A stretch of DNA of 61,677 nucleotides from Thermoplasmata archaeon (GTDB lineage: Archaea > Thermoplasmatota > Thermoplasmata > Lutacidiplasmatales > UBA184), in the NCBI GenBank assembly GCA_021801925.1, contig JAKABH010000004.1, forward strand, positions 1 through 61,677. The letters are read 5' to 3'. The translations under genes were made by a program, and so were the position numbers. The notes under the pieces were generated by a model. It searched no databases. It was not told the DNA's origin and was given only the letters and a program-made list of their open reading frames with translations. Shown here one piece after another: positions 1 to 61,677 of this stretch. Each line of letters opens with the position of its first letter. Positions within the stretch are counted from its first letter, which is position 1.

Positions 1-1049
1 GTTCGCGCGGGGGGTGGCGGGGTCGGAGGCGGGGCGATTGCCTTGAAGCGCGCGATCGCCTCGACCGGCTCCGGATCGACCCCGCCCCGCTCCGCGAGGA
101 ACAGGCTCACGTGATCTCCAAGGGCGATTCCCCCGACGATCGCCTCGAGCCGATCCGACCCCGTGAGCGCCACCCGCACGACGCGGACCCCCCGTTCGGC
201 GAGGAGGCTCCGTACGGCGTCGGCGAGGCGGGGGGCGGGCGGGCGGGCCTCGTCCCAGAGCAGCTGGACCACCGCGAGCCGCCCGGCCTCGCGCCGGGAG
301 AGGGCCGCCCAGGCGACGACCGCGTTGTGCAGGATCTCGGGGCTCTCGTCAAAGACCGCCAGCCGCTTCGCGTTCTCCTCGAACTGGGTCGCCCAGCGGC
401 GCGCAACCCCCGCGAAGTCGCTGTCGGCGTAGAGGAACGGCAGCCGGGGCCCGATCGCCTCGGCGATCCGGGCCGCCGGGCCGCGGGGCCGCGCGCAGGC
501 CGCCACGTAGCTACGGAGGCCCTCGGCGACCCGACGGACTCGTTCGTCGTTCGACTCGGGGAACCACGGGTCCAGGAGGCCAAGGAGGCCCCCCAGGATC
601 GATCCGACCGCGGCGCGGGGCGGCCGGCCCGGCGGCAGCGGGAGCATCGGGACGCCGTCGCGGGCCGCGCGCTCGGCGAGGGCGCCGCCGCTGGTCACGA
701 CGACGCGCGGGGCGCCGACACGGGCCGCGGCGTCGTAGGCCTGGAGCGCCTCCGTCGTGTTCCCGGAGTAGCTCACGACGACGACCCGCGCCCGGGCGTT
801 GACGGGGGCGGGCAGCCCGGGCGACCGGACCACGATGAGCGGCCCCGACGCCTCGGCGTCGACGAGGCCCCGCACGAGCTCCCCCGCGATCCCGGATCCG
901 CCCATGCCGACGACATACAGCGGCGCCGGGGTCGATTCCGAGGGGATCGACAGTTCGCGCCCGAGGCGGAAACCCTCGAGGAAGGCGCTCGGCATCGCGG
1001 CGGCCAGGGCGCGGAGGCGGTGCAGACCGTCCGGGGCGGCGTGCGGCAT
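1..1049 (-). CDS. Bifunctional phosphoglucose/phosphomannose isomerase-like SIS-domain protein (runs off left edge)
   Basis: Minus-strand reading from ATG at 1049 gives MPHAAPDGLHRLRALAAAMPSAFLEGFRLGRELS...YVVGMGGSGIAGELVRGL...VVVSYSGNTTEAL...PFLYADSDFAGVARRWATQFEENAK; SIS motifs; absent from ORF track because it is open at the window edge. Confidence 0.85.
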   Translation of the reverse strand, partial: MPHAAPDGLHRLRALAAAMPSAFLEGFRLGRELSIPSESTPAPLYVVGMGGSGIAGELVRGLVDAEASGPLIVVRSPGLPAPVNARARVVVVSYSGNTTEALQAYDAAARVGAPRVVVTSGGALAERAARDGVPMLPLPPGRPPRAAVGSILGGLLGLLDPWFPESNDERVRRVAEGLRSYVAACARPRGPAARIAEAIGPRLPFLYADSDFAGVARRWATQFEENAKRLAVFDESPEILHNAVVAWAALSRREAGRLAVVQLLWDEARPPAPRLADAVRSLLAERGVRVVRVALTGSDRLEAIVGGIALGDHVSLFLAERGGVDPEPVEAIARFKAIAPPPTPPPPAR

Positions 1050-1213
1050 CGGGGGGTCCTCGGCCCGGTGGCCTTAGCGCTTGCGCGCCCCCTCGACCGA
1101 AGGTTCAAGAGGCGGCGACCCGTGGTACGGACGTCCGACGGTCTTTGGACCGGGCGGCGAGGTCGCTCGTGAGGTCGCATGCCGAGGCCGGTCCTCCTTC
1201 GGGGTCGCCGCGG

Positions 1214-3658
1214 ATGTCGACCGGCAACGCCGACCTCGATCGCATGCTCGAGGGGGGCCTCCTGCCCCGCCGGCCCTACCTCGTCGTCGGCGCGTCCGGG
1301 ACCGGCAAGTCGACGCTCGCCCTCCAGTTCCTCTGCGACGGGGTCCGGCGCGGGGAGCGGGTGCTGTTCGTGACCCTGGAGGAGCCCCCGAACGAGATCG
1401 TCTGGAACCACCGGGCGCTCCTCCCCGAGCTGGCGGAGATCGACGTCTTCGATGCGATCCCCGACGTGATGCGGTACGAGCGCACCCCGTTCAAGGACAT
1501 CGCCTCGGTCCGCGCGGCGGTCCCGTTCGGGAGCATCGACCCGACGATCCGCCGTACCCCCGAGCTGACGAGCGTCGAGGTGACGATCTCCGCGCTGGAA
1601 CAGATGCTCCGCACCGAGGTCCTCCGGAAGGGGTACCGCCGGGTCGTCGTCGACTCGCTCACCGCCCTCCAGTACTTCTGCATGAAGGGGTACGACCCGG
1701 CCCTCGGCGCCCAGTCGTTCCTCCGCTTCCTTTCGGATCTCCGCGTGACGACCCTGCTGACCGTCGAGTCGCCCCTCGAGGACTTCGAGACTCCCGAGCA
1801 GATGCTCGCCCGGGGGGAGATCCGCCTGTTCCGGTGGGAGGCGGACGGGGTGACCGTGCGGGCGATCGGGGTCGAGAAGTTCCGCGGGAGCTCCCACGAC
1901 GTGCGGCTCCACCCCTACCGGATCGGCCCGCACGGGATCGACATCAATCTCGGGGCCACGATCTCCCGCGACACGCAGGCCGTCGTCGCCGAGCTCGCGG
2001 TCGGCCCGACCGACACCGGCGAGCCGCCGCTGCACGAGCCGAGCCCGGTCGAGCTGCTGGAGATCGAACTGCGCGACCTCCAGACGATCGGCCGCGGCCT
2101 TGGGCCGATCCGAGCGGCCGTCGAGGCCGCGCTCGCCGCCGCCCGCGCCGGGGAGCTCGGCGAGGCGGCGCACCACCTGGCCCGGGCGCTGGCCGAGGCC
2201 TCCGTCCCTCCGGACGAGAGCGCGATGCTCCACCACACGCTCCCCCCTCCGGGGGAGGCGGCCCTGGCGCGGATCCTGGCCCGCGCGGAGGCGACGCGGG
2301 TGGGGATCGCCCCGGCCCGGCTGCCCGAGCCGCCGATCCTCGCGGCCCAGCTGATGCGGCTGCTCGCGGAGGCCCTCCCGGCCGCTCCCGGCCCCGAGAC
2401 GCTGCCCCCGGAGGGGCCCACCTCGCTCCCGACCTCCCCGTCCGAGGCGACCCCCTCCCCGGCCCCGGAGACGTTCGGCGAGCCGGCCGCCGCCGTGTTG
2501 GCCTCCGCGGCGCCCGTCGAGGATGGGCGAGATCCGCACGGCGCTCGGCGTGTCGACGGAAACCTCCCGCCCGGCTCTCTCCCTCCCGAAACCCCCGCCG
2601 AGCCGCCGACCGTTGCGACGGAGGAGCTCCCGGGCGCCATCGCCTCCCCGCTCCGCCCGCTCCCCTCCGCGGCCGCGCCGTCCGGACCGGCGGCGGCGGT
2701 CCCCGGGATCGGGGATGCCGCCGGCCCCGGCCCGTCGGGCGGGCCGACCCCGACGAACGGCGGTCCGAGCACGGGGGGGGCGTTCTCTCCCGTCTCCCAC
2801 CCGACGCCGCCCTTCGGCACCCCCGCGCCGCCGTCGACTCCCGCCCCCGCCGACGTCGCGTCTCCCCGGATCCCGACGACGGGGCCGACCGCCTCCGGGC
2901 CGGAGGAGCCCCCTTCGCCAACAAGTTCCGGAGCGGAGCGTCCGGCCCCGCCTCCGATGCCGACAGGTACATCCCCCGCCTACGAACCGCCGACCCCCGC
3001 TCCCCCCGCTCCCGAGGAGTCGGCGTCGAGCGACGAGGCGCGCCCCGGCCTCCGCCCGGCGGCACCGGTCGAGGGGACCGCCGCGGCGGTGGCGGGGCTT
3101 CCGCTCCCGGCCGCCTCCTTAGGTCCCCCGGGCCGGCCCGTGGAGTCGGCGCCGTCGGCGGGCCCCGCCCGGTTCCCGCCGCACCCAGCCCCGTCGGCCG
3201 CCGCTCCGGATCTCCTGCATCTCCCCCTCCCCGCCCGCCCATCCTTGCCGGTCGTGCCGCGATGGGACGAGGCCGGCGGCGTCGCCGCCGCTCCGGGGTC
3301 CGACGGCCCTCGAACCTCCTCCCGCTCGGTGGCCCCCGAAGCCGAGCCGTCGGCGCCGCGGAAGCGAAAGCGGGCCGCCGGCCCGCCCCGCCGGCGCGGC
3401 CCGGCCGTCGCCGGTACCGGGGAGGCGACGTCGGTCGAACCGGACCCATCGTCGGGCCCGGCGCCGGCGAAGGCGAGGCGGAAGTACGTACGCAAGAAGA
3501 AGGCGCCGCCCGTGCTGGCGGCGACCCCCGGCCCCGCTCCCGAGGGGGGGACCGCCGCCCCGCCGCCGGACGGGCCCGAACCGGCGCCGGCCGGACCGAT
3601 CCCCGCGCCCGCTGATCCGGCGGATGTTCCGTCGCGGGATCCCCCGGAGGCGACGTGA
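1214..3658 (+). CDS. KaiC/RadA-like RecA-superfamily ATPase with ~480-aa Pro/Ala-rich low-complexity C-terminal tail
   Basis: MSTGNADLDRMLEGGLLPRRPYLVVGASGTGKSTLALQFL (Walker A), RRVVVDSLTALQYF (Walker B); ORF 1145..3658, ATG at 1214 preferred; stop overlaps the next start (GTGA). Confidence 0.85.
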   Translation: MSTGNADLDRMLEGGLLPRRPYLVVGASGTGKSTLALQFLCDGVRRGERVLFVTLEEPPNEIVWNHRALLPELAEIDVFDAIPDVMRYERTPFKDIASVRAAVPFGSIDPTIRRTPELTSVEVTISALEQMLRTEVLRKGYRRVVVDSLTALQYFCMKGYDPALGAQSFLRFLSDLRVTTLLTVESPLEDFETPEQMLARGEIRLFRWEADGVTVRAIGVEKFRGSSHDVRLHPYRIGPHGIDINLGATISRDTQAVVAELAVGPTDTGEPPLHEPSPVELLEIELRDLQTIGRGLGPIRAAVEAALAAARAGELGEAAHHLARALAEASVPPDESAMLHHTLPPPGEAALARILARAEATRVGIAPARLPEPPILAAQLMRLLAEALPAAPGPETLPPEGPTSLPTSPSEATPSPAPETFGEPAAAVLASAAPVEDGRDPHGARRVDGNLPPGSLPPETPAEPPTVATEELPGAIASPLRPLPSAAAPSGPAAAVPGIGDAAGPGPSGGPTPTNGGPSTGGAFSPVSHPTPPFGTPAPPSTPAPADVASPRIPTTGPTASGPEEPPSPTSSGAERPAPPPMPTGTSPAYEPPTPAPPAPEESASSDEARPGLRPAAPVEGTAAAVAGLPLPAASLGPPGRPVESAPSAGPARFPPHPAPSAAAPDLLHLPLPARPSLPVVPRWDEAGGVAAAPGSDGPRTSSRSVAPEAEPSAPRKRKRAAGPPRRRGPAVAGTGEATSVEPDPSSGPAPAKARRKYVRKKKAPPVLAATPGPAPEGGTAAPPPDGPEPAPAGPIPAPADPADVPSRDPPEAT

Positions 3659-4437
3659 GCGCGCCGATCCCCACCCCGACCGTGGAGCGGGTCGCCACGG
3701 GGATCCCCGGCCTCGACCGGATGCTCGGCGGCGGGCTCGTCGGGGGGCGGCCCTACCTCCTGACCGGGGGGACCGGGAGCGGGAAATCGCTGGTCGCGCT
3801 CACCTTTCTCCTGGAAGGGATCCGCCGCGGGGAGGAGGTCCTCCTGGTGGCGGTCGACGAGCCGCCGGGGGAGATCATGGAGAACGTGCGAACGTTCGGC
3901 TGGGATCTCTCGGCGGTCCACACGCTCGACGCGAACCCGGGAGTGAAGGCGTTCCGCCGCACCGCGGCGGTCCAGGAGATCCGCGCCCTCAACGACCTCA
4001 AGACGATGCGCGACATCGCGCAGGAGGGCAAGCGAACCTCCGACCCGGAGGATATCGCGATCCAGGGGATCCAGCTCAAGCTGCGCCAGCAGATGGACGG
4101 GGGTCGCTACACCCGGGTCGTCGTCGACTCGATGACCTCGATCCGGCGGTTTGCGGTGAAGTCGTCCGCCGACCCCCAGGCGGAACGGACCGAGATCCAG
4201 TCGCTGCTGCGGTTCCTTTCCGAGTCCGGCGTCACGACGCTGATCACCGCGACCCCGAGCAACCCGGCGCTCCTCACGCCCGAGGAGATCCTCACCCGCG
4301 GGGAGATCCTCCTGACCCGCAAGTGGATCGGCGACCGGTCCGTCCGTCAGGTGAAGATCGTGCGGATGCGCGGCTGCGCCCACGACCCCGAGCGGCGGCC
4401 GTTCGTCATCGGCCCCCGCGGCGTCGTGGTCGGGTAG
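3655..4437 (+). CDS. KaiC-like RecA-superfamily ATPase
   Basis: GIPGLDRMLGGGLVGGRPYLLTGGTGSGKSLVALTFLLEG; TRVVVDSMTSIRRF; GTG start overlapping upstream TGA. Confidence 0.88.
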   Translation: MSAPIPTPTVERVATGIPGLDRMLGGGLVGGRPYLLTGGTGSGKSLVALTFLLEGIRRGEEVLLVAVDEPPGEIMENVRTFGWDLSAVHTLDANPGVKAFRRTAAVQEIRALNDLKTMRDIAQEGKRTSDPEDIAIQGIQLKLRQQMDGGRYTRVVVDSMTSIRRFAVKSSADPQAERTEIQSLLRFLSESGVTTLITATPSNPALLTPEEILTRGEILLTRKWIGDRSVRQVKIVRMRGCAHDPERRPFVIGPRGVVVG

Positions 4438-4530
4438 CCGGCCCCCGAGACGGGGATCGTCCGGCTCGGGGCCGGGCGGGGCGCGGGGCCGCGCGGGCCG
4501 GGCGGCGGAGGGGGGAGCCCGGCGGCGACG

Positions 4531-5790
4531 CTACGGGAGGACCGACGGGTCCCGGGCCAGGAGCCGACCGGCCGCCTCCGCGTAGCGGGGGTCGGCGAAG
4601 ACCGTGATCGCCGAATCGGCCGGGGCGCGCGTCGCGAGGAGGAGCCAGAGGCTGGGCTCGCGGAACGGGAACGTGGTGCGGCCGTCGGCGTACAGGGCGA
4701 TCTCTCCCCACTCCCGGGCGGGATCGCCGCGCGGCGCCAGGCTCGCTAGGTCGAGCAGGACCGTTCCCGGCGGGGCCCCGAGGCGCGCGGCGAGATCGTC
4801 CTCCAGCGCCCGGCGCCGGGGCGGGTCGTCGAGCAGCCGCTGCCAGCGACGGAGCTCGCCCCGCGCCGGCTTCGGCCAGCCGAAGACGCGTTTGTAGAGG
4901 CGACGGGCGAGGATGCCTTCGACGAGCGCCGTCGTCCGCCCCCCCGCCGCCGGCAGCCGGACGAGCCATTCCGCATCGGTCCATCCGAACGTCGCGCGGG
5001 CCGTCTCGGGGAACCCCGGGGAGCGCTCGAGGGCGGCCTGGGCCATCGCCTCGGCCGACCGCACGGTCTTGTGGTAGTAGACGGTCTGGTACATGAGGGC
5101 CCGACCGACCAGGAACCCCTCGACCGCGCCCCGGCCCTTCTCCGCGAAGACGACCCGCGGCCCCGCCCGCCGCAGGGTCTGGAGCAGCCGGACCGCATCG
5201 ATCGCTCCGTGGGCGACCCCGGTGTAATGGGCGTCCCGCTGGAGGTAGTCGATGCGGTCCGCATCGACGGCGCCGTGGAGGAGACCGCCCCACCACCGCG
5301 GTCGCGCCTTCGCCCCCGCGGGATCGACCAGGTCCGCCACCTCGCGGGGCCGGAGACCGTGCCGCTCGAGGAGCCGCGGGATCTCGCCGGACGGGGCCGG
5401 CCCGATCCCGAGGATGCGGGCCCGCGACAGCCGCTCGTGGCCGTGCCCGAGCGCCTCCTCCATCGACGCGTCGAACGTGTGGGAGAACGGACCGTGTCCG
5501 AGATCGTGCAGCAGCGCGGCGGTCCGCAGGAGGGCGGCGGCGTTCGCGTCGAGCCCGAGCGTCTCGGCCATCTGACCGGCGACCCAGTACGTGCCGAGCG
5601 AATGCTCGAGCCGGGTGTGGTTCGCCCCCGGAAAGACGAGGTGGGCGAAGCCGGTCTGGCGGATCCCCCACAGCCGCTGGAACTCGGGGGTGTTCACGAG
5701 CGCGAGGGCCGCCTCGTCGAGCACGACCGTCCCGTGCACGGGATCGAAGATCGTCTTGCGGGGAGCGGCGACGCGGGCGGCGCGGGACAC
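4531..5790 (-). CDS. HD-superfamily phosphohydrolase (dGTPase/SAMHD1-like)
   Basis: IFDPVHGTVVLDEAALALVNTPEFQRLWGIRQTGFAHLVFPGANHTRLEHSLGTYWVAGQM...LLHDLGHGPFSHTFD; HD motif. Confidence 0.9.
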   Translation of the reverse strand: MSRAARVAAPRKTIFDPVHGTVVLDEAALALVNTPEFQRLWGIRQTGFAHLVFPGANHTRLEHSLGTYWVAGQMAETLGLDANAAALLRTAALLHDLGHGPFSHTFDASMEEALGHGHERLSRARILGIGPAPSGEIPRLLERHGLRPREVADLVDPAGAKARPRWWGGLLHGAVDADRIDYLQRDAHYTGVAHGAIDAVRLLQTLRRAGPRVVFAEKGRGAVEGFLVGRALMYQTVYYHKTVRSAEAMAQAALERSPGFPETARATFGWTDAEWLVRLPAAGGRTTALVEGILARRLYKRVFGWPKPARGELRRWQRLLDDPPRRRALEDDLAARLGAPPGTVLLDLASLAPRGDPAREWGEIALYADGRTTFPFREPSLWLLLATRAPADSAITVFADPRYAEAAGRLLARDPSVLP

Positions 5791-5900
5791 GCCGTCCGGA
5801 GCCGTTGCGGCGGATAAGCGGCCCCGGGGGGCCGGGGACGGGCCCGTTCCTAGCCGGGTCGAGCCAATGATTTATCCCGCCCAGCGGCTGATAGACGGCC

Positions 5901-8900
5901 ATGTCCTCGCCGGCGAGCGACGGCGCCGCACCTTCGCCTCCGGCGGCCCGGTCCCTCGACGACCTGCGCCGGGGCTACCGGGAGGCCGCGAGCGCCGAAG
6001 CCTCCCCCGACCGCGAGCAGTACGTCTCCCTGCTGAAGCGGTTCCTGGCCGACGCGGAGGCCCGGGCCGACGCGCTCCCGCCGGTCGGCGAGGAGTTCGG
6101 GCCGATGCTCGACGAGACGGCGATGGCGTTCTATCGCGCCGGGCTACCGGCGCTCGCCCGACGGGCCGTCGATCTCGGCCTCGCGGCCGACCCCGGCTCC
6201 GTCCCGCTCCTCCACCACAAGGCGCTCGTGCTCCTCGCCCAGAACGACGATCTCCCCGAGGTCGTCTCCCTCGTCGACCGCGCCCTCGTCGCGAGCCCCC
6301 ACGACCGGGCGCTGTGGGGGACGAAGGGCGATGCGCTCCGCCTGCTCGAGCGACCCCGCGAGGCGGTCGAGGCCTACCTCGCCGCGCAGCAGCTCGACCC
6401 CGATTCGACGCAGTACGTCGACCGGGCCCTCAAGGTCGCTCCGAACGATCCGACGGCGCTCCGCGTCAAGCTCGACCTTGCCCGCTCCTCCGGGGGCGAT
6501 GCCGGTGCGCTGCAGGCGGCCGAGGAGCTGCTCAAGGGATCGCCGAACGACCCCGAACTGCTCGGCGCGCGGGCGCGCCTGCTCGAGGGACTCGGCCGCC
6601 CGGCCGACGCCCTCGAGGCGCTGGACGCCGCGCGGGCCAACGGCTTCGCGGAGTCGACCGATCCCGCGCTCCGGATCCGGCTGCTGTTCGAGCTCGGCCG
6701 CGACGCGGACGGGACCGTCGCCGCCCGGCAGCTCACCGAGGCCGCGGCGCCGCCCAGCCCCGCGGCGCTCGCGGAGATCGCCCGGCGGACGGCCGAGAAG
6801 GCCCCCGAGGTGGCGCTGCGCGCGCGGGAACGGCTCGCCGAGGCGGAGCCGAGGAATCTTCAGAACCTTAAGGAGCTGCGGGCGCTCGCCGTCCGCCTCG
6901 ACCAGCCGGAGGTCGCCCTGGCGGCGTGCCGCACGCTCCTCGAGGTCCAGCCGGACCACCTGGAGGCGCTGGCGGGCGTCGCCGAGCTCGAGGCGGCCGG
7001 GGGCCGGATCGACGAGGCGATTGCCGCCTACCGCACGATCGGCCGCCTGCAGCCTCAGGCCGTCGCGGAACTCCGGAGGGGGCTCGAGCTCGCCCGGCGG
7101 GAGCACCGCGACGCCGCGGTCCTCGAGTTCGCGACGGCGATCCTCGCCGCCGAGCCGACCGACGTCGCCGCCCAGGTCGAGCTCGCGCGGGCGCGGGCCG
7201 ACTCGGGTGACGCCGCGGGGGCCCTTGCGCTGTACGACGCGCTACTCGCCGCGCATCCGGGGCAGCTGCCGTACCTCCTCGAGAAGCGGCAGGTCCTCGC
7301 CCAGAGCCGCGACCCGGCCCAGCTGGCCCCGGTGCTCGACGAGCTGTTCCACCTCGACCCGACCCGCACCGACGTCGCCGTGGAGCGGGGGAACCTCTAC
7401 CTCGGCCTCGCCTACGATCGCCCGACCGGCTCGGACGAGCGGGAGCGGGCGGCGCGGACGGCGCTCGTCGCCTACGAGCGGGCCTCGGGCGACGCCGAGG
7501 CGGCCCCGGTCGCCGAGCTCGGGATCGCCCGCGCCTCCCGGCTCGTCGGCGACCACGACCGGGCGGTCCGGTCGTACACGGCCTTCCTCGATCGTCCCGA
7601 GAACCACTCCCGCCCCGACGTCCTGAAGGAGCTCGGGAGCACCCTGCTGGAGGTCGGCCGCTACGGGGCAGCCCTCGACGTCTACCTGCGCGCGATCCGC
7701 GCCGGCGGCGACGATCCCGAGCTCCGATGGGGCGCCGTCGACGCCCTCGACCACCTGAACGAGGGGGCCCGGGCGCTGCCGATCCTCGAGTCGTTGCTGA
7801 AGGAGGAGCCGGAGAACCCGCTCTACCTGCGTCGGCTCGGCCAGGTGCTGTTGCACCTCGGCCGGCGGGAGGAGGCGATGCGGGCGCTGCAGCGCGCCGT
7901 CGCCGGTGCCGGCTCGGACGCCCACGCCTACTTCGAGGTCGCCGAGGCGCTGCGGGCCCAGGGGGCCTACGCCGACGCCGTCGACTACTTCAAGCGGGGT
8001 CTCGCCGTCGAGCCGAAGAGCCCCCACGGCCGCGTCGCGCTCGCCGAGACGCTGACCCAGACGGGCCAGTACACCGAGGCGATCCAGATCACGGACCCGC
8101 TGCTGAAGGAGGACCCGAACAACGTCGCCGGCTGGAAGGTCCGCGCCGACGCGTGGCGCGCCCTCGGTCGACCCGCCGAGGTCCTCTACTCGCTCCAGGC
8201 GATCCTGCTCTTAGAGCCGGACCACGCCCCGTCGCTCCTCGAGAAGTACCGGCTCCACCACGACGCCGGCGAGACGCGGGAGGCCTACGAGGTGCTCACC
8301 CGGCTGCTCGCCACCGCCGCCCCCGAGGCCCAGGACGCGAACCTCCACCTCGAGCGCGGCGATCTCGCAGCGCGGCTCGGCCTCACCGAGGAGGCGAACC
8401 GGTCGTACGAACGGGCCGCCGAGATCGATCCCACGCTCCGGGCCGAGATCGCGATGCGCCGCGCCCGGCTCCGGCTCACCGCCGGCCGCCCCGACCTCGC
8501 CCTCGAGGTCCTCGAACCCGGCGCGGGCGACGGGCCGGCCGCGCCGCCCACGACCGGCCTGTTGCTGCTCCGCGCCGAGATCCTGACGGCCCTCGAGCGG
8601 CCGTCGGAGGCCCGCGCGGTCTTCGAGGAGGTGCTCGGACGGGACCCGAAGTCCCCCGTCGCGCTCGCGGGGGTCGGCCGCACGATGCTCGACGAGGGCC
8701 GCCACGCGGAGGCGGCCGACTACCTGCGCCGCGCGCTAGGGAAGGGTCCGGCGCACGAGCCGACGTACCTCCTGCTCGCCGAGGCCGAGAGCGGCGCCGG
8801 CCATCTCGACCGGGCGGAGGAGGCGCTCCGCCAGGGAACGGCCGCCCTTCCGAAGAGCACCGCCCTCTGGGCGAGGCTCGGCGAGGTCGGCATCGCCCGG

Positions 8901-10550
8901 CAGAACTGGGCGGGCGCCGCCACCGCCTACCAGCATGCGCTCGCCCTCGCCCCGGGGTCGGCGCCGACGCTGCTCCGGGCGGGGTTCGTCGCCGAGCGGC
9001 TCGAGCATCCGCACGAGGCGCTCGCCTTCTACGAGCGGGCGACGGAATGCGAGCCGCAGAACCCGCAGGCGTGGACGAGCCGCGGGCTCGCCGAGCTGGC
9101 GACCGGCCGGCCGGCCGACGCCGGAACGTCGTTCGATCGCGCCCTCGCCCTCGATTCCGACTTCGCCGCGGCGAAGGAGGGACGCAAGCTCGCCGTCGAG
9201 AAGACCCGGGACCAGCAGGTGCAGCGGTACGGGCGGGAGGCGCTCCTGCTCGAGGCCCGTCTCAACCGGCCGGTGACGAAGAACGACCTGTTCGTGACGC
9301 TCCACGTCCCGTTCGAGTTCCTGGAGCCGGTCCTGTCGGCGATCGGCCGGAGCCCGCCGATCGCCCTCGACCGCCTCTCCGCCGAGGAGGTCCGCGAGCT
9401 CGAGAACGGATCGTACCAGCTCATCGCCGCCGCGCTCGAGCGGCGCCCGCCGGGGATCGAGCACCGAGGCCTCACGCTCGCCGACGTCGCCGTCCTTTCG
9501 CCGCCGACCGCCACCCTCGAGCAGCTCCAGCGCCTCTTCGGCTATCTGCGCGCCGTGCTCGAGGCCGACCTGCGGCCGGAGAACCTGGAGCTCGCCCCCG
9601 ATGTCGAGGAGCTCGCCCGGCGGGCGCTGGTCCTCCCGGCCGCGCAGCGGACGCTCTTCCAGCTGGTGCGGACGCTGCGTGTCGGGATCTACAAGGCGCG
9701 GCTCATCAAGGTCGTCGAGGAAGCCGGCGCCACGATCCGCGCCCCCCTCCCGACGCTCGACCTCGCCGCCTACGGCCCCGAGTTCCGCGGGGGGCCCGGG
9801 GCCGCGCCTCCCGCGGGCGGCGCGAGTGCCCCCGACGACGGGGAGCGGTTCTTTGCGCCCGAGAACGTGCCGGCGACGGCCGCGGCCCGGCCGGTCCCGG
9901 GCCCGGCCCCGACCGGCCCCGGCCCGTCGGCCGCCCCCGCCGGCGTGGCGCGGTGTGTCGGCTGCGGAGGGATCGCCTCCGTCCGCCACGTCTGCGGTGC
10001 CCCCCTCTGCCAGCATTGCGCCGGCGAGTTCCCCCGCTGCCCAAAGTGCGGGGATCCGGTCGGACCGGCCTCGGTCGTACCCCTCGCCGGGGGGGCGGCC
10101 CGGCCCCCCGCCGGCGGTGCCCCGGCGCCGCCGGCGCGGGCCGTCGGGGGGGTGAAATCGTTCCTCGGCCGGGGGAAGGAGAAGGGCGGAGGGAAGGCGC
10201 CCCCGGCCCACGCCCCCGTCGCCCACGCTCCCCCCGCCCCGGCCCACGCTCCCATGGCCCACTCGCCCGCCGCCCCGGCCCCCTCACCGCCGCCCCGGAC
10301 CGGCGCTCTCCCCTCCTCCAGCGGCGGGGCAGCGTCCGCGAACCGGGCCGGCGTGCCGTCGGCGAAGCCCCCGATCCCGCCGTCGTCCGCCGGTCCGCGA
10401 CGGAACCCGCCGCCGGCCGCGGTGCCCCCGGGCGGGACCGACGCCAAGGCGCCCCGTCCCGGGGCGACGGCGGTTCCCGAGCCACCCGCTCCGCCTCCGT
10501 CGGCGCCCCGGCCCCGGCGGGAGAAGATCGACGACGAACCGCGCCTGTGA
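5901..10550 (+). CDS. Giant tetratricopeptide-repeat protein with C-terminal Cys-rich zinc-binding module and Pro/Ala-rich tail
   Basis: 1549 aa of degenerate TPR units; C-terminus CVGCGGIASVRHVCGAPLCQHCAGEFPRCPKCGDP then AHAPxAHAP-type low complexity; TATA-like gatttatccc about 30 nt upstream. Confidence 0.88.
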   Translation: MSSPASDGAAPSPPAARSLDDLRRGYREAASAEASPDREQYVSLLKRFLADAEARADALPPVGEEFGPMLDETAMAFYRAGLPALARRAVDLGLAADPGSVPLLHHKALVLLAQNDDLPEVVSLVDRALVASPHDRALWGTKGDALRLLERPREAVEAYLAAQQLDPDSTQYVDRALKVAPNDPTALRVKLDLARSSGGDAGALQAAEELLKGSPNDPELLGARARLLEGLGRPADALEALDAARANGFAESTDPALRIRLLFELGRDADGTVAARQLTEAAAPPSPAALAEIARRTAEKAPEVALRARERLAEAEPRNLQNLKELRALAVRLDQPEVALAACRTLLEVQPDHLEALAGVAELEAAGGRIDEAIAAYRTIGRLQPQAVAELRRGLELARREHRDAAVLEFATAILAAEPTDVAAQVELARARADSGDAAGALALYDALLAAHPGQLPYLLEKRQVLAQSRDPAQLAPVLDELFHLDPTRTDVAVERGNLYLGLAYDRPTGSDERERAARTALVAYERASGDAEAAPVAELGIARASRLVGDHDRAVRSYTAFLDRPENHSRPDVLKELGSTLLEVGRYGAALDVYLRAIRAGGDDPELRWGAVDALDHLNEGARALPILESLLKEEPENPLYLRRLGQVLLHLGRREEAMRALQRAVAGAGSDAHAYFEVAEALRAQGAYADAVDYFKRGLAVEPKSPHGRVALAETLTQTGQYTEAIQITDPLLKEDPNNVAGWKVRADAWRALGRPAEVLYSLQAILLLEPDHAPSLLEKYRLHHDAGETREAYEVLTRLLATAAPEAQDANLHLERGDLAARLGLTEEANRSYERAAEIDPTLRAEIAMRRARLRLTAGRPDLALEVLEPGAGDGPAAPPTTGLLLLRAEILTALERPSEARAVFEEVLGRDPKSPVALAGVGRTMLDEGRHAEAADYLRRALGKGPAHEPTYLLLAEAESGAGHLDRAEEALRQGTAALPKSTALWARLGEVGIARQNWAGAATAYQHALALAPGSAPTLLRAGFVAERLEHPHEALAFYERATECEPQNPQAWTSRGLAELATGRPADAGTSFDRALALDSDFAAAKEGRKLAVEKTRDQQVQRYGREALLLEARLNRPVTKNDLFVTLHVPFEFLEPVLSAIGRSPPIALDRLSAEEVRELENGSYQLIAAALERRPPGIEHRGLTLADVAVLSPPTATLEQLQRLFGYLRAVLEADLRPENLELAPDVEELARRALVLPAAQRTLFQLVRTLRVGIYKARLIKVVEEAGATIRAPLPTLDLAAYGPEFRGGPGAAPPAGGASAPDDGERFFAPENVPATAAARPVPGPAPTGPGPSAAPAGVARCVGCGGIASVRHVCGAPLCQHCAGEFPRCPKCGDPVGPASVVPLAGGAARPPAGGAPAPPARAVGGVKSFLGRGKEKGGGKAPPAHAPVAHAPPAPAHAPMAHSPAAPAPSPPPRTGALPSSSGGAASANRAGVPSAKPPIPPSSAGPRRNPPPAAVPPGGTDAKAPRPGATAVPEPPAPPPSAPRPRREKIDDEPRL

Positions 10551-10613
10551 AGCGCCCCTCCGCCCGCCCGCTCACCCTAATATAAGGGGGGTTTCCTTTT
10601 CGAGCGAGGGTAG

Positions 10614-11171
10614 ATGTCGACCGCGAATTCCGGGGGCGCCGGGGCCCGTCAGGGTGCGAGCGCCTACGTCATCACGGCGCTCTTGCTGGTCGCGGCCGCG
10701 CTCCTGTTCGTCGGCATCTATCTGGCGCTGCCGGCCGGACAGCACTTCGATGCGCTGCTCTGGATCGGCGCGCTTGCCCTCGTCTTCGCGCTGGCGAGCT
10801 ACCTGCTCGGCTCCGTCTCCCGCGACCCGGCCGCCCAACGGTCGGTCGCCTACGGGTTCATGGGGATGGGGTTCGCCACGCTCTTCCTCACGGTGGGGCT
10901 CGGACCGACCTACGGCGTCGAGAGCCAGCTCGGCGAGATCGAGGGACTCATTGTCCTCCTCCTCCTGGTCGTCGTCGCGGTCGCCGGCATCGCCTGGCGG
11001 GCCCGCAGCCGCGTCCAGGACCAGGCGCGCGAGGCCGAGCAGGTCGCCTGGCGCGACCAGGCGTCCGCGCCGTCCGCCTTCTCCTACGCGGCCGCGAACG
11101 GCCCGAACGTTCCGGCCCAGGTCCAGCCTCCTTCGCCGCCGGGCGGCGCCCCGCCCCCGCGGAGTCCCTAG
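10614..11171 (+). CDS. Small membrane protein with several hydrophobic segments and Pro-rich cytosolic tail
   Basis: AYVITALLLVAAALLFVGIYLAL; LLWIGALALVFALASYLLG; LIVLLLLVVVAVAGIAW; TATA box taatataagg at about 10577-10586. Confidence 0.75.
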   Translation: MSTANSGGAGARQGASAYVITALLLVAAALLFVGIYLALPAGQHFDALLWIGALALVFALASYLLGSVSRDPAAQRSVAYGFMGMGFATLFLTVGLGPTYGVESQLGEIEGLIVLLLLVVVAVAGIAWRARSRVQDQAREAEQVAWRDQASAPSAFSYAAANGPNVPAQVQPPSPPGGAPPPRSP

Positions 11172-11172
11172 C

Positions 11173-11853
11173 ATGGCGACCGCCCCGATGACCCCCGGCG
11201 CCCCGCCCCCCGTGAACTGCCCGAAGTGCGGCCAACCGGTCCCCCCCGGCGCTCGCTTCTGCGCCGCCTGCGGCGCGTCGCTCGCCCCGGCCACGGCGCC
11301 GGCCGCCCCCGGCGCCGCCCCGGTCGACCTCCGACAATCGGTCGACCAGAGCCGCGGCACGCTGAAGCGGCTCCAGCTGCTCGTCCCGGGGTTCCGGGCC
11401 TATCGACAGGGCGAGGACCTCCGGGCGGCCGACAGCCTGCTCCGCCGCCAGGTCGCCGACACGCTTCGTTCCGCGCGGGCGACCCTCGAGAACGCGCGCA
11501 GCGCGCTCGTCGGGGCGGGCCAGTTCGCGGCGCTCACCGACCTCGCCCCCCTGCTCGCCGACCTGCAGCGGCTCGAGGGGGAGATCCGCCACGCCGAGCA
11601 GGGCTACTCGGGGATCTCCCCGACGCTCCGCATCAATCCCCAGCAGCTCGACCGGCTCTACGAGTACGACTTCGGTTTTGCCCAGGCGGGCGATCGGCTC
11701 GCCCAGACCGTGGCGCCGCTCCCGACCGCGGCGGTGACGCCCGGGGCGCCGGGGGTGGCGACGATCGTCGCGACCGCCCGGACCGAGGTCGCCCAGCTCG
11801 AGACGGCGTTCAAGGCCCGACTCCAGGCGATCGAGGGGGTCCGGGTCGGCTGA
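11173..11853 (+). CDS. Zinc-ribbon protein with helical C-terminal region
   Basis: MATAPMTPGAPPPVNCPKCGQPVPPGARFCAACGASLAPA followed by helix-rich region; ATG at 11173. Confidence 0.75.
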   Translation: MATAPMTPGAPPPVNCPKCGQPVPPGARFCAACGASLAPATAPAAPGAAPVDLRQSVDQSRGTLKRLQLLVPGFRAYRQGEDLRAADSLLRRQVADTLRSARATLENARSALVGAGQFAALTDLAPLLADLQRLEGEIRHAEQGYSGISPTLRINPQQLDRLYEYDFGFAQAGDRLAQTVAPLPTAAVTPGAPGVATIVATARTEVAQLETAFKARLQAIEGVRVG

Positions 11854-11870
11854 TCCCGGGGTGACGTTCC

Positions 11871-13046
11871 ATGGTGACCAACAACCCGATCCCGCCGAAG
11901 GGCGGCAGTCTGCTCGGGGCGACGACGATCAACTGGGAGGACGTCTACAAGGGACCGAACGTGATGTGGCGCGTCCCCCGGAACATCCGGTGGGGCGACA
12001 ACATCGTCGTCCGGGAGGACGAGACGGCGGTCTTCTACCGGGACGGGAAGGTGCTCGCCTACCTCGACCGTCCCGACCGGTACGCCCTCACCTCGCTCAA
12101 CGCCCGCCTGGTCGGCGGCCTGGTCCAGGCGCTCTCGGGAGTCCGGCAGGAAGCGGAGGTCTACTATCTCCAGCGCCGCATCCTGGACGGCAAGTTCGGC
12201 TCGAGCGAGCCGTACGTCTTCCGGGACCCCGACTTCGGCCTCGTGAACCTCCGGGTCTTCGGCGCCTACCGCTGGCGGGTCGGCGCGCCGGACAACTTCA
12301 TCAACCAGTTCGTCGGGACGTTCGGCGCGGCGACGACCGCCGATGTCGAGGCCCGGCTCCGGGACCAGATGGTCCTGCTCGTCTACAACGTCCTCGGCAA
12401 GATGAAGGAGCAGGGGATGCGGGTCACCGACCTGGCCTCCAACCTCTCCACGATCGAGCAGGCCGTCCTCGGCTCCGCGCCCCAGCATTTCGGTCAGTTC
12501 GGCGTCGAGCTGAACCAGCTCCAGGGGCTGTCGATCAACCTCCCCGACGAGGTCCAGAAGGCGATCAACACCCGTTCGGAGATGGGCGTCCTCGGCGTCA
12601 ACTACATGCAGTACCAGGCCGGACAGGCGCTCACCACGGCGGCGGCGAACCCGTCCGGCGGGGCCGGGGCGACCGTCGGGGCGGGGGTCGGGCTCGGCGC
12701 CGGCCTCGGGATGGGCTACGGCATGGTCGGTCAGATGCAGGGGATGTACGCCCAGGGCGGCCCCTCGACCCCGTGCAGCCGCTGCGGGGCGCTGATCCCG
12801 GCCGGCGTCCGGTTCTGCCCGTCGTGCGGTGCCCCCGTCGGAGGGGCGCCGGCGGCGGGCCCGGCCGGCGGCGGGGGCACCCCGTGCCCGAAGTGCGGCC
12901 AGGTCGCCCCGCCGGGCACCAAATTCTGTCCGAACTGCGGCGCCTCGATGGCACCGCCGCCGCCCCGGCGCTGCCCGAAGTGCAACGCCGAGGTGGCGGG
13001 CGGGGCGAAGTTCTGCCCGAACTGCGGCGCGGCGGTCCCCCCGTAG
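11871..13046 (+). CDS. SPFH/band-7-like (YdjI/virion-core-like) protein with three C-terminal zinc ribbons
   Basis: INWEDVYKGPNVMWRVPRNIRWGDNIVVREDETAVFYRDGKVLAYLDRPDRYALT...; C-terminal CSRCGALIPAGVRFCPSCG, CPKCGQVAPPGTKFCPNCG, CPKCNAEVAGGAKFCPNCG. Confidence 0.82.
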   Translation: MVTNNPIPPKGGSLLGATTINWEDVYKGPNVMWRVPRNIRWGDNIVVREDETAVFYRDGKVLAYLDRPDRYALTSLNARLVGGLVQALSGVRQEAEVYYLQRRILDGKFGSSEPYVFRDPDFGLVNLRVFGAYRWRVGAPDNFINQFVGTFGAATTADVEARLRDQMVLLVYNVLGKMKEQGMRVTDLASNLSTIEQAVLGSAPQHFGQFGVELNQLQGLSINLPDEVQKAINTRSEMGVLGVNYMQYQAGQALTTAAANPSGGAGATVGAGVGLGAGLGMGYGMVGQMQGMYAQGGPSTPCSRCGALIPAGVRFCPSCGAPVGGAPAAGPAGGGGTPCPKCGQVAPPGTKFCPNCGASMAPPPPRRCPKCNAEVAGGAKFCPNCGAAVPP

Positions 13047-13064
13047 GGGAGCCGGGAGCCCTCC

Positions 13065-14057
13065 ATGTTCTGCCCGAAGTGCGGCACGGCGCTCCCCGAC
13101 GGCGCGGCGTTCTGCCTCCGCTGCGGCGCCCCGATCCCCGGCGCCGCGCCCGGCGGCGGCTCCCCGGGGGGCGCGTCACCGCCCGCGGCCGCCGCGGCCG
13201 GTTCGTCGCCCGCCCCGACCGGCCCCCAATCGCTGAAGTGCCCCTCGTGCGGCGGCCCGCTCCACCCCGAATTCGGGGAGATGGTCATCACCTGCGACTA
13301 CTGCGGCAGCTCGGTAACCCTCGGCGGGAACGGCTGGAAGGAGATCAACAAGCACACGATGCTGCCGCTCAAGATCGCGGACGCGGCGGCGGCGCTCGCG
13401 GTGGTGCGCGCGCACGTCGACGCCGGGTTCTTCCACCGGAAGGACTTCGAGGAGTCGAAGGTGGGCGACCCCACGCTGCGGTTCGTCCCGTTCTGGATCG
13501 TGCCGACCTCCGCGTCGACGACGTACCAGTACCAGGCGGTCGCGACGACCGTCGGCGCCACCGTCGGCACGATCGCGGCGGCGGAGCTGCTCGGCTCGGC
13601 GCTCGGCGGCGAACGGGGCGGCGGCGGGTTCGTCGCGATGCCGATCCTCGCCGGTCCGGTGGTGAACCCCACGCGGTCGGAGACGATCTCGGGCCAGTTC
13701 GAGTATCCCGTGATCGCCGTGAAGTCGATGAACGCCTACCAGCCGAAGGATTACGCCTTCGGGCTCGGCGACCGGACGTTCTTCGACAAGAAGGCGATCC
13801 CCGGCGGCACGCCGGTGCTCAACGGGGACGTCGGCGAGGACGCCGCCCAGCACGCGGCGAAGGCGTTCGTCGAACAGCTCCAGTCGGAGACGGCGCACAA
13901 GAAGCACCACATGGTCTCGAAGCTCCAGACGAGCGTCGAGCTCTCGGAGGGCGAACTCCTCCACGCGCCGGTCTGGACGTTCGTCCTCGAGCGGAAGGGC
14001 CAGCGGACGACCGTGCTGGTCGACGCCCACCAGGGACGGGTCATCCAGACGTTCTAG
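13065..14057 (+). CDS. Zinc-ribbon protein (two Cys4 ribbons) with conserved C-terminal domain, YdjG-like
   Basis: MFCPKCGTALPDGAAFCLRCGAPIPG; CPSCGGPLHPEFGEMVITCDYCGSSVTL...EINKHTMLPLKI...LRFVPFWIVPTS. Confidence 0.75.
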   Translation: MFCPKCGTALPDGAAFCLRCGAPIPGAAPGGGSPGGASPPAAAAAGSSPAPTGPQSLKCPSCGGPLHPEFGEMVITCDYCGSSVTLGGNGWKEINKHTMLPLKIADAAAALAVVRAHVDAGFFHRKDFEESKVGDPTLRFVPFWIVPTSASTTYQYQAVATTVGATVGTIAAAELLGSALGGERGGGGFVAMPILAGPVVNPTRSETISGQFEYPVIAVKSMNAYQPKDYAFGLGDRTFFDKKAIPGGTPVLNGDVGEDAAQHAAKAFVEQLQSETAHKKHHMVSKLQTSVELSEGELLHAPVWTFVLERKGQRTTVLVDAHQGRVIQTF

Positions 14058-14112
14058 GACCCCTCCGCCGGCCCGTACGGGTTTAAGAGCGGTGCGGCCA
14101 CTACGCGGAGGC

Positions 14113-17100
14113 ATGGGGTCCCCGACGGGGGCGGCGGCGATCGCGGTCGGGCTGCTCCTCGTGGTCGGGGCCGTGCTCGGGAGCGCCGCCGGCGTTGGGT
14201 CCGCCGCGCCGCCCACGCGCGCCGCCGCCCCGCGGGCGGCCGACCTGGGGCCGTCGAGCCTTGCCCGGGCGGAGCCCGGATCTTCCGCCCAGCCCCACCC
14301 ATACCTCGACGCGGGGCACGTGGCGCGCACGGTGTTCGTGAACTACAACGCCTCGATCCCGGGCGGCTTCGCGTCGACGGTCGCCGACTGGTACCTCGGG
14401 CCGGGCGCCTACGTCCCGTCGACCGGACGGCTCTGGCTTCCGAGCCTGGACGAACCTGTGGAGCAACCGATGCCGCCCTCGGCGCCCGCGGTGTTGTTCG
14501 ATCCGACGACCAACTCCTTCACCGGGGTCGTCCCGGCCCTCTCGAACGTCTCCGATCTCGTCTACGATCCGCAGAACGGCTTCCTCTACGCTGCCCAGCC
14601 GTTCACCGACTCCGTCGGCGTCTTCAACCCGTCGACCGGCACCTGGGCCGCGCCCCCGATCCCCGTGGGACACTACCCGTATCGGATGGTTTTGGATGCG
14701 CAGGCCGATTTGCTGTTCGTGGCGAATCTGCAGTCGGACAACATCACGGCGGTGAACACCAGTACGCAGAGCGTGTATGGGTCGGGTATCTCGCTGTTTG
14801 CCGCTCCCATTGACCTCGCCTACGACAATGCGAACAACTCGCTGTTCGTCGCCTATCTCAACAGCTCGTCGTTGTCTATCTTCAACGCCAGCACCTATGC
14901 GCTGCTGGCCGCGCCGGTCTTGCCTGGTGATGCTGGCGGAATCGCCATCGCATCTCAGGCAGATACTGTTGCGGTCTCAAGCCCCCTAAAAGGATCCCTC
15001 ACACTCCTGAACGCGAGCAGCTACCTTACGATTTTCGGATTCCTTTCTGTAGGAAAGGGTGTTGGTGCGGTAACCTCAGTCGATAGCGGCACCGAGTTCC
15101 TGCTCGCGAACAGCAGTGGATCCGACCTTCGAATCGTAAACGCTACGTCCGGCGCGGTTTCCTCCGCTTCGATAACCGTGGGACAGGGGCCGACCTCGTT
15201 CGACCGGATCGGGGGAACGACCTATGCTTGGGCGACCGGGAGCCATGTCCTAACCGCGGTCTGGTCCCTCAACGCTAGTCAGTCGACGCTTTCCCCCAGT
15301 TTGACCGCAGAGCCCACCGCGGTCGCATGGGACCCGTCGATCAACAGCACCGTTGTCGGCGATACGGATGGATCCTCCCTCTCGTTCGTCGCGGCCCAGA
15401 ACTTGACGCCGACCGCGGCCGCAATGGCGCTCCCCTCTGCCCCCGTGTCGTTGGCCCCGGTTCAGGGCAGTTCCGAACTGTTGGCGGGCCTCGTAAGGGG
15501 GTTGGCGGAAGTCAACCTCTCCACGAGATCGATCCTCAACATCTCGACCACGGGCGGCGCAGACCAGGCGGTGCTGTACGACCCGGCAACCGGGCTCGTT
15601 TGGACGCTCAACGCGGGGCAGGGCCTCTTGGCCTATCGCGTGTCGAACCTGAGCCTCGCCTTCTCGGTGGGGATCGGAGGTCTGTCGGGGATCGAGTCGA
15701 TGGCGCTCGACCCGACCACCGATCAGCTGTTCGTTCCGGTCAACGACTCCGGCGTGCCCTCGATCGCGATCGTGGACGCCGCGAACGGAACGGTCTCGAA
15801 CGGAGACGCGGCCTCCGTCCCCGGGGTGACATCGGTCGCCTTCGATCCGGCGGACAACACCGTCTACGCTCTCGGGGCGAACCTCTCCCTCCTCAACGCC
15901 ACGACCGGCCTCCCCTTGCCGCGGTCGATCCTCCTCGCGCCGCATGGGATCTCGGGGACGATCGTCTACGACTCGGCCCGGGAGGCGCTCTACGCCACCA
16001 CCTTCTCCTCCCCCGGGGAGGTGGGCACGGTGACCGCCATCGACGGGCGGTCCGTTCCGGCATCGTACAGCGGAGCGTCGACGATCCCGGTCGGGCAGAG
16101 CCCTAGCTCCTTGACGGTCGTCCCCGGTCCCGGGAACGCCACGGGCTCGGAGATATGGGTGGCGAACCTGCAGTCCGGCACGCTCTCGGTCATCGCCAAC
16201 TCGCCGCCCCGGATTCTTGGGTTCTCGGCCGCCTCCCCGGTGATCGACCTCGGCGAGCGGGCTTCCTTCACCGTGTCGGCCACGGGCGGCGCCGGCCCGT
16301 TGCGCTTTGCCTATTCCGGTCTCCCTCCGGGATGCAGCTCGGCCGATGCGCCCGTGCTCTCGTGCACTCCCTTGACGACCGGGGCGTTCAACGTGACTGT
16401 CGTGGTGACGGATTCCCTCGGTGGGAATGCCACCGCGGAGACCGCGTTCACCGTCGGGACCGCGCTGTCGGTGGTGGGAACGTTCGGGGTCCAGACGTTC
16501 CCCGTCGTCGATGTCGGCTACCCGTTCTCGATGCTGGCGGCGGGCCAGGGCGGTGTGGCCCCGTACACGTACGTTTGGTCGTTCGGGGACGGAACCAACG
16601 GGACGGGCGCGGGCTCCTCCCACCTCTACACCGCGGTCGGAGATTACGTGCTGACGGTCACGGTGACCGATTCCGTCCGGGCGACCGTCTCCGCCTCCTG
16701 GGCAGTGACGGTCGTCCCCGACCCGTCGATCGCGATCGCAAGCTCCGCCTCCACGACCGACGTCGGCGTCCCGATCTCCCTCGCGGCGGCGATCGCTGGC
16801 GGCAGCGGGTCGAACGACACCGGGTTCTGGGATTTCGGGGACGGCACCACCTCCACGGGGTTCGAGGTGACCCACGCGTGGGGGGCGCCGGGCGTGTACA
16901 ATGTCTCCGCCACCTACGTCGACGGGATGGGGGTGACCGCCCATGCCACCACGCAGGTGCGGGTCAACGCCGCACCGACCGGGGAGTTCTCCGTCAGCGG
17001 GGGCACCGTCCAGCAACCCGCGGTGCCGGGGACGGTCTTCTACTACAACGCGACGATCGTGAACGGCACGGCGCCGTTCGTCATCACCTGGAACTTCGGG

Positions 17101-17430
17101 GACGGTACGTTCGCCACCGGCCCGAGGATCCTCCACTCCTACTCCGCCGCCGGGACCTACTCGGTGAACGTCAGCATCCGAGACGCCGCAGGGGCGCTAG
17201 TGAACGGGACCCTCAGCGTGACGGTCGATTCGCCGGCGCCTCCCAGCTCCACGGGAAACGTCCCGGGTGTCGCGTTCGACCTGGGCCTCTTCCTGGGGGT
17301 CGTGCTCGGCGTGGCGACGGGCGCCGTCCTCGTCTTTGCCGCGGATCACCGCCGTCGACGGCCGCCCGCGGCTCCCCCGACGGCGACGGCGCCGCCCCCG
17401 GCGCGCCCCGCGTGGACCGAGGAGCCGTAG
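14113..17430 (+). CDS. Secreted/surface-anchored protein: YVTN-like beta-propeller repeats, multiple PKD domains, C-terminal TM anchor
   Basis: N-terminal signal-like hydrophobic stretch; repeated YDPQNGFLYAAQPF / LDAQADLLFVANLQSDNITAVNT units; PKD motifs YVWSFGDGTNGTGAGSSHLYTAVGDYVLTVTVTD, GFWDFGDGTTSTGFEVTHAW; TM GLFLGVVLGVATGAVLVFAADHRRRR. Confidence 0.88.
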   Translation: MGSPTGAAAIAVGLLLVVGAVLGSAAGVGSAAPPTRAAAPRAADLGPSSLARAEPGSSAQPHPYLDAGHVARTVFVNYNASIPGGFASTVADWYLGPGAYVPSTGRLWLPSLDEPVEQPMPPSAPAVLFDPTTNSFTGVVPALSNVSDLVYDPQNGFLYAAQPFTDSVGVFNPSTGTWAAPPIPVGHYPYRMVLDAQADLLFVANLQSDNITAVNTSTQSVYGSGISLFAAPIDLAYDNANNSLFVAYLNSSSLSIFNASTYALLAAPVLPGDAGGIAIASQADTVAVSSPLKGSLTLLNASSYLTIFGFLSVGKGVGAVTSVDSGTEFLLANSSGSDLRIVNATSGAVSSASITVGQGPTSFDRIGGTTYAWATGSHVLTAVWSLNASQSTLSPSLTAEPTAVAWDPSINSTVVGDTDGSSLSFVAAQNLTPTAAAMALPSAPVSLAPVQGSSELLAGLVRGLAEVNLSTRSILNISTTGGADQAVLYDPATGLVWTLNAGQGLLAYRVSNLSLAFSVGIGGLSGIESMALDPTTDQLFVPVNDSGVPSIAIVDAANGTVSNGDAASVPGVTSVAFDPADNTVYALGANLSLLNATTGLPLPRSILLAPHGISGTIVYDSAREALYATTFSSPGEVGTVTAIDGRSVPASYSGASTIPVGQSPSSLTVVPGPGNATGSEIWVANLQSGTLSVIANSPPRILGFSAASPVIDLGERASFTVSATGGAGPLRFAYSGLPPGCSSADAPVLSCTPLTTGAFNVTVVVTDSLGGNATAETAFTVGTALSVVGTFGVQTFPVVDVGYPFSMLAAGQGGVAPYTYVWSFGDGTNGTGAGSSHLYTAVGDYVLTVTVTDSVRATVSASWAVTVVPDPSIAIASSASTTDVGVPISLAAAIAGGSGSNDTGFWDFGDGTTSTGFEVTHAWGAPGVYNVSATYVDGMGVTAHATTQVRVNAAPTGEFSVSGGTVQQPAVPGTVFYYNATIVNGTAPFVITWNFGDGTFATGPRILHSYSAAGTYSVNVSIRDAAGALVNGTLSVTVDSPAPPSSTGNVPGVAFDLGLFLGVVLGVATGAVLVFAADHRRRRPPAAPPTATAPPPARPAWTEEP

Positions 17431-17434
17431 GCTC

Positions 17435-17908
17435 CTACACGGGACCGCGGCCTCTCGGGCCCCGTCCGCCCCGGGAGAACGCATACCGGACCGGCACGCG
17501 ACGGGCCCGGTGCGTCCAGTAGTCGCACCGGGTGCAGCGCTGGCCGAGGACCACCAGCCCTCCGGTGAGGGTGCGGTTGCGGACCGGCTGCAGCGCTCCG
17601 CCGCACACCGGACACTCCTCGACGGGGCGGTCGTCGTCCCGCTCGGTGTAGCGGACGGAGAGGCGGACGCCGGGGGCATCGATCAGGAGGCGGCGGAGGC
17701 GGGCGCCCCCGAGCACGGCGAGCGGATCGTCCCGGCGGAGTTCCCGTTCGACCGCGGTGCGGAACGACGCCTGCGACGGATAGCTCGGGCGACCCGAGCG
17801 GAGCACCCGGCGGGCCGCGCGCCGCACCGCCGTCTCGTCCGGCACGCGGTACCGGACGGTCGGCGCGTCGTCAGCGGGCGGCGGCCCCTCGCCGGCCTTC
17901 TCGGGCAC
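17435..17908 (-). CDS. Zinc-ribbon hypothetical protein
   Basis: ORF frame 17435..18184; probable GTG start at 17908 (VPEKAGEGPPPADDAPTVRYRVPDETAV...ECPVCGGALQPVRNRTLTGGLVVLGQRCTRCDYW); overlaps 3' end of upstream ATPase gene. Confidence 0.6.
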   Translation of the reverse strand: MPEKAGEGPPPADDAPTVRYRVPDETAVRRAARRVLRSGRPSYPSQASFRTAVERELRRDDPLAVLGGARLRRLLIDAPGVRLSVRYTERDDDRPVEECPVCGGALQPVRNRTLTGGLVVLGQRCTRCDYWTHRARRVPVRYAFSRGGRGPRGRGPV

Positions 17909-19325
17909 GGACCTCCTCTTCGTAGAAGCGTTCGGCGAAGCGGGTCTCCATCGGCCCGATCGGCAGCACGGGCTCCTCCGGTCCGCGGAAGTAGCCGAGG
18001 AGGGCCGCCGCCGCGGCGAGCCGGACGGCGCGCGATTTGAGGCGGGGGGAGAACTTCGGGAACGGGGTCCCCTTGAGCGATCGCTCCGAGACGGCGCGGA
18101 GCGCGTCGTAGAGCGGCCGCTCCAGCCGGATCGGCCGGCGCCGAAAGCGCGCGGCGACGAGGGGATGGCCGGTCTGGATCGCATGGACCAGGACGAGGTG
18201 GTCCTGGATCCGGCCCGCGAGGTCGAATTCGATCTCGCCGAGCTCCAGCCGCTCCGCGCTCGCCTCGACCGCCCGGAAGCGCTCGCGGGTCATCGGGTGG
18301 AAGCGGAGGAGCATCCGGTCCTCGAGGGCCGCGAAGTTCGGGTCCCCGATCGTCGTCCAGTAATCGTCGGCGCCCGCCGTCCGGACGTTGTAGTTGACCG
18401 AGAAGAAGGAGCGGAAGGTGTACGGGCCGACCGTGCCGAGGGTCGTCTCCCACTTCACCTCGCGCTGTTCCATGACCAGCTTGAGCGGTTCGACCATCCC
18501 GCGGTACTTGAACCAGTCGTTGAACTCGGGAACGATGAAGTTGAAGACCCGCCCGGCGTACGAGGCGCCGACCCGGAGGAACTGCACGGGGGTGATCCCT
18601 CCGCAGTAGCGATTCCGCCCCGGGAGGCCGTGGGCCGGCACGCCGCTGCGCGGATTCCCCCGGACGAGGTCGTCGATCGAGAACGTCTTGCCGGTGCCGG
18701 GCGGCCCGAACAGGGCGAGATGGAAGCCGGTCGCCCCCGTGGCGCGGCCCGTCGGGGCGATCAGGGGCACGTCGGCGAGGGCGTACTGCTGCAGGAGAGA
18801 GATCAGCGAATCGAAGTAGAGCGCCTCGCCGAACAGGCCCCGGAGGTACTCCGCCAGCGCGTCGACCGAGAAGCTCCGCCCGAAGGCGATGGTCGCCTCG
18901 AGCCGGTGGTGAAGGACGTCCCGCAACCGGTCCAAAAACTCGCCGTCCATCGCCCGGATCTCGGCGCCCTCGTCCGGGACGGGCCCGACCGGCCCGGTGT
19001 CGACCGAGTCGACCCGGGCGACCTCCTCGAGGAGAAGCTGCCGGAGCTCGTCCGGGAACGGGATCTCGAAGAGCTTCTCGCCGCCGCCGGCGGGAAGTTC
19101 GGCCAGCAGGCCGCGGCGTTTGAGCCGGCCCAAAAGGCGTCCCGGGTCGCCGAAGACCCGCTCCCGCAGGAGGCGTGCCCGCAGGTCGGAAAGCCGCAGG
19201 CGGGCGGTCTGCGTCGCGTATCCCCGGAGCGTACGACGGCGGTCCGCATCCCCGACGACCGCCGCCAGGACGCGGGCGACCGGCACGTCCGACGCGACAA
19301 TGTCGAGGCCGGACGACGCTGCCAC
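17871..19325 (-). CDS. AAA+ ATPase, MCM/MoxR-like organisation (uncharacterised)
   Basis: HLALFGPPGTGKTFSIDDLV Walker A; downstream VPEFNDWFKYRGMVEPLKLVMEQREVKWET; FRSFFSVNYN sensor-like segment. Confidence 0.75.
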   Translation of the reverse strand: MAASSGLDIVASDVPVARVLAAVVGDADRRRTLRGYATQTARLRLSDLRARLLRERVFGDPGRLLGRLKRRGLLAELPAGGGEKLFEIPFPDELRQLLLEEVARVDSVDTGPVGPVPDEGAEIRAMDGEFLDRLRDVLHHRLEATIAFGRSFSVDALAEYLRGLFGEALYFDSLISLLQQYALADVPLIAPTGRATGATGFHLALFGPPGTGKTFSIDDLVRGNPRSGVPAHGLPGRNRYCGGITPVQFLRVGASYAGRVFNFIVPEFNDWFKYRGMVEPLKLVMEQREVKWETTLGTVGPYTFRSFFSVNYNVRTAGADDYWTTIGDPNFAALEDRMLLRFHPMTRERFRAVEASAERLELGEIEFDLAGRIQDHLVLVHAIQTGHPLVAARFRRRPIRLERPLYDALRAVSERSLKGTPFPKFSPRLKSRAVRLAAAAALLGYFRGPEEPVLPIGPMETRFAERFYEEEVRAREGRRGAAAR

Positions 19326-19348
19326 CTTTCGGTCGCCACTCCGAGGAA

Positions 19349-19359
19349 CCGTTTATATC
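19349..19359 (+). promoter_or_regulatory. Putative archaeal TATA box for the Hjc-like nuclease gene
   Basis: cgtttatatca about 30 nt upstream of GTG at 19383. Confidence 0.5.
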
Positions 19360-19382
19360 AATCCCTACGCCCCTCCGCGGTC

Positions 19383-19937
19383 GTGGTCGGGCACAGCTTC
19401 TCCTCCTACGAGCGGGAGCTGCGCGACCTGCTGCAGGGTGACCGGGGCGCCGTGCTCCGCTACGGGAAGTCGATCGACCCCGCCTCCCGGCCGGCCCTCG
19501 AGCGGGTGCTCCGGGCCCCGTTCCTGGTCGTGCGGGGGGCCGGCTCCCTCGGCTTCGACCTCGTGGCCCTCCGCCGGGAGCTTGCCCTCCCGGTCGAGGT
19601 GAAGGCCTCCGCAGAGCCGACGATCCACTTCACCGCCGCGAGCGGGCGCGCCGCCGAGCAACTCGCCGCGCACCGCGCCGCCGTAGAGCGGGTCGGTCTG
19701 GTCGCGGTGTACGCCTACCGGCGCATCGGCCACCGCGACGGGGACCCGTGGCGGTTCTTCTCCGCCTCGCAACCCCCCGCCCGCGGGACCCTCGGTCTCT
19801 TCGCGAAGCGTCTGCCGCCGGTCGAACGCACCCGGGAGGGGAATGCGGTCCTCCGCTGGGAGAACGGGATGTCCCTCGTCCGGTTTCTGGGGACGGTGCA
19901 TACCCTTTTCGAGCCGACGGAACTGCCGGCGATGTGA
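19383..19937 (+). CDS. PD-(D/E)XK nuclease, Holliday-junction-resolvase (Hjc)-like
   Basis: SSYERELRDLLQ...FLVVRGAGSLGFDLVALRRELALPVEVKAS (E...GxDLVA...VEVKA pattern). Confidence 0.65.
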   Translation: MVGHSFSSYERELRDLLQGDRGAVLRYGKSIDPASRPALERVLRAPFLVVRGAGSLGFDLVALRRELALPVEVKASAEPTIHFTAASGRAAEQLAAHRAAVERVGLVAVYAYRRIGHRDGDPWRFFSASQPPARGTLGLFAKRLPPVERTREGNAVLRWENGMSLVRFLGTVHTLFEPTELPAM

Positions 19938-21067
19938 CCGCCCAGGTGGTCGCCACCGGTTTCGCCCGGTTCGGGCGGCGCCCGGAGCCGCTGGTCGCGC
20001 TTGCGGCCGAGGCGGTCGGCGCGGCGCTCGAGTCGATCGGGCGCCGGCCCATCGACCTGGTCGTGGTCGGGAACATGCTCGGCGGCGCCGTGAACCACGA
20101 GGAGAACCTGGTCTCGCGGATCGCCAACCAGACCGGGCTCGAGACGGCGGCCGGGTTCCGGGTGGAGGCGGCGAGCGCGAGCGGCGCCGCCGCGTTCCAC
20201 GCCGCGACCCTGGCGGTGGAATCGGGGCGGTACGAGCGCGCGCTCGTCGTCGCCGCCGAGAAGATGACCGACCGCCCGACGGCGGAGGTCGCCGCGGCCC
20301 TCGCCGCCTCGCTCCACCCGACGGAACGCGCTGTCGGCGCAACGATGCCGGCGCTCGCGGCGCTGGTGAGCCAGCTCTACGGGGACCGGTACGGGGTCGA
20401 CCCGTCGGCCGCCGATCGGGTCTCGGTCGCCGCCCGCCGCGCGGCGGTCGCCAACCCGTTCGCGCAGTTCCGCACGGCGGTGACGGAGGAGGAGGTCGGG
20501 GCGAGCCGGCCGATTGCGCCGCCCCTCCGGCTCCTGCACTGCTCCGCGATCTCCGACGGCGCCGTCGCGGTCGTCCTCGAACGGGGGAAGGGCCCCGCGA
20601 GCGTCGTGGGCCTGGGGCAGGGGTTCGACGCGATGGCCGTCATCGACCGGGCGGATCTCACCTCCTTCGTCGCGACCCGGACCGCGGCCGAGCGGGCGTT
20701 CCTGGCCGCCGGGCGGAGCCCCCGCGAGGTGCAGGTCGCCGAGCTCCACGATGCGTTCGCCCCGTTCCTCTGGATCGACCTCGAGGACCTGGGGTTCGCG
20801 GAGCCGGGGAGCGCGTGGCGATGGTTCGCCGGGGAGCGCGCGCGCCCGGCCTCCGCGCCCGTCGTGAACCCGTCGGGGGGTCTGATCGGTCGGGGGCACC
20901 CGGTCGGCGCCTCGGGGCTCGCCGCGGTCGCCGAGGTCGCCCGCCAGCTTCGGGGCGAGGCCGGCCCGATCGGGGTTGACCCCCGTCCGACGTTGGGGGT
21001 CGCCCAGTCGATCGGGGGCCTCGCCTCGCACAACTTCGTGACGATCCTGGGGGAGGTGGACCGATGA
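19934..21067 (+). CDS. Archaeal-type thiolase (acetyl-CoA acyltransferase family)
   Basis: LVVVGNMLGGAVNHEENLVSRIANQTGLETAAGFRVEAASASGAAAFHAA...VAELHDAFAPF...NPSGGLIGRGHPVGASGLAAVAEVARQLRGEAG; GTGA overlap with upstream gene. Confidence 0.88.
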   Translation: MTAQVVATGFARFGRRPEPLVALAAEAVGAALESIGRRPIDLVVVGNMLGGAVNHEENLVSRIANQTGLETAAGFRVEAASASGAAAFHAATLAVESGRYERALVVAAEKMTDRPTAEVAAALAASLHPTERAVGATMPALAALVSQLYGDRYGVDPSAADRVSVAARRAAVANPFAQFRTAVTEEEVGASRPIAPPLRLLHCSAISDGAVAVVLERGKGPASVVGLGQGFDAMAVIDRADLTSFVATRTAAERAFLAAGRSPREVQVAELHDAFAPFLWIDLEDLGFAEPGSAWRWFAGERARPASAPVVNPSGGLIGRGHPVGASGLAAVAEVARQLRGEAGPIGVDPRPTLGVAQSIGGLASHNFVTILGEVDR

Positions 21068-21456
21068 CGGCGCCGGAGATCGTGGTGAGCCGCTGTCCGT
21101 CCTGCGCGGCGCGCTACCTCCCGCGGGACGGTCCGTGTCCGAAGTGCGGGGCGACGGCCGCCGAACCGTGCCCGTTGCCGGCCCGAGGGACCGTGCTCGC
21201 CGCCACGGAGCTCGCGAGCCCGGTCGCCGGATGGACGGCACCGCACCCGCTGGTGCTTGTCGAGATGGCCCAGTCGGTGCGGGTCCTGTGCGTAGGCTCC
21301 CGCCCCGCGCCGGCCCCGGGGACGGAGGTCGAGGTCGCCCGGGACGGCGACGGCTACCGCTGCTCGGCCGTCGGCGCCGCGGGGCCGGGGGTACGCGGGG
21401 AGGGGGAGTTTCCGGCGGTCGGCGCGGCCGGCCGTCCTTTTGAACCCCCGAGGTGA
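21064..21456 (+). CDS. DUF35 zinc-ribbon/OB-fold acyl-CoA-associated protein
   Basis: CPSCAARYLPRDGPCPKCGATAAEPCPLPARGTVLAATELASPVAGWTAPHPLVLVEM; ATGA overlap with thiolase. Confidence 0.82.
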   Translation: MTAPEIVVSRCPSCAARYLPRDGPCPKCGATAAEPCPLPARGTVLAATELASPVAGWTAPHPLVLVEMAQSVRVLCVGSRPAPAPGTEVEVARDGDGYRCSAVGAAGPGVRGEGEFPAVGAAGRPFEPPR

Positions 21457-21508
21457 AATCACCACTGGATTAGCAATCCAGCGCCTTGCCGGGCTGGGCC
21501 ATCCCCGC
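21394..21508 (-). tRNA. tRNA-Ser(GCU) with predicted 31-nt intron in T-loop (intron 21408-21438)
   Basis: Minus strand GCGGGGA TG GCC CAGCCCGGCAA GGC G CTGGA TTGCTAA TCCAG T GGTGATTTCACC TC GGGGG TTCAAA [AGGACGGCCGGCCGCGCCGACCGCCGGAAAC] T CCCCC TCCCCGC G; acceptor 7/7 bp, T-stem 5/5 bp, anticodon stem 5/5 bp, class II variable arm, G73. Confidence 0.85.
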
Positions 21509-21530
21509 GCGGGGCGGCCGAGGAGGGCTC

Positions 21531-21540
21531 GCTCCTTAAG
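21531..21540 (-). promoter_or_regulatory. Putative TATA-like element for tRNA-Ser
   Basis: cttaag around 21534-21539, about 26-30 nt upstream of the tRNA 5' end. Confidence 0.35.
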
Positions 21541-21654
21541 CCTTCGGGCGGCCGGAAGGGGCGGGCGGTAGGGGGCCCCGCTCGGAGGGGGGCCGCCGCC
21601 GGCGGAACCGTCCGTACGCACCCGCCTTAAGCCGCGGTCGGTCCTTCCGGTCCG

Positions 21655-22929
21655 ATGGCCAGTCGGTATCGGCTCGACCCCATCGAGATCGTCACGCTGC
21701 GTCACGTGCGCAGCCTGATCGCATCCTCCTCCGCTCGCGGAGGGGTCCTCTTCTTCGCCCTGCTCTACGCCCTCGGCTCGGCGTTCAGCAGCGGGATGAT
21801 CCTCATCGCGCGCTTGGGCGGCAGCTACACCGTGACCTGGCTCTGGGGGAGCGGAAACGGCACCGAGTTCTGGAACTACCCGGGGCTGCTCGTCGTGGCC
21901 CCGTGGGGATTCATCGAGGCGCCGTTCTTCCCGACCCTCGCGATGATCGTCGTGGCGATCGGCGTCGGCTACGGCATGACCGTCGCCTTCCTCCTGACCG
22001 CTCGGCTGCTCAAGAACCGCTCCCGGGAGGCCGGCGGGGCGACGGCGACCAGCGCGGTCGCGGGCCTCACCCCCGCGATGATCACGCTCGTCACGTTGGG
22101 GGCCTGCTGCTCGACGACCGCGGCGGCCTCGGCCGGGGTCGGCCTGGTCGCCGTCGCGGCCGGCACGACCACCAACAACCTCCTGCTGAACAACTGGTTC
22201 CTGGGCGTCTTCCAGATCGCGATCGTCTGGGTCGCGTTGCTCGCCCAGGAGCTCCTCCTGATCGTCTACGCCGGGTTGTTCGACCCGAGCGCGCGCCCCG
22301 GATCGGGGGCGGCCGCCGCGACCCCCCGGCTCACCGGCCGTTCCGTCGCGATCGGGACGGCGCGGGCCCTCGTCCTGGTCGGCGCGGTCCTCTGGTCGCT
22401 GTCGATGGTCGCGGAATGGACGACCGTCTCGCCCGCCACGGCGTCGGCCGGCCTCTGGTTCCAGTGGATCGTCGAGCACCAGGTTGTCGCCGGGGTCGCG
22501 ATCGCCGTGGCCCTGTTCCCGACGGGCACCCTTGCGCTGCTCGACCGCCTCTCGCGCCCCGCGAACCTCGCGGTGCGGGGGCTCGTGCTGGTCGGCGCGG
22601 GGGCGATGCTCTGGTCCCCCCCGCCGTTCGCAGCGTGGGGCCTCGACGGGTTCGTGAACCAGGTGCTGTTCGTGGTCGGGGCCCCGGCGGCCTGGGGTCC
22701 GCTCTCCCCGGGCGGGCTCGCGGGCGCCGCCCTCCTCTTCCGCTGGGGCATCGAGTATCTCCTCCTCGCCGGGGTCGGGATCGGGTTCGCCGTCCGGCCC
22801 GACCGATGGATCGGCCGCCTCGCCGTCGGGCGCGGCTGGTCGGTCCCCGAGGGGCGGACGTGCCCGGCGCCTTCGGAGTCGGGGCCGGCGCCGCCCGCGG
22901 GCGCCTCGTCCGTCCCGCCCAGCCCCTGA
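21655..22929 (+). CDS. Polytopic membrane protein, unknown family
   Basis: Multiple hydrophobic segments; [61 protein letters not shown]; ttaag TATA-like element about 29 nt upstream. Confidence 0.8.
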
Positions 22930-22950
22930 CGACGGGGGAGAGGTCCCCAC

Positions 22951-25065
22951 GTGATCGGCGGATCGGCCCTGCTCGTCCTCGCCCTGCTCGCCGCCGGTAT
23001 GGCGGCCTCGACCGCCGGGCTCATCAAGTGGGCGGCGACCGCGCGCACGACCCTCCGCGCCGGCACGGTCGTCTTCCTGCTGCTCATGATGGTGGCGATG
23101 ATCGGCGGCGCCCTCGTCTACTTCCTCCGTCCGTCCGCCGGCGGCCTCGTCGGGGGCTTCTGGTTCGCCAGCGCGCTGATGTCGGTCAGCGTCGTCGTGA
23201 TCTTCTACGCCTTCCTGGTCGAGGTCCGGAGCCAGGAGGAGGGTCGCCCCGCGGTGCAGCGGGGTCCGCGGGCCGGATACCTCGCCGCCGTCCTCGGCCT
23301 GGTCCTGCTGAACGAGGTCCTGATGGGGTGGACGTTCGGCCTCGCCGCCGGCACGCTCGGCCCGGGGGCGGCGGACGGGGCCCTCGGGCTGTTCCAGGGG
23401 ATCGTCGCCTCCCCCTGGTTCCTGTTCACGATGGGCGGCGAGATGCTGCTCACCACCTACCTCCTCCGGGACGCGCTGCCCGGCCCCGTGGCGATCGTGC
23501 TCGCCGCGCAGTCGGCGATCATGCTGCTCTCGCCGCCCGCCCTCCTGAGCGGCGCGTGGCGGGCGTTCGCCATCTATGCCGGCAGCGCCGCGATGATCGG
23601 TCTGTTCGTCTACCTCATGGAGTTCATCTACCGTCACCGCCAGCTGACCGCCGCCTTCGCCCGCTACCTCGTCCGCCTCCTCGCCGTCTACGGGGCGATG
23701 ATGCTCGGCCTCTACCTCTGGCTGGCCGACGGGAACGTCCTCCTCTTTGCGGTGGCGGTCGTCGCCGAGATGGTCCTCTTCTTCGACACGGTGCTCCGGT
23801 CGGAGCCGTACCGGGAGCCGCCCCGGGTCGTCTGGCAGCTGCGGCCGAACTGGGCGTTCGCGCTGCTCGCGGGGGTCTTCGTCGCGGAGGTGTTCATGGG
23901 GGCCCTCCTCGACCTCCAGATCGCCCCCGCGGCGTTCGCGGGGGCGTTCCGGCCGCTGCCGCTTGCGGGGCCCCTCGGCACCGTCGCCTACGACGCCGTC
24001 TACAACGGGTTCTGGTTCCTGGCGGCGACGACCGCGTCGACCTGGTTCCTCGCGATGATGGGGGTCGAGATGGGGACCCTCGTCTACTTCAAGTTCCGGG
24101 AGAGCCGGGAGCTCGAGACCCGCATCCGCCTGGTCCTCGTGATGGGGATGTACGGCGGCTTTGCCGTCTTCTTCCCGAGCGCCTACTACGCGGCGGTCTT
24201 CCCGGGCGCCCCGTCCGGGGCCGCGGTGCCGCTCCTCGGCTGGTCGATGGGGATCGGCACGGAGGCGCTCGGCCTCGGGGTCCTCGGGGTCGTCGCGCTG
24301 ACGTACGTCATCGCGGGGGCGGCGTCGGCCCTCTTCGGCCGGCGGGCGATCTGCGGGACGTTCTGCACGGCCGCGCTGATGTACCAGGGGACGACGCTCG
24401 ACGCGATGAAGTCGTTCAACCGAAGCGCCCGGGTCGGCCACAAGTACCTCGGCAGCCGACTGAGCACGGCCTACTCGGTCACCACCGGCGCCGCCGTGGG
24501 CGGGCTCCTGCTGGCGACGACCGCCTCGGTCCTCGACACGGCCGGGATCTGGCACGTCCACGTGCTCGGCGCGGACCCGACCGTCTTCTTCTATGCCCTC
24601 TCGTTCTCGGTCCTCTGGTACGTGACGTTCGTCGCGACGCCGTACCTGGGGACGTACAACTGCGTCACGCTCGGCTACTGCTACACGGGGGCGATCGCCC
24701 AGGCGTTCCAGAAGATCGGGTTCTACAAGCTCAAGGTCGACTCTCCCGAGGTCTGCCGTCGCTGCACGACGCTCGACTGCGCGAAGGCGTGCCCGATCGG
24801 CCTGGTCGACATGCCCGGGCATTTCCGGACGAAGGGGGAGTTCCGCAGCTCGAAGTGCTGCGGGGTCGGCGACTGCGTCGGCGCCTGTCCCTACGGGAAC
24901 CTCTACGTCTACGACGTGCGCCACTGGCTGCGGGAGCGGCTCGGCCGTCCGCCCCGGGTCGAGCGGGTGCACCGCCTTCCGATGGTACCGGCCCGGCCGG
25001 CCGCCGGGCCTTCGGCGGCGGTCGCCTCCGCGGCGTCCGCGAACGGGCCGATGCCGGGCCGCTGA
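22951..25065 (+). CDS. Polytopic membrane protein with C-terminal 4Fe-4S ferredoxin-like domain (NapH/NosR-like)
   Basis: Many TM segments; [49 protein letters not shown]...[21 protein letters not shown]. Confidence 0.8.
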
Positions 25066-25127
25066 CGCCGACGGTCCCCGGTCGGCCGGGTTATGTATCG
25101 GTCGACCGCTCGCCGGGCGAGGAGCCG

Positions 25128-26090
25128 ATGCGCGTCATCCGAGCCGGGGTGGTCGGGGCCGGGACCATGGGCGCGGCGATCGCCGAACTGCTCGCCTACA
25201 ACGGCGTGGAGGTGGTCCTGACGGACGTGGACGGCCCGGCCGTCGACCGGGGCCTCGCGCGCGTCCGCTCGATCGTCGACGACCTGGTCCGGTTCCACGA
25301 CGGACGGGCCGACACCGAGATCGGGCGCCTCACCGACCTGGTCGGTGCCCTCTCCGACGAGCAGACGGCGCGGCTGCGCCAGAAGCTCGCTTCCCGCTTC
25401 CCCCGGGCCCGCGGCGACGAGGTCGCCGCGCGGGTCCGCGGAACGACCGACTGGGCCGACTTCGCCGACGTCGATCTCGCGATCGAGGCGGTCTTCGAGC
25501 GCGAGGCGGTCAAGCGCCCGGTCCTCGAGGCGCTCGACCGGGCGCTCCCCGAGCACGCGGTGATCGGATCGAACACCTCCTCCCTCTCGATCACCCGGCT
25601 CGCCCGCGGGCTCCGCCACGTCCGCGCGTCGCTCGGCGTGCATTTCTTCAATCCCCCGTACACCCTGCCCCTCGTCGAGGTCGCCGCGGGGGTCGAGACC
25701 CGCGAGGAGGTCGTCACCGAGACGATCGAGTTCCTGCAGGGGCTGCGCAACCACCGGTACCCGCTCCTTCCGATCCGGGTGCGCGAGTCGCCCGCGTTCG
25801 TCGTGAACCGGCTGCTGATCCCCGTCCTCAACGAGGCGTGTTTCGCCCTCTCGGAGCAGCTCGCCTCGTCCCGGGACATCGATGCGGCGATGAAGGCGGG
25901 CGCCGGCATGCCGATGGGGCCGTTCGAGCTCGCCGACCTGGTCGGCCTCGACGTCACCCTCGAGGTCGCCGAGACGCTCCACCGCGAGCTGGGGGACCCG
26001 AAGTACCGTCCCGCCCCGCTCCTGCGCCGGCTGGTCGACGCCGGCCACTTGGGCCGGAAGAGCGGCCGCGGCTTCTACGAGTACGTCTGA
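25128..26090 (+). CDS. 3-hydroxyacyl-CoA dehydrogenase
   Basis: [35 protein letters not shown]...[15 protein letters not shown]...[16 protein letters not shown]...[17 protein letters not shown]...[12 protein letters not shown]. Confidence 0.93.
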
Positions 26091-26176
26091 GCCGGTGGAG
26101 GCGGCGGAGCCGGCCGGGGCGAGCCGCCCCGCGGGTCCCGACCGCCCTTAAAAGCCGGTACGACTTCCGCGGGAGC

Positions 26177-26575
26177 GTGCCGTTTCCGTCGGCGGCGTGG
26201 GCCGAGGCGTTCCGGATCGCGGTGAACCAGAACGAGGCGTACCGCGACGCCGCCCGGGCCTGGGAGGGCGACATCGTCTTCCTGGTGCGGCCCCCGGACG
26301 CCCAGGCGCCGGCGCCCGGCATCCACCTCGAGCTCGCCCACGGCACCTGCTCCGCCGCGACGTTCCACCCGGACGCTCGGGCGGTGGCGAGCGAGTTCGT
26401 CTACGAGGGGTCGCCCGAGAACTGGGCGCGCCTCCTGCGCGGGGAGGTCGACCCCGTGAAGTCGATCCTGGACGGGACGTTCAAGATCCGCGGGAACCTC
26501 GCCAAGGCGATGCGCTTTACCCGCGCCGCGAAGGAACTGGTCGAGACGGCGGCCCGCATCCCGGCCGACGGCTGA
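26177..26575 (+). CDS. SCP2 sterol-carrier-domain-like protein
   Basis: FHPDARAVASEFVYEGSPENWARLLRGEVDPVKSILDGTFKIRGNLAKAMRFTRAAKELV; GTG start at 26177 with cttaaaag TATA element about 24 nt upstream. Confidence 0.7.
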   Translation: MPFPSAAWAEAFRIAVNQNEAYRDAARAWEGDIVFLVRPPDAQAPAPGIHLELAHGTCSAATFHPDARAVASEFVYEGSPENWARLLRGEVDPVKSILDGTFKIRGNLAKAMRFTRAAKELVETAARIPADG

Positions 26576-26591
26576 GCGGCCCGGGCCGCTC

Positions 26592-27590
26592 TCAGTGGGC
26601 CGCGACGGGGGCGACGCCCGCGGCCGAGGCGGTCGTCGGGGTCAGGGTCGGCGCCGCCGCGCGGGCGGGAGGTTTCGGCGGCGGCGGGAAGAGCGCCCTC
26701 TTCAGGAACTCCCCGAGGCGGGCCCATCCGGCCTCGGCGGCGCGCAGGTCGTAGGCGCGGAGGTCGCGCGAGAGGAAGTTGTGCCCAACGCCGGGGACGG
26801 TGACGATCTCGGAGGCGGGGGGCGGCAGGGCGCGGCGGAGCTGCTCGACCGCCTTCGCGGCGGCGCGGTCCCGCTCCCCGACCAGACAGAAGAGCGGGGC
26901 GGAGACGAGCGTCGCGAGGTCGGCGGGGCGCACCGGCATCGGGTAGGCGAGCGCGACCGCCGACAGGCGGGTCTCCCGGGCGGCCAGGGCGAGCGCGAGG
27001 CTCCCGCCGTAGGAGATCCCGAGCAGCGCGCTGCGGGTGGGGTCGACCATGTCGCGGCCCCGGAGGAAGGCGAGCGCATCGGAGTAGAGGTCGACGAGCG
27101 TCGCCACCCGTCGGGCCGACGTCGGCACACCGCCCCCGACGGAGACCCCGGAGCGCATCGCCAGGTGGTGGGCCGGCCCGACCCCGTCGGTCTTCCCGAC
27201 GTCGGGGAGGAAGACCTCGATCCCCTCCCGGGCGAGGCGGATCGCCCCGTCCAGCACCGTCGTCGTGATCCCGTAGACGTCCGGACAGGCGAGCACCGCC
27301 GGATGCCGCACCCGCCGGGTCGGCGTGAGGAGGATCCCCTGCGCCGTCCCCGAACGGGCGATCGAGGAGGGGTACCAGACGCGCTCGCTGCGGTAGGGGG
27401 GAAGCGGCGCCCCGGGTTTCTGGTCGGTCGTGACCCACTTCTTGTTGAGGAAGTCAAGGACGCAGAGCTTGTACCGCTCCTTGGCGAGGACGATCACCGC
27501 CTGGCGGGTCCCGCAGATGTCGCACACCCCGATGATGCCGCTGCCGTACTCGGGCGGCAGGTTCAGCATCTGGTCGTCGTCCCGGGGCAT
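26592..27590 (-). CDS. Dienelactone-hydrolase-family alpha/beta hydrolase with N-terminal CxxC segment
   Basis: GVCDICGTRQAVIVLAKERYKLCVLDFLNKKW; AVLACPDVYGITTTVLDGAIRLAREGIEVFLPDVG...LLGISYGGSLALALA...VPGVGHNF. Confidence 0.82.
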   Translation of the reverse strand: MPRDDDQMLNLPPEYGSGIIGVCDICGTRQAVIVLAKERYKLCVLDFLNKKWVTTDQKPGAPLPPYRSERVWYPSSIARSGTAQGILLTPTRRVRHPAVLACPDVYGITTTVLDGAIRLAREGIEVFLPDVGKTDGVGPAHHLAMRSGVSVGGGVPTSARRVATLVDLYSDALAFLRGRDMVDPTRSALLGISYGGSLALALAARETRLSAVALAYPMPVRPADLATLVSAPLFCLVGERDRAAAKAVEQLRRALPPPASEIVTVPGVGHNFLSRDLRAYDLRAAEAGWARLGEFLKRALFPPPPKPPARAAAPTLTPTTASAAGVAPVAAH

Positions 27591-27617
27591 GGTCGCGCCC
27601 GTCGAGCCGAGGTCGAT

Positions 27618-28229
27618 TCATAACGGTTGCCGCGGGGTGCGGCGTCTCGTCCGGACGCCGGGGCTTCCGGACCGGGCCGACGGCGGGAGGCCCACGCGAA
27701 GCTCGAGACGGCTACGATCCCGGGGGGCCAGGACGGTCACGCCGGCCGCGACGAGCCGGGCCTGCAGCCGGGCATCGGCCGTTACGACCGCGGCGCCGAG
27801 CCGGCGGGCGGCCGCGAGGACGCCCGCGTCCCCCCGCCCGGAGGCCGGCGCCGGCGGAAACCGCGCGGCGAGCGCCCGGGCGACCGTCGCCCCCGCCTCG
27901 GCCCGGTCGACGAGCCGGTCGAGCTCGCCCCGCACGACCGTCGGGACCAGGATCGCGGCGCCGGGCAGGAGGCGTCCGATCTCCGCCTCGAGCGGGAAGC
28001 TGCGGGTCGCCGCGAGGAACAGGGCGTTCGTGTCGAGGAGGACGCGCGGGCGGCGGCCCGGCTCACGGTCGGCGGGTGCCGATCCCGAGCGCCTCGCGGT
28101 CGTGCTGCACGCCTCCCGTCCGTCCGCGGAGCAGGTACCGCTGGGACTTCTGGTTCGCGGTCTTCGGGATCTCGTCCACGAACTCGAGGTAGCGGGGCAC
28201 CATGAAGAACGGCAGGTGCTCGACGGCAA
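27618..28229 (-). CDS. PIN-domain protein (start codon unresolved)
   Basis: RVLLDTNALFLAATRSFPLEAEIGRLLPGAAILVPTVVRGELDRL...DAGVLAAARRLGAAVVTADARLQARLVAAGVTVL; no in-frame ATG/GTG/TTG between the ORF start at 28229 and the LLDTNA motif. Confidence 0.65.
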   Translation of the reverse strand: MPSSTCRSSWCPATSSSWTRSRRPRTRSPSGTCSADGREACSTTARRSGSAPADREPGRRPRVLLDTNALFLAATRSFPLEAEIGRLLPGAAILVPTVVRGELDRLVDRAEAGATVARALAARFPPAPASGRGDAGVLAAARRLGAAVVTADARLQARLVAAGVTVLAPRDRSRLELRVGLPPSARSGSPGVRTRRRTPRQPL

Positions 28230-29658
28230 AGCGGAACAGTTCCTCCGGCGAGACGGCCGCGCCGGGCTTGAGCTGCACGAACGCCTTCACGTCCTCCTCG
28301 CCGAGGGGGCTCGGGACGCCGACCACCACCGACTCGAACACCGCCGGGTGCCGGTTGAGCGCCGACTCGACGTCGTACGGGGCCAGGTTCTCGCCGCGCC
28401 GGCGGATGACGTCCTTCTTCCGATCGACGAAGTAGTAGTAGCCGTCGTCGTCCCGGGTGACGTAGTCGCCGGTGTGGAACCAGCCGTTCCGCCACGCCTC
28501 GCGCGTCTGCGCCTCCTTGCCGAGGTAGCCCAAAAACATCGTCGAGGGGGCCCGGGGCCGCACGATCAGCTCCCCGCGGCTTCCGTTCGGGACCGGCCGA
28601 TCGTCGTCGTCGACGACCTGCGCCTCGACGAACGCGAGCGGCAGGCCGATCGAGCCCAGCCGGATCGCGCCCGGGGGGTTCATGAGCGTCGTGCAGCCGC
28701 ACTCGGTCATCCCGTACAGTTCCACGACGGTGAGGCCGAACCGCGCCTCGAACTCCTTCCAGATCCCCCGGGTCGTGCCGGCGGTGAGCGCGGTGCGGAC
28801 GCGGTGGGTCCGGTCGGTCGGCCGCTCGGGCTGCTTGTAGAGGACGTTGATCATCGAGATCAGGAGCGAGACGTGCGTCGCCCCGAACCGCGCCGCGGTC
28901 TCCCAGTACGTCGACGCGTGGAACCGCTCCTCGAAGGCGGCGGTGCCGTCGTTCAGCAGCGCGGTGAGGGCGGTCATCTCCTGGGCGTTGCAGTGGAAGA
29001 GCGGCAGCGCGGTGAAGAGCACCGAGTCGTCCTCGAGCCGGCTGCGCCGCCCGATCTCGAGTGCCGTGCGGAGCATCTGCTCGTGGGGGATGATCGCCCC
29101 CTTGGGCGGTCCCGTCGTTCCGCTCGTGTAAAGGATCGCCGCGGGGTCCGCCGGGGCGGGCGGCGGGAGGGCGGGCGACAGGGCCCCCGACTCCAGGGCG
29201 CCCCATCCGCGTACGGAGCCGGGGAGCGGCGCCCCCGGTTCGGCTCCGCGGGGCACGACCCACTCGGTCCCGATCCCGACCTCGGCGCGCACGGCCGCAT
29301 ACGTCTCCCAGAGGCGCCGGTCGAGGACCAGTCCCTTCGGGGCGCAGTCGGCGAGCTCGTAGCGGAGGATCTCGCCCTTGAGGCCCGTGTTCAGGGGAAC
29401 GAGGACGGCGGCGCGCTTCGCCAGACCGAACCAGAGGAGCGGGAACTCGGGCGTGTTGTAGAGGAGCGCCGCCACGCGGTCGCCCGGCCCGACCCCCGCC
29501 GCCTCTAGGCCGTTCGCGATCCGATCCGACTCGCGGTCAAGCTCGGCATAGGAGAACGACCGGTCCTCGAACCGAAGCGCGGGCCGGCCCCCGTTCTTGC
29601 GCGCCTTCTCCCGCACCAGCGTCACGAGGTCGTGGTACTCTTCGCCGGCGGTGAGCAT
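28063..29658 (-). CDS. AMP-dependent acyl-CoA synthetase/ligase
   Basis: ILYTSGTTGPPKGAIIPHEQ; VVELYGMTECGCTTLMNPPGAIRLGSIGLPL; WFHTGDYVTRDDDGYYYFVDRKKDVIRRRGENLAPYDVE. Confidence 0.93.
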   Translation of the reverse strand: MLTAGEEYHDLVTLVREKARKNGGRPALRFEDRSFSYAELDRESDRIANGLEAAGVGPGDRVAALLYNTPEFPLLWFGLAKRAAVLVPLNTGLKGEILRYELADCAPKGLVLDRRLWETYAAVRAEVGIGTEWVVPRGAEPGAPLPGSVRGWGALESGALSPALPPPAPADPAAILYTSGTTGPPKGAIIPHEQMLRTALEIGRRSRLEDDSVLFTALPLFHCNAQEMTALTALLNDGTAAFEERFHASTYWETAARFGATHVSLLISMINVLYKQPERPTDRTHRVRTALTAGTTRGIWKEFEARFGLTVVELYGMTECGCTTLMNPPGAIRLGSIGLPLAFVEAQVVDDDDRPVPNGSRGELIVRPRAPSTMFLGYLGKEAQTREAWRNGWFHTGDYVTRDDDGYYYFVDRKKDVIRRRGENLAPYDVESALNRHPAVFESVVVGVPSPLGEEDVKAFVQLKPGAAVSPEELFRFAVEHLPFFMVPRYLEFVDEIPKTANQKSQRYLLRGRTGGVQHDREALGIGTRRP

Positions 29659-29749
29659 CGGGCGTCCGAACCCCGGGGGCGCATAAGCGTTCGGCGGGCG
29701 CCGTCGCCGCATCGGAAGGCCTTGATAGTCGGGGGGACGTGCGGGCGGC

Positions 29750-30238
29750 ATGCCCGCCCCGGAACGCCCCTACCGGCCCGACCAGCCGATCGTCGCGGAG
29801 ATCGCCGGCGGGGCGGTCGTGATCCACCCGGACGGCAGCCGCCTCTGCCTCCTGCACTACGCGGCGGAGGACCGGTGGGCCCTCCCGAAGGGCCACGTCG
29901 ACCCCGGGGAATCCCTCGAGGCGGCGGCCCGCCGGGAGGTGCACGAGGAGACCGGACTCGCCGAGGTCGTCCTGGGAGCGGAGATCGCCGAGGTCCACTA
30001 CCGCTTCTACGACGCGCGCCGCGCCCGCAACGTCTACAAGATCGCGGTCTACTTCCTCGCTCGAGCGTCCGAGACGCAGCTCCGTCCGGAGGCGATCTTC
30101 GACCGGGCGGAGTGGGTCGGCCTCGCGGACGCCCGGGCCCGGGTACCGTTCGAGACCGATCGTACGGTCCTGGATGCGGCGGCCCGTGCCCTGGCGACGG
30201 TCCCACCCGTCCCCGGATCCTTCGGCCGGGAAAAGTAA
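29750..30238 (+). CDS. NUDIX hydrolase
   Basis: ALPKGHVDPGESLEAAARREVHEETGLAEV Nudix box. Confidence 0.92.
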   Translation: MPAPERPYRPDQPIVAEIAGGAVVIHPDGSRLCLLHYAAEDRWALPKGHVDPGESLEAAARREVHEETGLAEVVLGAEIAEVHYRFYDARRARNVYKIAVYFLARASETQLRPEAIFDRAEWVGLADARARVPFETDRTVLDAAARALATVPPVPGSFGREK

Positions 30239-30290
30239 GGAAGGGGTTGCGGCGGGCCCGATGGGCCCGCCGGGCCGGGCGTGGGCCGGC

Positions 30291-31667
30291 CTACACGGAC
30301 GGAGGCCGCGGCGGCTCGAGGGCCGATGCGGCCGGCTCCGGGGCGGCGGGCGGGGCCGCGGCGCGCCGGGATCGGGCCCGCCAGGCGAGCGCGGTCCCGG
30401 TCCCCGCGATCGCGACGACCGCGAGCGCGATCACACCGACCGCGAGGAGGCCTCCGCCCAGCAGGGTCGCTCCCCCGGTGGCGGGGCACGCGCCCTGCAG
30501 GCAGTCGGCCTGCGCCTGCGCCGCGGCGACGCTCATCGGCTGCGCGTAGACGGTGCCCCCCGGGGCGGTCGAGGACGATGCGGCGGGCGCTGCGCCGAGC
30601 GGCGCGGGGCCGAGCCCCGAGAAGGTGCCGTCCGTCGCGGCAAACGAAGTCGCCGCGGCCCGGACGATCGGACCCCGGGCGGACGAGGTCACGAACAGCG
30701 TCTCCGAAGCCCCGTAGCCGACCGACGCCGAGCCGAAGCCGTCCCGGTCGAACCCGTGCACGGCGCCACCGAACAGGTCGAACCCGTGCGGGACGAGGAC
30801 GAAGCCGTCGTAGGCGTCCACGGGTCCCTGGATCGCCAGCACGACCGCCGCCCGCGGCACCAGGTTCCGGTACGGGTAGTGGCTGCCGACCACCGATCCC
30901 GACAGGTAGACCGGGCCCGTGGTGGTCCAGTTCCCCGCGCTGCTCCCGCTCCCGGAGCCGACCGTCCCGTTCCATCCGTGGTCGGACCAGGCGTAGGCGA
31001 AGCTCCAGTTCGCCGAAGGGGTCGCGTTCGCCGTGGCCGTCCAGTGGGGCGTGGCGCTCAGGTTCAGGGGCAGGAGCCCGAGGGCGGGCGCGAAGGCGAT
31101 CTCGGCATCGGCGGACCCGGTGACGTTGAAGTAGGCGCTGTGCCCGCGGCCGGCGTTCGCCACGAGCATCGCCTCACGGACCGTCGACCGGGCGGAGAGG
31201 GATTCGTTGGCGATCCCGAGCGCCGGGACGGCGACCCCGGCGGAGTCGACCGTCGCGTTGTCCGTCAGGTTGACGAACGCCGTGTCCGACGCGCTGCCGA
31301 AGTAGGTGTAGCTCGCCGAGACGTTCGGCGCGGCGAACGAGGCGGAAAGGTTCACGCCCACCGTCCGCTGCTCCTCGAGCAGTACGGTCGAGTTCGAAGT
31401 GTTCGTCTCGGTGAAGACGACCGTCCAGCCGAAGGCGGCGTGCCAGGTGAGCGTCGATCCGCCGATCGTGGTGGTGCCGTTCGAGTACCCTTGGCCCCCG
31501 TAGGCCCACTGGGTGGTCGCGTTCGTCGTCGCCGACGCCTGGATCGCCGGAGCCGCGCTCGCCGAGCCCGTCAGGGCCGGTGCGAGGGCCAGCCCGACGA
31601 GGGCGGCCAGGCCGACGGCCAAGGCCATTCGTGTCGCGGTCCGGTGTCGCTCTCCGTTTCGGTTCAT
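30291..31667 (-). CDS. Secreted membrane-anchored protein (signal peptide, Thr/Ser/Asn-rich ectodomain, C-terminal TM)
   Basis: ALAVGLAALVGLALAPALTGSASA; many N-x-S/T sequons; C-terminal LLGGGLLAVGVIALAVVAIAGTGTALAWRARSRR. Confidence 0.78.
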   Translation of the reverse strand: MNRNGERHRTATRMALAVGLAALVGLALAPALTGSASAAPAIQASATTNATTQWAYGGQGYSNGTTTIGGSTLTWHAAFGWTVVFTETNTSNSTVLLEEQRTVGVNLSASFAAPNVSASYTYFGSASDTAFVNLTDNATVDSAGVAVPALGIANESLSARSTVREAMLVANAGRGHSAYFNVTGSADAEIAFAPALGLLPLNLSATPHWTATANATPSANWSFAYAWSDHGWNGTVGSGSGSSAGNWTTTGPVYLSGSVVGSHYPYRNLVPRAAVVLAIQGPVDAYDGFVLVPHGFDLFGGAVHGFDRDGFGSASVGYGASETLFVTSSARGPIVRAAATSFAATDGTFSGLGPAPLGAAPAASSSTAPGGTVYAQPMSVAAAQAQADCLQGACPATGGATLLGGGLLAVGVIALAVVAIAGTGTALAWRARSRRAAAPPAAPEPAASALEPPRPPSV

Positions 31668-31814
31668 GGTCCTCCGGACGGACCTCGTCCGTCCACTCCC
31701 TCGACCCGGCCCGGGTCGGATAAGCGTCGGGCCCGCGGGAGGGAACGGAGATTGGACCCCGTGCTACGGTCTCTACGGCGGCAGCGAAGCCGGTCGGCGA
31801 TGCGGATCCGGGGG

Positions 31815-33506
31815 CTACGGATCTTCGGGGCCGGCCGGTGGCAGCGACGGGATCCGGAACCGGGCCCTCCGCGCGATCGCCACCGACTCCGGATAGCCGG
31901 CGTCGGCGTGCCGGGCCACCCCGATCCCGGGGTCGTTGTGCAGCGCGAGCCCGATGCGCCGGCCGGCCTCGGGCGTGCCGTCCGCGACGACCACGAGGCC
32001 GGCGTGGATCGAGTTGCCGATCCCGACCCCCCCGCCGTGGTGGACCGAGACCCACGTGGCCCCGCTCGCGACGTTGAGGAGCGCGTTCAGGATCGGCCAA
32101 TCGGCGATGGCGTCCGACCCGTCGCGCATCGCCTCCGTCTCCCGGAAGGGGCTCGCGACCGCGCCCGTGTCGTGGTGGTCGCGGCCGATGGCGATCGGGG
32201 CGCGGAGCGATCCGTCGTGCACGAGATCGTTGACGAGGCGGCCGAACCGCTCCCGGTCCCCGTATCCCATGTAGCAGATCCGCGCGGGGAGTCCCTGGAA
32301 GCGGACCTTCTCGCCCGCGAGCCGGATCCAGCGGCAGAGGTTCGCCTGCTCCGAGAACTCCCGCAGGATCATCGCGTCCACGCGGTGGATGTCGTCGGGC
32401 TCGCCGCTCAGGGCGACCCAGCGGAACGGGCCGCTCCCCACCGCAAAGAGCGGACGGATGTACCGCGGCACGTAGCCGTGGATGTCGAAGGCATTCGCGA
32501 CCCCGGCGTCCCGCGCCTGCGTGCGGAAGTTGTTCCCGTAGTCGAACGCCACGGCGCCGGCGGCCTGCAGGGCGAGGATCGCCCGCGCCTCGGTCGCGAG
32601 CGAGGTCCGGACCCGGGCGAGGTACCCCGGGAGATCCTGGGCCCGCAGCGTCGCCGCCGTCTCGACCGTGAGTCCCAAGGGAATGTAGCCGACCCGCAGG
32701 TCGTGGGCGGCGGTCTGGTCGCTGACGACATCGGGCACGATCCCCCGACGGACGATCTCCGGGTAGACGTCGGCGGCGTTCGCCTCCAGGCCGATCGAGA
32801 GCGGCCGGCCGGCCCGGCTCGCCTCCGTGACCAGCGCGAGCGCCTCGGGGAGGTCCTCGGCGCGGCGGTCGAGGTAGGCGAGCCCGCGCCGCCGCTCGAT
32901 CGCCCGCGGGTCGACGTCGACGGTCAGCGAGACCCCCCCGAGCATCGAGACGGCGAGCGGTTGGGCGCCGCCCATTTCGCCGAGCCCGCTCGACAGCATC
33001 CACCGGCCCCGGAGGTCGTCCGCGCCGAACTCCCGCCGGGCGAGGGCGGCGAGCGTCTCGTACGTTCCCTGCAGGATCCCCTGCGTCCCGATGTAGATCC
33101 AGCTGCCGGCCGTCATCTGGCCGTACATCGTGAGGCCGCGCGCCTCCAGGTCCCAGAAGATCTCGTCGGTCGCCCATCGGGGGACGACGTTGGCGTTGGC
33201 GATGAGGATCCTCGGCGCCTCCGCCTGCGTCGGAAAGACGCCGACCGGCTTACCCGATTGGATCAGGAGGGTTTCCGTGGGCCCCAGCTCGCGCAGGGCG
33301 CCGACGATCTGATCGAAGGCGGTCCAGCTCCGAGCGGCCTTGCCGCGCCCTCCGTAGACGATCAGGTGATCCGGGTCCCGCGCGACCTCCGGATCGAGAT
33401 TGTTCATCAGCAGCCGCAGCGCGGCCTCCTGCGGCCATCCGCGGCAGGAGAGGGTCGGGCCGCGCGGGGCCGTCACGCGCCGGGGACCGGAGGGGAGATC
33501 GGACAT
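31815..33506 (-). CDS. hutU: Urocanate hydratase
   Basis: [32 protein letters not shown]...[16 protein letters not shown]...[11 protein letters not shown]-like; [25 protein letters not shown]. Confidence 0.95.
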
Positions 33507-33603
33507 CGGTCCGCGACGTCCGCCCGAGGCTAAGTAGGCTTGGTCGGCCGGCCCCGACCCGGTCCGTCCCGCGCGGTCGGGGATCCCGCGTTGGGCGACG
33601 TCC

Positions 33604-34905
33604 TCAGGGATGGCAGCCGCTCACCGCGTAGTCGTCCCCGTTGAACTCGGCGTAGCCGAAGTCTTCGTAGAGATCCGTCTCGGTGACGGTGACGTGGTTG
33701 ACCGGGTCGTAGAAGACGACGACGCCGGTGTTCGCATCGTAGGAAAGGATCACCGACGGGCCGAGGGCGCTGTGCAGCGACTGCAACGTCGACGAGGGGA
33801 TCGACGGGTTGTCGGTCGTGCAACTGGTTACGGGAGTGCCGCCGCCTCCCCCGCCGCCCCCCGTCCCGCCGTTGCCTCCGCTGGAGCCCACCCCCCCGCT
33901 GAGGAGGGGGTGGGCGGCCGGCGGGGGGGCCGCGGCGACGACCGCGAGGAAGACGACCGCGACGAGCGCGAGGCTCGCCGCGCGGTAGCCGACCGGCCAC
34001 CGGATCGGCGCCGCGGCGGACGGGGCCTTCCGCTTGCGGGCCTTCTTCGGGGAAGCGGGGGTCGGGGGCCGGTGGGCGAGAGCCTTCGCGGTCCGGTGGG
34101 CGACCACCGTGAGGTTGACGAGCAGCAGCGCGAGGATCACCCCGATCGAGGGGGCGGCGAGCGGAAGGGCCACGGCGAAGAGGCCGACCCCGATCCCGAA
34201 CAGCGTCTGCCCGATCGCGTCGCCCGGGGCGGTCCGGGGCTCGGTGACCATGAACAGGCCGAAGAAGAGGGTGACCGGGTCGACGAGCTCGAGGAGCAGG
34301 ACCTGCGGGGAGAACGCGGCCCCGATCAGCAGGTGCTCGGCGAGCACGAACAGCCCATACGACACCAGGAACGAGACCGGCAGGCGCCAGCTCCGCCAGT
34401 TTCGGACGAGCAGCAGCGCGCCGAGCCCGAGCATCAGGGGGAAGCCATCGGTGCCGACCGCGACCCACCACGCCGGCTGGAGCCCCAGGAGGACCGTGCC
34501 GACGGCGACCCCGAGCGCCGCAGGGTTCATCCACGGATGGCCCTCGATGCGCAGGGCGTGCCGCAGGACGATCGCGGCGAACGTCACGAGCCCCGTCAGC
34601 ACGAGGCTCGCCACCGGGGGAAACAGGAGCGCGAGGAAGAGGCCCGTCGCGAGCGCCGCATCCGGGAAGCGGACCTTCGGGAAACGGACCCGCTGAAACC
34701 CGAGGTCGACGGTCACGGCGATCGCCGGCAGGGCGAGCAGCGAGTACGCCCCGAGGCCCCGGAGATCGTAGGAGCCGTAGATCCCCAGAACGAGGAGCGC
34801 GAGCCAGAGGAGGCGGACCGGCGGCAGGGCCCTCGGCCACCGGAGGCGTCGGGGCGTGCGGGACCGCGGAACGGTCGATTGCGGGGACGATGCCGGAAGG
34901 GCCAC
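33604..34905 (-). CDS. RnfD/NqrB-like membrane protein with Gly-rich linker and C-terminal extra domain
   Basis: [31 protein letters not shown] motif; polytopic; C-terminal [30 protein letters not shown]...YAVSGCHP. Confidence 0.75.
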
Positions 34906-34999
34906 GGGCGTCCCTCGACTCCGCGGACGGGGGATATCGTTTTTGGCGCAATCCCGCCGGCCCCCGACGGGTCGGTCCGGTCGACCGGTCCGGGTTCAA

Positions 35000-35008
35000 G
35001 TCTATATG
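35000..35008 (+). promoter_or_regulatory. Putative TATA box for tRNA-Thr
   Basis: gtctatatg about 30 nt upstream of the tRNA 5' end. Confidence 0.5.
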
Positions 35009-35037
35009 CGGCGGCCGCCCCCTATCGGCCGGGAGAC

Positions 35038-35110
35038 GCCGCCATAGCTCAGTCGGTAGAGCGGCTGATTTGTAATCAGCAGGTCGGGAGTTCGATCCTC
35101 TCTGGCGGCT
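35038..35110 (+). tRNA. tRNA-Thr(UGU), intronless, no encoded CCA
   Basis: GCCGCCA TA GCTC AGTCGGTA GAGC G GCTGA TTTGTAA TCAGC AGGTC GGGAG TTCGATC CTCTC TGGCGGC T; all arms pair. Confidence 0.96.
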
Positions 35111-35294
35111 TGGCCCCGACCCGCCGGCGGCCGGCCGGGGCCCGCGGGACCGGACCGACAGCGTATGAATCCGCCTCCGCTCGGGCGGGCGACGGCTCCG
35201 TCGATCCGGCGGCGTCGCCCGGAGGATGCCGATAGCGCCTTCACGAACGCGGCCCCGTTCCCGTCCGATCGCGCGGCGGACGTCCGGGGGGCCC

Positions 35295-37148
35295 GTGCAT
35301 CCGATCGAGTCGTACGGCCTCATCGGCAACAATCGGACGGCGGTCCTCGTCAGCCGCTCCGGGTCGATCGATTGGGCGGCGTTCCCGCGATTCGATTCGC
35401 CGCCGACGTTCGCGGCGCTCCTCGACCCCGCGCGGGGCGGCTGCTGCTCGCTCGCCCCCCGGTCGATCGGATCGACGGGCCGGAGCGCCTACCTGCGGGA
35501 CACCAACGTCCTCGTCACCCGGTTCGAGGACGCCCGCGGCGTCGCCGTCGTCGAGGACTTCTGCCCGGAGGTCGAATCGGACCGGGTCCTGATGTCCGAG
35601 GTCCACCGCCGGATCCGCGCGCTGCGGGGGCGGGTCGACGCCGAGCTCGTCTTCGCGCCCCGGTTCGACTTCGGCGCCACCGTGCCGGAGCTCGTCGAGC
35701 GAACGGACGGGGTGCTTGCCCAATCCCCCGCGGGGTCGATCGCGCTCTCCTGTGACCCGGGCGGGGAGGCCGAGCTCCACCGGGGGGAGTACCGCCTGCG
35801 GTTCTCGCTCGGCGCCGGGGAGCACCGGTGGTTCGTCCTCGCCCCCGGGGCGGAGTTCGTAACGCCCCTCTCCGCCTTCCGGAGCGACCTCCGCCGGCGG
35901 CAGACGATCGACCACTGGCGCGCCTGGAGCCGTCGGGCGACCTACCGGGGCCGGTGGCGGGCGGCGGTCGGACGCTCCGCGCTCGCGCTCAAACTGCTCT
36001 TCTACCGCCCTACCGGGGCGATGGTCGCCGCGCCGACCACGTCGCTCCCCGAGGAGATCGGCGGCGGGCGGAACTGGGACTACCGGTTCACGTGGGTCCG
36101 GGACACGGCGTTCGCCGTCCGATCGCTGCTCCGCATCGGATACGTCAACGAGGCGACCGCCTTCGTCTACTGGCTCCTCGACGTGCTCGAGCGGGAGCAG
36201 GAGCAGATGAAGGTCCTCTACGCGGTCGACGGGCGTCCGCCCCCGCCCGAACGGACCATCCCGTCGCTCTCGGGATACCGGGGGTCGGCGCCGGTCCGCG
36301 TCGGGAACGCGGCCCACGGCCAGGCCCAGCACGACATGTACGGGGACGTCCTTACCGTCGCCGACCTCCTCGACCGGAACGCCGGGGTCATCTCCGTCGA
36401 CGAGTGGCGCCTGCTGCGCCATCTCGTCGATCGGGCGGCGACGATCTATCCCGAGCCGGACCACGGGATCTGGGAGGTCCGCGGACCGCCGCGGCACTAC
36501 GTCTACTCGAAGGCGATGGCGTGGGTCGCCGTCGACCGCGGGATCCGCGTCGGGGAGCGGCTCGGGTTCGTCGGCCCGTACGACCGCTGGCGCGCGGTCC
36601 GAGAATCGATACGGGACGACGTCCTCCGCCGCGGGACGACCGCCGAGGGCGGGGGCCTCGCCTGGTACTACGGCGCGGACGCCCCCGACGCGTCCCTCCT
36701 GCTCCTCCCGACGACGGGCTTCCTTCGGGCGGACGACCCGATCATGGTCCGGACCGCGGAGACGATCGAACGGACGCTCGTCGCCGAGCCGTTCGTGGCC
36801 CGGTACCGGCTCTCCGACCGCCTCGCGGGGAAGGAGGGGTACTTCCTCCCGTGCGCGTTCTGGCGGGTCGAATACTATACGATGCGGGGAGAGCTCGGCC
36901 GGGCGCGACGGATCTTCGAATCGTTGCTGGGCCGGGCCGGACCCCTCGGGCTCTACGCCGAGGAGATCGACCGGGACGGCCACCACCTCGGCAACTACCC
37001 GCAGGCGTTCACCCATCTCGCCCTGGTGCTCGCCGCGACGCGGCTCGATCTCGCGTTGCGCGGGCGGACCCCCCGCCGGGACGGTGGGGGCTCCCGACGC
37101 GCCGCCCCGACGACCGATCGGCCGACCCGGGCACCCCGGCGGCACTAA
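35295..37148 (+). CDS. Glycoside hydrolase family 15 (glucoamylase/trehalase-like)
   Basis: IESYGLIGNNRTAVLVSRSGSIDWAAFPRFDSPPTFAALLD...NWDYRFTWVRDTAFAVRSLL...QAQHDMYGDVL...EEIDRDGHHLGNYPQAFTHLALV. Confidence 0.93.
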   Translation: MHPIESYGLIGNNRTAVLVSRSGSIDWAAFPRFDSPPTFAALLDPARGGCCSLAPRSIGSTGRSAYLRDTNVLVTRFEDARGVAVVEDFCPEVESDRVLMSEVHRRIRALRGRVDAELVFAPRFDFGATVPELVERTDGVLAQSPAGSIALSCDPGGEAELHRGEYRLRFSLGAGEHRWFVLAPGAEFVTPLSAFRSDLRRRQTIDHWRAWSRRATYRGRWRAAVGRSALALKLLFYRPTGAMVAAPTTSLPEEIGGGRNWDYRFTWVRDTAFAVRSLLRIGYVNEATAFVYWLLDVLEREQEQMKVLYAVDGRPPPPERTIPSLSGYRGSAPVRVGNAAHGQAQHDMYGDVLTVADLLDRNAGVISVDEWRLLRHLVDRAATIYPEPDHGIWEVRGPPRHYVYSKAMAWVAVDRGIRVGERLGFVGPYDRWRAVRESIRDDVLRRGTTAEGGGLAWYYGADAPDASLLLLPTTGFLRADDPIMVRTAETIERTLVAEPFVARYRLSDRLAGKEGYFLPCAFWRVEYYTMRGELGRARRIFESLLGRAGPLGLYAEEIDRDGHHLGNYPQAFTHLALVLAATRLDLALRGRTPRRDGGGSRRAAPTTDRPTRAPRRH

Positions 37149-37930
37149 GCGCCGAACTTCGCAGGGACCTCGTCCCACCGGCGGATGCGGACGAGGGGCG
37201 CACCCGCCCGCCGCGGGATCGCCGGCCGGGGCGACTCGAACCGGTAAAGCCCGGTGTAGAGCCACGGGGTCAGGCCCGCCCGCCGCGCGCCGTCGACGTC
37301 CCACCGCAGATCCCCGATGTGGGCGGAGCGGTCCGGTGCCGCCCCGAGCTCTCGAAGGATCATCCGGAACGGCTGGGGACGCGGCTTCGCCCACGGATGC
37401 TCGGCCGACAGGTAGAGGCCGTCGAAGGGCGACCGCAGATCGAGGCGATCGAGGAGGGCGCGGGCGCCGTCGGCGGTCTCGAAGAGGACGTTCGAGACGA
37501 TCCCGAGGAGGATCCCGTCCCGGCGGAGCCGGCCGAGGGCCCGCTTCGCCCCCGGGGCGACGCGCACCGTCCGGCGGAGGAGATTGCGGTCGAGCGCCTC
37601 GCCGATCTCCCCGCCGCGGAGCGGACGGCGCAACCCGAGCCGTCGCGAGAGCGCGGCCGCCTGCGCGTCGATCGGCGGAGTCGAACCGCGGGCCTCGGCG
37701 GCGCGGCCGGCGGCGATGAGCCGCCCGACCTCCTTGAGCGCCCTCGGCCGGTCGATCCCTGCCCGTACCATGGCATCCGCCCAGATGCGGACCCGGCCCG
37801 CCTCGAGCCGCCGCCGCTCGGGGGCCGTTACGTAGGCGAGGGTGTACCAGAAGTCCGACGTCAGGGCCCGGGGGCCGGCGTCTCGGCTGGGCTCCGGCCG
37901 AGGCGACCGCCCCACCCGCCGGCCAATCAC
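37145..37930 (-). CDS. HAD-superfamily hydrolase (start approximate)
   Basis: TSDFWYTLAYVTAPERRRLEAGR...DGILLGIVSNVLFETADGARALLDRLDL...HPWAKPRPQPFRMILRELG...AHIGDLRWDVDGARRAG; stop overlaps GH15 stop tail-to-tail. Confidence 0.78.
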   Translation of the reverse strand: MIGRRVGRSPRPEPSRDAGPRALTSDFWYTLAYVTAPERRRLEAGRVRIWADAMVRAGIDRPRALKEVGRLIAAGRAAEARGSTPPIDAQAAALSRRLGLRRPLRGGEIGEALDRNLLRRTVRVAPGAKRALGRLRRDGILLGIVSNVLFETADGARALLDRLDLRSPFDGLYLSAEHPWAKPRPQPFRMILRELGAAPDRSAHIGDLRWDVDGARRAGLTPWLYTGLYRFESPRPAIPRRAGAPLVRIRRWDEVPAKFGA

Positions 37931-39306
37931 CGGCCTCCCCCCGGGCCGGGGTCCGACCGGAGCCCGCTCCACTCGTAGAGCCGGATGGCGCGGTCGAAGA
38001 TCTCGCGGAGGCGCGGCGCGGCGCGTTGCACGGTGCAGCGTCGGGCGACCAGCTCGCCGATCGTACCCATCGTCTCGGCGTCCCGGGGATTCTGCAGCAG
38101 CCGTTCGATCGCGCGGGCCATCCGGTCGACCGAACCGGGCGGATACGTGTAGCCGTTCACCGAATCCTCGACGAGCTCGGCGACCCCGGCGCCGCGGCTC
38201 ACGACCACCGGCCGCCGGTGGAGCCACGCCTCGACGACGACGAGGCCAAATCCCTCCCACGGGGCCGGATGGACGAACGCCGTCGCGCAGTGGTAGGCCG
38301 CCTGAAGCTCGACGTCGCTGAGATTGCCGGTGAGGATCACGGAGCGGCCGAGCCGGTGGGCGGCGATCCGCCGGGCCAGCGTCTGGGCCCAATGGGCCGC
38401 CGGGTCGGAACTGCCGCGGGCCAGCTCCCGCGTCGAGAAGCTGCCGCCGCCGGCCAGGAGGAGCTTGGTGCGGGGGAAGCGCCGGTGGACCCGGGCGAAC
38501 GCCTCGATCAGCAGGTCCTGCCGCTTGACGGGATCCATCCGGCCGACGGAGAGGAGCACCGGGGCGGACTCCTCGAGCCCGAACCGCGCCCGGAACGCGA
38601 CGAGCTGCTCCGGGGTGGGACGGGCGAGTCGGGCCGGGTCGACGTACGGATAGACCTGGAACGCCCGTCCCTGGAAGCCGCGCCGGATGAGCTCCTCGAG
38701 GCCGGAGCGGGTGCTGACGACGATCCCGTCGAACCCCTCCATCGCCTTCAGGAAGAAGCGCCGGACCGGTTCCGGATACCCCTTGAAGTCGACCGGGATA
38801 TGCCATCGCAGGAGCGCCGGCGCCGCCGAACCGACCAGGCCCCCGACCAGGATCTGCTGGAAGTCGTTGACGTAGAACAGGTCGTATTCGCCGACGTGCC
38901 GGAGGAGGGCGTCCGCCATCCGGTAGTTGTAGCTCACGAACGCCCGGTAATCCTCGGCCGGGAAGCGGAGGCCGCTCGGGCCGTGGAACGAGTTCCAGAT
39001 GGCGTCCTTGAACCGACGGTACGCCGGGCGGGCCGCCTCGGGGAACGGCACGGTCTCGAGGGTGTACCCCTCGTCGGTGCGGACGACCGCGGGCAGGCGC
39101 GTCGCCCCGAGGGCGACCCATCTCGGATTGGGCGCGACCCACCGTCCGGCCGCCTGACGGATCAGACCGCGCATCATCGGGACGACCCCCCCGACGTTCG
39201 GCGTGTAGTCGGCGCCGAGCCGCCAGGAGCGGTTCGTCCCCCCCCGGCCGGGGTGGGCCGTCGGCACGAGCGGGGGGGTCTGACTGCTGATGCAAAGACG
39301 GATCAC
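37927..39306 (-). CDS. Glycosyltransferase family 4 (GT-B)
   Basis: VLLSVGRMDPVKRQDLLIEAFARVHRRFPRTKLLLAGGG...VILTGNLSDVELQAAYHCATAFVHPAPWEGFGLVVVEAWLHRRPVVVSRGAGVAELVEDSVNGY. Confidence 0.92.
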   Translation of the reverse strand: MIRLCISSQTPPLVPTAHPGRGGTNRSWRLGADYTPNVGGVVPMMRGLIRQAAGRWVAPNPRWVALGATRLPAVVRTDEGYTLETVPFPEAARPAYRRFKDAIWNSFHGPSGLRFPAEDYRAFVSYNYRMADALLRHVGEYDLFYVNDFQQILVGGLVGSAAPALLRWHIPVDFKGYPEPVRRFFLKAMEGFDGIVVSTRSGLEELIRRGFQGRAFQVYPYVDPARLARPTPEQLVAFRARFGLEESAPVLLSVGRMDPVKRQDLLIEAFARVHRRFPRTKLLLAGGGSFSTRELARGSSDPAAHWAQTLARRIAAHRLGRSVILTGNLSDVELQAAYHCATAFVHPAPWEGFGLVVVEAWLHRRPVVVSRGAGVAELVEDSVNGYTYPPGSVDRMARAIERLLQNPRDAETMGTIGELVARRCTVQRAAPRLREIFDRAIRLYEWSGLRSDPGPGGGR

Positions 39307-39436
39307 GCTGCGCCTCCGGCGCCCGCCCCCCGGGCGCCCGGGTCGGCCGAGCGACTCGACCCGGACCCCGAAGACCGGGGCGGCTCGACGGACGGACCCC
39401 GATGGCGCCGACGGTTAAAACGGGCCGGAGGCCGTC

Positions 39437-40657
39437 CTACCCCGGACGGCTCGGACCCCCGGGGGTGGGGCCGGCCGACGGCCGGCGCAGCCAGGTCCCC
39501 GCGATGACCCACGGGGGCTCGGGCCCGATCGGCTCCATGACGTCGGAGCGGAACCGTTCGACCGCGGCTTCGTCGACCTCGATCCCCAGCCCGGGTTTCT
39601 TCGGGATGGCGAACTCGCCGCGCTCGATCTCGTAGCCGCGGACGAGCGAGCGCTTCCACGCGGGCCAGCTCGCCTCGAAGCTCTCCTGGAGGAAGAACGT
39701 CGGCAGCACGGCGTCCATCTGGAGCGTCGCGGCCGTCTGGACCGGGCCGAACGCATTGTGGTAGGCGACCGGCGCCCCGTGGGCCGCGGCCACGCCCGCG
39801 ATCTCCCGTCCGTAGCTGAAGCCGCCCGAGTTCGTGATGTCGGGCTGGAGGATGTCGACCAGGCCCCGGGCGAGGAAGCTCTCGAAATCGGCGGCCGTCA
39901 ACAGCCGTTCGCCGAGCGCGACCGGCGTGGCGACCCGCTCCCGGAAGGTGCGGAGCGCGTCGCACAGTTCGGGGAGGACCGGCTCCTCCATGAACCGGGG
40001 ATGGAACCGGTCGAGCGCCCGGCCCGCGCGGATCGCCGCCTCGGGAAGGAAGCGGCCGTGGTACTCGATCAGGAGGTCGACCGTCTCGCCGACCGCCTCG
40101 CGGACGGCGCCGACGCGGGCCGCGGCCCGGTCCAGACCCTCGGGGGAGAGCGTCCGGTACTCGTCGCCGAACGGGTCGAACTTCAGGGCGCGGAACCCCG
40201 AGGCGACCATCGCCTTCGCCTTGGCGGCGAACTCCGCCGGTTCGATGCAGTCGGAGTACCAGCCGTTCGAGTAGGCACGGACCCGGTCCCGGATCGCGCC
40301 CCCGAGCAGGGTGGAGACCGGCACACCGGCCGCCCGGCCGACCAGGTCGTGGCAGGCGATGTCGACGGCGGAAAGCGCGCTCGTCGCCTCCATCGACCGG
40401 GATCGGTAGAACGAGTAGATCTCGAAGCGGCGGAGCGCCTCGGCGTGGCGGTCGAGCTCGACCCCCTCGTAGAACCGGGCGACCTCGCGGACGCTTTCCC
40501 GTACGGGCGCCGTCATCAGGGTCGTCGGCGCCTCGCCCCAGCCGACCGCGCCGTTTCCGGTCGTCACCTTCACGAGGATGACCGTGGAGCTCCACGGGGA
40601 CGATGCCTCCCCGGCCGGCGCGGCGACCTCGATCGGCTCTACGCTCTGGATCTTCAT
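39437..40657 (-). CDS. Mandelate racemase/muconate lactonizing enzyme (enolase superfamily)
   Basis: WGEAPTT; ALSAVDIACHDLVGRAAGVPVSTLLGG; ALKFDPFGDEY; DLLIEYHGRFLPEAA; FMEEPVLPE; DILQPDITNSGGFSYGREIAGVAAAHGAPVAYHNAFGP. Confidence 0.93.
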   Translation of the reverse strand: MKIQSVEPIEVAAPAGEASSPWSSTVILVKVTTGNGAVGWGEAPTTLMTAPVRESVREVARFYEGVELDRHAEALRRFEIYSFYRSRSMEATSALSAVDIACHDLVGRAAGVPVSTLLGGAIRDRVRAYSNGWYSDCIEPAEFAAKAKAMVASGFRALKFDPFGDEYRTLSPEGLDRAAARVGAVREAVGETVDLLIEYHGRFLPEAAIRAGRALDRFHPRFMEEPVLPELCDALRTFRERVATPVALGERLLTAADFESFLARGLVDILQPDITNSGGFSYGREIAGVAAAHGAPVAYHNAFGPVQTAATLQMDAVLPTFFLQESFEASWPAWKRSLVRGYEIERGEFAIPKKPGLGIEVDEAAVERFRSDVMEPIGPEPPWVIAGTWLRRPSAGPTPGGPSRPG

Positions 40658-40697
40658 GGTGCCTCGGGGCCCGGGAAGACGGCGGAGCGTTTAGGGG

Positions 40698-41147
40698 TTA
40701 CTTGGCCGGCGGCGCGCGCAGGCGCTCGAGCGAACGGGCCACGTGGACGCCGGGGGTGATCGCGTTCACGACGTCCCGGACGATCCCGTCCGGATCGATG
40801 ACGAACGTGACCCGCCGCGCGATCCCGAGGAACCCCAGGACGCCGTAGGCGCGGGCGATCGACTTGTCGGCGTCCGAGAGGAGCGGGAAGGCCGTACCGC
40901 ACTTGGTGGCGAACCGGGCCTGGTCGCTCACGGAGTCGACGCTGACCCCGAGGACCGTCGCGTCGGCTCCCTGGAAATCGGCGAACCGCTCGGCGAAGGC
41001 CCGCGTTTCCACCGTGCAGCCGAGCGAGTTCGCCTTCGGGTAGAAGAAGAGCACCACGATCCGCCCGCGGAACGACGAGAGGCGCGTCGGCTGGCCGTGC
41101 TCGTCGGGGGCGGTGAAGTCCGGCGCCCGGTCGCCGACACCGATCAT
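40698..41147 (-). CDS. Peroxiredoxin (AhpC/TSA, BCP-like)
   Basis: VGDRAPDFTAPDEHGQPTRLSSFRGRIVVLFFYPKANSLGCTVETRAFAERF...VLGVSVDSVSDQARF. Confidence 0.92.
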   Translation of the reverse strand: MIGVGDRAPDFTAPDEHGQPTRLSSFRGRIVVLFFYPKANSLGCTVETRAFAERFADFQGADATVLGVSVDSVSDQARFATKCGTAFPLLSDADKSIARAYGVLGFLGIARRVTFVIDPDGIVRDVVNAITPGVHVARSLERLRAPPAK

Positions 41148-41167
41148 GCCGGTGCGAGCGAGGGAGC

Positions 41168-42043
41168 CTATTTGACGGGGCCGCTCGGCCCGCGCTCCGG
41201 GGGCCGGTCCGCGGCGATTCGGGCGAGCTCGGCCGGCGTCAGCGGCTGCGCCGAGAGCGAGCGGACGACCGCCTCGAGCCGCTCGATCGGCGGGAGCGGG
41301 GCCAGCACCGCCTCGACCCATCGGTGGGCGAGGAGGTATTGGATGGCCGCCTCCACCAGGGTCCGGTGCCGCCCTTCGGTGAGGAAGCCCAGTCGGAGGA
41401 CCGGGGCGAACTCCTCGGCCAGGTCCCGGACCGAGGCGGGCCGCTCCGGTCGTTCCCCCGTCGGGGCCGTCGGGCCGAAGCGGGAGCCGTCCAGCCGGCC
41501 CCGGGCGAACGGATCTCGCGCCCACAGCCGGGCGCTGCCGGTCCGGTCGGCCGCTCCGAACCGCGAGGCCAAGCGCCGATCGAGCAGGGAGAACGGGCCG
41601 ACGTACCGGCCCGAGCGGGAGGGGGGGAGTTCCGCCTCGGGTCCCTCGAGCCGGCGTACCCCGTCCTCGGCGGTCGCTCGATCGGCCGCCTCCTCCGACG
41701 ATCCCCCCTCTTCGCGGAAGAGGTGGAACGGCGCCGGTCGACCGCCTCCCTCCTCCCGCAGTGCCGACGCGAGACCGACGGCCCGGGCCGGCACCAACAG
41801 GACCGATCCGGCCTCCGAGTCGGCAAGCGCCGAGGCGACCAGCCGCGCCGACCGGATCGGATCGGGGACCGAGGCCACATCGAAGAGGTCGATCCCGGCA
41901 TGCCGGGCGCGACGCACCCGTTCGATCACCGACCGTTCGGCGGCCCGACCGCCGAGGGCCGGGGCGTCGACCACAAACCCGAGCCGGGAGACCGGCCCGG
42001 GGATCGGGGACATCGCTTCGGGAAGGCCGGATGCGGGCGGCAT
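41168..42043 (-). CDS. Divergent aldo/keto reductase-like protein
   Basis: TIM-barrel AKR layout: RRARHAGIDLFDVASVPDPIRSARLVASAL; C-terminal AAIQYLLAHRWVEAVLAPLPPIERLEAVVRSLSAQPLTPAELARI. Confidence 0.62.
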   Translation of the reverse strand: MPPASGLPEAMSPIPGPVSRLGFVVDAPALGGRAAERSVIERVRRARHAGIDLFDVASVPDPIRSARLVASALADSEAGSVLLVPARAVGLASALREEGGGRPAPFHLFREEGGSSEEAADRATAEDGVRRLEGPEAELPPSRSGRYVGPFSLLDRRLASRFGAADRTGSARLWARDPFARGRLDGSRFGPTAPTGERPERPASVRDLAEEFAPVLRLGFLTEGRHRTLVEAAIQYLLAHRWVEAVLAPLPPIERLEAVVRSLSAQPLTPAELARIAADRPPERGPSGPVK

Positions 42044-42143
42044 GGGGTACGGTCGCCCACCGCGCGGCGCCCTATGAGCCCGGCCGGGTCCGGGAGCCGG
42101 CGCGGATGCCCTTCATAACGGGGCGCGGCTCCCGTCCGGCCGC

Positions 42144-43880
42144 ATGGCCACCGCGTGGGTCCGACGCGCCCCGATCTCCGAGCGGTATCGCCCCCACCGC
42201 CTCGACGACGTCCTCGGACCGGCGCGGAGCCGCCAGATCCTGCGGGACTGGGCGGCGACATGGAACGCGGGTCGGATCCCCCCGCGGCGGGCGGTCGTCC
42301 TGTCGGGGCCCCCGGGGGTCGGGAAGACGTCGACCGCCGTGGCGCTCGCGGAGGAGATGGGGTGGTCGCTGGTCGAGATGAACGCCTCCGACGCCCGGAA
42401 CGAATCCGCGATCGAGCAGGTCGCCGGCCGGGCGTCGATCACCCATCCGCTCGAGGAGGGGCCGGCGACGGGGTCGCGCCGGCACACCCTCATCCTCCTC
42501 GATGAGGCCGACAGCCTTACCGGCCGGCGGAGCGAGGGGGCCCGGCCCGCGCCGGTGCCGCCGACGCTGGCGGAGTTCCTGCGGGGACGGTACGGACGGA
42601 TCGAGGCGCTGAATGCCGCGTGGGGGCTCGGCCAGCCCGGCCACCCCGCGGCGTTCGGCGGGTGGGACGATCTCCCGCGGAGTCCCGGTCGGGCCGCGTG
42701 GGCCCGTCTCCCCCCCGCGCAGCGGGACCTCGCCGACTGGAAGGCGCCGTCCGGCCCGTCCGACCTCTCCGACCGCGGCGGGCTCGGGGCGATCGCGAAG
42801 CTCGTCCGGACGACCCGTCAGCCGCTCCTGCTGACCGTGAACGACGAGAGCGTGCTGACCCGATACTCGCCGGTGTTCCGGCAGTCGGTCGTACGGCTGC
42901 CCGTCGATCCCCTCCGGGACGGCGATCTCGCCGCCTGGGTCGGCCGGATCGCCGCGCGGGAAGGGATCCGGACCGGTCCGGGGGTCGTGGAGGCGATCGC
43001 GAAGAAGGCTCGGGGGGATCTGCGGGCGGCCCTCAACGACCTGGAGGCGATCGCCCCGCTACCGGCCGGCCCGACCCAGCTCAGCGTCCTGGGCGTGCGC
43101 GATCTCCGCGGCGATCTGGAGGCGTTGATCGACGAGACGCTGACCGCCCACCGCTTCTACCGCTCGGTCGAGGTCCGCAACCGGGTCGATGCCCCGCCGG
43201 ACGACCTGTTGCCGTGGGTCGAGGAGAACCTTCCCGGGTTCGCCCCCGATGCGGCGCATCTCGAGGCCGCCTTCGACGTCCTTGGCCACGCGGATCTCCT
43301 GCTCCAGCGGGCCCGACGGGCCCGCGTCTGGAGCCTCTGGAGCTACGCCTCCGAGCTCCTGACGGGCGGCGTAGGCATCGCCATCCGCGACGTCGGCGGC
43401 GCCCCCCGGGGGCGGGTCTACTTTCCGGAATTCCTCGGCGGCATGGGCCGTTCCCGGGGCGCCCGGGGCGTGCGCGACGCGCTCGCGACGAAGGCCGGCC
43501 ACCGTCTCCACCTCTCCCGGAAGAAGACGCGGCTCGGGGTGCTGCCGTTCCTGGAGGAGATCGCGGTCCGCGGCGGCCGGCCGTCCGCCTCCGCCGAACT
43601 CCGAGAGACCGCGCGCCGGCTGGTCCGCGAGCTCGACCTCACGCCCGAAGAGGTCGCCTACCTGATCGGGGGACCGCCCGACTCCCCCGATGCGGACCGC
43701 CTCCTCGCACCGGACCCCGGGGAGGGGCCCGAACCGGCCCCGCCGTCGATGCCGCCGGCCGAACCGACCCCCGTGCCGTCACCGGCCCGGGCCGACCCGA
43801 TCCCTCCTCCCGCGGAGGCCCCGCCGACGCCGGCACCTCCGAAGAAGGTGCAACGTTCGCTCGAGGAGTTCGACCGATGA
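42144..43880 (+). CDS. rfcL: Replication factor C large subunit with insertion between Walker B and sensor 1
   Basis: APISERYRPHRLDDVLGPARSRQILRDWA; VVLSGPPGVGKTSTAVALAEEMGW; EMNASDARN; TLILLDEADSLTGR; LLLTVND; KARGDLRAALNDLEAIA. Confidence 0.93.
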   Translation: MATAWVRRAPISERYRPHRLDDVLGPARSRQILRDWAATWNAGRIPPRRAVVLSGPPGVGKTSTAVALAEEMGWSLVEMNASDARNESAIEQVAGRASITHPLEEGPATGSRRHTLILLDEADSLTGRRSEGARPAPVPPTLAEFLRGRYGRIEALNAAWGLGQPGHPAAFGGWDDLPRSPGRAAWARLPPAQRDLADWKAPSGPSDLSDRGGLGAIAKLVRTTRQPLLLTVNDESVLTRYSPVFRQSVVRLPVDPLRDGDLAAWVGRIAAREGIRTGPGVVEAIAKKARGDLRAALNDLEAIAPLPAGPTQLSVLGVRDLRGDLEALIDETLTAHRFYRSVEVRNRVDAPPDDLLPWVEENLPGFAPDAAHLEAAFDVLGHADLLLQRARRARVWSLWSYASELLTGGVGIAIRDVGGAPRGRVYFPEFLGGMGRSRGARGVRDALATKAGHRLHLSRKKTRLGVLPFLEEIAVRGGRPSASAELRETARRLVRELDLTPEEVAYLIGGPPDSPDADRLLAPDPGEGPEPAPPSMPPAEPTPVPSPARADPIPPPAEAPPTPAPPKKVQRSLEEFDR

Positions 43881-44584
43881 GCCGCCCGCGCGCCGTCGTC
43901 TCCTGGAGCACCGGCAAGGACTGTGCCTGGGCGCTCCACGAGGTGCGGACGGTCGGGACCGTCGAGGTCGTGGGGCTGCTGTCGACCGTCTCCGAGACGT
44001 TCGGACGGGTCTCCATCCACGGCGTGCGGGTCGAGGTCGCCGAGGCACAGGCCGAGGCCCTCGGCGTCCCCCTCTACCGCGTGCCGATCCCCTACCCGTG
44101 CCCGAACGAGGTCTACGAGCGGGCGATGGGCGCCGCCACCGCGCGGCTCCGCGACGACGGCGTCGAGCGGATCGTATTCGGCGATCTCTTCCTCGAAGAT
44201 ATCCGACGCTACCGGGAACTCCGGCTCGACGGCTCGGGTCTGGCGCCCGTCTTCCCGCTGTGGGGCCGCCCGACCGCCGCTCTCGCGGAAACGATGATCC
44301 GGGCCGGCGTGGTCGCCCGCATCGTGTCGCTCGATCCCGCCCGCGTCCCCCGGGAGCTGGCGGGCCGCGTGCTCGACCGTCGCACCCTCGCGGCCCTGCC
44401 GCCGGGCGTGGACCCGTGCGGGGAGAACGGCGAGTTCCACACGTGCGTCACGGACGGTCCGATGTTCGCCCATCCGATCCCCGCGGTCGCCGGGCCGGTC
44501 GTCGAGCGGGACGGATTCGTCTACGCCGACCTGGCGCTCGCCCCCGGCGGGGACGACCCTACGCCAGCCGCGCCGTCACCGTGA
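43877..44584 (+). CDS. ATP-pyrophosphatase of the diphthine-ammonia ligase (Dph6/DUF71) family
   Basis: AVVSWSTGKDCAWALHEV; IVFGDLFLEDIRRYRE; DPCGENGEFHTCVTDGPMF; ATGA overlap with rfcL. Confidence 0.85.
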   Translation: MSRPRAVVSWSTGKDCAWALHEVRTVGTVEVVGLLSTVSETFGRVSIHGVRVEVAEAQAEALGVPLYRVPIPYPCPNEVYERAMGAATARLRDDGVERIVFGDLFLEDIRRYRELRLDGSGLAPVFPLWGRPTAALAETMIRAGVVARIVSLDPARVPRELAGRVLDRRTLAALPPGVDPCGENGEFHTCVTDGPMFAHPIPAVAGPVVERDGFVYADLALAPGGDDPTPAAPSP

Positions 44585-44996
44585 TCGGGACGTTCCCCTT
44601 GAGCGCCCCCGAGATCGGGCAGCCGGCGCCGGCCGCTTCCGCGGCCGCCCGGAACTCCTCGGCGGAGATCCCCGGGACGTGGCCGACGACCGTCAGCTCC
44701 ATCTTCGTGACCTTCCAGCCGTCCCCGACCTTGTCGAAGGTCGCGGCGGCGGAGACCTCGAGCTTCTGCGGGGGGTGCTGGGTGCGGCCGAGGCCGGCGG
44801 AGAGCGCCATCGAGTAGCAGGCGGCGTGCGCCGCGGCGAGCAGCTCCTCCGGGCTGGTCTTGCCCCCCGGTCCCTCCGTGCGCGCCGACCAGCTCACGTG
44901 CACCGACGGGAGTCCGCCGCTCGTGCCCTGAACCGAGCCGTGTCCCCGCAGTAGATCGTTCTCCCAAACCGCGTTCGCGGTGCGCGTGGCTGCCAT
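44559..44996 (-). CDS. OsmC/OhrA-family peroxiredoxin
   Basis: GGKTSPEELLAAAHAACYSMALSAGL...AAEAAGAGCPISGALKGNVPITVTARLA. Confidence 0.92.
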   Translation of the reverse strand: MAATRTANAVWENDLLRGHGSVQGTSGGLPSVHVSWSARTEGPGGKTSPEELLAAAHAACYSMALSAGLGRTQHPPQKLEVSAAATFDKVGDGWKVTKMELTVVGHVPGISAEEFRAAAEAAGAGCPISGALKGNVPITVTARLA

Positions 44997-45115
44997 GCCG
45001 CCCGAGCGCCGCGCGCCGATTTAACGTTCCCGGCACCGAGAGCCCCGTGCGTGGACCGCGGGACGAGCCGACGGTGCGGCGCGAAGGTTTTCTCGCTTCG
45101 GGTCCTGGGGGGGAC

Positions 45116-45598
45116 ATGGCGACCTCGCTGTCGGATCTCCCCCGCTTCCTCGTGCTCGACCCGATGTCGACCGTCCGGCTCGAGATCCATCTGGCCGCCC
45201 CGTCGTGCGAGATCAACGTCGAGCTCGACAACCCCGCCGCCGGCCGCTCCTTCGTTCTGCTCATCGGGCATCCGGGCGGCCCGTACGTCCAGCGGGTCCG
45301 CCTCTCCGGCCGGGCCCGGATCCACTTCGACCCGGAGGCGCCGGGAGACTACGTCCTCCTCCTCGCCAACCCGAACCGCCAGCCGGTGGTCCTTCGCATC
45401 CGGGCACGCGACCTCCCGAAGGGCGCCCCCGTCCGGGCCGCCTTGCCCCGGCGGCCGGCCTCCCCCCGCGACCGCCCCCGGACCCGACCCCGTCCGCGCT
45501 CCGGGCGGAAGCCCCGGTCGACGGAACGCCGCCGGGCGGTCACCGGGAGGATGCCGACCGGCCTCGAATCCGACTCGGTCCGCCCGCGCAAATCCTAA
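45116..45598 (+). CDS. Hypothetical protein with Arg/Pro-rich basic tail
   Basis: ORF 45047..45598, ATG at 45116; compact beta-rich N-terminal half then RPRTRPRPRSGRKPRSTERRR tail. Confidence 0.5.
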   Translation: MATSLSDLPRFLVLDPMSTVRLEIHLAAPSCEINVELDNPAAGRSFVLLIGHPGGPYVQRVRLSGRARIHFDPEAPGDYVLLLANPNRQPVVLRIRARDLPKGAPVRAALPRRPASPRDRPRTRPRPRSGRKPRSTERRRAVTGRMPTGLESDSVRPRKS

Positions 45599-45610
45599 AA
45601 CCGCCCGCGG

Positions 45611-46405
45611 GTGCGGGATTCCATGCCGAGACCCCGAACGATCCCGCCCGCAAGGGCTGAATATTGGCGGACCCTGTGGGAACGCCAGCAGAACCTCCTG
45701 ATCCCGGACCGGGAACTCCGGTTCGACGCCATGCTCGACTGGCTCGAGGCGGCCGCCGGCCGCGCCCCCCGCTGCCTCGACCTGGGATGCGGCACCGGGG
45801 CGCTCACCGAGCGGATCCTCCGCCGCCTCCCCCGGGCCCACGTGGTCGCGGTCGACTGGGATCCGGTCACCCGCCGGCTGGGCCAGGCCGCGCTCGGGAA
45901 GTACCGGGGCCGGGTGCGCTGGGTCGACGTCGACCTGCGCGCCCCGAAGTGGTCCGAGGCCCTCCCTTCCCAACGGTACGATGCCGCCCTCTCCTCGACG
46001 GCCCTGCACTGGTTGCGCGATGCGGAGCTCGCCCGGCTGTATCGGGATCTCCACCGGCTCCTCCGTCCGGGCGGTCTCGTCCTGAACGCCGACCGTCTCT
46101 CGTTCGACCGGTCGGCCCGGCGGCTCCGCGCGATCGAGCGGGCGCTGCCGCGACCGTCCGTCCGTCGGGGACCGGGTCGGCCCCCGAAGGTCTACTCCTG
46201 GGAGCAATGGTGGACGGCGATCGGCCGCGAGCGCTCCCTCCGACGGGAGCTCGAACTCCACCGGGAGCGGTTCCCCACGGAGCACACCGACGCTTCCTCC
46301 CCGGGCCTCCTGGGCCACACCGAGCGGCTGCGAAAGGCCGGTTTCGCCGAGGTCGAGGTCGTCTACGCCCGGGGGGCGAGTCGCCTTCTCGCGGCGCTCC
46401 GCTGA
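45611..46405 (+). CDS. SAM-dependent class I methyltransferase (alternative start 45623)
   Basis: CLDLGCGTGALTERILRRLPRAHVVAVDWDPVTRRLGQAAL...YDAALSSTALHWL...HRLLRPGGLVLNAD. Confidence 0.85.
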   Translation: MRDSMPRPRTIPPARAEYWRTLWERQQNLLIPDRELRFDAMLDWLEAAAGRAPRCLDLGCGTGALTERILRRLPRAHVVAVDWDPVTRRLGQAALGKYRGRVRWVDVDLRAPKWSEALPSQRYDAALSSTALHWLRDAELARLYRDLHRLLRPGGLVLNADRLSFDRSARRLRAIERALPRPSVRRGPGRPPKVYSWEQWWTAIGRERSLRRELELHRERFPTEHTDASSPGLLGHTERLRKAGFAEVEVVYARGASRLLAALR

Positions 46406-46468
46406 ACCGGCGGCGCCGGGCGAAGGGTTGAAGGGGAGGGGCGTTCCCCCGGGGGCCGGAGGCCGGCG

Positions 46469-47104
46469 ATGGTCAGCGCGCTCGAGTTCGTCGTCATCGT
46501 CGTCACCGTCTTCGCCATCGTCGATCCGATCGGCACGCTCCCGTTCTTCGTGGGGCTGACGCAGGGATTCGACCCGGTGGACCGCCAGATCATCCTGCAC
46601 CGCTCCGTCCTCACGCTCGGGGTCGTCCTGACGATCTTCGCCCTGGTCGGCCGCTTCCTCTTCCAGGCGTTCGGCTTCTCCCTCGCCGCCTTCGAGGTCG
46701 CCGGCGGGATCCTCCTCTTCGTCGTCGCCTACGAGATGATCTTCGGGGAGCTCGGCCGGGCGAAGCTCGCCCCGAAGGACCGCGAGGAGGCGATCGCCCA
46801 GCGGGACGAGATCGCGATCGTGCCGCTCGGCGTCCCGCTGCTGGCGGGTCCGGGAGCGATCTCGACCGTGATGATCTACGAGGCGAACGCCGGGAACGAC
46901 CCCGGGGTCATCCTCGCGACGTTCGTCGCGATCGCCGTCACGACCGCGATCGCCTACGCGACGTTCGCCTACGGGCAGGGACTGATGCGCCGGCTCGGCC
47001 GCGTCGGCGTGATGGCGATGACGCGGGTGCTCGGGCTGCTGCTCGCGGCGGTCGGCGTGCAGTTCGTTGCGACGGGGCTCCTCGGGCTGTTCCCGCACCT
47101 GTAG
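46469..47104 (+). CDS. MarC-family integral membrane protein
   Basis: FAIVDPIGTLPFFVGLTQG; AFEVAGGILLFVVAYEMIFG; IAIVPLGVPLLAGPGAISTVMIY; MTRVLGLLLAAVGVQFVATGL. Confidence 0.9.
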   Translation: MVSALEFVVIVVTVFAIVDPIGTLPFFVGLTQGFDPVDRQIILHRSVLTLGVVLTIFALVGRFLFQAFGFSLAAFEVAGGILLFVVAYEMIFGELGRAKLAPKDREEAIAQRDEIAIVPLGVPLLAGPGAISTVMIYEANAGNDPGVILATFVAIAVTTAIAYATFAYGQGLMRRLGRVGVMAMTRVLGLLLAAVGVQFVATGLLGLFPHL

Positions 47105-47915
47105 CCCGACGTGGGGGGCCCCGCCGGCGGGCGAGCTTCGATCGCGGGGCGGTCGATCCGCTCCGGCCGGCCGCGCTGCGGGCCCGCCCGGGGGCGGCGG
47201 CGCGGGCCCGCCCGGCTCGTTGGGTCGCCGACCGCTTCGGGGAGGCCGCGCCGGACCGCCGCCGGGCGGACGATGCCGCGGGGCGCCGTCGGGGGGAGGC
47301 GGGCGGAGCCGGCGCGGCGCGCCCGAGTGCCTTCGCCGTCCGGGCCTTGACGAGGCTCGACGGGGTCGCCGGGTTCTCGTCGGCCTGCCACGCCCGCTCC
47401 CCGGCGCGGATCGGTACGGGGAGATCGTTCTCGGCCGGCGGGAAGCCGCACTCGAAGTCGTCCGTATAGGCGCAGTACGGGTTGAACGCGCGGTTGAAAT
47501 CCACGTCGTAGGCGTCCTGCTCGTTGAGCTCGAGGGTCAGGTACCGGCCGGGCCCGTAGCTCTCCCGCCCGCTGGTCGTGTCGCGGAACGGCACGAAGAC
47601 CTGGGCGCCGACGCCTTCCCCCGCGTGGTAGACGCGCAGCGTGAGCTCCCGTCCCTTGAGCTCGAAGACGAGTTCGCCGATGTGGCGCATCACGGACGAC
47701 CCGTCCCGGTTGGTCCGGAGGTAGGCCTCCTGCGGCGTCACCATCCGGACGATGCGGCCGGGCACCCGGTACGCCGGGTCGGGGGGGAAGTAGCGGAGCG
47801 GGTGGAACGGCACCCGGGCCGAGACGAACGGGGATTCGGGGTGGCGGGCCATGAACTCGTCCTTCTGGCGGCGTTCCTCGAGCAGTTCCTCGAGCCAAGG
47901 GTCCGACGGGGCCAT
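46938..47915 (-). CDS. DUF1684-family protein with Arg/Ala-rich tail overlapping marC antisense
   Basis: MAPSDPWLEELLEERRQKDEFMARHPESPF...LTLELNEQDAYDVDFNRAFNPYCAYTDDFECGFPPAENDLPVPIRAGERAW; extent of the C-terminus uncertain. Confidence 0.75.
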   Translation of the reverse strand: MAPSDPWLEELLEERRQKDEFMARHPESPFVSARVPFHPLRYFPPDPAYRVPGRIVRMVTPQEAYLRTNRDGSSVMRHIGELVFELKGRELTLRVYHAGEGVGAQVFVPFRDTTSGRESYGPGRYLTLELNEQDAYDVDFNRAFNPYCAYTDDFECGFPPAENDLPVPIRAGERAWQADENPATPSSLVKARTAKALGRAAPAPPASPRRRPAASSARRRSGAASPKRSATQRAGRARAAAPGRARSAAGRSGSTAPRSKLARRRGPPRRATGAGTARGAPSQRTARRPPRAAARAPASSPSRRRGRAGASVPARRRTSRRRSRS

Positions 47916-48048
47916 CGGCGTTCGGAGCCCGGGAGACCCTTAACCCTTCGCCGTCGGGGCGGCGTCACGGGAGCCCGCTCCGGGGCTGGGATCCCCCCTC
48001 CTCGTACGGGCGCCGCGGAACCTGCCGGGCGCGGGATCGGCCGCGGCG

Positions 48049-48426
48049 TCAGGCGTAGCCGAACTGGTGCTTCGCGAAGCTGCTCATCCGATCCGGGGTC
48101 CACGGGGGGTCCCAGATCATCTCGACCTTCGCCCCGTGCACGCCCGCGACCCGCTCGATGGCGCCCTTGATCTCCTCCGCGAGGATCCCCGCGACCGGGC
48201 AGCCCGGGGCGGTGAGCGTCATCTTGAGGGTGACATCGTCGGCCGCCCACTCGAATCCGTAGATCAGGCCGAGATCGACGATATTCATCGGGATCTCGGG
48301 GTCGTAGATCTGCTTGAGGGCCTCCATGATCCGCTGCTCGCGTTCCGCATACGGGCCGGCGGTCGCCGCCACTTCGGCGCCGTTCGCCGGCGCGGCGGGC
48401 GCGGGGGTCGGGGGGGCGTCGGTCAT
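48049..48426 (-). CDS. MIP18/PaaD-like (DUF59) Fe-S assembly protein
   Basis: IMEALKQIYDPEIPMNIVDLGLIYGFEW...LKMTLTAPGCPVAGILAEEIKGAIERVAGV...IWDPPWTPDRMS. Confidence 0.93.
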   Translation of the reverse strand: MTDAPPTPAPAAPANGAEVAATAGPYAEREQRIMEALKQIYDPEIPMNIVDLGLIYGFEWAADDVTLKMTLTAPGCPVAGILAEEIKGAIERVAGVHGAKVEMIWDPPWTPDRMSSFAKHQFGYA

Positions 48427-48529
48427 TGCGTGGGGCAGGGTCCTCCGCGCTATAATGTCGCGCCGCGCGGGTTACCCCGACGCCGCCCGGGCGCAAGTCG
48501 TTTAAGGGGTCCGTCTCGTCTCGCCCGGG

Positions 48530-49438
48530 ATGCGGGATATCCACGCGACGACGCCGCCGGCCGGGACCGTTCCGTTGCGGTCCGTCGGCCTGTCGGGGAT
48601 CCGCAAGCCGCTTTCCGTCCGCCGACCGGACGGGGTCCACGTCCTCGCCGTCACGTTCGCGGTCGCGGTCGACGTCCCGTCGGCGCGCAAGGGCTCGGAT
48701 CTGTCGCGGAACGCGGAGATCCTCGCCGAGATCGTCGACCGCACCGCCGCCGAACCGGCCCCGAGCCTCGAGGCGGCCTGCTCCGAGATCGCCCGGGAGC
48801 TGCTCGTCCGGCACCCGTCGGCGACGGAGGCGACCGCCGTGGCCGAGGCGGAGTATTTTCGGCGGCGCGGCGTATCGACCGCGCGTTCGAGCTTCGAGGA
48901 TTACACCCTCTTCGCCGACGCCCGGGCGGTTCGGCGGCCGGACGGGACGGTCGCCCTGCGCCGGGGGATCGGCGCCGAGGCGGTCGGCATGACGGCCTGC
49001 CCGTGCGCGATGGAGACGTGCCGGGCGGCGCTCGTCGCGGAGCACCCCGAGCTCGGCGCCCCGGCCCTCGCGGACGTGCCGGTGGTCACCCACAACCAGC
49101 GGAACCGCACCCGGCTCGGATTCGAGTTCGACGCCGACGGCTCGGTCGAGGTCGACGACCTCATCGACGCGATCGAGGGGGCGCAGTCGAGTCCCACGTA
49201 CGCGATCCTGAAGCGCGGCGACGAGGGGGGGGTCGTCCTCCGGGCCCACCGCAACCCGAAGTTCGTGGAGGACGTGGTCCGGGATCTGCTCTCGGCGCTG
49301 CCCGCCCGCTTCCCGACGCTCCCCGACTCGACCGAGGTCCGGGCCTCGACGGTGAGCGAGGAGTCGATCCACAAGTACGATGTCGAGGCGTCCCACCGGC
49401 TGACGCTCGGTGAGTTGCGCCGGCCGGGCGGGCCGTAG
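48530..49438 (+). CDS. mptA: GTP cyclohydrolase MptA/FolE2 type
   Basis: VGLSGIRKPLSVRRPDG; GMTACPCAMETCRAAL; VTHNQRNRTRLGFEFD; AHRNPKFVEDVVRDLL; SEESIHKYDVEASHRLTLGEL. Confidence 0.9.
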   Translation: MRDIHATTPPAGTVPLRSVGLSGIRKPLSVRRPDGVHVLAVTFAVAVDVPSARKGSDLSRNAEILAEIVDRTAAEPAPSLEAACSEIARELLVRHPSATEATAVAEAEYFRRRGVSTARSSFEDYTLFADARAVRRPDGTVALRRGIGAEAVGMTACPCAMETCRAALVAEHPELGAPALADVPVVTHNQRNRTRLGFEFDADGSVEVDDLIDAIEGAQSSPTYAILKRGDEGGVVLRAHRNPKFVEDVVRDLLSALPARFPTLPDSTEVRASTVSEESIHKYDVEASHRLTLGELRRPGGP

Positions 49439-49459
49439 CGGGTAGGGACGGTCGGTCGA

Positions 49460-50752
49460 ATGTACGCGCTGGACGCCCTCCGCCGCCGCCCCGGCCGCTC
49501 CGCGACGACCGCGCTCGGCGTCGGCCTCGCCGTCGGCCTGGTCGTGCTCCTCCTCGCGCTGAGCGCGGGGATCCAGACGAGCTCCTCCGAGCTCGCCACC
49601 GCGAGCGGGGTCGACCTGATCGCGGCGAGCGCGAACACGACCCTCACCTCGGGGACACTGCCGCCCGTGACCGACGCCCACTCCCTGGTGAGCCGGATGC
49701 CGGCCGCCGACCCGAACGTCGTCACGGCGAGCCCGTGGCTCGTCAGCGATCTCGTCTTCGGGAACGCGTCGCTCTGGGCCGCCGCGAACCGCTCCGCCGT
49801 CCCGTCCTCCTGGGCGCCGACGGAGTCCGGGTCGGTCGGCTGGATCCCCGACGCCAACGGGGGCCTCGAGACCCCGACCCTCTACAACGGCACCGGGTTT
49901 ACGCTCCCCGGGGACCCGTACTACGACAACGGGACCTACCGCGGGGTGAAGACCGGGGAGATCGAGCTCGACCAGGGGCTCGCCGCCGTCCTCGGCGTCT
50001 CCGTCCACGGCACCGTCTGGGCGGCGGCGACCTCCCCGAGCGGGCCGAGCGGTCTCGCGGCGTGGTACCAGAACGCGACGGCGTTCACCGTCGTCGGGAT
50101 CACCGGACCGTTCTGGCTCGTCCCGTCGGCGCTCCTCTCGTTCCTCTACCTCTCCGAGCTCCAGGCGATCGTCGGCGGCGGTACCCCCGCCACCGACTAC
50201 GCCTCGCTCGTCCTGATCCACCTGCGCGACCCGACGACCGCCTCGACCGACCAGCAGATCCTGACGGCCGCCTTCCCAACGCTCACGATCTTCACCCTCG
50301 GGGACATCCTCGGGGAGATCCAGCACGTCGTGAACCTCTACCGCACCTTCGGCGAGCTCATCGGGATCATCGGGGTCGTCGTCGCCGCCCTCTTCACCAC
50401 CACTGTGCTGCAGATGTCGGTCGACGACCGGAGCCGGGAGCTCGCGCTCCTCCGGGCGATCGGCCATACGCGGCTCTCGATCGGGAGCTTCGTGGTGCAG
50501 GAGGGGTTGCTGCTCGGAGCGTTCGGGCTCGCCGTCGGCGTACCGATCGCCTACGCGGGGGCGGTCGGGATCAACGATTTCCTTCTCCGGCTCCTGCCGG
50601 GGCTGCCCGCCGGCTTCAGCTTCGTCTCGTTCGATGCGGGGGTCCTCGGCACCGGGCTCACCCTCGTGGTCGCGATCGGGCTCGCGGCCGCCATCGCCCC
50701 CGCGGTCCGGGCGATGCAGCTGCCCGTGGCCGAGGAGCTGCGGGCGCCGTGA
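49460..50752 (+). CDS. ABC transporter permease, FtsX/MacB-like
   Basis: MYALDALRRRPGRSATTALGVGLAVGLVVLLLALSAG; C-terminal FtsX segment DDRSRELALLRAIGHTRLSIGSFVVQEGLLLGAFGLAVGVPIAY. Confidence 0.87.
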   Translation: MYALDALRRRPGRSATTALGVGLAVGLVVLLLALSAGIQTSSSELATASGVDLIAASANTTLTSGTLPPVTDAHSLVSRMPAADPNVVTASPWLVSDLVFGNASLWAAANRSAVPSSWAPTESGSVGWIPDANGGLETPTLYNGTGFTLPGDPYYDNGTYRGVKTGEIELDQGLAAVLGVSVHGTVWAAATSPSGPSGLAAWYQNATAFTVVGITGPFWLVPSALLSFLYLSELQAIVGGGTPATDYASLVLIHLRDPTTASTDQQILTAAFPTLTIFTLGDILGEIQHVVNLYRTFGELIGIIGVVVAALFTTTVLQMSVDDRSRELALLRAIGHTRLSIGSFVVQEGLLLGAFGLAVGVPIAYAGAVGINDFLLRLLPGLPAGFSFVSFDAGVLGTGLTLVVAIGLAAAIAPAVRAMQLPVAEELRAP

Positions 50753-51996
50753 GGCTCTTCGGGAGCGGCGGCCACCTCCGCCACCAGCGCCTGCAGACCG
50801 TGTTGACGATCGCCGCGATCGCGACCGCCGTCGCGCTCCCCGTCGTCCTCCTGGGGGTCGGCGGGGGCGTCTCGAGCCACGAGCTCTCGAACCTGCAGAA
50901 CGCGGGCTACCAGATCGTGATCAGCGCCGCCGGACTCCACGGCATCGCGAACGCCCATCGACTCACCGGGCAGCTGCTCGCCCTGCCGGAGGTCGCGGCG
51001 GCCTCCCCCGTCCTCAGCATCGCCGTCGACGCCTTCCCACCGGGCAAGGGCGCCGTCCCGTCGCTGGCGGAAGGGGTGATCCCGGATCAGTTCGCGCCGA
51101 CACTGGGACCGACGGAGGACGGCCTGTTCCCCCAGCCGCTCCCCCTCGGCGACCCGACCGATCTCGTCCACTACGACAACGGCACGTATGCGGGGCCCGC
51201 GACGTACGACGTCCTCGTCTCCTCCCCGTTCGCCCAGGCCTACCACCTGGCGGTCGGCTCGACGCTCGGGCTCGCCCCGGTGCCGAACGCGACCGAGGCG
51301 GTCCCCTACTCGGTCACCGGCGTCTTCGGGGTCCCCCTCGGGACCCTCGGGCAGACCGGGGCGTTCGCCCTCCTCCTCCCGCTCTCCGACCTGCAGGTGA
51401 TGACCGGCTACGCCCGCGGCGCCGGCACGCCGGTCGTCGACGCCGCCGACTCGGTCGAGGTGGCGGCCGCCGGCGCGGTGTCGACGGAACCCGGCGCGCT
51501 CGCCGCGCTCCAGCGGCAGATCCAGGCGATGGTGCCGTACTACACGGTCTCGACCCTCTCGCAGCAGGCGGCGCAGCTGCAGACCGCGGCCTCGGTCCTC
51601 ACCGGCTTCTACCTCGCGCTCTCGTCGGTCGGCCTCACCGTCGGCCTCGTCTTCCTCGCGCTCGTGCTCCTCCGCCGGGTCGAGTCGGACCGCCGGTCGA
51701 TCGGGATCCGCCGCGCCCTTGGGCTGCCGCCCCGCGCCGTGGTCGGCCCGGTCGTCGCGGAGGGGCTCGCGATCGCGGCGATCGGCGCCGTCGCGGGCAT
51801 CGTCGGTGGCATCGCGCTCGTCGACGGATTGGCGGCGTGGGGGAGCGGGGCGGTCCAAGAGGCGGCCGATCTGGCGATCTTCGTCCCCGCGACGATGGCG
51901 GAGCTCGCCGGCGCGGTCGTGGTGCTGGCGCTCGTCGCCGGCGGCCTCGCGGCCCGCTCGGCGCTCCGCCTGGATCTGCTGGAGGCGCTGCGATGA
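50749..51996 (+). CDS. ABC transporter permease, FtsX/MacB-like (second)
   Basis: GTG start overlapping previous stop; VRLFGSGGHLRHQRLQTVLTIAAIATAVALPVVLLGVGG; ESDRRSIGIRRALGLPPRAVVGPVVAEGLAIAAIGAVAGIVGG. Confidence 0.87.
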   Translation: MRLFGSGGHLRHQRLQTVLTIAAIATAVALPVVLLGVGGGVSSHELSNLQNAGYQIVISAAGLHGIANAHRLTGQLLALPEVAAASPVLSIAVDAFPPGKGAVPSLAEGVIPDQFAPTLGPTEDGLFPQPLPLGDPTDLVHYDNGTYAGPATYDVLVSSPFAQAYHLAVGSTLGLAPVPNATEAVPYSVTGVFGVPLGTLGQTGAFALLLPLSDLQVMTGYARGAGTPVVDAADSVEVAAAGAVSTEPGALAALQRQIQAMVPYYTVSTLSQQAAQLQTAASVLTGFYLALSSVGLTVGLVFLALVLLRRVESDRRSIGIRRALGLPPRAVVGPVVAEGLAIAAIGAVAGIVGGIALVDGLAAWGSGAVQEAADLAIFVPATMAELAGAVVVLALVAGGLAARSALRLDLLEALR

Positions 51997-52700
51997 GCGG
52001 CGACGGCCGGCCCCCGCGGATCGAGCTGCGCGGGGTCGAACGGATCTACGATCGGGGGGCGGCCGACGAGGTCCGCGCCCTCCGCGGCATCGATCTCACG
52101 GTGGGACCCGGCGAGACCGTCTCGATCGAGGGTCCGAGCGGCTGCGGCAAGACGTCGCTGCTCAACCTCATCGGACTGCTCGACACCCCGACCCGCGGCG
52201 AGGTCCGGTGGGACGACCGCCCCGTCGGGGAGCGGACCGACCGCGAGCGCGCCCGCCTGCGCCTCGAGCGGGTCGGGTTCATCTTCCAGCGGTTCTACCT
52301 GCTCCCCACGCTGACCGCCCGGGAGAACGTCGAACTGCCGATGCGGGCCCTCGGGCTCGGCCGGGGCGAGCGGAGGGACCGCGCGACGGCGCTCCTAACG
52401 GAGGTCGGCCTCCGCGGCCGCGAGCGGGCGTTCCCGCACCAGCTCTCCGGGGGCGAGGAGCAGCGGGTGGCGGTCGCCCGGGCGCTCGGGAACCGGCCCG
52501 GGCTTTTGCTCGCCGACGAACCGACCGGTGAACTCGACCTCGCGAACACGGAGGCGATCCTGACGCTGCTCGAGAAGGTCCGGGCCGACCGGGGCGCGAG
52601 CCTGCTCGTCGTCACCCACAACCCGTCCGTCGCCCGCCGCGCGCGCCGCCATCTCGCGATCCAGGACGGGCGGATCGTGGGGGACGTGCGGGAGGCCTGA
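51993..52700 (+). CDS. ABC transporter ATP-binding protein (MacB/LolD type)
   Basis: VSIEGPSGCGKTSLLNLIGLLDTPTRGEV; RVGFIFQRFYLLPTLTARENVELPM; HQLSGGEEQRVAVARALGNRPGLLLADEPTGELD. Confidence 0.95.
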   Translation: MSGDGRPPRIELRGVERIYDRGAADEVRALRGIDLTVGPGETVSIEGPSGCGKTSLLNLIGLLDTPTRGEVRWDDRPVGERTDRERARLRLERVGFIFQRFYLLPTLTARENVELPMRALGLGRGERRDRATALLTEVGLRGRERAFPHQLSGGEEQRVAVARALGNRPGLLLADEPTGELDLANTEAILTLLEKVRADRGASLLVVTHNPSVARRARRHLAIQDGRIVGDVREA

Positions 52701-52703
52701 CGG

Positions 52704-54485
52704 ATGGCGCGGATCGCCATCCTCCTCCAGGACCGCTGCCACCCGAAGGAGTGCCAGTGGGAATGCCAGGCCTACTGCCCGCCGGTCCGGATGGGCCAGG
52801 AGTGCATCGTCGAGGGCCCGACCGGCCGCCCAGTGATCTCGGAGACGCTCTGCATCGGCTGCGGCATCTGCGTGCACAAGTGCCCGTTCGATGCGATCAA
52901 GATCCTGAACACCCCCCAGGCCCCGGAGTCGGAGATCGTCCACCGCTACGGGTACAACGGGTTCCGGCTCTATCGGCTGCCGATGCCGCCGCCGACCGGG
53001 GTCTCGGGGCTCCTCGGCGCCAACGGGATCGGCAAATCGACGGCGCTCCGCCTGATCGCCGGCCGCGAGGTGCCGAACCTGGGGCAGTACGATCGCCCCG
53101 CGTCGTGGGAGACGGTGCTGGCCCGGTACCGGGGGACGGCGTTCCACGCCCATTTCGAGAAGATCGCGAAGGGGACGTTCCGCACCGCGCTAAAGCCGCA
53201 GTACGTGGACGCGATCTCCGACCTGCCCGGCTCGGCCTACGACTACGTCGCCGCCGGCGGGGGGGATGCCCGGCGGGGCCTGCGCGACGTCGGGCTCGCG
53301 GAGAGCCGGGCGGACCGGCCCCTCTCCGAGCTCTCCGGCGGGGAGCTCCAGCTCACGGCGATCGCCCGGCTCCTCTCGACCGACGCCGACCTCTACCTCA
53401 TCGACGAGCCGTCGAGCTACCTAGACATCGTCCACCGCCTGGACGTCGCCCGGCTGATCCGCCGTCTCGGCGAGACGAAGAGCGTCCTGGTCGTCGAGCA
53501 CGACCTGGCGCTCTTGGACTACATCGCCGACCAGTCGCACCTGCTCTACGGCGCCTCCGCCGCGTTCGGCGTCGTGAGCCATCCGATCCCAATGCGCTCG
53601 GCGATCAACACCTACCTGGGCGGCTACCTCAAGGACGAGAACGTCCGGTTCCGGACGGAGGCGATCCGCTTCGTCGCCCACCCGCCGAAGCCGCGGACGC
53701 GCCAGAACCTCCTCGTGGAGTTCCCCCCGCTCACGAAGGTCTTCCCGCGGTTCACCGTCTCCGTGGGCGCCGGGCAGATCCCGAAGGGCGAGACGGTCGG
53801 CGTCGTCGGCCCGAACGCGACGGGGAAGACGACGTTCGTCCGGATGCTCGCCGGGGTGGAGCCGCCGACCGAGGGGACGCCGCCCGCCGGCGTGACGGTG
53901 AGCTACAAGCCGCAGTACCTCAAGGCGACCCAGCGGGCGAGCCTGCGGGAACGGGCCGAGGCGCTCGCCGCCGATCCGGCGTTCGACGCCCGCCTCCTGG
54001 AGCGGGAGCTCGTGCCCGGGCTCCACCTCGAGGAGACGATGGACGTGCCGCTGCCGGACCTCTCGGGCGGCGAGCTCCAGCGGACGGCGGTCGCGCTCGC
54101 GCTCGCGCGGGTGGCGACCGTCTACCTGCTGGACGAGCCGTCCGCCTACCTCGACGCCGACGAGCGGATCGCCATGGCGCGCCTGCTGCGCCGGCAGATC
54201 GAGCGGCAGGCGGTCGGCGCGCTGGTCGTCGACCACGACGTCTACTTCCTCGACCTCGCCTGCGACGCGCTCATGGTCTTCCGCCCCGAGGGGACCGACG
54301 GCGCGGCGGGCCGCGGGGACGGGCCGTACCCGATGCGCGAGGGGATGAACCGGCTCCTGCGCACCGTCAACGTCACGTTCCGGCGGGACGCCGAGACGCT
54401 CCGCCCCCGCATCAACCGGGAAGGATCGGTGCTCGATCGCGAGCAGCGGGCCCAGGGCGAGTACTACTACGAGCCGGCCGCCTGA
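52704..54485 (+). CDS. ABCE1/Rli1 ribosome-recycling ATPase
   Basis: N-terminal Fe-S: CHPKECQWECQAYCPPVRMGQECIV, CIGCGICVHKCPFDAIKI; two NBDs GANGIGKSTAL and GPNATGKTTFV; LSGGELQ x2. Confidence 0.97.
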   Translation: MARIAILLQDRCHPKECQWECQAYCPPVRMGQECIVEGPTGRPVISETLCIGCGICVHKCPFDAIKILNTPQAPESEIVHRYGYNGFRLYRLPMPPPTGVSGLLGANGIGKSTALRLIAGREVPNLGQYDRPASWETVLARYRGTAFHAHFEKIAKGTFRTALKPQYVDAISDLPGSAYDYVAAGGGDARRGLRDVGLAESRADRPLSELSGGELQLTAIARLLSTDADLYLIDEPSSYLDIVHRLDVARLIRRLGETKSVLVVEHDLALLDYIADQSHLLYGASAAFGVVSHPIPMRSAINTYLGGYLKDENVRFRTEAIRFVAHPPKPRTRQNLLVEFPPLTKVFPRFTVSVGAGQIPKGETVGVVGPNATGKTTFVRMLAGVEPPTEGTPPAGVTVSYKPQYLKATQRASLRERAEALAADPAFDARLLERELVPGLHLEETMDVPLPDLSGGELQRTAVALALARVATVYLLDEPSAYLDADERIAMARLLRRQIERQAVGALVVDHDVYFLDLACDALMVFRPEGTDGAAGRGDGPYPMREGMNRLLRTVNVTFRRDAETLRPRINREGSVLDREQRAQGEYYYEPAA

Positions 54486-54707
54486 TGCCGACGGGGGACG
54501 GAGCGGGCCGGGGGCGGGCCCAGCTTCGGTTCGCGGCCCGGTCTCCCATCGGGCGGAATCGGCCGACCGGCGCGCCCCGGCGGCGCCGGGTGCCCGAAGA
54601 AGGGTATGTAGGAGTGGCGCGCTTCCCGGCGACGGGTGGGGGCCGACGGCGGGAACGGGTCCACGGCGCCCGGGACGCGTTGGCGACCGCGCGGGGAGGC
54701 GCGCCGC

Positions 54708-55295
54708 GTGACTCCACCGGGAGCCGACGCCGTCTCCCCGGCCGCGACGATCCCCCCGCGGCTCGACCGCCTCGGCCGCTACCGGGCCCGCGCCGACTTC
54801 TCCTACGGCGTGATCGCGTTCTACCTGCTCCTGCTCCTGCTGATCGGCGTCTTCCTGCAACCCCCGAAGACCGCGCTCTGGGCGGCGCTGCTCCTCGCGA
54901 TCGCCGTGATCGGGTTCCTCGCCCGCTACCTGTCGACGCACTACGTGATCGACGCCGACTACCTCCGGGCGAGCCGGATCCTGGGCGGCCAGAAGGTCCG
55001 GCTCCGGGAGGTGCGTCGCATCGAGTTCGTGAGCCTGCGCGAGCTCAGCGCAACCGGGTTCTGGGGATCGTGGGGATGGCGGGGACGGATGTGGAGCCCG
55101 CGCATCGGGCAGTTCGACTGCATCCACACGACCACGAACGGGATCCTCGTGACGGCCGGGACCCATCCGCTGTTCGTCACGCCCGTCGACCGCGCGGCGT
55201 TCGCCGAGGAGCTCTCCCGACGGGTCCGTTCGCACGGCGCGAAGCTCCTCGCCGACGAAAGCGCGGCCCCGCCGGCCGCCCCCCGACCGTACTGA
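54708..55295 (+). CDS. Two-TM bacterial-PH-domain-like membrane protein
   Basis: FYLLLLLLIGVFLQPPKTALWAALLLAIAVIGFLA; YVIDADYLRASRILGGQKVRLREVRRIEF...ILVTAGTHPLFVTPVDRAAFAEEL. Confidence 0.72.
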   Translation: MTPPGADAVSPAATIPPRLDRLGRYRARADFSYGVIAFYLLLLLLIGVFLQPPKTALWAALLLAIAVIGFLARYLSTHYVIDADYLRASRILGGQKVRLREVRRIEFVSLRELSATGFWGSWGWRGRMWSPRIGQFDCIHTTTNGILVTAGTHPLFVTPVDRAAFAEELSRRVRSHGAKLLADESAAPPAAPRPY

Positions 55296-55352
55296 GTCCG
55301 AGGGCGGAGCCGGGCGGGGCCGATCCGGTCGGTGGGGAACCCGCCCCGCGGA

Positions 55353-56804
55353 TCAGTAGCTCGGCCAGCTCGGATCGACCTCGCGGGCCCAGCCGCGGAG
55401 CCCGTCGCGCAGCGAGCGGACGTTCGTGACGCCGAGCTCCCGCAGCCATCGGGCGGCCTGGGCGGAACGGGCCCCGCTGCTGCAGTAGAGCACGAGGCGC
55501 GGCGCCGACGTGAGCTCGCCGAGCCGCTCCACGAGCGCGGCCCGCGGGATCCGGGTCGCTCCCGGGAGGAGACCGATCTCCCACTCGGGGGGGTCCCGCA
55601 CGTCGACGAGCCGCGGCGGGTCCGGGCCCCCGAGCGCCGCGGCCAGCTCCGTCGCCGAGATCTCGGGGACGTCGTCCGGGAGGGAGTCGCCCGCGGCATC
55701 TTCCCCCCCGCAGAACGCCGCGTAGTCGATGAGTCCCGTTTGCGTCGCCGTGGGGGAGCAGAGGTCGCAGGTGGGGTTGCGCCTAAGGCGGAGCTCCCGG
55801 AACGCCATCGCCTGCGCATCGAACAGCAGGAGCCGGCCGACGAGCGGCTCGCCGATCCCGAGGAGGAGCTTCATCGCCTCTGTCGCCTGGATCACGCCGA
55901 TCAGTCCCGGCAGGACCCCCAATACGCCCGCCTCGGCGCACGACGGCACGAGGTCGGGGGGCGGGGGGGCCGGGTAGAGGCAGCGGTAGCAGGGGCCGCG
56001 GCGGGCATCGAAGACCGTCGCCTGACCCTCGAACCGGTAGACCGAACCGAAGACGTCCGGCTTGCCGAGCAGCACGCAGGCGTCGTTGACGAGGTAGCGG
56101 GTCGGGAAGTTGTCGCTCCCGTCGATCACCACGTCGTACGGACGAAGCGTCTCGAGCGCGTTCTCGGCGGTGAGACGGTCCGGGTGGATCGAGACGTGGA
56201 TCCCGGGGTTCATCGCGCGGAGGCGATCGCGGGCAGCCTCGGGCTTGATCCGGCCGACGTCCGCCTCCGTGTAGAGGACCTGCCGCTGGAGGTTCGACGC
56301 ATCGACGCGGTCGAAATCGACGAGCCCGATCTCCCCGACCCCCGCCGCCGCGAGGTAGAGCGCCGCCGGCGAGCCGAGGCCGCCGGCGCCGACGAGCACG
56401 ACCTTGCCGGCCCGCAGCCGCCGCTGGCCGACCGCGCCGACCTCGGGGAGCAGCAGATGGCGGCTGTACCGCACCAGCTCCTCCCGGCGGAACGACCGTT
56501 CGTCGGTTTCGCCGTCCGGCCGCTCGCTGCCGCCGGCGAGGGCGGGGATCACCTCGAGGACATCCCCGTCCTCTAGGCGGGTCGCACCGCCGTCGGCCTC
56601 GCGCACGTCACGATCGTTGAGGTAGAGGGCGACCGACGACCGCAGCTGCCCGTCGGGGGCGAGGAGCCGGGGGCGAAGTGCGGGATGGCGCTCGGCGAGG
56701 CGCGCCGCCGCGGCCGCCACCGTGTCGGCCTCGATCGGCACCTCGGCGGCGCCCCCGGCGAGCGCGCGGAGCGGCGACGGCAGCCGGAACGTCACGCGGC
56801 TCAC
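55353..56804 (-). CDS. MoaD/ThiS-like Ubl - MoeB/ThiF E1 - rhodanese triple fusion
   Basis: Ubl VTFRLPSPLRALAGG...LEDGDVLEVIPALAGG|S; E1 VLVGAGGLGSPAALYLAAAGVGEIGLVDFDRVDASNLQRQVLYTEADVG, CYRC/CDLC Zn ligands, SCAEAGVLG; rhodanese LVLYCSSGARSAQAARWL. Confidence 0.93.
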   Translation of the reverse strand: MSRVTFRLPSPLRALAGGAAEVPIEADTVAAAAARLAERHPALRPRLLAPDGQLRSSVALYLNDRDVREADGGATRLEDGDVLEVIPALAGGSERPDGETDERSFRREELVRYSRHLLLPEVGAVGQRRLRAGKVVLVGAGGLGSPAALYLAAAGVGEIGLVDFDRVDASNLQRQVLYTEADVGRIKPEAARDRLRAMNPGIHVSIHPDRLTAENALETLRPYDVVIDGSDNFPTRYLVNDACVLLGKPDVFGSVYRFEGQATVFDARRGPCYRCLYPAPPPPDLVPSCAEAGVLGVLPGLIGVIQATEAMKLLLGIGEPLVGRLLLFDAQAMAFRELRLRRNPTCDLCSPTATQTGLIDYAAFCGGEDAAGDSLPDDVPEISATELAAALGGPDPPRLVDVRDPPEWEIGLLPGATRIPRAALVERLGELTSAPRLVLYCSSGARSAQAARWLRELGVTNVRSLRDGLRGWAREVDPSWPSY

Positions 56805-57295
56805 GGCGACGCCCCAAGGCTCGCCGGACGGATACGGCTTGTCGGTACGTCTTCGGGCAGGCCGGCCGCCCCGACCGCCCGGAGCGGCGCTCCCGGGCCG
56901 GGCCCGCGCTCGTAGACGGCGATCGCTTTCTCGCCGTCCGCCTCGACCGCGACGATCGCCGCCAAAAGGCCGGGGAGCGCCTCGACCTGGTCGATCGCGG
57001 ACGGATCCGCGGTGCCGTCGGGATGGGAGTGGAAGACCCCGACCCAACGGTCGCCTCGCCCGCGCAGGATCGTCCGGAGCTCGTCCGGGTCGATCGCGAA
57101 CCGTCGGCCCCGGTCGATCGGCGCGGCGTTCCGGCACGGAACGACGACGACTCCGCCCGCTCCCGTGCCCCGGTCTGTCCCCCGGGCCGGCGGGGCGAAC
57201 CACACCCCGCACGCCTCCTCGGGGTAGGCGGCGAGCGCGAGGGCGCCGATCCGTCGTCTACCCTCCGCTCCGAGCGGCGAGCCGCTCCGGTGCAT
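56801..57295 (-). CDS. JAMM/MPN metalloprotease (Mec/desampylase-like)
   Basis: YPEEACGVWF; VGVFHSHPDGTADPSAIDQ = HxH(x7)SxxD; GTGA overlap with downstream Ubl-E1 gene. Confidence 0.92.
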   Translation of the reverse strand: MHRSGSPLGAEGRRRIGALALAAYPEEACGVWFAPPARGTDRGTGAGGVVVVPCRNAAPIDRGRRFAIDPDELRTILRGRGDRWVGVFHSHPDGTADPSAIDQVEALPGLLAAIVAVEADGEKAIAVYERGPGPGAPLRAVGAAGLPEDVPTSRIRPASLGASP

Positions 57296-57333
57296 GTTCG
57301 CGCCGGTCCCGGTTCGGCCGGGGTGGGGGTCCG

Positions 57334-57981
57334 TCACTGCAGCTGGATCAGATGGGAGCACCGGAGCCCGCCGCGGCCGATTGAATCCTCGAGGGCGACC
57401 CCGGCTTCCCCGAGGAGCGCTTCGGTGAGGTTCTTGTCGAAGACCTCGCAGAGCAGGTACGGGTGGCTGAGCGCGCTGTGGCGGAAGACGCAGTTCGTCC
57501 GGACGATGCGGGCGCCGCCGTCGGGGCCGACCTCGACCGTGCAGCGGAAGCCGAGCCGGTTCAACGCCTTCACGAGATGGTCGAGCCGCTCGGGCTCGGG
57601 CGCGTCCTTCGGGATCGACTTCGCGATCTCCGCGGCCATGCGCCGCGCCGACTGGACGAACAGCGCGCTCACGAACCCTTCCCCCTCCCGGGCGAGCAGC
57701 TCGTTGATCAGCGTGTCGAGGATGAGATCGTACTTCTTGGGGAACAGCCCCTGTCCCTGCTCGGTGAGGACGTACCGCTTCCGGGGTCGGCCGACCCCTT
57801 CCCGATGGAACGCCGGCGCGACGAGCCCCCGTCCTTCCATCCGGTCCAGGTGGCCCCGCGCCGCGCTCTCCTGGATGCCGAGCTTCGTCGCGAGGTCGCG
57901 GGCCGTGCGCGGGGCGACCGCCAGCTCCTCGAGGATCCGGCCCCGGGTCCCCTCGAGCCCCTCGACGTCGCTCGCGCCCAT
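57334..57981 (-). CDS. SufR-like winged-helix transcriptional regulator
   Basis: ILEELAVAPRTARDLATKLGIQESAARGHLDRMEGRGLVAPAFHREGVGRPRKRYVLTEQGQGLFPKKYDLIL; C-terminal Cys residues; divergent from sufC. Confidence 0.85.
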   Translation of the reverse strand: MGASDVEGLEGTRGRILEELAVAPRTARDLATKLGIQESAARGHLDRMEGRGLVAPAFHREGVGRPRKRYVLTEQGQGLFPKKYDLILDTLINELLAREGEGFVSALFVQSARRMAAEIAKSIPKDAPEPERLDHLVKALNRLGFRCTVEVGPDGGARIVRTNCVFRHSALSHPYLLCEVFDKNLTEALLGEAGVALEDSIGRGGLRCSHLIQLQ

Positions 57982-58035
57982 GGTTCGGTAGCGGCTCCCT
58001 TGCGACCGGTCGGTCGGATTTACGCACCGCGCCAT

Positions 58036-58047
58036 GCTTAAATAACG
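58036..58047 (+). promoter_or_regulatory. Putative TATA element in sufR-like/sufC divergent promoter
   Basis: gcttaaataacg about 27-35 nt upstream of sufC ATG at 58072. Confidence 0.55.
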
Positions 58048-58071
58048 GTATCGGCTCGTTGGGTCGGTATC

Positions 58072-58845
58072 ATGGCGACGAACCCGACGCAGCACGTGCT
58101 TGAGGTGAAGGAGCTCCGGGCCGAGGTCGCCGGCAAGGAGATCCTGAAGGGCGTCACCCTCACCCTCCGCAGCGGCGAGATCGCCGCGCTCATGGGCCCG
58201 AACGGCTCGGGGAAGAGCACCCTCGCCTACGCCCTCATGGGCCATCCGAAGTACAAGGTCACGCACGGGTCGGTGACGATGGACGGCCACGACCTCCTTT
58301 CGATGAGCGTCGACCAGCGGGCGCGCGCCGGTCTGTTCCTCGGCTTCCAGTACCCGCAGGAGGTCTCCGGCCTCTCCCTCTCCAAGTTCCTGTGGACCGC
58401 CCACATGCAGCGGCACACCCCCGAGAACGCCGATGCCCCGGCGTTCGACCGCGATCTCAAGTCCCACCTCGGCATCCTCGGGATGGACGACTCGCTCCTC
58501 AAGCGGAGCCTGAACGAGGGGTTCTCGGGCGGGGAGAAGAAGCGGGTCGAGGTATTGCAGATGGCGACGCTCCGGCCGACGTTCTCCATCCTGGACGAGC
58601 CGGACTCCGGCCTCGACATCGACGCGGTACGCGCCGTCGGGGAGACCGTGGCGAAGATCCACCGGCCGGACGCGGGGATCCTCGTGATCACGCACTACCA
58701 GCGCATCCTGAAGTACGTGAAGCCCGATCGGGTCTTCGTCATGGTCGACGGCGCGATCGCCCTGCAGGGTGGCCGGGAGCTCGCGGAGGAGCTCGAGGCG
58801 AAGGGGTACGACTGGGTCCGCATCGGGATCGCCGAGGCGGCGTAG
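58072..58845 (+). CDS. sufC: Fe-S assembly ATPase SufC
   Basis: HVLEVKELRAEVAGKEILKGVTLTLRSGEIAALMGPNGSGKSTLAYALMGHPKY; GLFLGFQYPQEVSGLSLSKFL; GFSGGEKKRVEVLQMATLRP; LDEPDSGLDIDAVRAV. Confidence 0.97.
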   Translation: MATNPTQHVLEVKELRAEVAGKEILKGVTLTLRSGEIAALMGPNGSGKSTLAYALMGHPKYKVTHGSVTMDGHDLLSMSVDQRARAGLFLGFQYPQEVSGLSLSKFLWTAHMQRHTPENADAPAFDRDLKSHLGILGMDDSLLKRSLNEGFSGGEKKRVEVLQMATLRPTFSILDEPDSGLDIDAVRAVGETVAKIHRPDAGILVITHYQRILKYVKPDRVFVMVDGAIALQGGRELAEELEAKGYDWVRIGIAEAA

Positions 58846-58864
58846 GTCGCGACCGGACCGGTTG

Positions 58865-60121
58865 ATGGACGTCGCGCGCCTCCGCGCGGATTTCCCGATC
58901 CTGGAGCGGAAGTTCCACGGACTTCCGCTCGCCTACCTCGACAACGCGGCGACCTCCCAGAAGCCGCGGCCCGTCCTGGACGCCGTCCGGGAGTACTACT
59001 TCCGGGAGAATGCCAACCCCCACCGGGGCGTCTACGGGCTGAGCGTCGAAGCGACGTACGCCTACGAGAACGCGCGGGTGCGGATGGCGCGGTTCCTCAA
59101 CGCCCCGGATCCCGCGGGGGTGATCTTCGTCCGCGGCGCGACCGAGGGGCTCAACGTCGTGGCGACGAGCCTCGGGGTCGGGCTCGAGCGGGGCGACCGG
59201 GTGCTCACCACCGTCATGGAACACCACTCGAACCTCGTCCCGTGGGCGTTCCTCCGCGACCGGAAGGGGATCGTCCTCGACTACCTCGACATCGACGACG
59301 ACGGCCGGCTCCGCCTCGACCAGCTCGACGAGCAGCTCCGGCGGAAGCCGAAGGTCGTCGCGCTGACGCACGTCTCGAACGTCCTCGGCACCGTGAACCC
59401 GGTGCGCGCGATCGCCGATCGCGCCCACGAGGTCGGGGCGACGGTCGTGGTCGACGCGGCCCAGTCCGCCCCCCATCGGAAGGTCGACGTCCAGGCGCTC
59501 GGCGCGGATTTCCTGGCGTTCTCGGGTCACAAGATGCTCGGGCCGATGGGGATCGGGGTCCTGTGGGGGCGCCCGGAGCGACTCGCCGTCCTGCCGCCGG
59601 CCCAGGGCGGCGGGGAGATGATCCGCGAGGTCCACCAGGACCGTGTCGAGTTTCGCGAGCCCCCCGGGCGTTTTGAGGCCGGCACCCCGAACGTCGGGGG
59701 AGCGATCGCCCTCTCGGCGGCCGCCGACTACCTGGAGCGGATCGGCTGGGAGGAGCTCGCCGCGCACGAACGCCAGCTCGCGGATCGGTTCCTCCGCCGG
59801 CTCCGCGACCAGATCGGGGAGGAGATCCGGCTCTTCGGGCCCCCGACCCTCGACGACCGGGAGGCGGTCTTTTCCTTCGCGATGCGGGGGGCGCATCCGC
59901 ACGACGTCGCCTCGCTGCTCGACGCCGACGCCGTCGCGGTGCGGGCCGGCCACCACTGTGCCCAGCCGCTGATGGAGCGGCTCGGCGTCCCGGCGCTGAC
60001 CCGGGCGAGCCCGTACCTCTACAACACCCCGGACGAGATCGACCGGCTCGTCACCGCCCTCGAGAAGGTCCGCCACCTTTTCGCGACCCCGTCGCCCTCC
60101 AGCGGCCGCGGGGCCGCGTAA
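58865..60121 (+). CDS. sufS: Cysteine desulfurase SufS
   Basis: ARLRADFPILERKFHGLPLAYLDNAATSQKPRPVLDA; NPHRGVYGLSVEATYAYE; DFLAFSGHKMLGPMGIGVLWGR; VRAGHHCAQPLM. Confidence 0.96.
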   Translation: MDVARLRADFPILERKFHGLPLAYLDNAATSQKPRPVLDAVREYYFRENANPHRGVYGLSVEATYAYENARVRMARFLNAPDPAGVIFVRGATEGLNVVATSLGVGLERGDRVLTTVMEHHSNLVPWAFLRDRKGIVLDYLDIDDDGRLRLDQLDEQLRRKPKVVALTHVSNVLGTVNPVRAIADRAHEVGATVVVDAAQSAPHRKVDVQALGADFLAFSGHKMLGPMGIGVLWGRPERLAVLPPAQGGGEMIREVHQDRVEFREPPGRFEAGTPNVGGAIALSAAADYLERIGWEELAAHERQLADRFLRRLRDQIGEEIRLFGPPTLDDREAVFSFAMRGAHPHDVASLLDADAVAVRAGHHCAQPLMERLGVPALTRASPYLYNTPDEIDRLVTALEKVRHLFATPSPSSGRGAA

Positions 60122-60223
60122 AGGACGCCCTCCTACCCGTCCGTGTCGCGAAGGGCCCTACAGCCGCGGCTCCGGCAACACCGGCCTCGGTAGCGGGGTC
60201 GTGTCGCCTCGGCGGCTACCTGC

Positions 60224-60236
60224 TAATTAAATACTC
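60224..60236 (+). promoter_or_regulatory. Putative TATA element for sufB
   Basis: taattaaatactc about 25-37 nt upstream of ATG at 60261. Confidence 0.55.
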
Positions 60237-60260
60237 TGACGTGCTGGAATTGCCGAGATC

Positions 60261-61673
60261 ATGGCGCAGAGCACCTCGGACGTTACTCCTCTCGACTACA
60301 CCCGGTACGACTTCAAGAATCCCGAGACGTACCGCCTGCGCATCGCGAAGGGCCTGACCCGCGAGGTCGTCGAGCAGATCTCCGACTTCAAGCACGAGCC
60401 CGACTGGATGCGGCAGTACCGCCTGCGCGCCTACGAGCATTTCGTGGAGCGGCCGATGCCCGACTGGGGGCCGAGCCTCGCGGAGCTCGACTTCGACTCG
60501 TACACGTACTACGCGAACCCGCTCCTCGAGGGAGAGACGAAGCGGAGCTGGGAGGATCTCCCCGCGGACATCAAGAACACGTTCGACAAGCTCGGGATCC
60601 CGAAGGCGGAGCGGGAGTTCTTCGGCGGCGTCGGGGCCCAGTACGACAGCGGGACCGTCTACCACAAGATCCGCGAGGACCTCCAGGCGAAGGGGGTCCT
60701 GTTTACCGATACCGACACGGCGGTCAAGGAGCATCCCGAGATCGTCCGGAAGTACTTCGGGAAGATCGTCCCGTACAACGACAACAAGTTCTCCGCGCTC
60801 AACAGCGCCGTCTGGTCGGGCGGGAGCTTCGTCTACGTCCCGCCGGGGGTCGACGTCGGGATCCCGCTCCAGGCCTACTTCCGCATCAACGCGCGGAACG
60901 TCGGGCAGTTCGAGCGGACGCTCATCATCGCCGACAAGGGGGCGAAGGTCCACTACGTCGAGGGGTGCACCGCCCCGATCTACTCCACCGACTCCCTGCA
61001 CGCGGCGGTCGTGGAGGTCGTCGCCGAACCGTACGCCAAGGTCCGCTACACGACCGTCCAGAACTGGTCGAAGAACGTCTACAACCTGGTGACGAAGCGG
61101 GCCGTCGCCTACGAGCAGTCGCTCGTCGAATGGGTCGACGGCAACATGGGGTCCAAGGTGACGATGAAGTACCCGTCGGTCTACCTGCGCGGCCGCGGGG
61201 CCCGGGCCGACATCCTGTCGGTCGCCTTCGCGAGCCAGGGGCAGATCATCGATTCGGGGGCCAAGGCGGTCCACTCCGCCCCGGACACGTCGAGCAAGAT
61301 CATCTCGAAGTCGATCGCGATCCGCGGCGGCCAGACGAGCTACCGGGGCCTCCTCCACGTCGCCCCGGGGGCGACCGGGGTGAAGGCGGCGGTCCGCTGC
61401 GACGCGCTGCTCCCGGACGAGCTCGGCCGCTCCGACACCTACCCGTACAACGAGATCCACGAGGAGGACGCGACCGTGACCCACGAGGCGGTCGTCGGGA
61501 AGATCGGCGAGGAGCAGATCTTCTACCTCATGAGCCGCGGGCTCAACGAGTCGGACGCGATCCACCTGATCCTGATGGGGTTCCTCGCGGAGTTCGCGAA
61601 GGAGCTGCCGGTCGACTACGCCCTCGAGCTGAACCGGCTGATCCAGCTCGAGATGACCGGTTCGGTCGGATAG
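60261..61673 (+). CDS. sufB: Fe-S assembly scaffold SufB
   Basis: YANPLLEGETKRSWEDLPADIKNTFDKLGIPKAEREFFGGVGAQYDSGTVYHKI; GGSFVYVPPGVDV; VEGCTAPIYSTDSLHAAVVEV; VRCDALL; VTHEAVVGKIGEEQIFYLMSRGL. Confidence 0.97.
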   Translation: MAQSTSDVTPLDYTRYDFKNPETYRLRIAKGLTREVVEQISDFKHEPDWMRQYRLRAYEHFVERPMPDWGPSLAELDFDSYTYYANPLLEGETKRSWEDLPADIKNTFDKLGIPKAEREFFGGVGAQYDSGTVYHKIREDLQAKGVLFTDTDTAVKEHPEIVRKYFGKIVPYNDNKFSALNSAVWSGGSFVYVPPGVDVGIPLQAYFRINARNVGQFERTLIIADKGAKVHYVEGCTAPIYSTDSLHAAVVEVVAEPYAKVRYTTVQNWSKNVYNLVTKRAVAYEQSLVEWVDGNMGSKVTMKYPSVYLRGRGARADILSVAFASQGQIIDSGAKAVHSAPDTSSKIISKSIAIRGGQTSYRGLLHVAPGATGVKAAVRCDALLPDELGRSDTYPYNEIHEEDATVTHEAVVGKIGEEQIFYLMSRGLNESDAIHLILMGFLAEFAKELPVDYALELNRLIQLEMTGSVG

Positions 61674-61677
61674 GCGG

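Follow-up and report, generated by a model that had tools for sequence, protein, structure and literature searches.

The locus analyzed here is best read as two units: a four-gene operon, encoding a small four-transmembrane (4-TM) protein, a zinc-ribbon/helical protein (ZNH), an SPFH protein, and a YdjG-like ribbon protein, and a gene for a giant TPR/zinc protein that precedes it. The core of the operon is the ZNH-SPFH pair, which spans Thermoplasmata, Methanomicrobiales, Methanoperedens/ANME-2, DHVE2, and Methanomassiliicoccales. The operon is a variant of the SPFH-plus-ribbon arrangement with an uncharacterized, near-obligate partner, ZNH. We have high confidence in the parts of the locus and in their homologies.

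Five genes and their conservation

The window, by which we mean the whole 61,677-nucleotide stretch analyzed, comes from an assembly of 1.57 Mb (94.7% complete), and its DNA is ∼75% GC, a composition at which spurious open reading frames (ORFs) are frequent. We consider the five ORFs to be genes rather than chance ORFs because they match Pfam families (TPRs, Band_7_1, and ribbons) and because their sequence is kept in relatives. As the original prediction stated, all five are consecutive on the same strand and in the order given in Table 1; the intergenic gaps, from the TPR gene to the YdjG-like gene, are 63, 1, 17, and 18 nt. The description of the products was largely accurate as well. The small membrane protein has four TM segments by hydropathy (residues 19 to 37, 47 to 65, 78 to 96, and 109 to 127) and a Pro-rich tail, where a disordered tail had been predicted, and the YdjI-like SPFH protein matches Band_7_1 and carries three ribbons according to Pfam. 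The Cys-rich module ascribed to the TPR protein is present, with seven Cys and one conserved His, but it does not end the protein, as ∼165 disordered-looking residues follow it. By sequence, the potential zinc sites number about eight instead of the predicted seven or so Cys4 sites: two in the TPR module, one in ZNH, three in the SPFH protein, and two in the YdjG-like protein.

TABLE 1 Features of the locus, in window coordinates
Feature	Position	Strand	Basis or remarks
Giant TPR protein, 1549 aa	5901..10550	+	Pfam TPRs; helical region at about residues 1100-1300 found class-wide; Cys7His zinc module; disordered tail with the end -DDEPRL
Zinc module of TPR protein, residues 1352-1383	9954..10049	+	Motif in 14/14 family homologues
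C-terminal peptide DDEPRL of TPR protein	10530..10547	+	Conserved in family
TATA box TAATATAA, 36 nt 5' of membrane-protein start	10578..10585	+	AT-rich TATA-like 7-mer
Small membrane protein, 185 aa, 4 TM and Pro-rich tail	10614..11171	+	Hydropathy; family homologues
ZNH (zinc-ribbon/helical protein), 226 aa	11173..11853	+	N-terminal zinc ribbon and conserved four-helix domain
Helical domain of ZNH	11323..11850	+	8 invariant columns in 68 sequences; AF2 model
SPFH protein (Band_7_1, YdjI type), 391 aa	11871..13046	+	Pfam PF13421 and DZR; no TM
SPFH domain of SPFH protein	11970-12590	+	Family search of genome
Three C-terminal zinc ribbons of SPFH protein	about 12765-13034	+	Pfam DZR
YdjG-like ribbon protein, 330 aa	13065..14057	+	Two zinc ribbons; YxPFW and PVW motifs in the conserved domain

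Several other genes surround the locus. An HD-domain hydrolase (HD and HD_assoc_2; 4531-5790, minus strand) is divergent from the TPR gene and is a conserved neighbor in the window's family. Two consecutive genes resembling KaiC-type P-loop ATPases (1145-4437, plus strand; GIPGLDRMLGGG) also occur near the locus in several relatives, and a large PKD/beta-propeller protein (14092-17430, plus strand) lies directly 3' of the operon and is retained in some family members only. Near the contig end, an ORF at 60261-61673 (plus strand) is SufB-like by eye only.

The SPFH protein is present in 43 of 61 relatives. The neighborhood is conserved too: the five genes occur in order at 13 of the 29 loci that we examined, mostly in the window's family of Thermoplasmata, and several of the other loci are cut by contig ends. 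One metagenome-assembled genome carries SPFH sequences on three contigs, two of them partial, which is probably strain redundancy in the bin. In most family loci the TATA-like 7-mer is found 36 to 41 nt upstream of the 4-TM start, within DNA of 75% GC, and it is the probable promoter of the four genes encoding the 4-TM, ZNH, SPFH, and YdjG-like proteins.

The ZNH-SPFH pair and its companions

The helical domain of ZNH is marked by the motifs PG[FY]xxYRxxEDxRxAD... and RHAEQGY[ST]GIS and by an R near the C-terminus, and R34, D37, R41, and Y95 are invariant; the N-terminal zinc ribbon is mainly confined to the window's family. A profile of the helical domain matched 92 of 295 genomes of the phylum (53 of 131 genera), and a scan of named genomes with this profile yielded 199 confirmed loci. 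The best 80 of these 199 are archaeal by title, except for one titled only "bacterium," and their carriers comprise Methanocorpusculum, Methanomicrobium mobile, Methanoperedens BLZ2, ANME-2, DHVE2/Aciduliprofundum, Methanomassiliicoccales, and Thermoplasmata. SPFH is the next same-strand gene after ZNH in 114 of 123 loci, at a median distance of 2 nt and with 49 of the 114 pairs overlapping or abutting; because some places among the 123 were fetched twice, these are counts of loci and not of independent events. Four more divergent ZNH copies were also seen, one of which adjoins a short SPFH-like gene. Several genomes with such copies have a standard copy in addition, and a third type of system is possible.

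The only named family truly similar to the ZNH helical domain is NCBIfam NF047596 (the LIMLP_15305 family; E = 3e-10 for the window's protein and 1.5e-13 for a relative). At 40.4 bits for the window's protein and 51 bits for the relative, ZNH falls short of that family's cut-off of 210 and does not belong to it; the family is itself uncharacterized. The AF2 model of ZNH (pLDDT 87.8) has four long helices, and the protein is predicted to form a compact four-helix bundle; a comparison of the model with the PDB gave no significant fold match (best E = 0.12). In the members scanned, Pfam held no informative match for the ZNH domain, the small TM family, or the YdjG-type C-terminal domain, and we found no paper describing the ZNH-SPFH operon in the open-access literature.

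An all-helical protein beside an SPFH protein could suggest a link with ESCRT. Makarova et al. associated an SPFH-coiled-coil-zinc-ribbon protein with the Meth_adaptin ESCRT loci of methanogens (PMC10936438), so that SPFH and ESCRT are connected in some archaea and an archaeal SPFH protein with a zinc ribbon is common to those loci and ours. The SPFH and ribbon proteins might then serve an ESCRT-like sorting machine, with ZNH, which is all-helical in its model, as an ESCRT-III-like component. Unlike those loci, however, the window's relatives yielded no ESCRT-III: Snf7 did not exceed the cut-off in any of 61 genomes, in a search whose control was weak, as Sulfolobus itself matched only weakly. 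ZNH has no PspA or Snf7 match in Pfam, and its modeled bundle has no significant counterpart in the PDB. With neither a profile nor a fold match, we rejected ZNH as a PspA/ESCRT-III-like protein, and we give an ESCRT-like sorting role very little credence.

The pair is usually accompanied by a small TM protein and by one to three ribbon proteins. The latter belong to one superfamily (types of about 250, 340, and 197 aa) and lie downstream or upstream of ZNH-SPFH, while the small TM gene is directly upstream of ZNH in many other clades. Three clusters of small TM proteins form one family by hhalign, the cluster from a second operon type (type 2, described below) joining two of them. Homology of the window's 4-TM protein to the other small TM proteins was unsupported (hhalign, 1 to 11%), and therefore the case for a shared role is one of position and topology.

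The giant TPR protein and a second operon type

The original prediction took the giant TPR protein to be a partner of the SPFH protein, which did not hold up. Its unique region was found in 157 of 250 genomes of the class (54 of 82 genera), including five in which the search detected no SPFH protein. In other families the gene lies elsewhere in the genome, and at ten TPR loci from the class its surroundings are mostly unrelated. These observations, together with the conserved promoter-like element that separates the TPR gene from the operon, led us to reject it as a dedicated operon member. Given the unrelated surroundings across the class and the TATA-like box, the two are best seen as separate transcription units; the TPR gene is probably transcribed on its own, and read-through into the operon may occur.

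The giant protein has conserved features of its own. Each of the 14 family homologues keeps the Cys7His module, whose strict pattern recurs in 4 of 10 class homologues, with other Cys-rich variants visible. The C-terminus reads PRL after acidic residues in 15 of 15 family members and acidic-x-(R/Q)L in most class members (homologues L198 to L207), behind a divergent, disordered-looking tail, and this terminal peptide is a possible docking motif.

It is an evenly balanced question whether the giant TPR protein is unrelated to the SPFH operon and no more than its neighbor in the window's family, an arrangement compatible with a scaffold role for the other four genes. Its occurrence throughout the class, also where SPFH was not found, its mostly unshared neighbors elsewhere, and the operon's own promoter-like element all point that way. 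Adjacency and order are nevertheless kept in the window's family, and a second type of operon holds a different TPR-Cys protein. The best explanation is that the giant TPR/zinc protein became linked to the SPFH operon in the window's family.

The type-2 operon has the order TPR-Cys (about 308 aa), ribbon (about 514), 4-TM (about 125), ZNH (about 180), and SPFH (about 370), with the 4-TM gene uncalled in several loci. We saw it in one other family, probably Methanomethylophilaceae, as inferred from flanking genes resembling corrinoid methyltransferases, and in a genome of the window's own genus that is 61% complete, where it could reflect contamination or the presence of a second system. The two types share homologous SPFH proteins (hhalign, 100%). 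The type-2 TPR-Cys protein was not supported as a homologue of the window's giant TPR protein (hhalign, 3.9% on the C-terminal region), nor was the type-2 ribbon protein supported as a full-length homologue of the YdjG-like protein, since the ribbon alone aligns (90%). As homology between the two TPR-Cys proteins could not be demonstrated, a TPR-plus-zinc neighbor seems to have joined the operon twice.

Relation to bacterial YdjGHI and a candidate membrane scaffold

The window's SPFH protein matches Pfam Band_7_1 (PF13421) with an E value of 1.5e-34 and 120 bits against a cut-off of 24 (121.9 bits in the genome search), and B. subtilis also matches in the Band_7_1 family search; in the PDB, the protein has no close sequence relative. 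The prediction that it is related to YdjI was thus sustained by profile, as was the relation of its neighbor to YdjG. The archaeal YdjG-like profile matched bacterial SPFH-adjacent ribbon proteins (hhalign, 99.8%; E = 1.7e-27; 256 columns) in a comparison from which one bridging sequence was removed. The connection to YdjG runs through Enterococcus gallinarum, whose SPFH-ribbon-TPM order has the gene content of ydjI, ydjG, and ydjH. On plasmids of Comamonas, Paracoccus, Tsukamurella, and Vibrio, a homologue of the archaeal ribbon protein, of the TFIIB type, is likewise encoded directly 3' of SPFH. Unlike in the archaeal operon, ZNH is not among the annotated neighbors of these bacterial pairs, and a direct search of plasmids with ZNH and the window's ribbon protein found nothing. 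Archaeal SPFH orthologues normally carry two to three ribbons, and each of two ribbon-retaining bacterial copies that we inspected has two, so the ribbon content, which had been thought expanded, is not unusual.

The resemblance to B. subtilis pspA-ydjGHI comprises an SPFH (Band_7_1) protein that bears a C-terminal zinc ribbon and lacks a TM segment and, by profile, a YdjG-type ribbon protein. YdjG consists of two ribbons, a YpeB-related NTF2-like domain, and a TM segment (Ravi et al., PMC11237479). The window's YdjG-like protein differs in lacking the C-terminal TM segment, which is present in several related archaeal proteins, and the bacterial plasmid ribbon proteins, by eye, contain a TM-like hydrophobic stretch close to their C-termini. 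Its conserved domain gave a good model (pLDDT 86.9) with nothing in the PDB below an E value of 0.27, and an NTF2/YpeB-like fold was not recovered.

A further difference is that the sampled archaeal genomes lack PspA and TPM and that ZNH and the small 4-TM protein are present. PspA exceeded the cut-off in 0 of 61 genomes, the window's own included (28 of the 61 are at least 90% complete), compared to 9 of 14 control genomes. YdjH/TPM was absent from 60 of the 61, again including the window's, compared to matches in 8 of the 14 controls. In B. subtilis, YdjI anchors PspA (PMC8581546), and it could be supposed that the archaeal SPFH and ribbon proteins, as counterparts of YdjI and YdjG, tether to damaged membrane a PspA whose gene lies elsewhere, in a Psp-type envelope-stress system. 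In view of the missing PspA and TPM, the B. subtilis role is not simply transferable and the suggested stress function cannot be assumed. A Psp-type system is largely refuted for this clade, and we regard it as very unlikely; by the bacterial definition, the four-gene operon does not constitute a Psp system.

SPFH proteins have many roles, as in flotillins and HflKC, and membership in the family therefore leaves the function unfixed. That the locus is a conserved, membrane-anchored SPFH scaffold operon with ZNH as an adaptor is, in our judgment, about as probable as the opposite. The SPFH protein, without a TM segment, would assemble as an oligomeric ring or cage beneath the membrane, anchored by the small 4-TM protein. 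ZNH, made beside it from adjacent or overlapping genes, would link SPFH to its anchor as an obligate adaptor, and the zinc ribbons of the SPFH, ZNH, and YdjG-like proteins would serve as knobs for protein binding, either recruiting clients or keeping the assembly together. Like YdjI, such an assembly would organize the cytoplasmic membrane or protect it, but without PspA and TPM. We infer this complex, its anchoring, its oligomeric state, and its role from the Band_7_1 match, the ZNH-SPFH linkage, the small TM gene upstream, the YdjG-like profile match, and the TATA-like box. Hydropathy assigns four TM segments to the small membrane protein and none to the other three products of the operon in the window, and the divergent type-2 operon has five components of similar kinds. 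By analogy, B. subtilis YdjI is soluble and its recruitment to the membrane needs the membrane proteins YdjG and YdjH (PMC8581546), which also counts for a scaffold. The lack of demonstrable homology between the window's 4-TM protein and other small TM proteins counts against it.

A membrane-protein quality-control device is a further, unlikely alternative, in which an SPFH cage, ribbons, and TPR would recruit clients to a protease or chaperone in the manner of HflK/C-FtsH. HflKC is known to form cages around proteases, and a TPR-plus-zinc protein adjoins SPFH-ZNH in each of two operon types. However, among the neighbors of the 123 ZNH loci, whose minor clusters are mostly unannotated, no cluster of proteases or chaperones stood out as conserved.

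Returning to the scaffold, we advance more tentatively the idea of ZNH as a partner dedicated to SPFH, undescribed until now, which would take the place of PspA/TPM as the working or anchoring component, in a PspA-independent membrane-repair or microdomain system of methanogens and Thermoplasmata. The earlier description of the locus as an undescribed archaeal elaboration suits the combination of ZNH and the small TM protein better than it suits the TPR protein, which is class-wide, or the number of ribbons, which is standard. To our knowledge, little is known of membrane organization and repair in archaea without PspA. As carriers of the operon include cultivated methanogens (Methanocorpusculum parvum and Methanomicrobium mobile) besides uncultured Thermoplasmata, its role is testable, and names for the ZNH domain, for the family of small TM proteins, and for the C-terminal domain of the YdjG type would provide function-ready labels for proteins in many archaeal genomes.

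Follow-up and report, generated by a model that had tools for sequence, protein, structure and literature searches.

Predicted T-loop introns in tRNA genes of Lutacidiplasmatales (Thermoplasmatota), examined from an interrupted tRNA-Ser(GCU) gene

In the 61,677-nt stretch of archaeal DNA analysed here (the window; contig JAKABH010000004.1 of assembly GCA_021801925.1), a tRNA-Ser(GCU) gene lies at positions 21508-21394 of the minus strand, and its T-loop is interrupted by 31 nt at position 59/60. Is this a gene with an intron, a gene in decay, or a tRNA that keeps an enlarged T-arm? The host belongs to Candidatus Lutacidiplasmatales (Thermoplasmatota), an order that lives in acidic soils and falls on the euryarchaeal side of the archaea. 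Sequence, exon and intron limits and stems were found as given in the original prediction (Table 1). Joining the exons yields a class II tRNA-Ser(GCU) with 7 of 7 acceptor pairs, 5 of 5 T-stem pairs and the T-loop TTCAAAT (UUCAAAU in the RNA), and the canonical tRNA restored in this way agrees with intronless orthologues from other families of the class, in which the predicted spliced junction can be read directly (GGGGGTTCAAATCCCCC in locus L025). Judged from its sequence and that of its relatives, the locus very probably holds a functional tRNA-Ser(GCU) gene, present in a single copy, whose T-loop contains a bulge-helix-bulge (BHB) intron at 59/60.

Table 1. Coordinates of the tRNA-Ser(GCU) locus in the window
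Feature	Positions	Strand	Remarks
5' exon, tRNA positions 1-59	21439..21508	-	GCGGGGATGGCCCAGCCCGGCAAGGCGCTGGATTGCTAATCCAGTGGTGATTTCACCTCGGGGGTTCAAA; 100% to predicted 83-nt mature tRNA
Intron, 31 nt, 59/60, predicted BHB type	21408..21438	-	AGGACGGCCGGCCGCGCCGACCGCCGGAAAC; variable length and sequence, conserved pairing with double changes
3' exon	21394..21407	-	21407-21395 = TCCCCCTCCCCGC; U60, T-stem 3' strand, acceptor 3' strand, discriminator G73 (21394); T-stem 5 bp and acceptor 7 bp perfect
BHB central helix, exon half, U54 U55 C56 A57	21441..21444	-	pairs with 21413-21410
BHB central helix, intron half, GGAA	21410..21413	-	A57.G mismatch in this gene
5' bulge, AA|A	21438..21440	-	predicted cut 21439/21438, from BHB register
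3' bulge, AC|U	21407..21409	-	predicted cut 21408/21407, from BHB register
TATA-like TTAA box	21536..21539	-	28-31 nt upstream of mature 5' end

Detection and conservation of the interrupted gene

As had been anticipated, intron-unaware finders missed the gene. ARAGORN and Rfam at its gathering score gave no call at the site, where the Rfam score of 23.7 bits fell short of the cut-off of 29, and their sole call in the window was a tRNA-Thr(UGU) at 35038-35110. A custom scan, which required complementarity of the acceptor, T- and anticodon stems and treated a T-loop insert as optional, found two genes in the window, Ser(GCU) and Thr-UGU, the latter intronless; 40 simulated windows yielded none. 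With a covariance model of the T-arm and intron, whose training alignment includes the site itself, the Ser(GCU) site scored 54.7 bits as the sole match in the window; the best matches in approximately 150 kb of bacterial control DNA reached about 21 bits, barring one bacterium-labelled contig at 36 bits. A chance origin of the interrupted gene was rejected on the basis of conservation, simulation and covariation. In an Rfam tRNA search of the whole genome, 8 of the 12 genes with T-loop introns were likewise absent or below the cut-off. Given that intron-unaware tools miss such genes, tRNA counts in genomes of this kind can be too low.

Being missed by these finders is also what a decayed pseudogene would show, in which the insert broke the gene and AGY codons are read by another tRNA. 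The relatives speak against this. When 24 genus relatives were searched with the spliced tRNA, 21 proved to have the gene; the alignment ends at base 70 in 20 of these, and in G020 bases 25-70 alone are visible, at a contig end. In each of the 21 an insert of about 30 nt follows and then TCCCCCTCCCCGC, so that the CCCCCTCCCCGC half, whose conservation had been named as a check, is present beyond the T-loop insert in 21 of 24 relatives. The orthologues are interrupted at exactly the base corresponding to 21439, their exons are near-identical and their 3' halves identical while the insert diverges, and G73 was seen in every genus relative whose 3' end was inspected. Leader positions -31 to -28 are 86-100% A/T in 21 orthologues (its own included), in leaders that are otherwise GC-rich. 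A second intact tRNA-Ser(GCU) gene was also sought in the assembly, a 94.7% complete MAG, and none was found; the other matches fell on Ser(UGA) and on Leu(CAG), in its 3' part. The codon AGC is common, and of the 2929 codons in five ORFs of the window 61 are AGC or AGT, so that tRNA-Ser(GCU) is needed. A decayed gene thus has next to no probability.

Ser(GCU) genes with the same T-loop break occur in approximately 80 related genomes, and their intron sequence changes fast, with lengths of 29-35 nt in the family. Across the class, the interruption site as judged by eye differs between families, being the T-loop in the window genome's family (f1) and in f3, the anticodon stem in f2, the anticodon loop in G035 and the D-loop in G028, with no interruption elsewhere. 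When genome_contigs was scanned with a pattern, 107 stretches matched. They come mostly from Thermoplasmata records, among them Candidatus Lutacidiplasma silvani AcS3-62, in which the custom finder recognises the same interrupted gene, and the bacterial matches were dismissed as chance pattern matches, save two. One of these (L184), from a record labelled just 'bacterium' (clean3188), carries a Lutacidiplasmatales-type interrupted Ser(GCU) gene, and the label is probably wrong. The other (L122, 4449-4513), on a contig labelled Candidatus Aminicenantes bacterium, is a Ser(GCU) gene whose T-loop holds an insert of 17 nt, and it is the one that scored 36.4 bits with the covariance model; perhaps the contig is a misbinned archaeal one.

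On the opposite strand, a ChsH2-like zinc-ribbon/OB-fold ORF (21064-21456, plus strand), neighbour to a thiolase, extends antisense into the tRNA and across the entire intron, to a TGA stop that lies antisense to the TCA of the T-loop. The neighbouring ORF stops short of the tRNA in some relatives, and the last residues of the ChsH2-like ORF are perhaps unconserved.

Pairing between the intron and the T-loop

The helices were assessed in 32 trimmed intron-bearing T-arms. Double changes were found at every one of the 8 pairs of the inner helix and at 4 of the 5 in the T-stem (12 of 13 in all), the thirteenth pair being invariant, and the covariation score was 0.515 compared with 0.165 in shuffles, none of 500 shuffles scoring as high, and with 0.09-0.17 when the pairing was slid. 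Among 88 unique sequences, inner-helix cells were paired in 87.9%, against 35-55% when slid. Since trimming retained the first 11 and the last 16 intron bases, the register is set by the intron ends. Both the outer and the inner helix are thus supported by covariation, and it is in the register originally proposed (T-stem as outer helix, UUCA/GGAA as centre, 3-nt bulges) that the covariation is seen.

For the central helix we compared 142 T-loop introns from many tRNAs and families, compiled partly by hand. In all 142, intron base -5 is G, which pairs with C56, and bases -4 and -3 are purines, which pair with U55 and U54. Of the 23 genes with G57, 22 have C at base -6, and of the 119 with A57 none has (Fisher p=6e-25, a value that is overstated because related sequences are not independent events); with the Ser(GCU) genes left out, the contrast is still 22 of 23 versus 0 of 37. 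As far as comparative evidence can identify it, the BHB central helix consists of U54-R57 paired with bases -3 to -6 of the intron. Its fourth pair is Watson-Crick in 41 of 142 introns and A.G in 98, including the window gene, in which two 3-nt bulges flank a centre of 3 bp plus the A.G mismatch in place of about 4 bp. The two intronic bases of the 3' bulge vary freely among relatives.

The computed fold of the window gene's pre-tRNA places the intron as a hairpin on a closed T-stem (z=-2.6) and leaves the other arms intact; the central helix was not formed in this fold. Such a stable fold of the unspliced RNA would suit a mature tRNA that retains the insert and has its T-arm extended by the hairpin. 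We nevertheless consider retention very unlikely, given that the covarying pairs occupy U54-R57, which the elbow of a mature tRNA requires, that at least 12 isoacceptors have the insert while insert-free sister genes show an ordinary T-loop, and that the ends of the insert obey BHB rules.

The splicing enzymes

An intron of this type calls for an endonuclease and a ligase, and the genome encodes both. All its PF01974 matches lie in one ORF on contig C12, in which two such matches, arranged as N and C repeats in an alpha'2 layout, are accompanied by a PF02778 match and the motifs GFKYG, AHARYLV and GVRK are kept. The ORF is thus predicted to encode an alpha'2-type EndA, a single chain with a noncatalytic N repeat and a catalytic C repeat carrying Tyr-His-Lys. 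An RtcB ligase gene is located on contig C36. The original prediction had directed attention to epsilon and heterotetrameric enzymes as those that cleave relaxed BHBs; the EndA is neither epsilon2 nor heterotetrameric, and as an alpha'2-type enzyme it is devoid of the Crenarchaea-specific loop. Aligned to the A. fulgidus wild type and the CSL chimera 3p1y, its catalytic repeat shows no CSL/ASL insertion in the interval from YG to LxLSLxE, where its sequence, AYGSPIGHRLELSLLEA, equals that of wild-type A. fulgidus in length, in contrast to the chimera. A CSL/ASL-like loop was therefore rejected as the cause of the intron position. The stretch PRGGxxxKTPSRFW of the N repeat, which A. fulgidus lacks, was rejected as a CSL because its position marks it as a degenerate active-site region and it occurs in most aligned families of the class. 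Before the catalytic Lys, the EndA of the window genome and its genus relatives reads (A/S)G..RVAQGVRK, and most other families of the class have SRAVRLAHGV(R/K)K; these are lineage-specific changes adjoining the active site.

With the insert taken as an intron, the T-stem of the pre-tRNA would serve as the outer helix, the central helix would arise from U54-U55-C56-R57 and intron bases -3 to -6, and what remains of the intron would form the hairpin of the inner helix. The single fused EndA, a predicted alpha'2-type dimer, would then cut between bases 2 and 3 of both 3-nt bulges, and RtcB would ligate the exons to ...GGGGGUUCAAAUCCCCC.... We infer that the gene is transcribed, cut and ligated and that EndA acts alone. 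UUCRA is near-universal in T-loops and one exon half would therefore serve every isoacceptor, which would explain how at least 12 tRNAs are interrupted at an identical position.

Even with a real BHB, cutting in the T-loop might require a further factor beside the loop-less EndA, or a different one in its place. The A. fulgidus and T. acidophilum alpha'2 enzymes have been described as narrow in specificity (PMC6379350), euryarchaea with alpha4/alpha2 enzymes as having introns at the canonical position only (PMC4090602), and non-canonical introns have been tied to CSL/ASL loops (PMC12397907, PMC6379350), a CSL being what this EndA lacks. We regard such a factor as rather improbable, considering that the PF01974 matches of the genome are confined to one ORF, that most introns keep a near-strict motif with a 3-4 bp centre and two 3-nt bulges, and that the EndA homodimer of Ferroplasma cleaves mini-BHB substrates (PMC8707768).

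T-loop introns in the genome and class, and comparison with known systems

A T-loop intron had been expected to be notable in Thermoplasmatota. Its presence stands; as a single oddity it does not, given that at least 12 tRNA genes of the genome carry 59/60 introns and that such introns are common to the family. A model of the T-arm and intron (R1), built partly from 11 genes of the window genome, gave 12 matches there. The 59/60 introns affect Ser-GCU, Ser-GGA, Leu-UAG, Arg-UCU, Arg-UCG, Ala-GGC, Asp-GUC, Asn-GUU, Glu-CUC, Gly-UCC, Gln-CUG and His-GUG. By eye, D-arm introns were seen in Met-CAU and Arg-GCG, and introns adjoining the anticodon in Tyr, Leu-UAA and probably Trp, so that by our own count 17 of the 37 different tRNA genes visible in the genome are interrupted. 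The probable tRNA-Trp (contig C51, 247-325; L200) has an intron of roughly 100 nt beside the anticodon. No tRNA-Lys(UUU) gene was seen in the window genome; in three other genomes, from three genera of f1, this gene has D-loop and T-loop introns (L329 in G018, L330 in G196, L315 in G188).

R1 had 2-13 matches in each of the 62 genomes (seven genera) of f1 and at least one in 126 of the 300 genomes of the class sample, a count that includes single, mostly unchecked weak matches outside f1. The isotype set of T-loop introns is largely common to three genera, and most of these introns are therefore probably older than the genera. In G026, from another family of the same order, T-loop introns measure 13-15 nt, many of them alongside anticodon- or D-loop introns; several are just 13 nt long, the minimum intron length cited being 11 nt (PMC4090602). 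By eye, nine loci of this genome (L250, L255, L263, L265-L270) have two or three introns per tRNA gene, in D-loop, anticodon loop and T-loop.

We found no reports of tRNA introns in Thermoplasmatota in the literature searched, most subscription papers being outside its reach, and these T-loop introns are likely the first described in the phylum. In our reading, the motif stayed near-strict while the position moved, so that no broadened enzyme would be needed. As a tentative idea, to which we give somewhat less than even credence, introns in Lutacidiplasmatales and several other Thermoplasmata families may have spread into the near-universal T-loop target UUCRA|N, perhaps by reverse splicing and recombination, and be processed by a loop-less alpha'2 EndA. 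If so, intron position would be set by the available exon half-site and not by a broadened enzyme, contrary to the model of EndA-loop co-evolution. The predicted intron itself challenges the rule that alpha'2 enzymes accompany canonical introns only. A loop-less alpha'2 EndA beside tRNA genes of which about a third of those found are T-loop-interrupted suggests that intron position is separable from relaxation of the motif, and the window genome offers a clean substrate/enzyme pair for testing.

Introns at 59/60 and other non-canonical BHB introns of tRNA genes are already known from Thermoproteales and other Crenarchaeota (PMC4090602, PMC4033280), and the Ser(GCU) intron joins that kind. Shared with these are the position, the BHB motif, several isotypes per genome and, here in related families, two or three introns in some genes. 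In contrast, the host is a member of the Thermoplasmatota, the non-canonical introns found in it nearly all share a position, 12 being at 59/60 and two in the D-arm, and its EndA is of alpha'2 type without CSL, whereas the crenarchaeal enzyme is (alpha-beta)2 with CSL. The Asgard Atabeyarchaeia and Freyarchaeia also have non-canonical introns in many tRNA genes (PMC11291895), a likeness drawn from tRNA genes alone; they belong to another phylum, and 92-95% of their tRNA genes are concerned compared with 17 of 37 here. Korarchaeum likewise combines an alpha2-type EndA with non-canonical introns (PMC4033280), but its EndA has a CSL-like loop that the window genome's lacks. With the euryarchaeal 37/38 introns of A. 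fulgidus and M. jannaschii, processed by alpha4 or alpha'2 enzymes, the present system has in common the enzyme layout of A. fulgidus and a near-strict BHB, and it differs from them in the position at 59/60 and in the many genes affected per genome.
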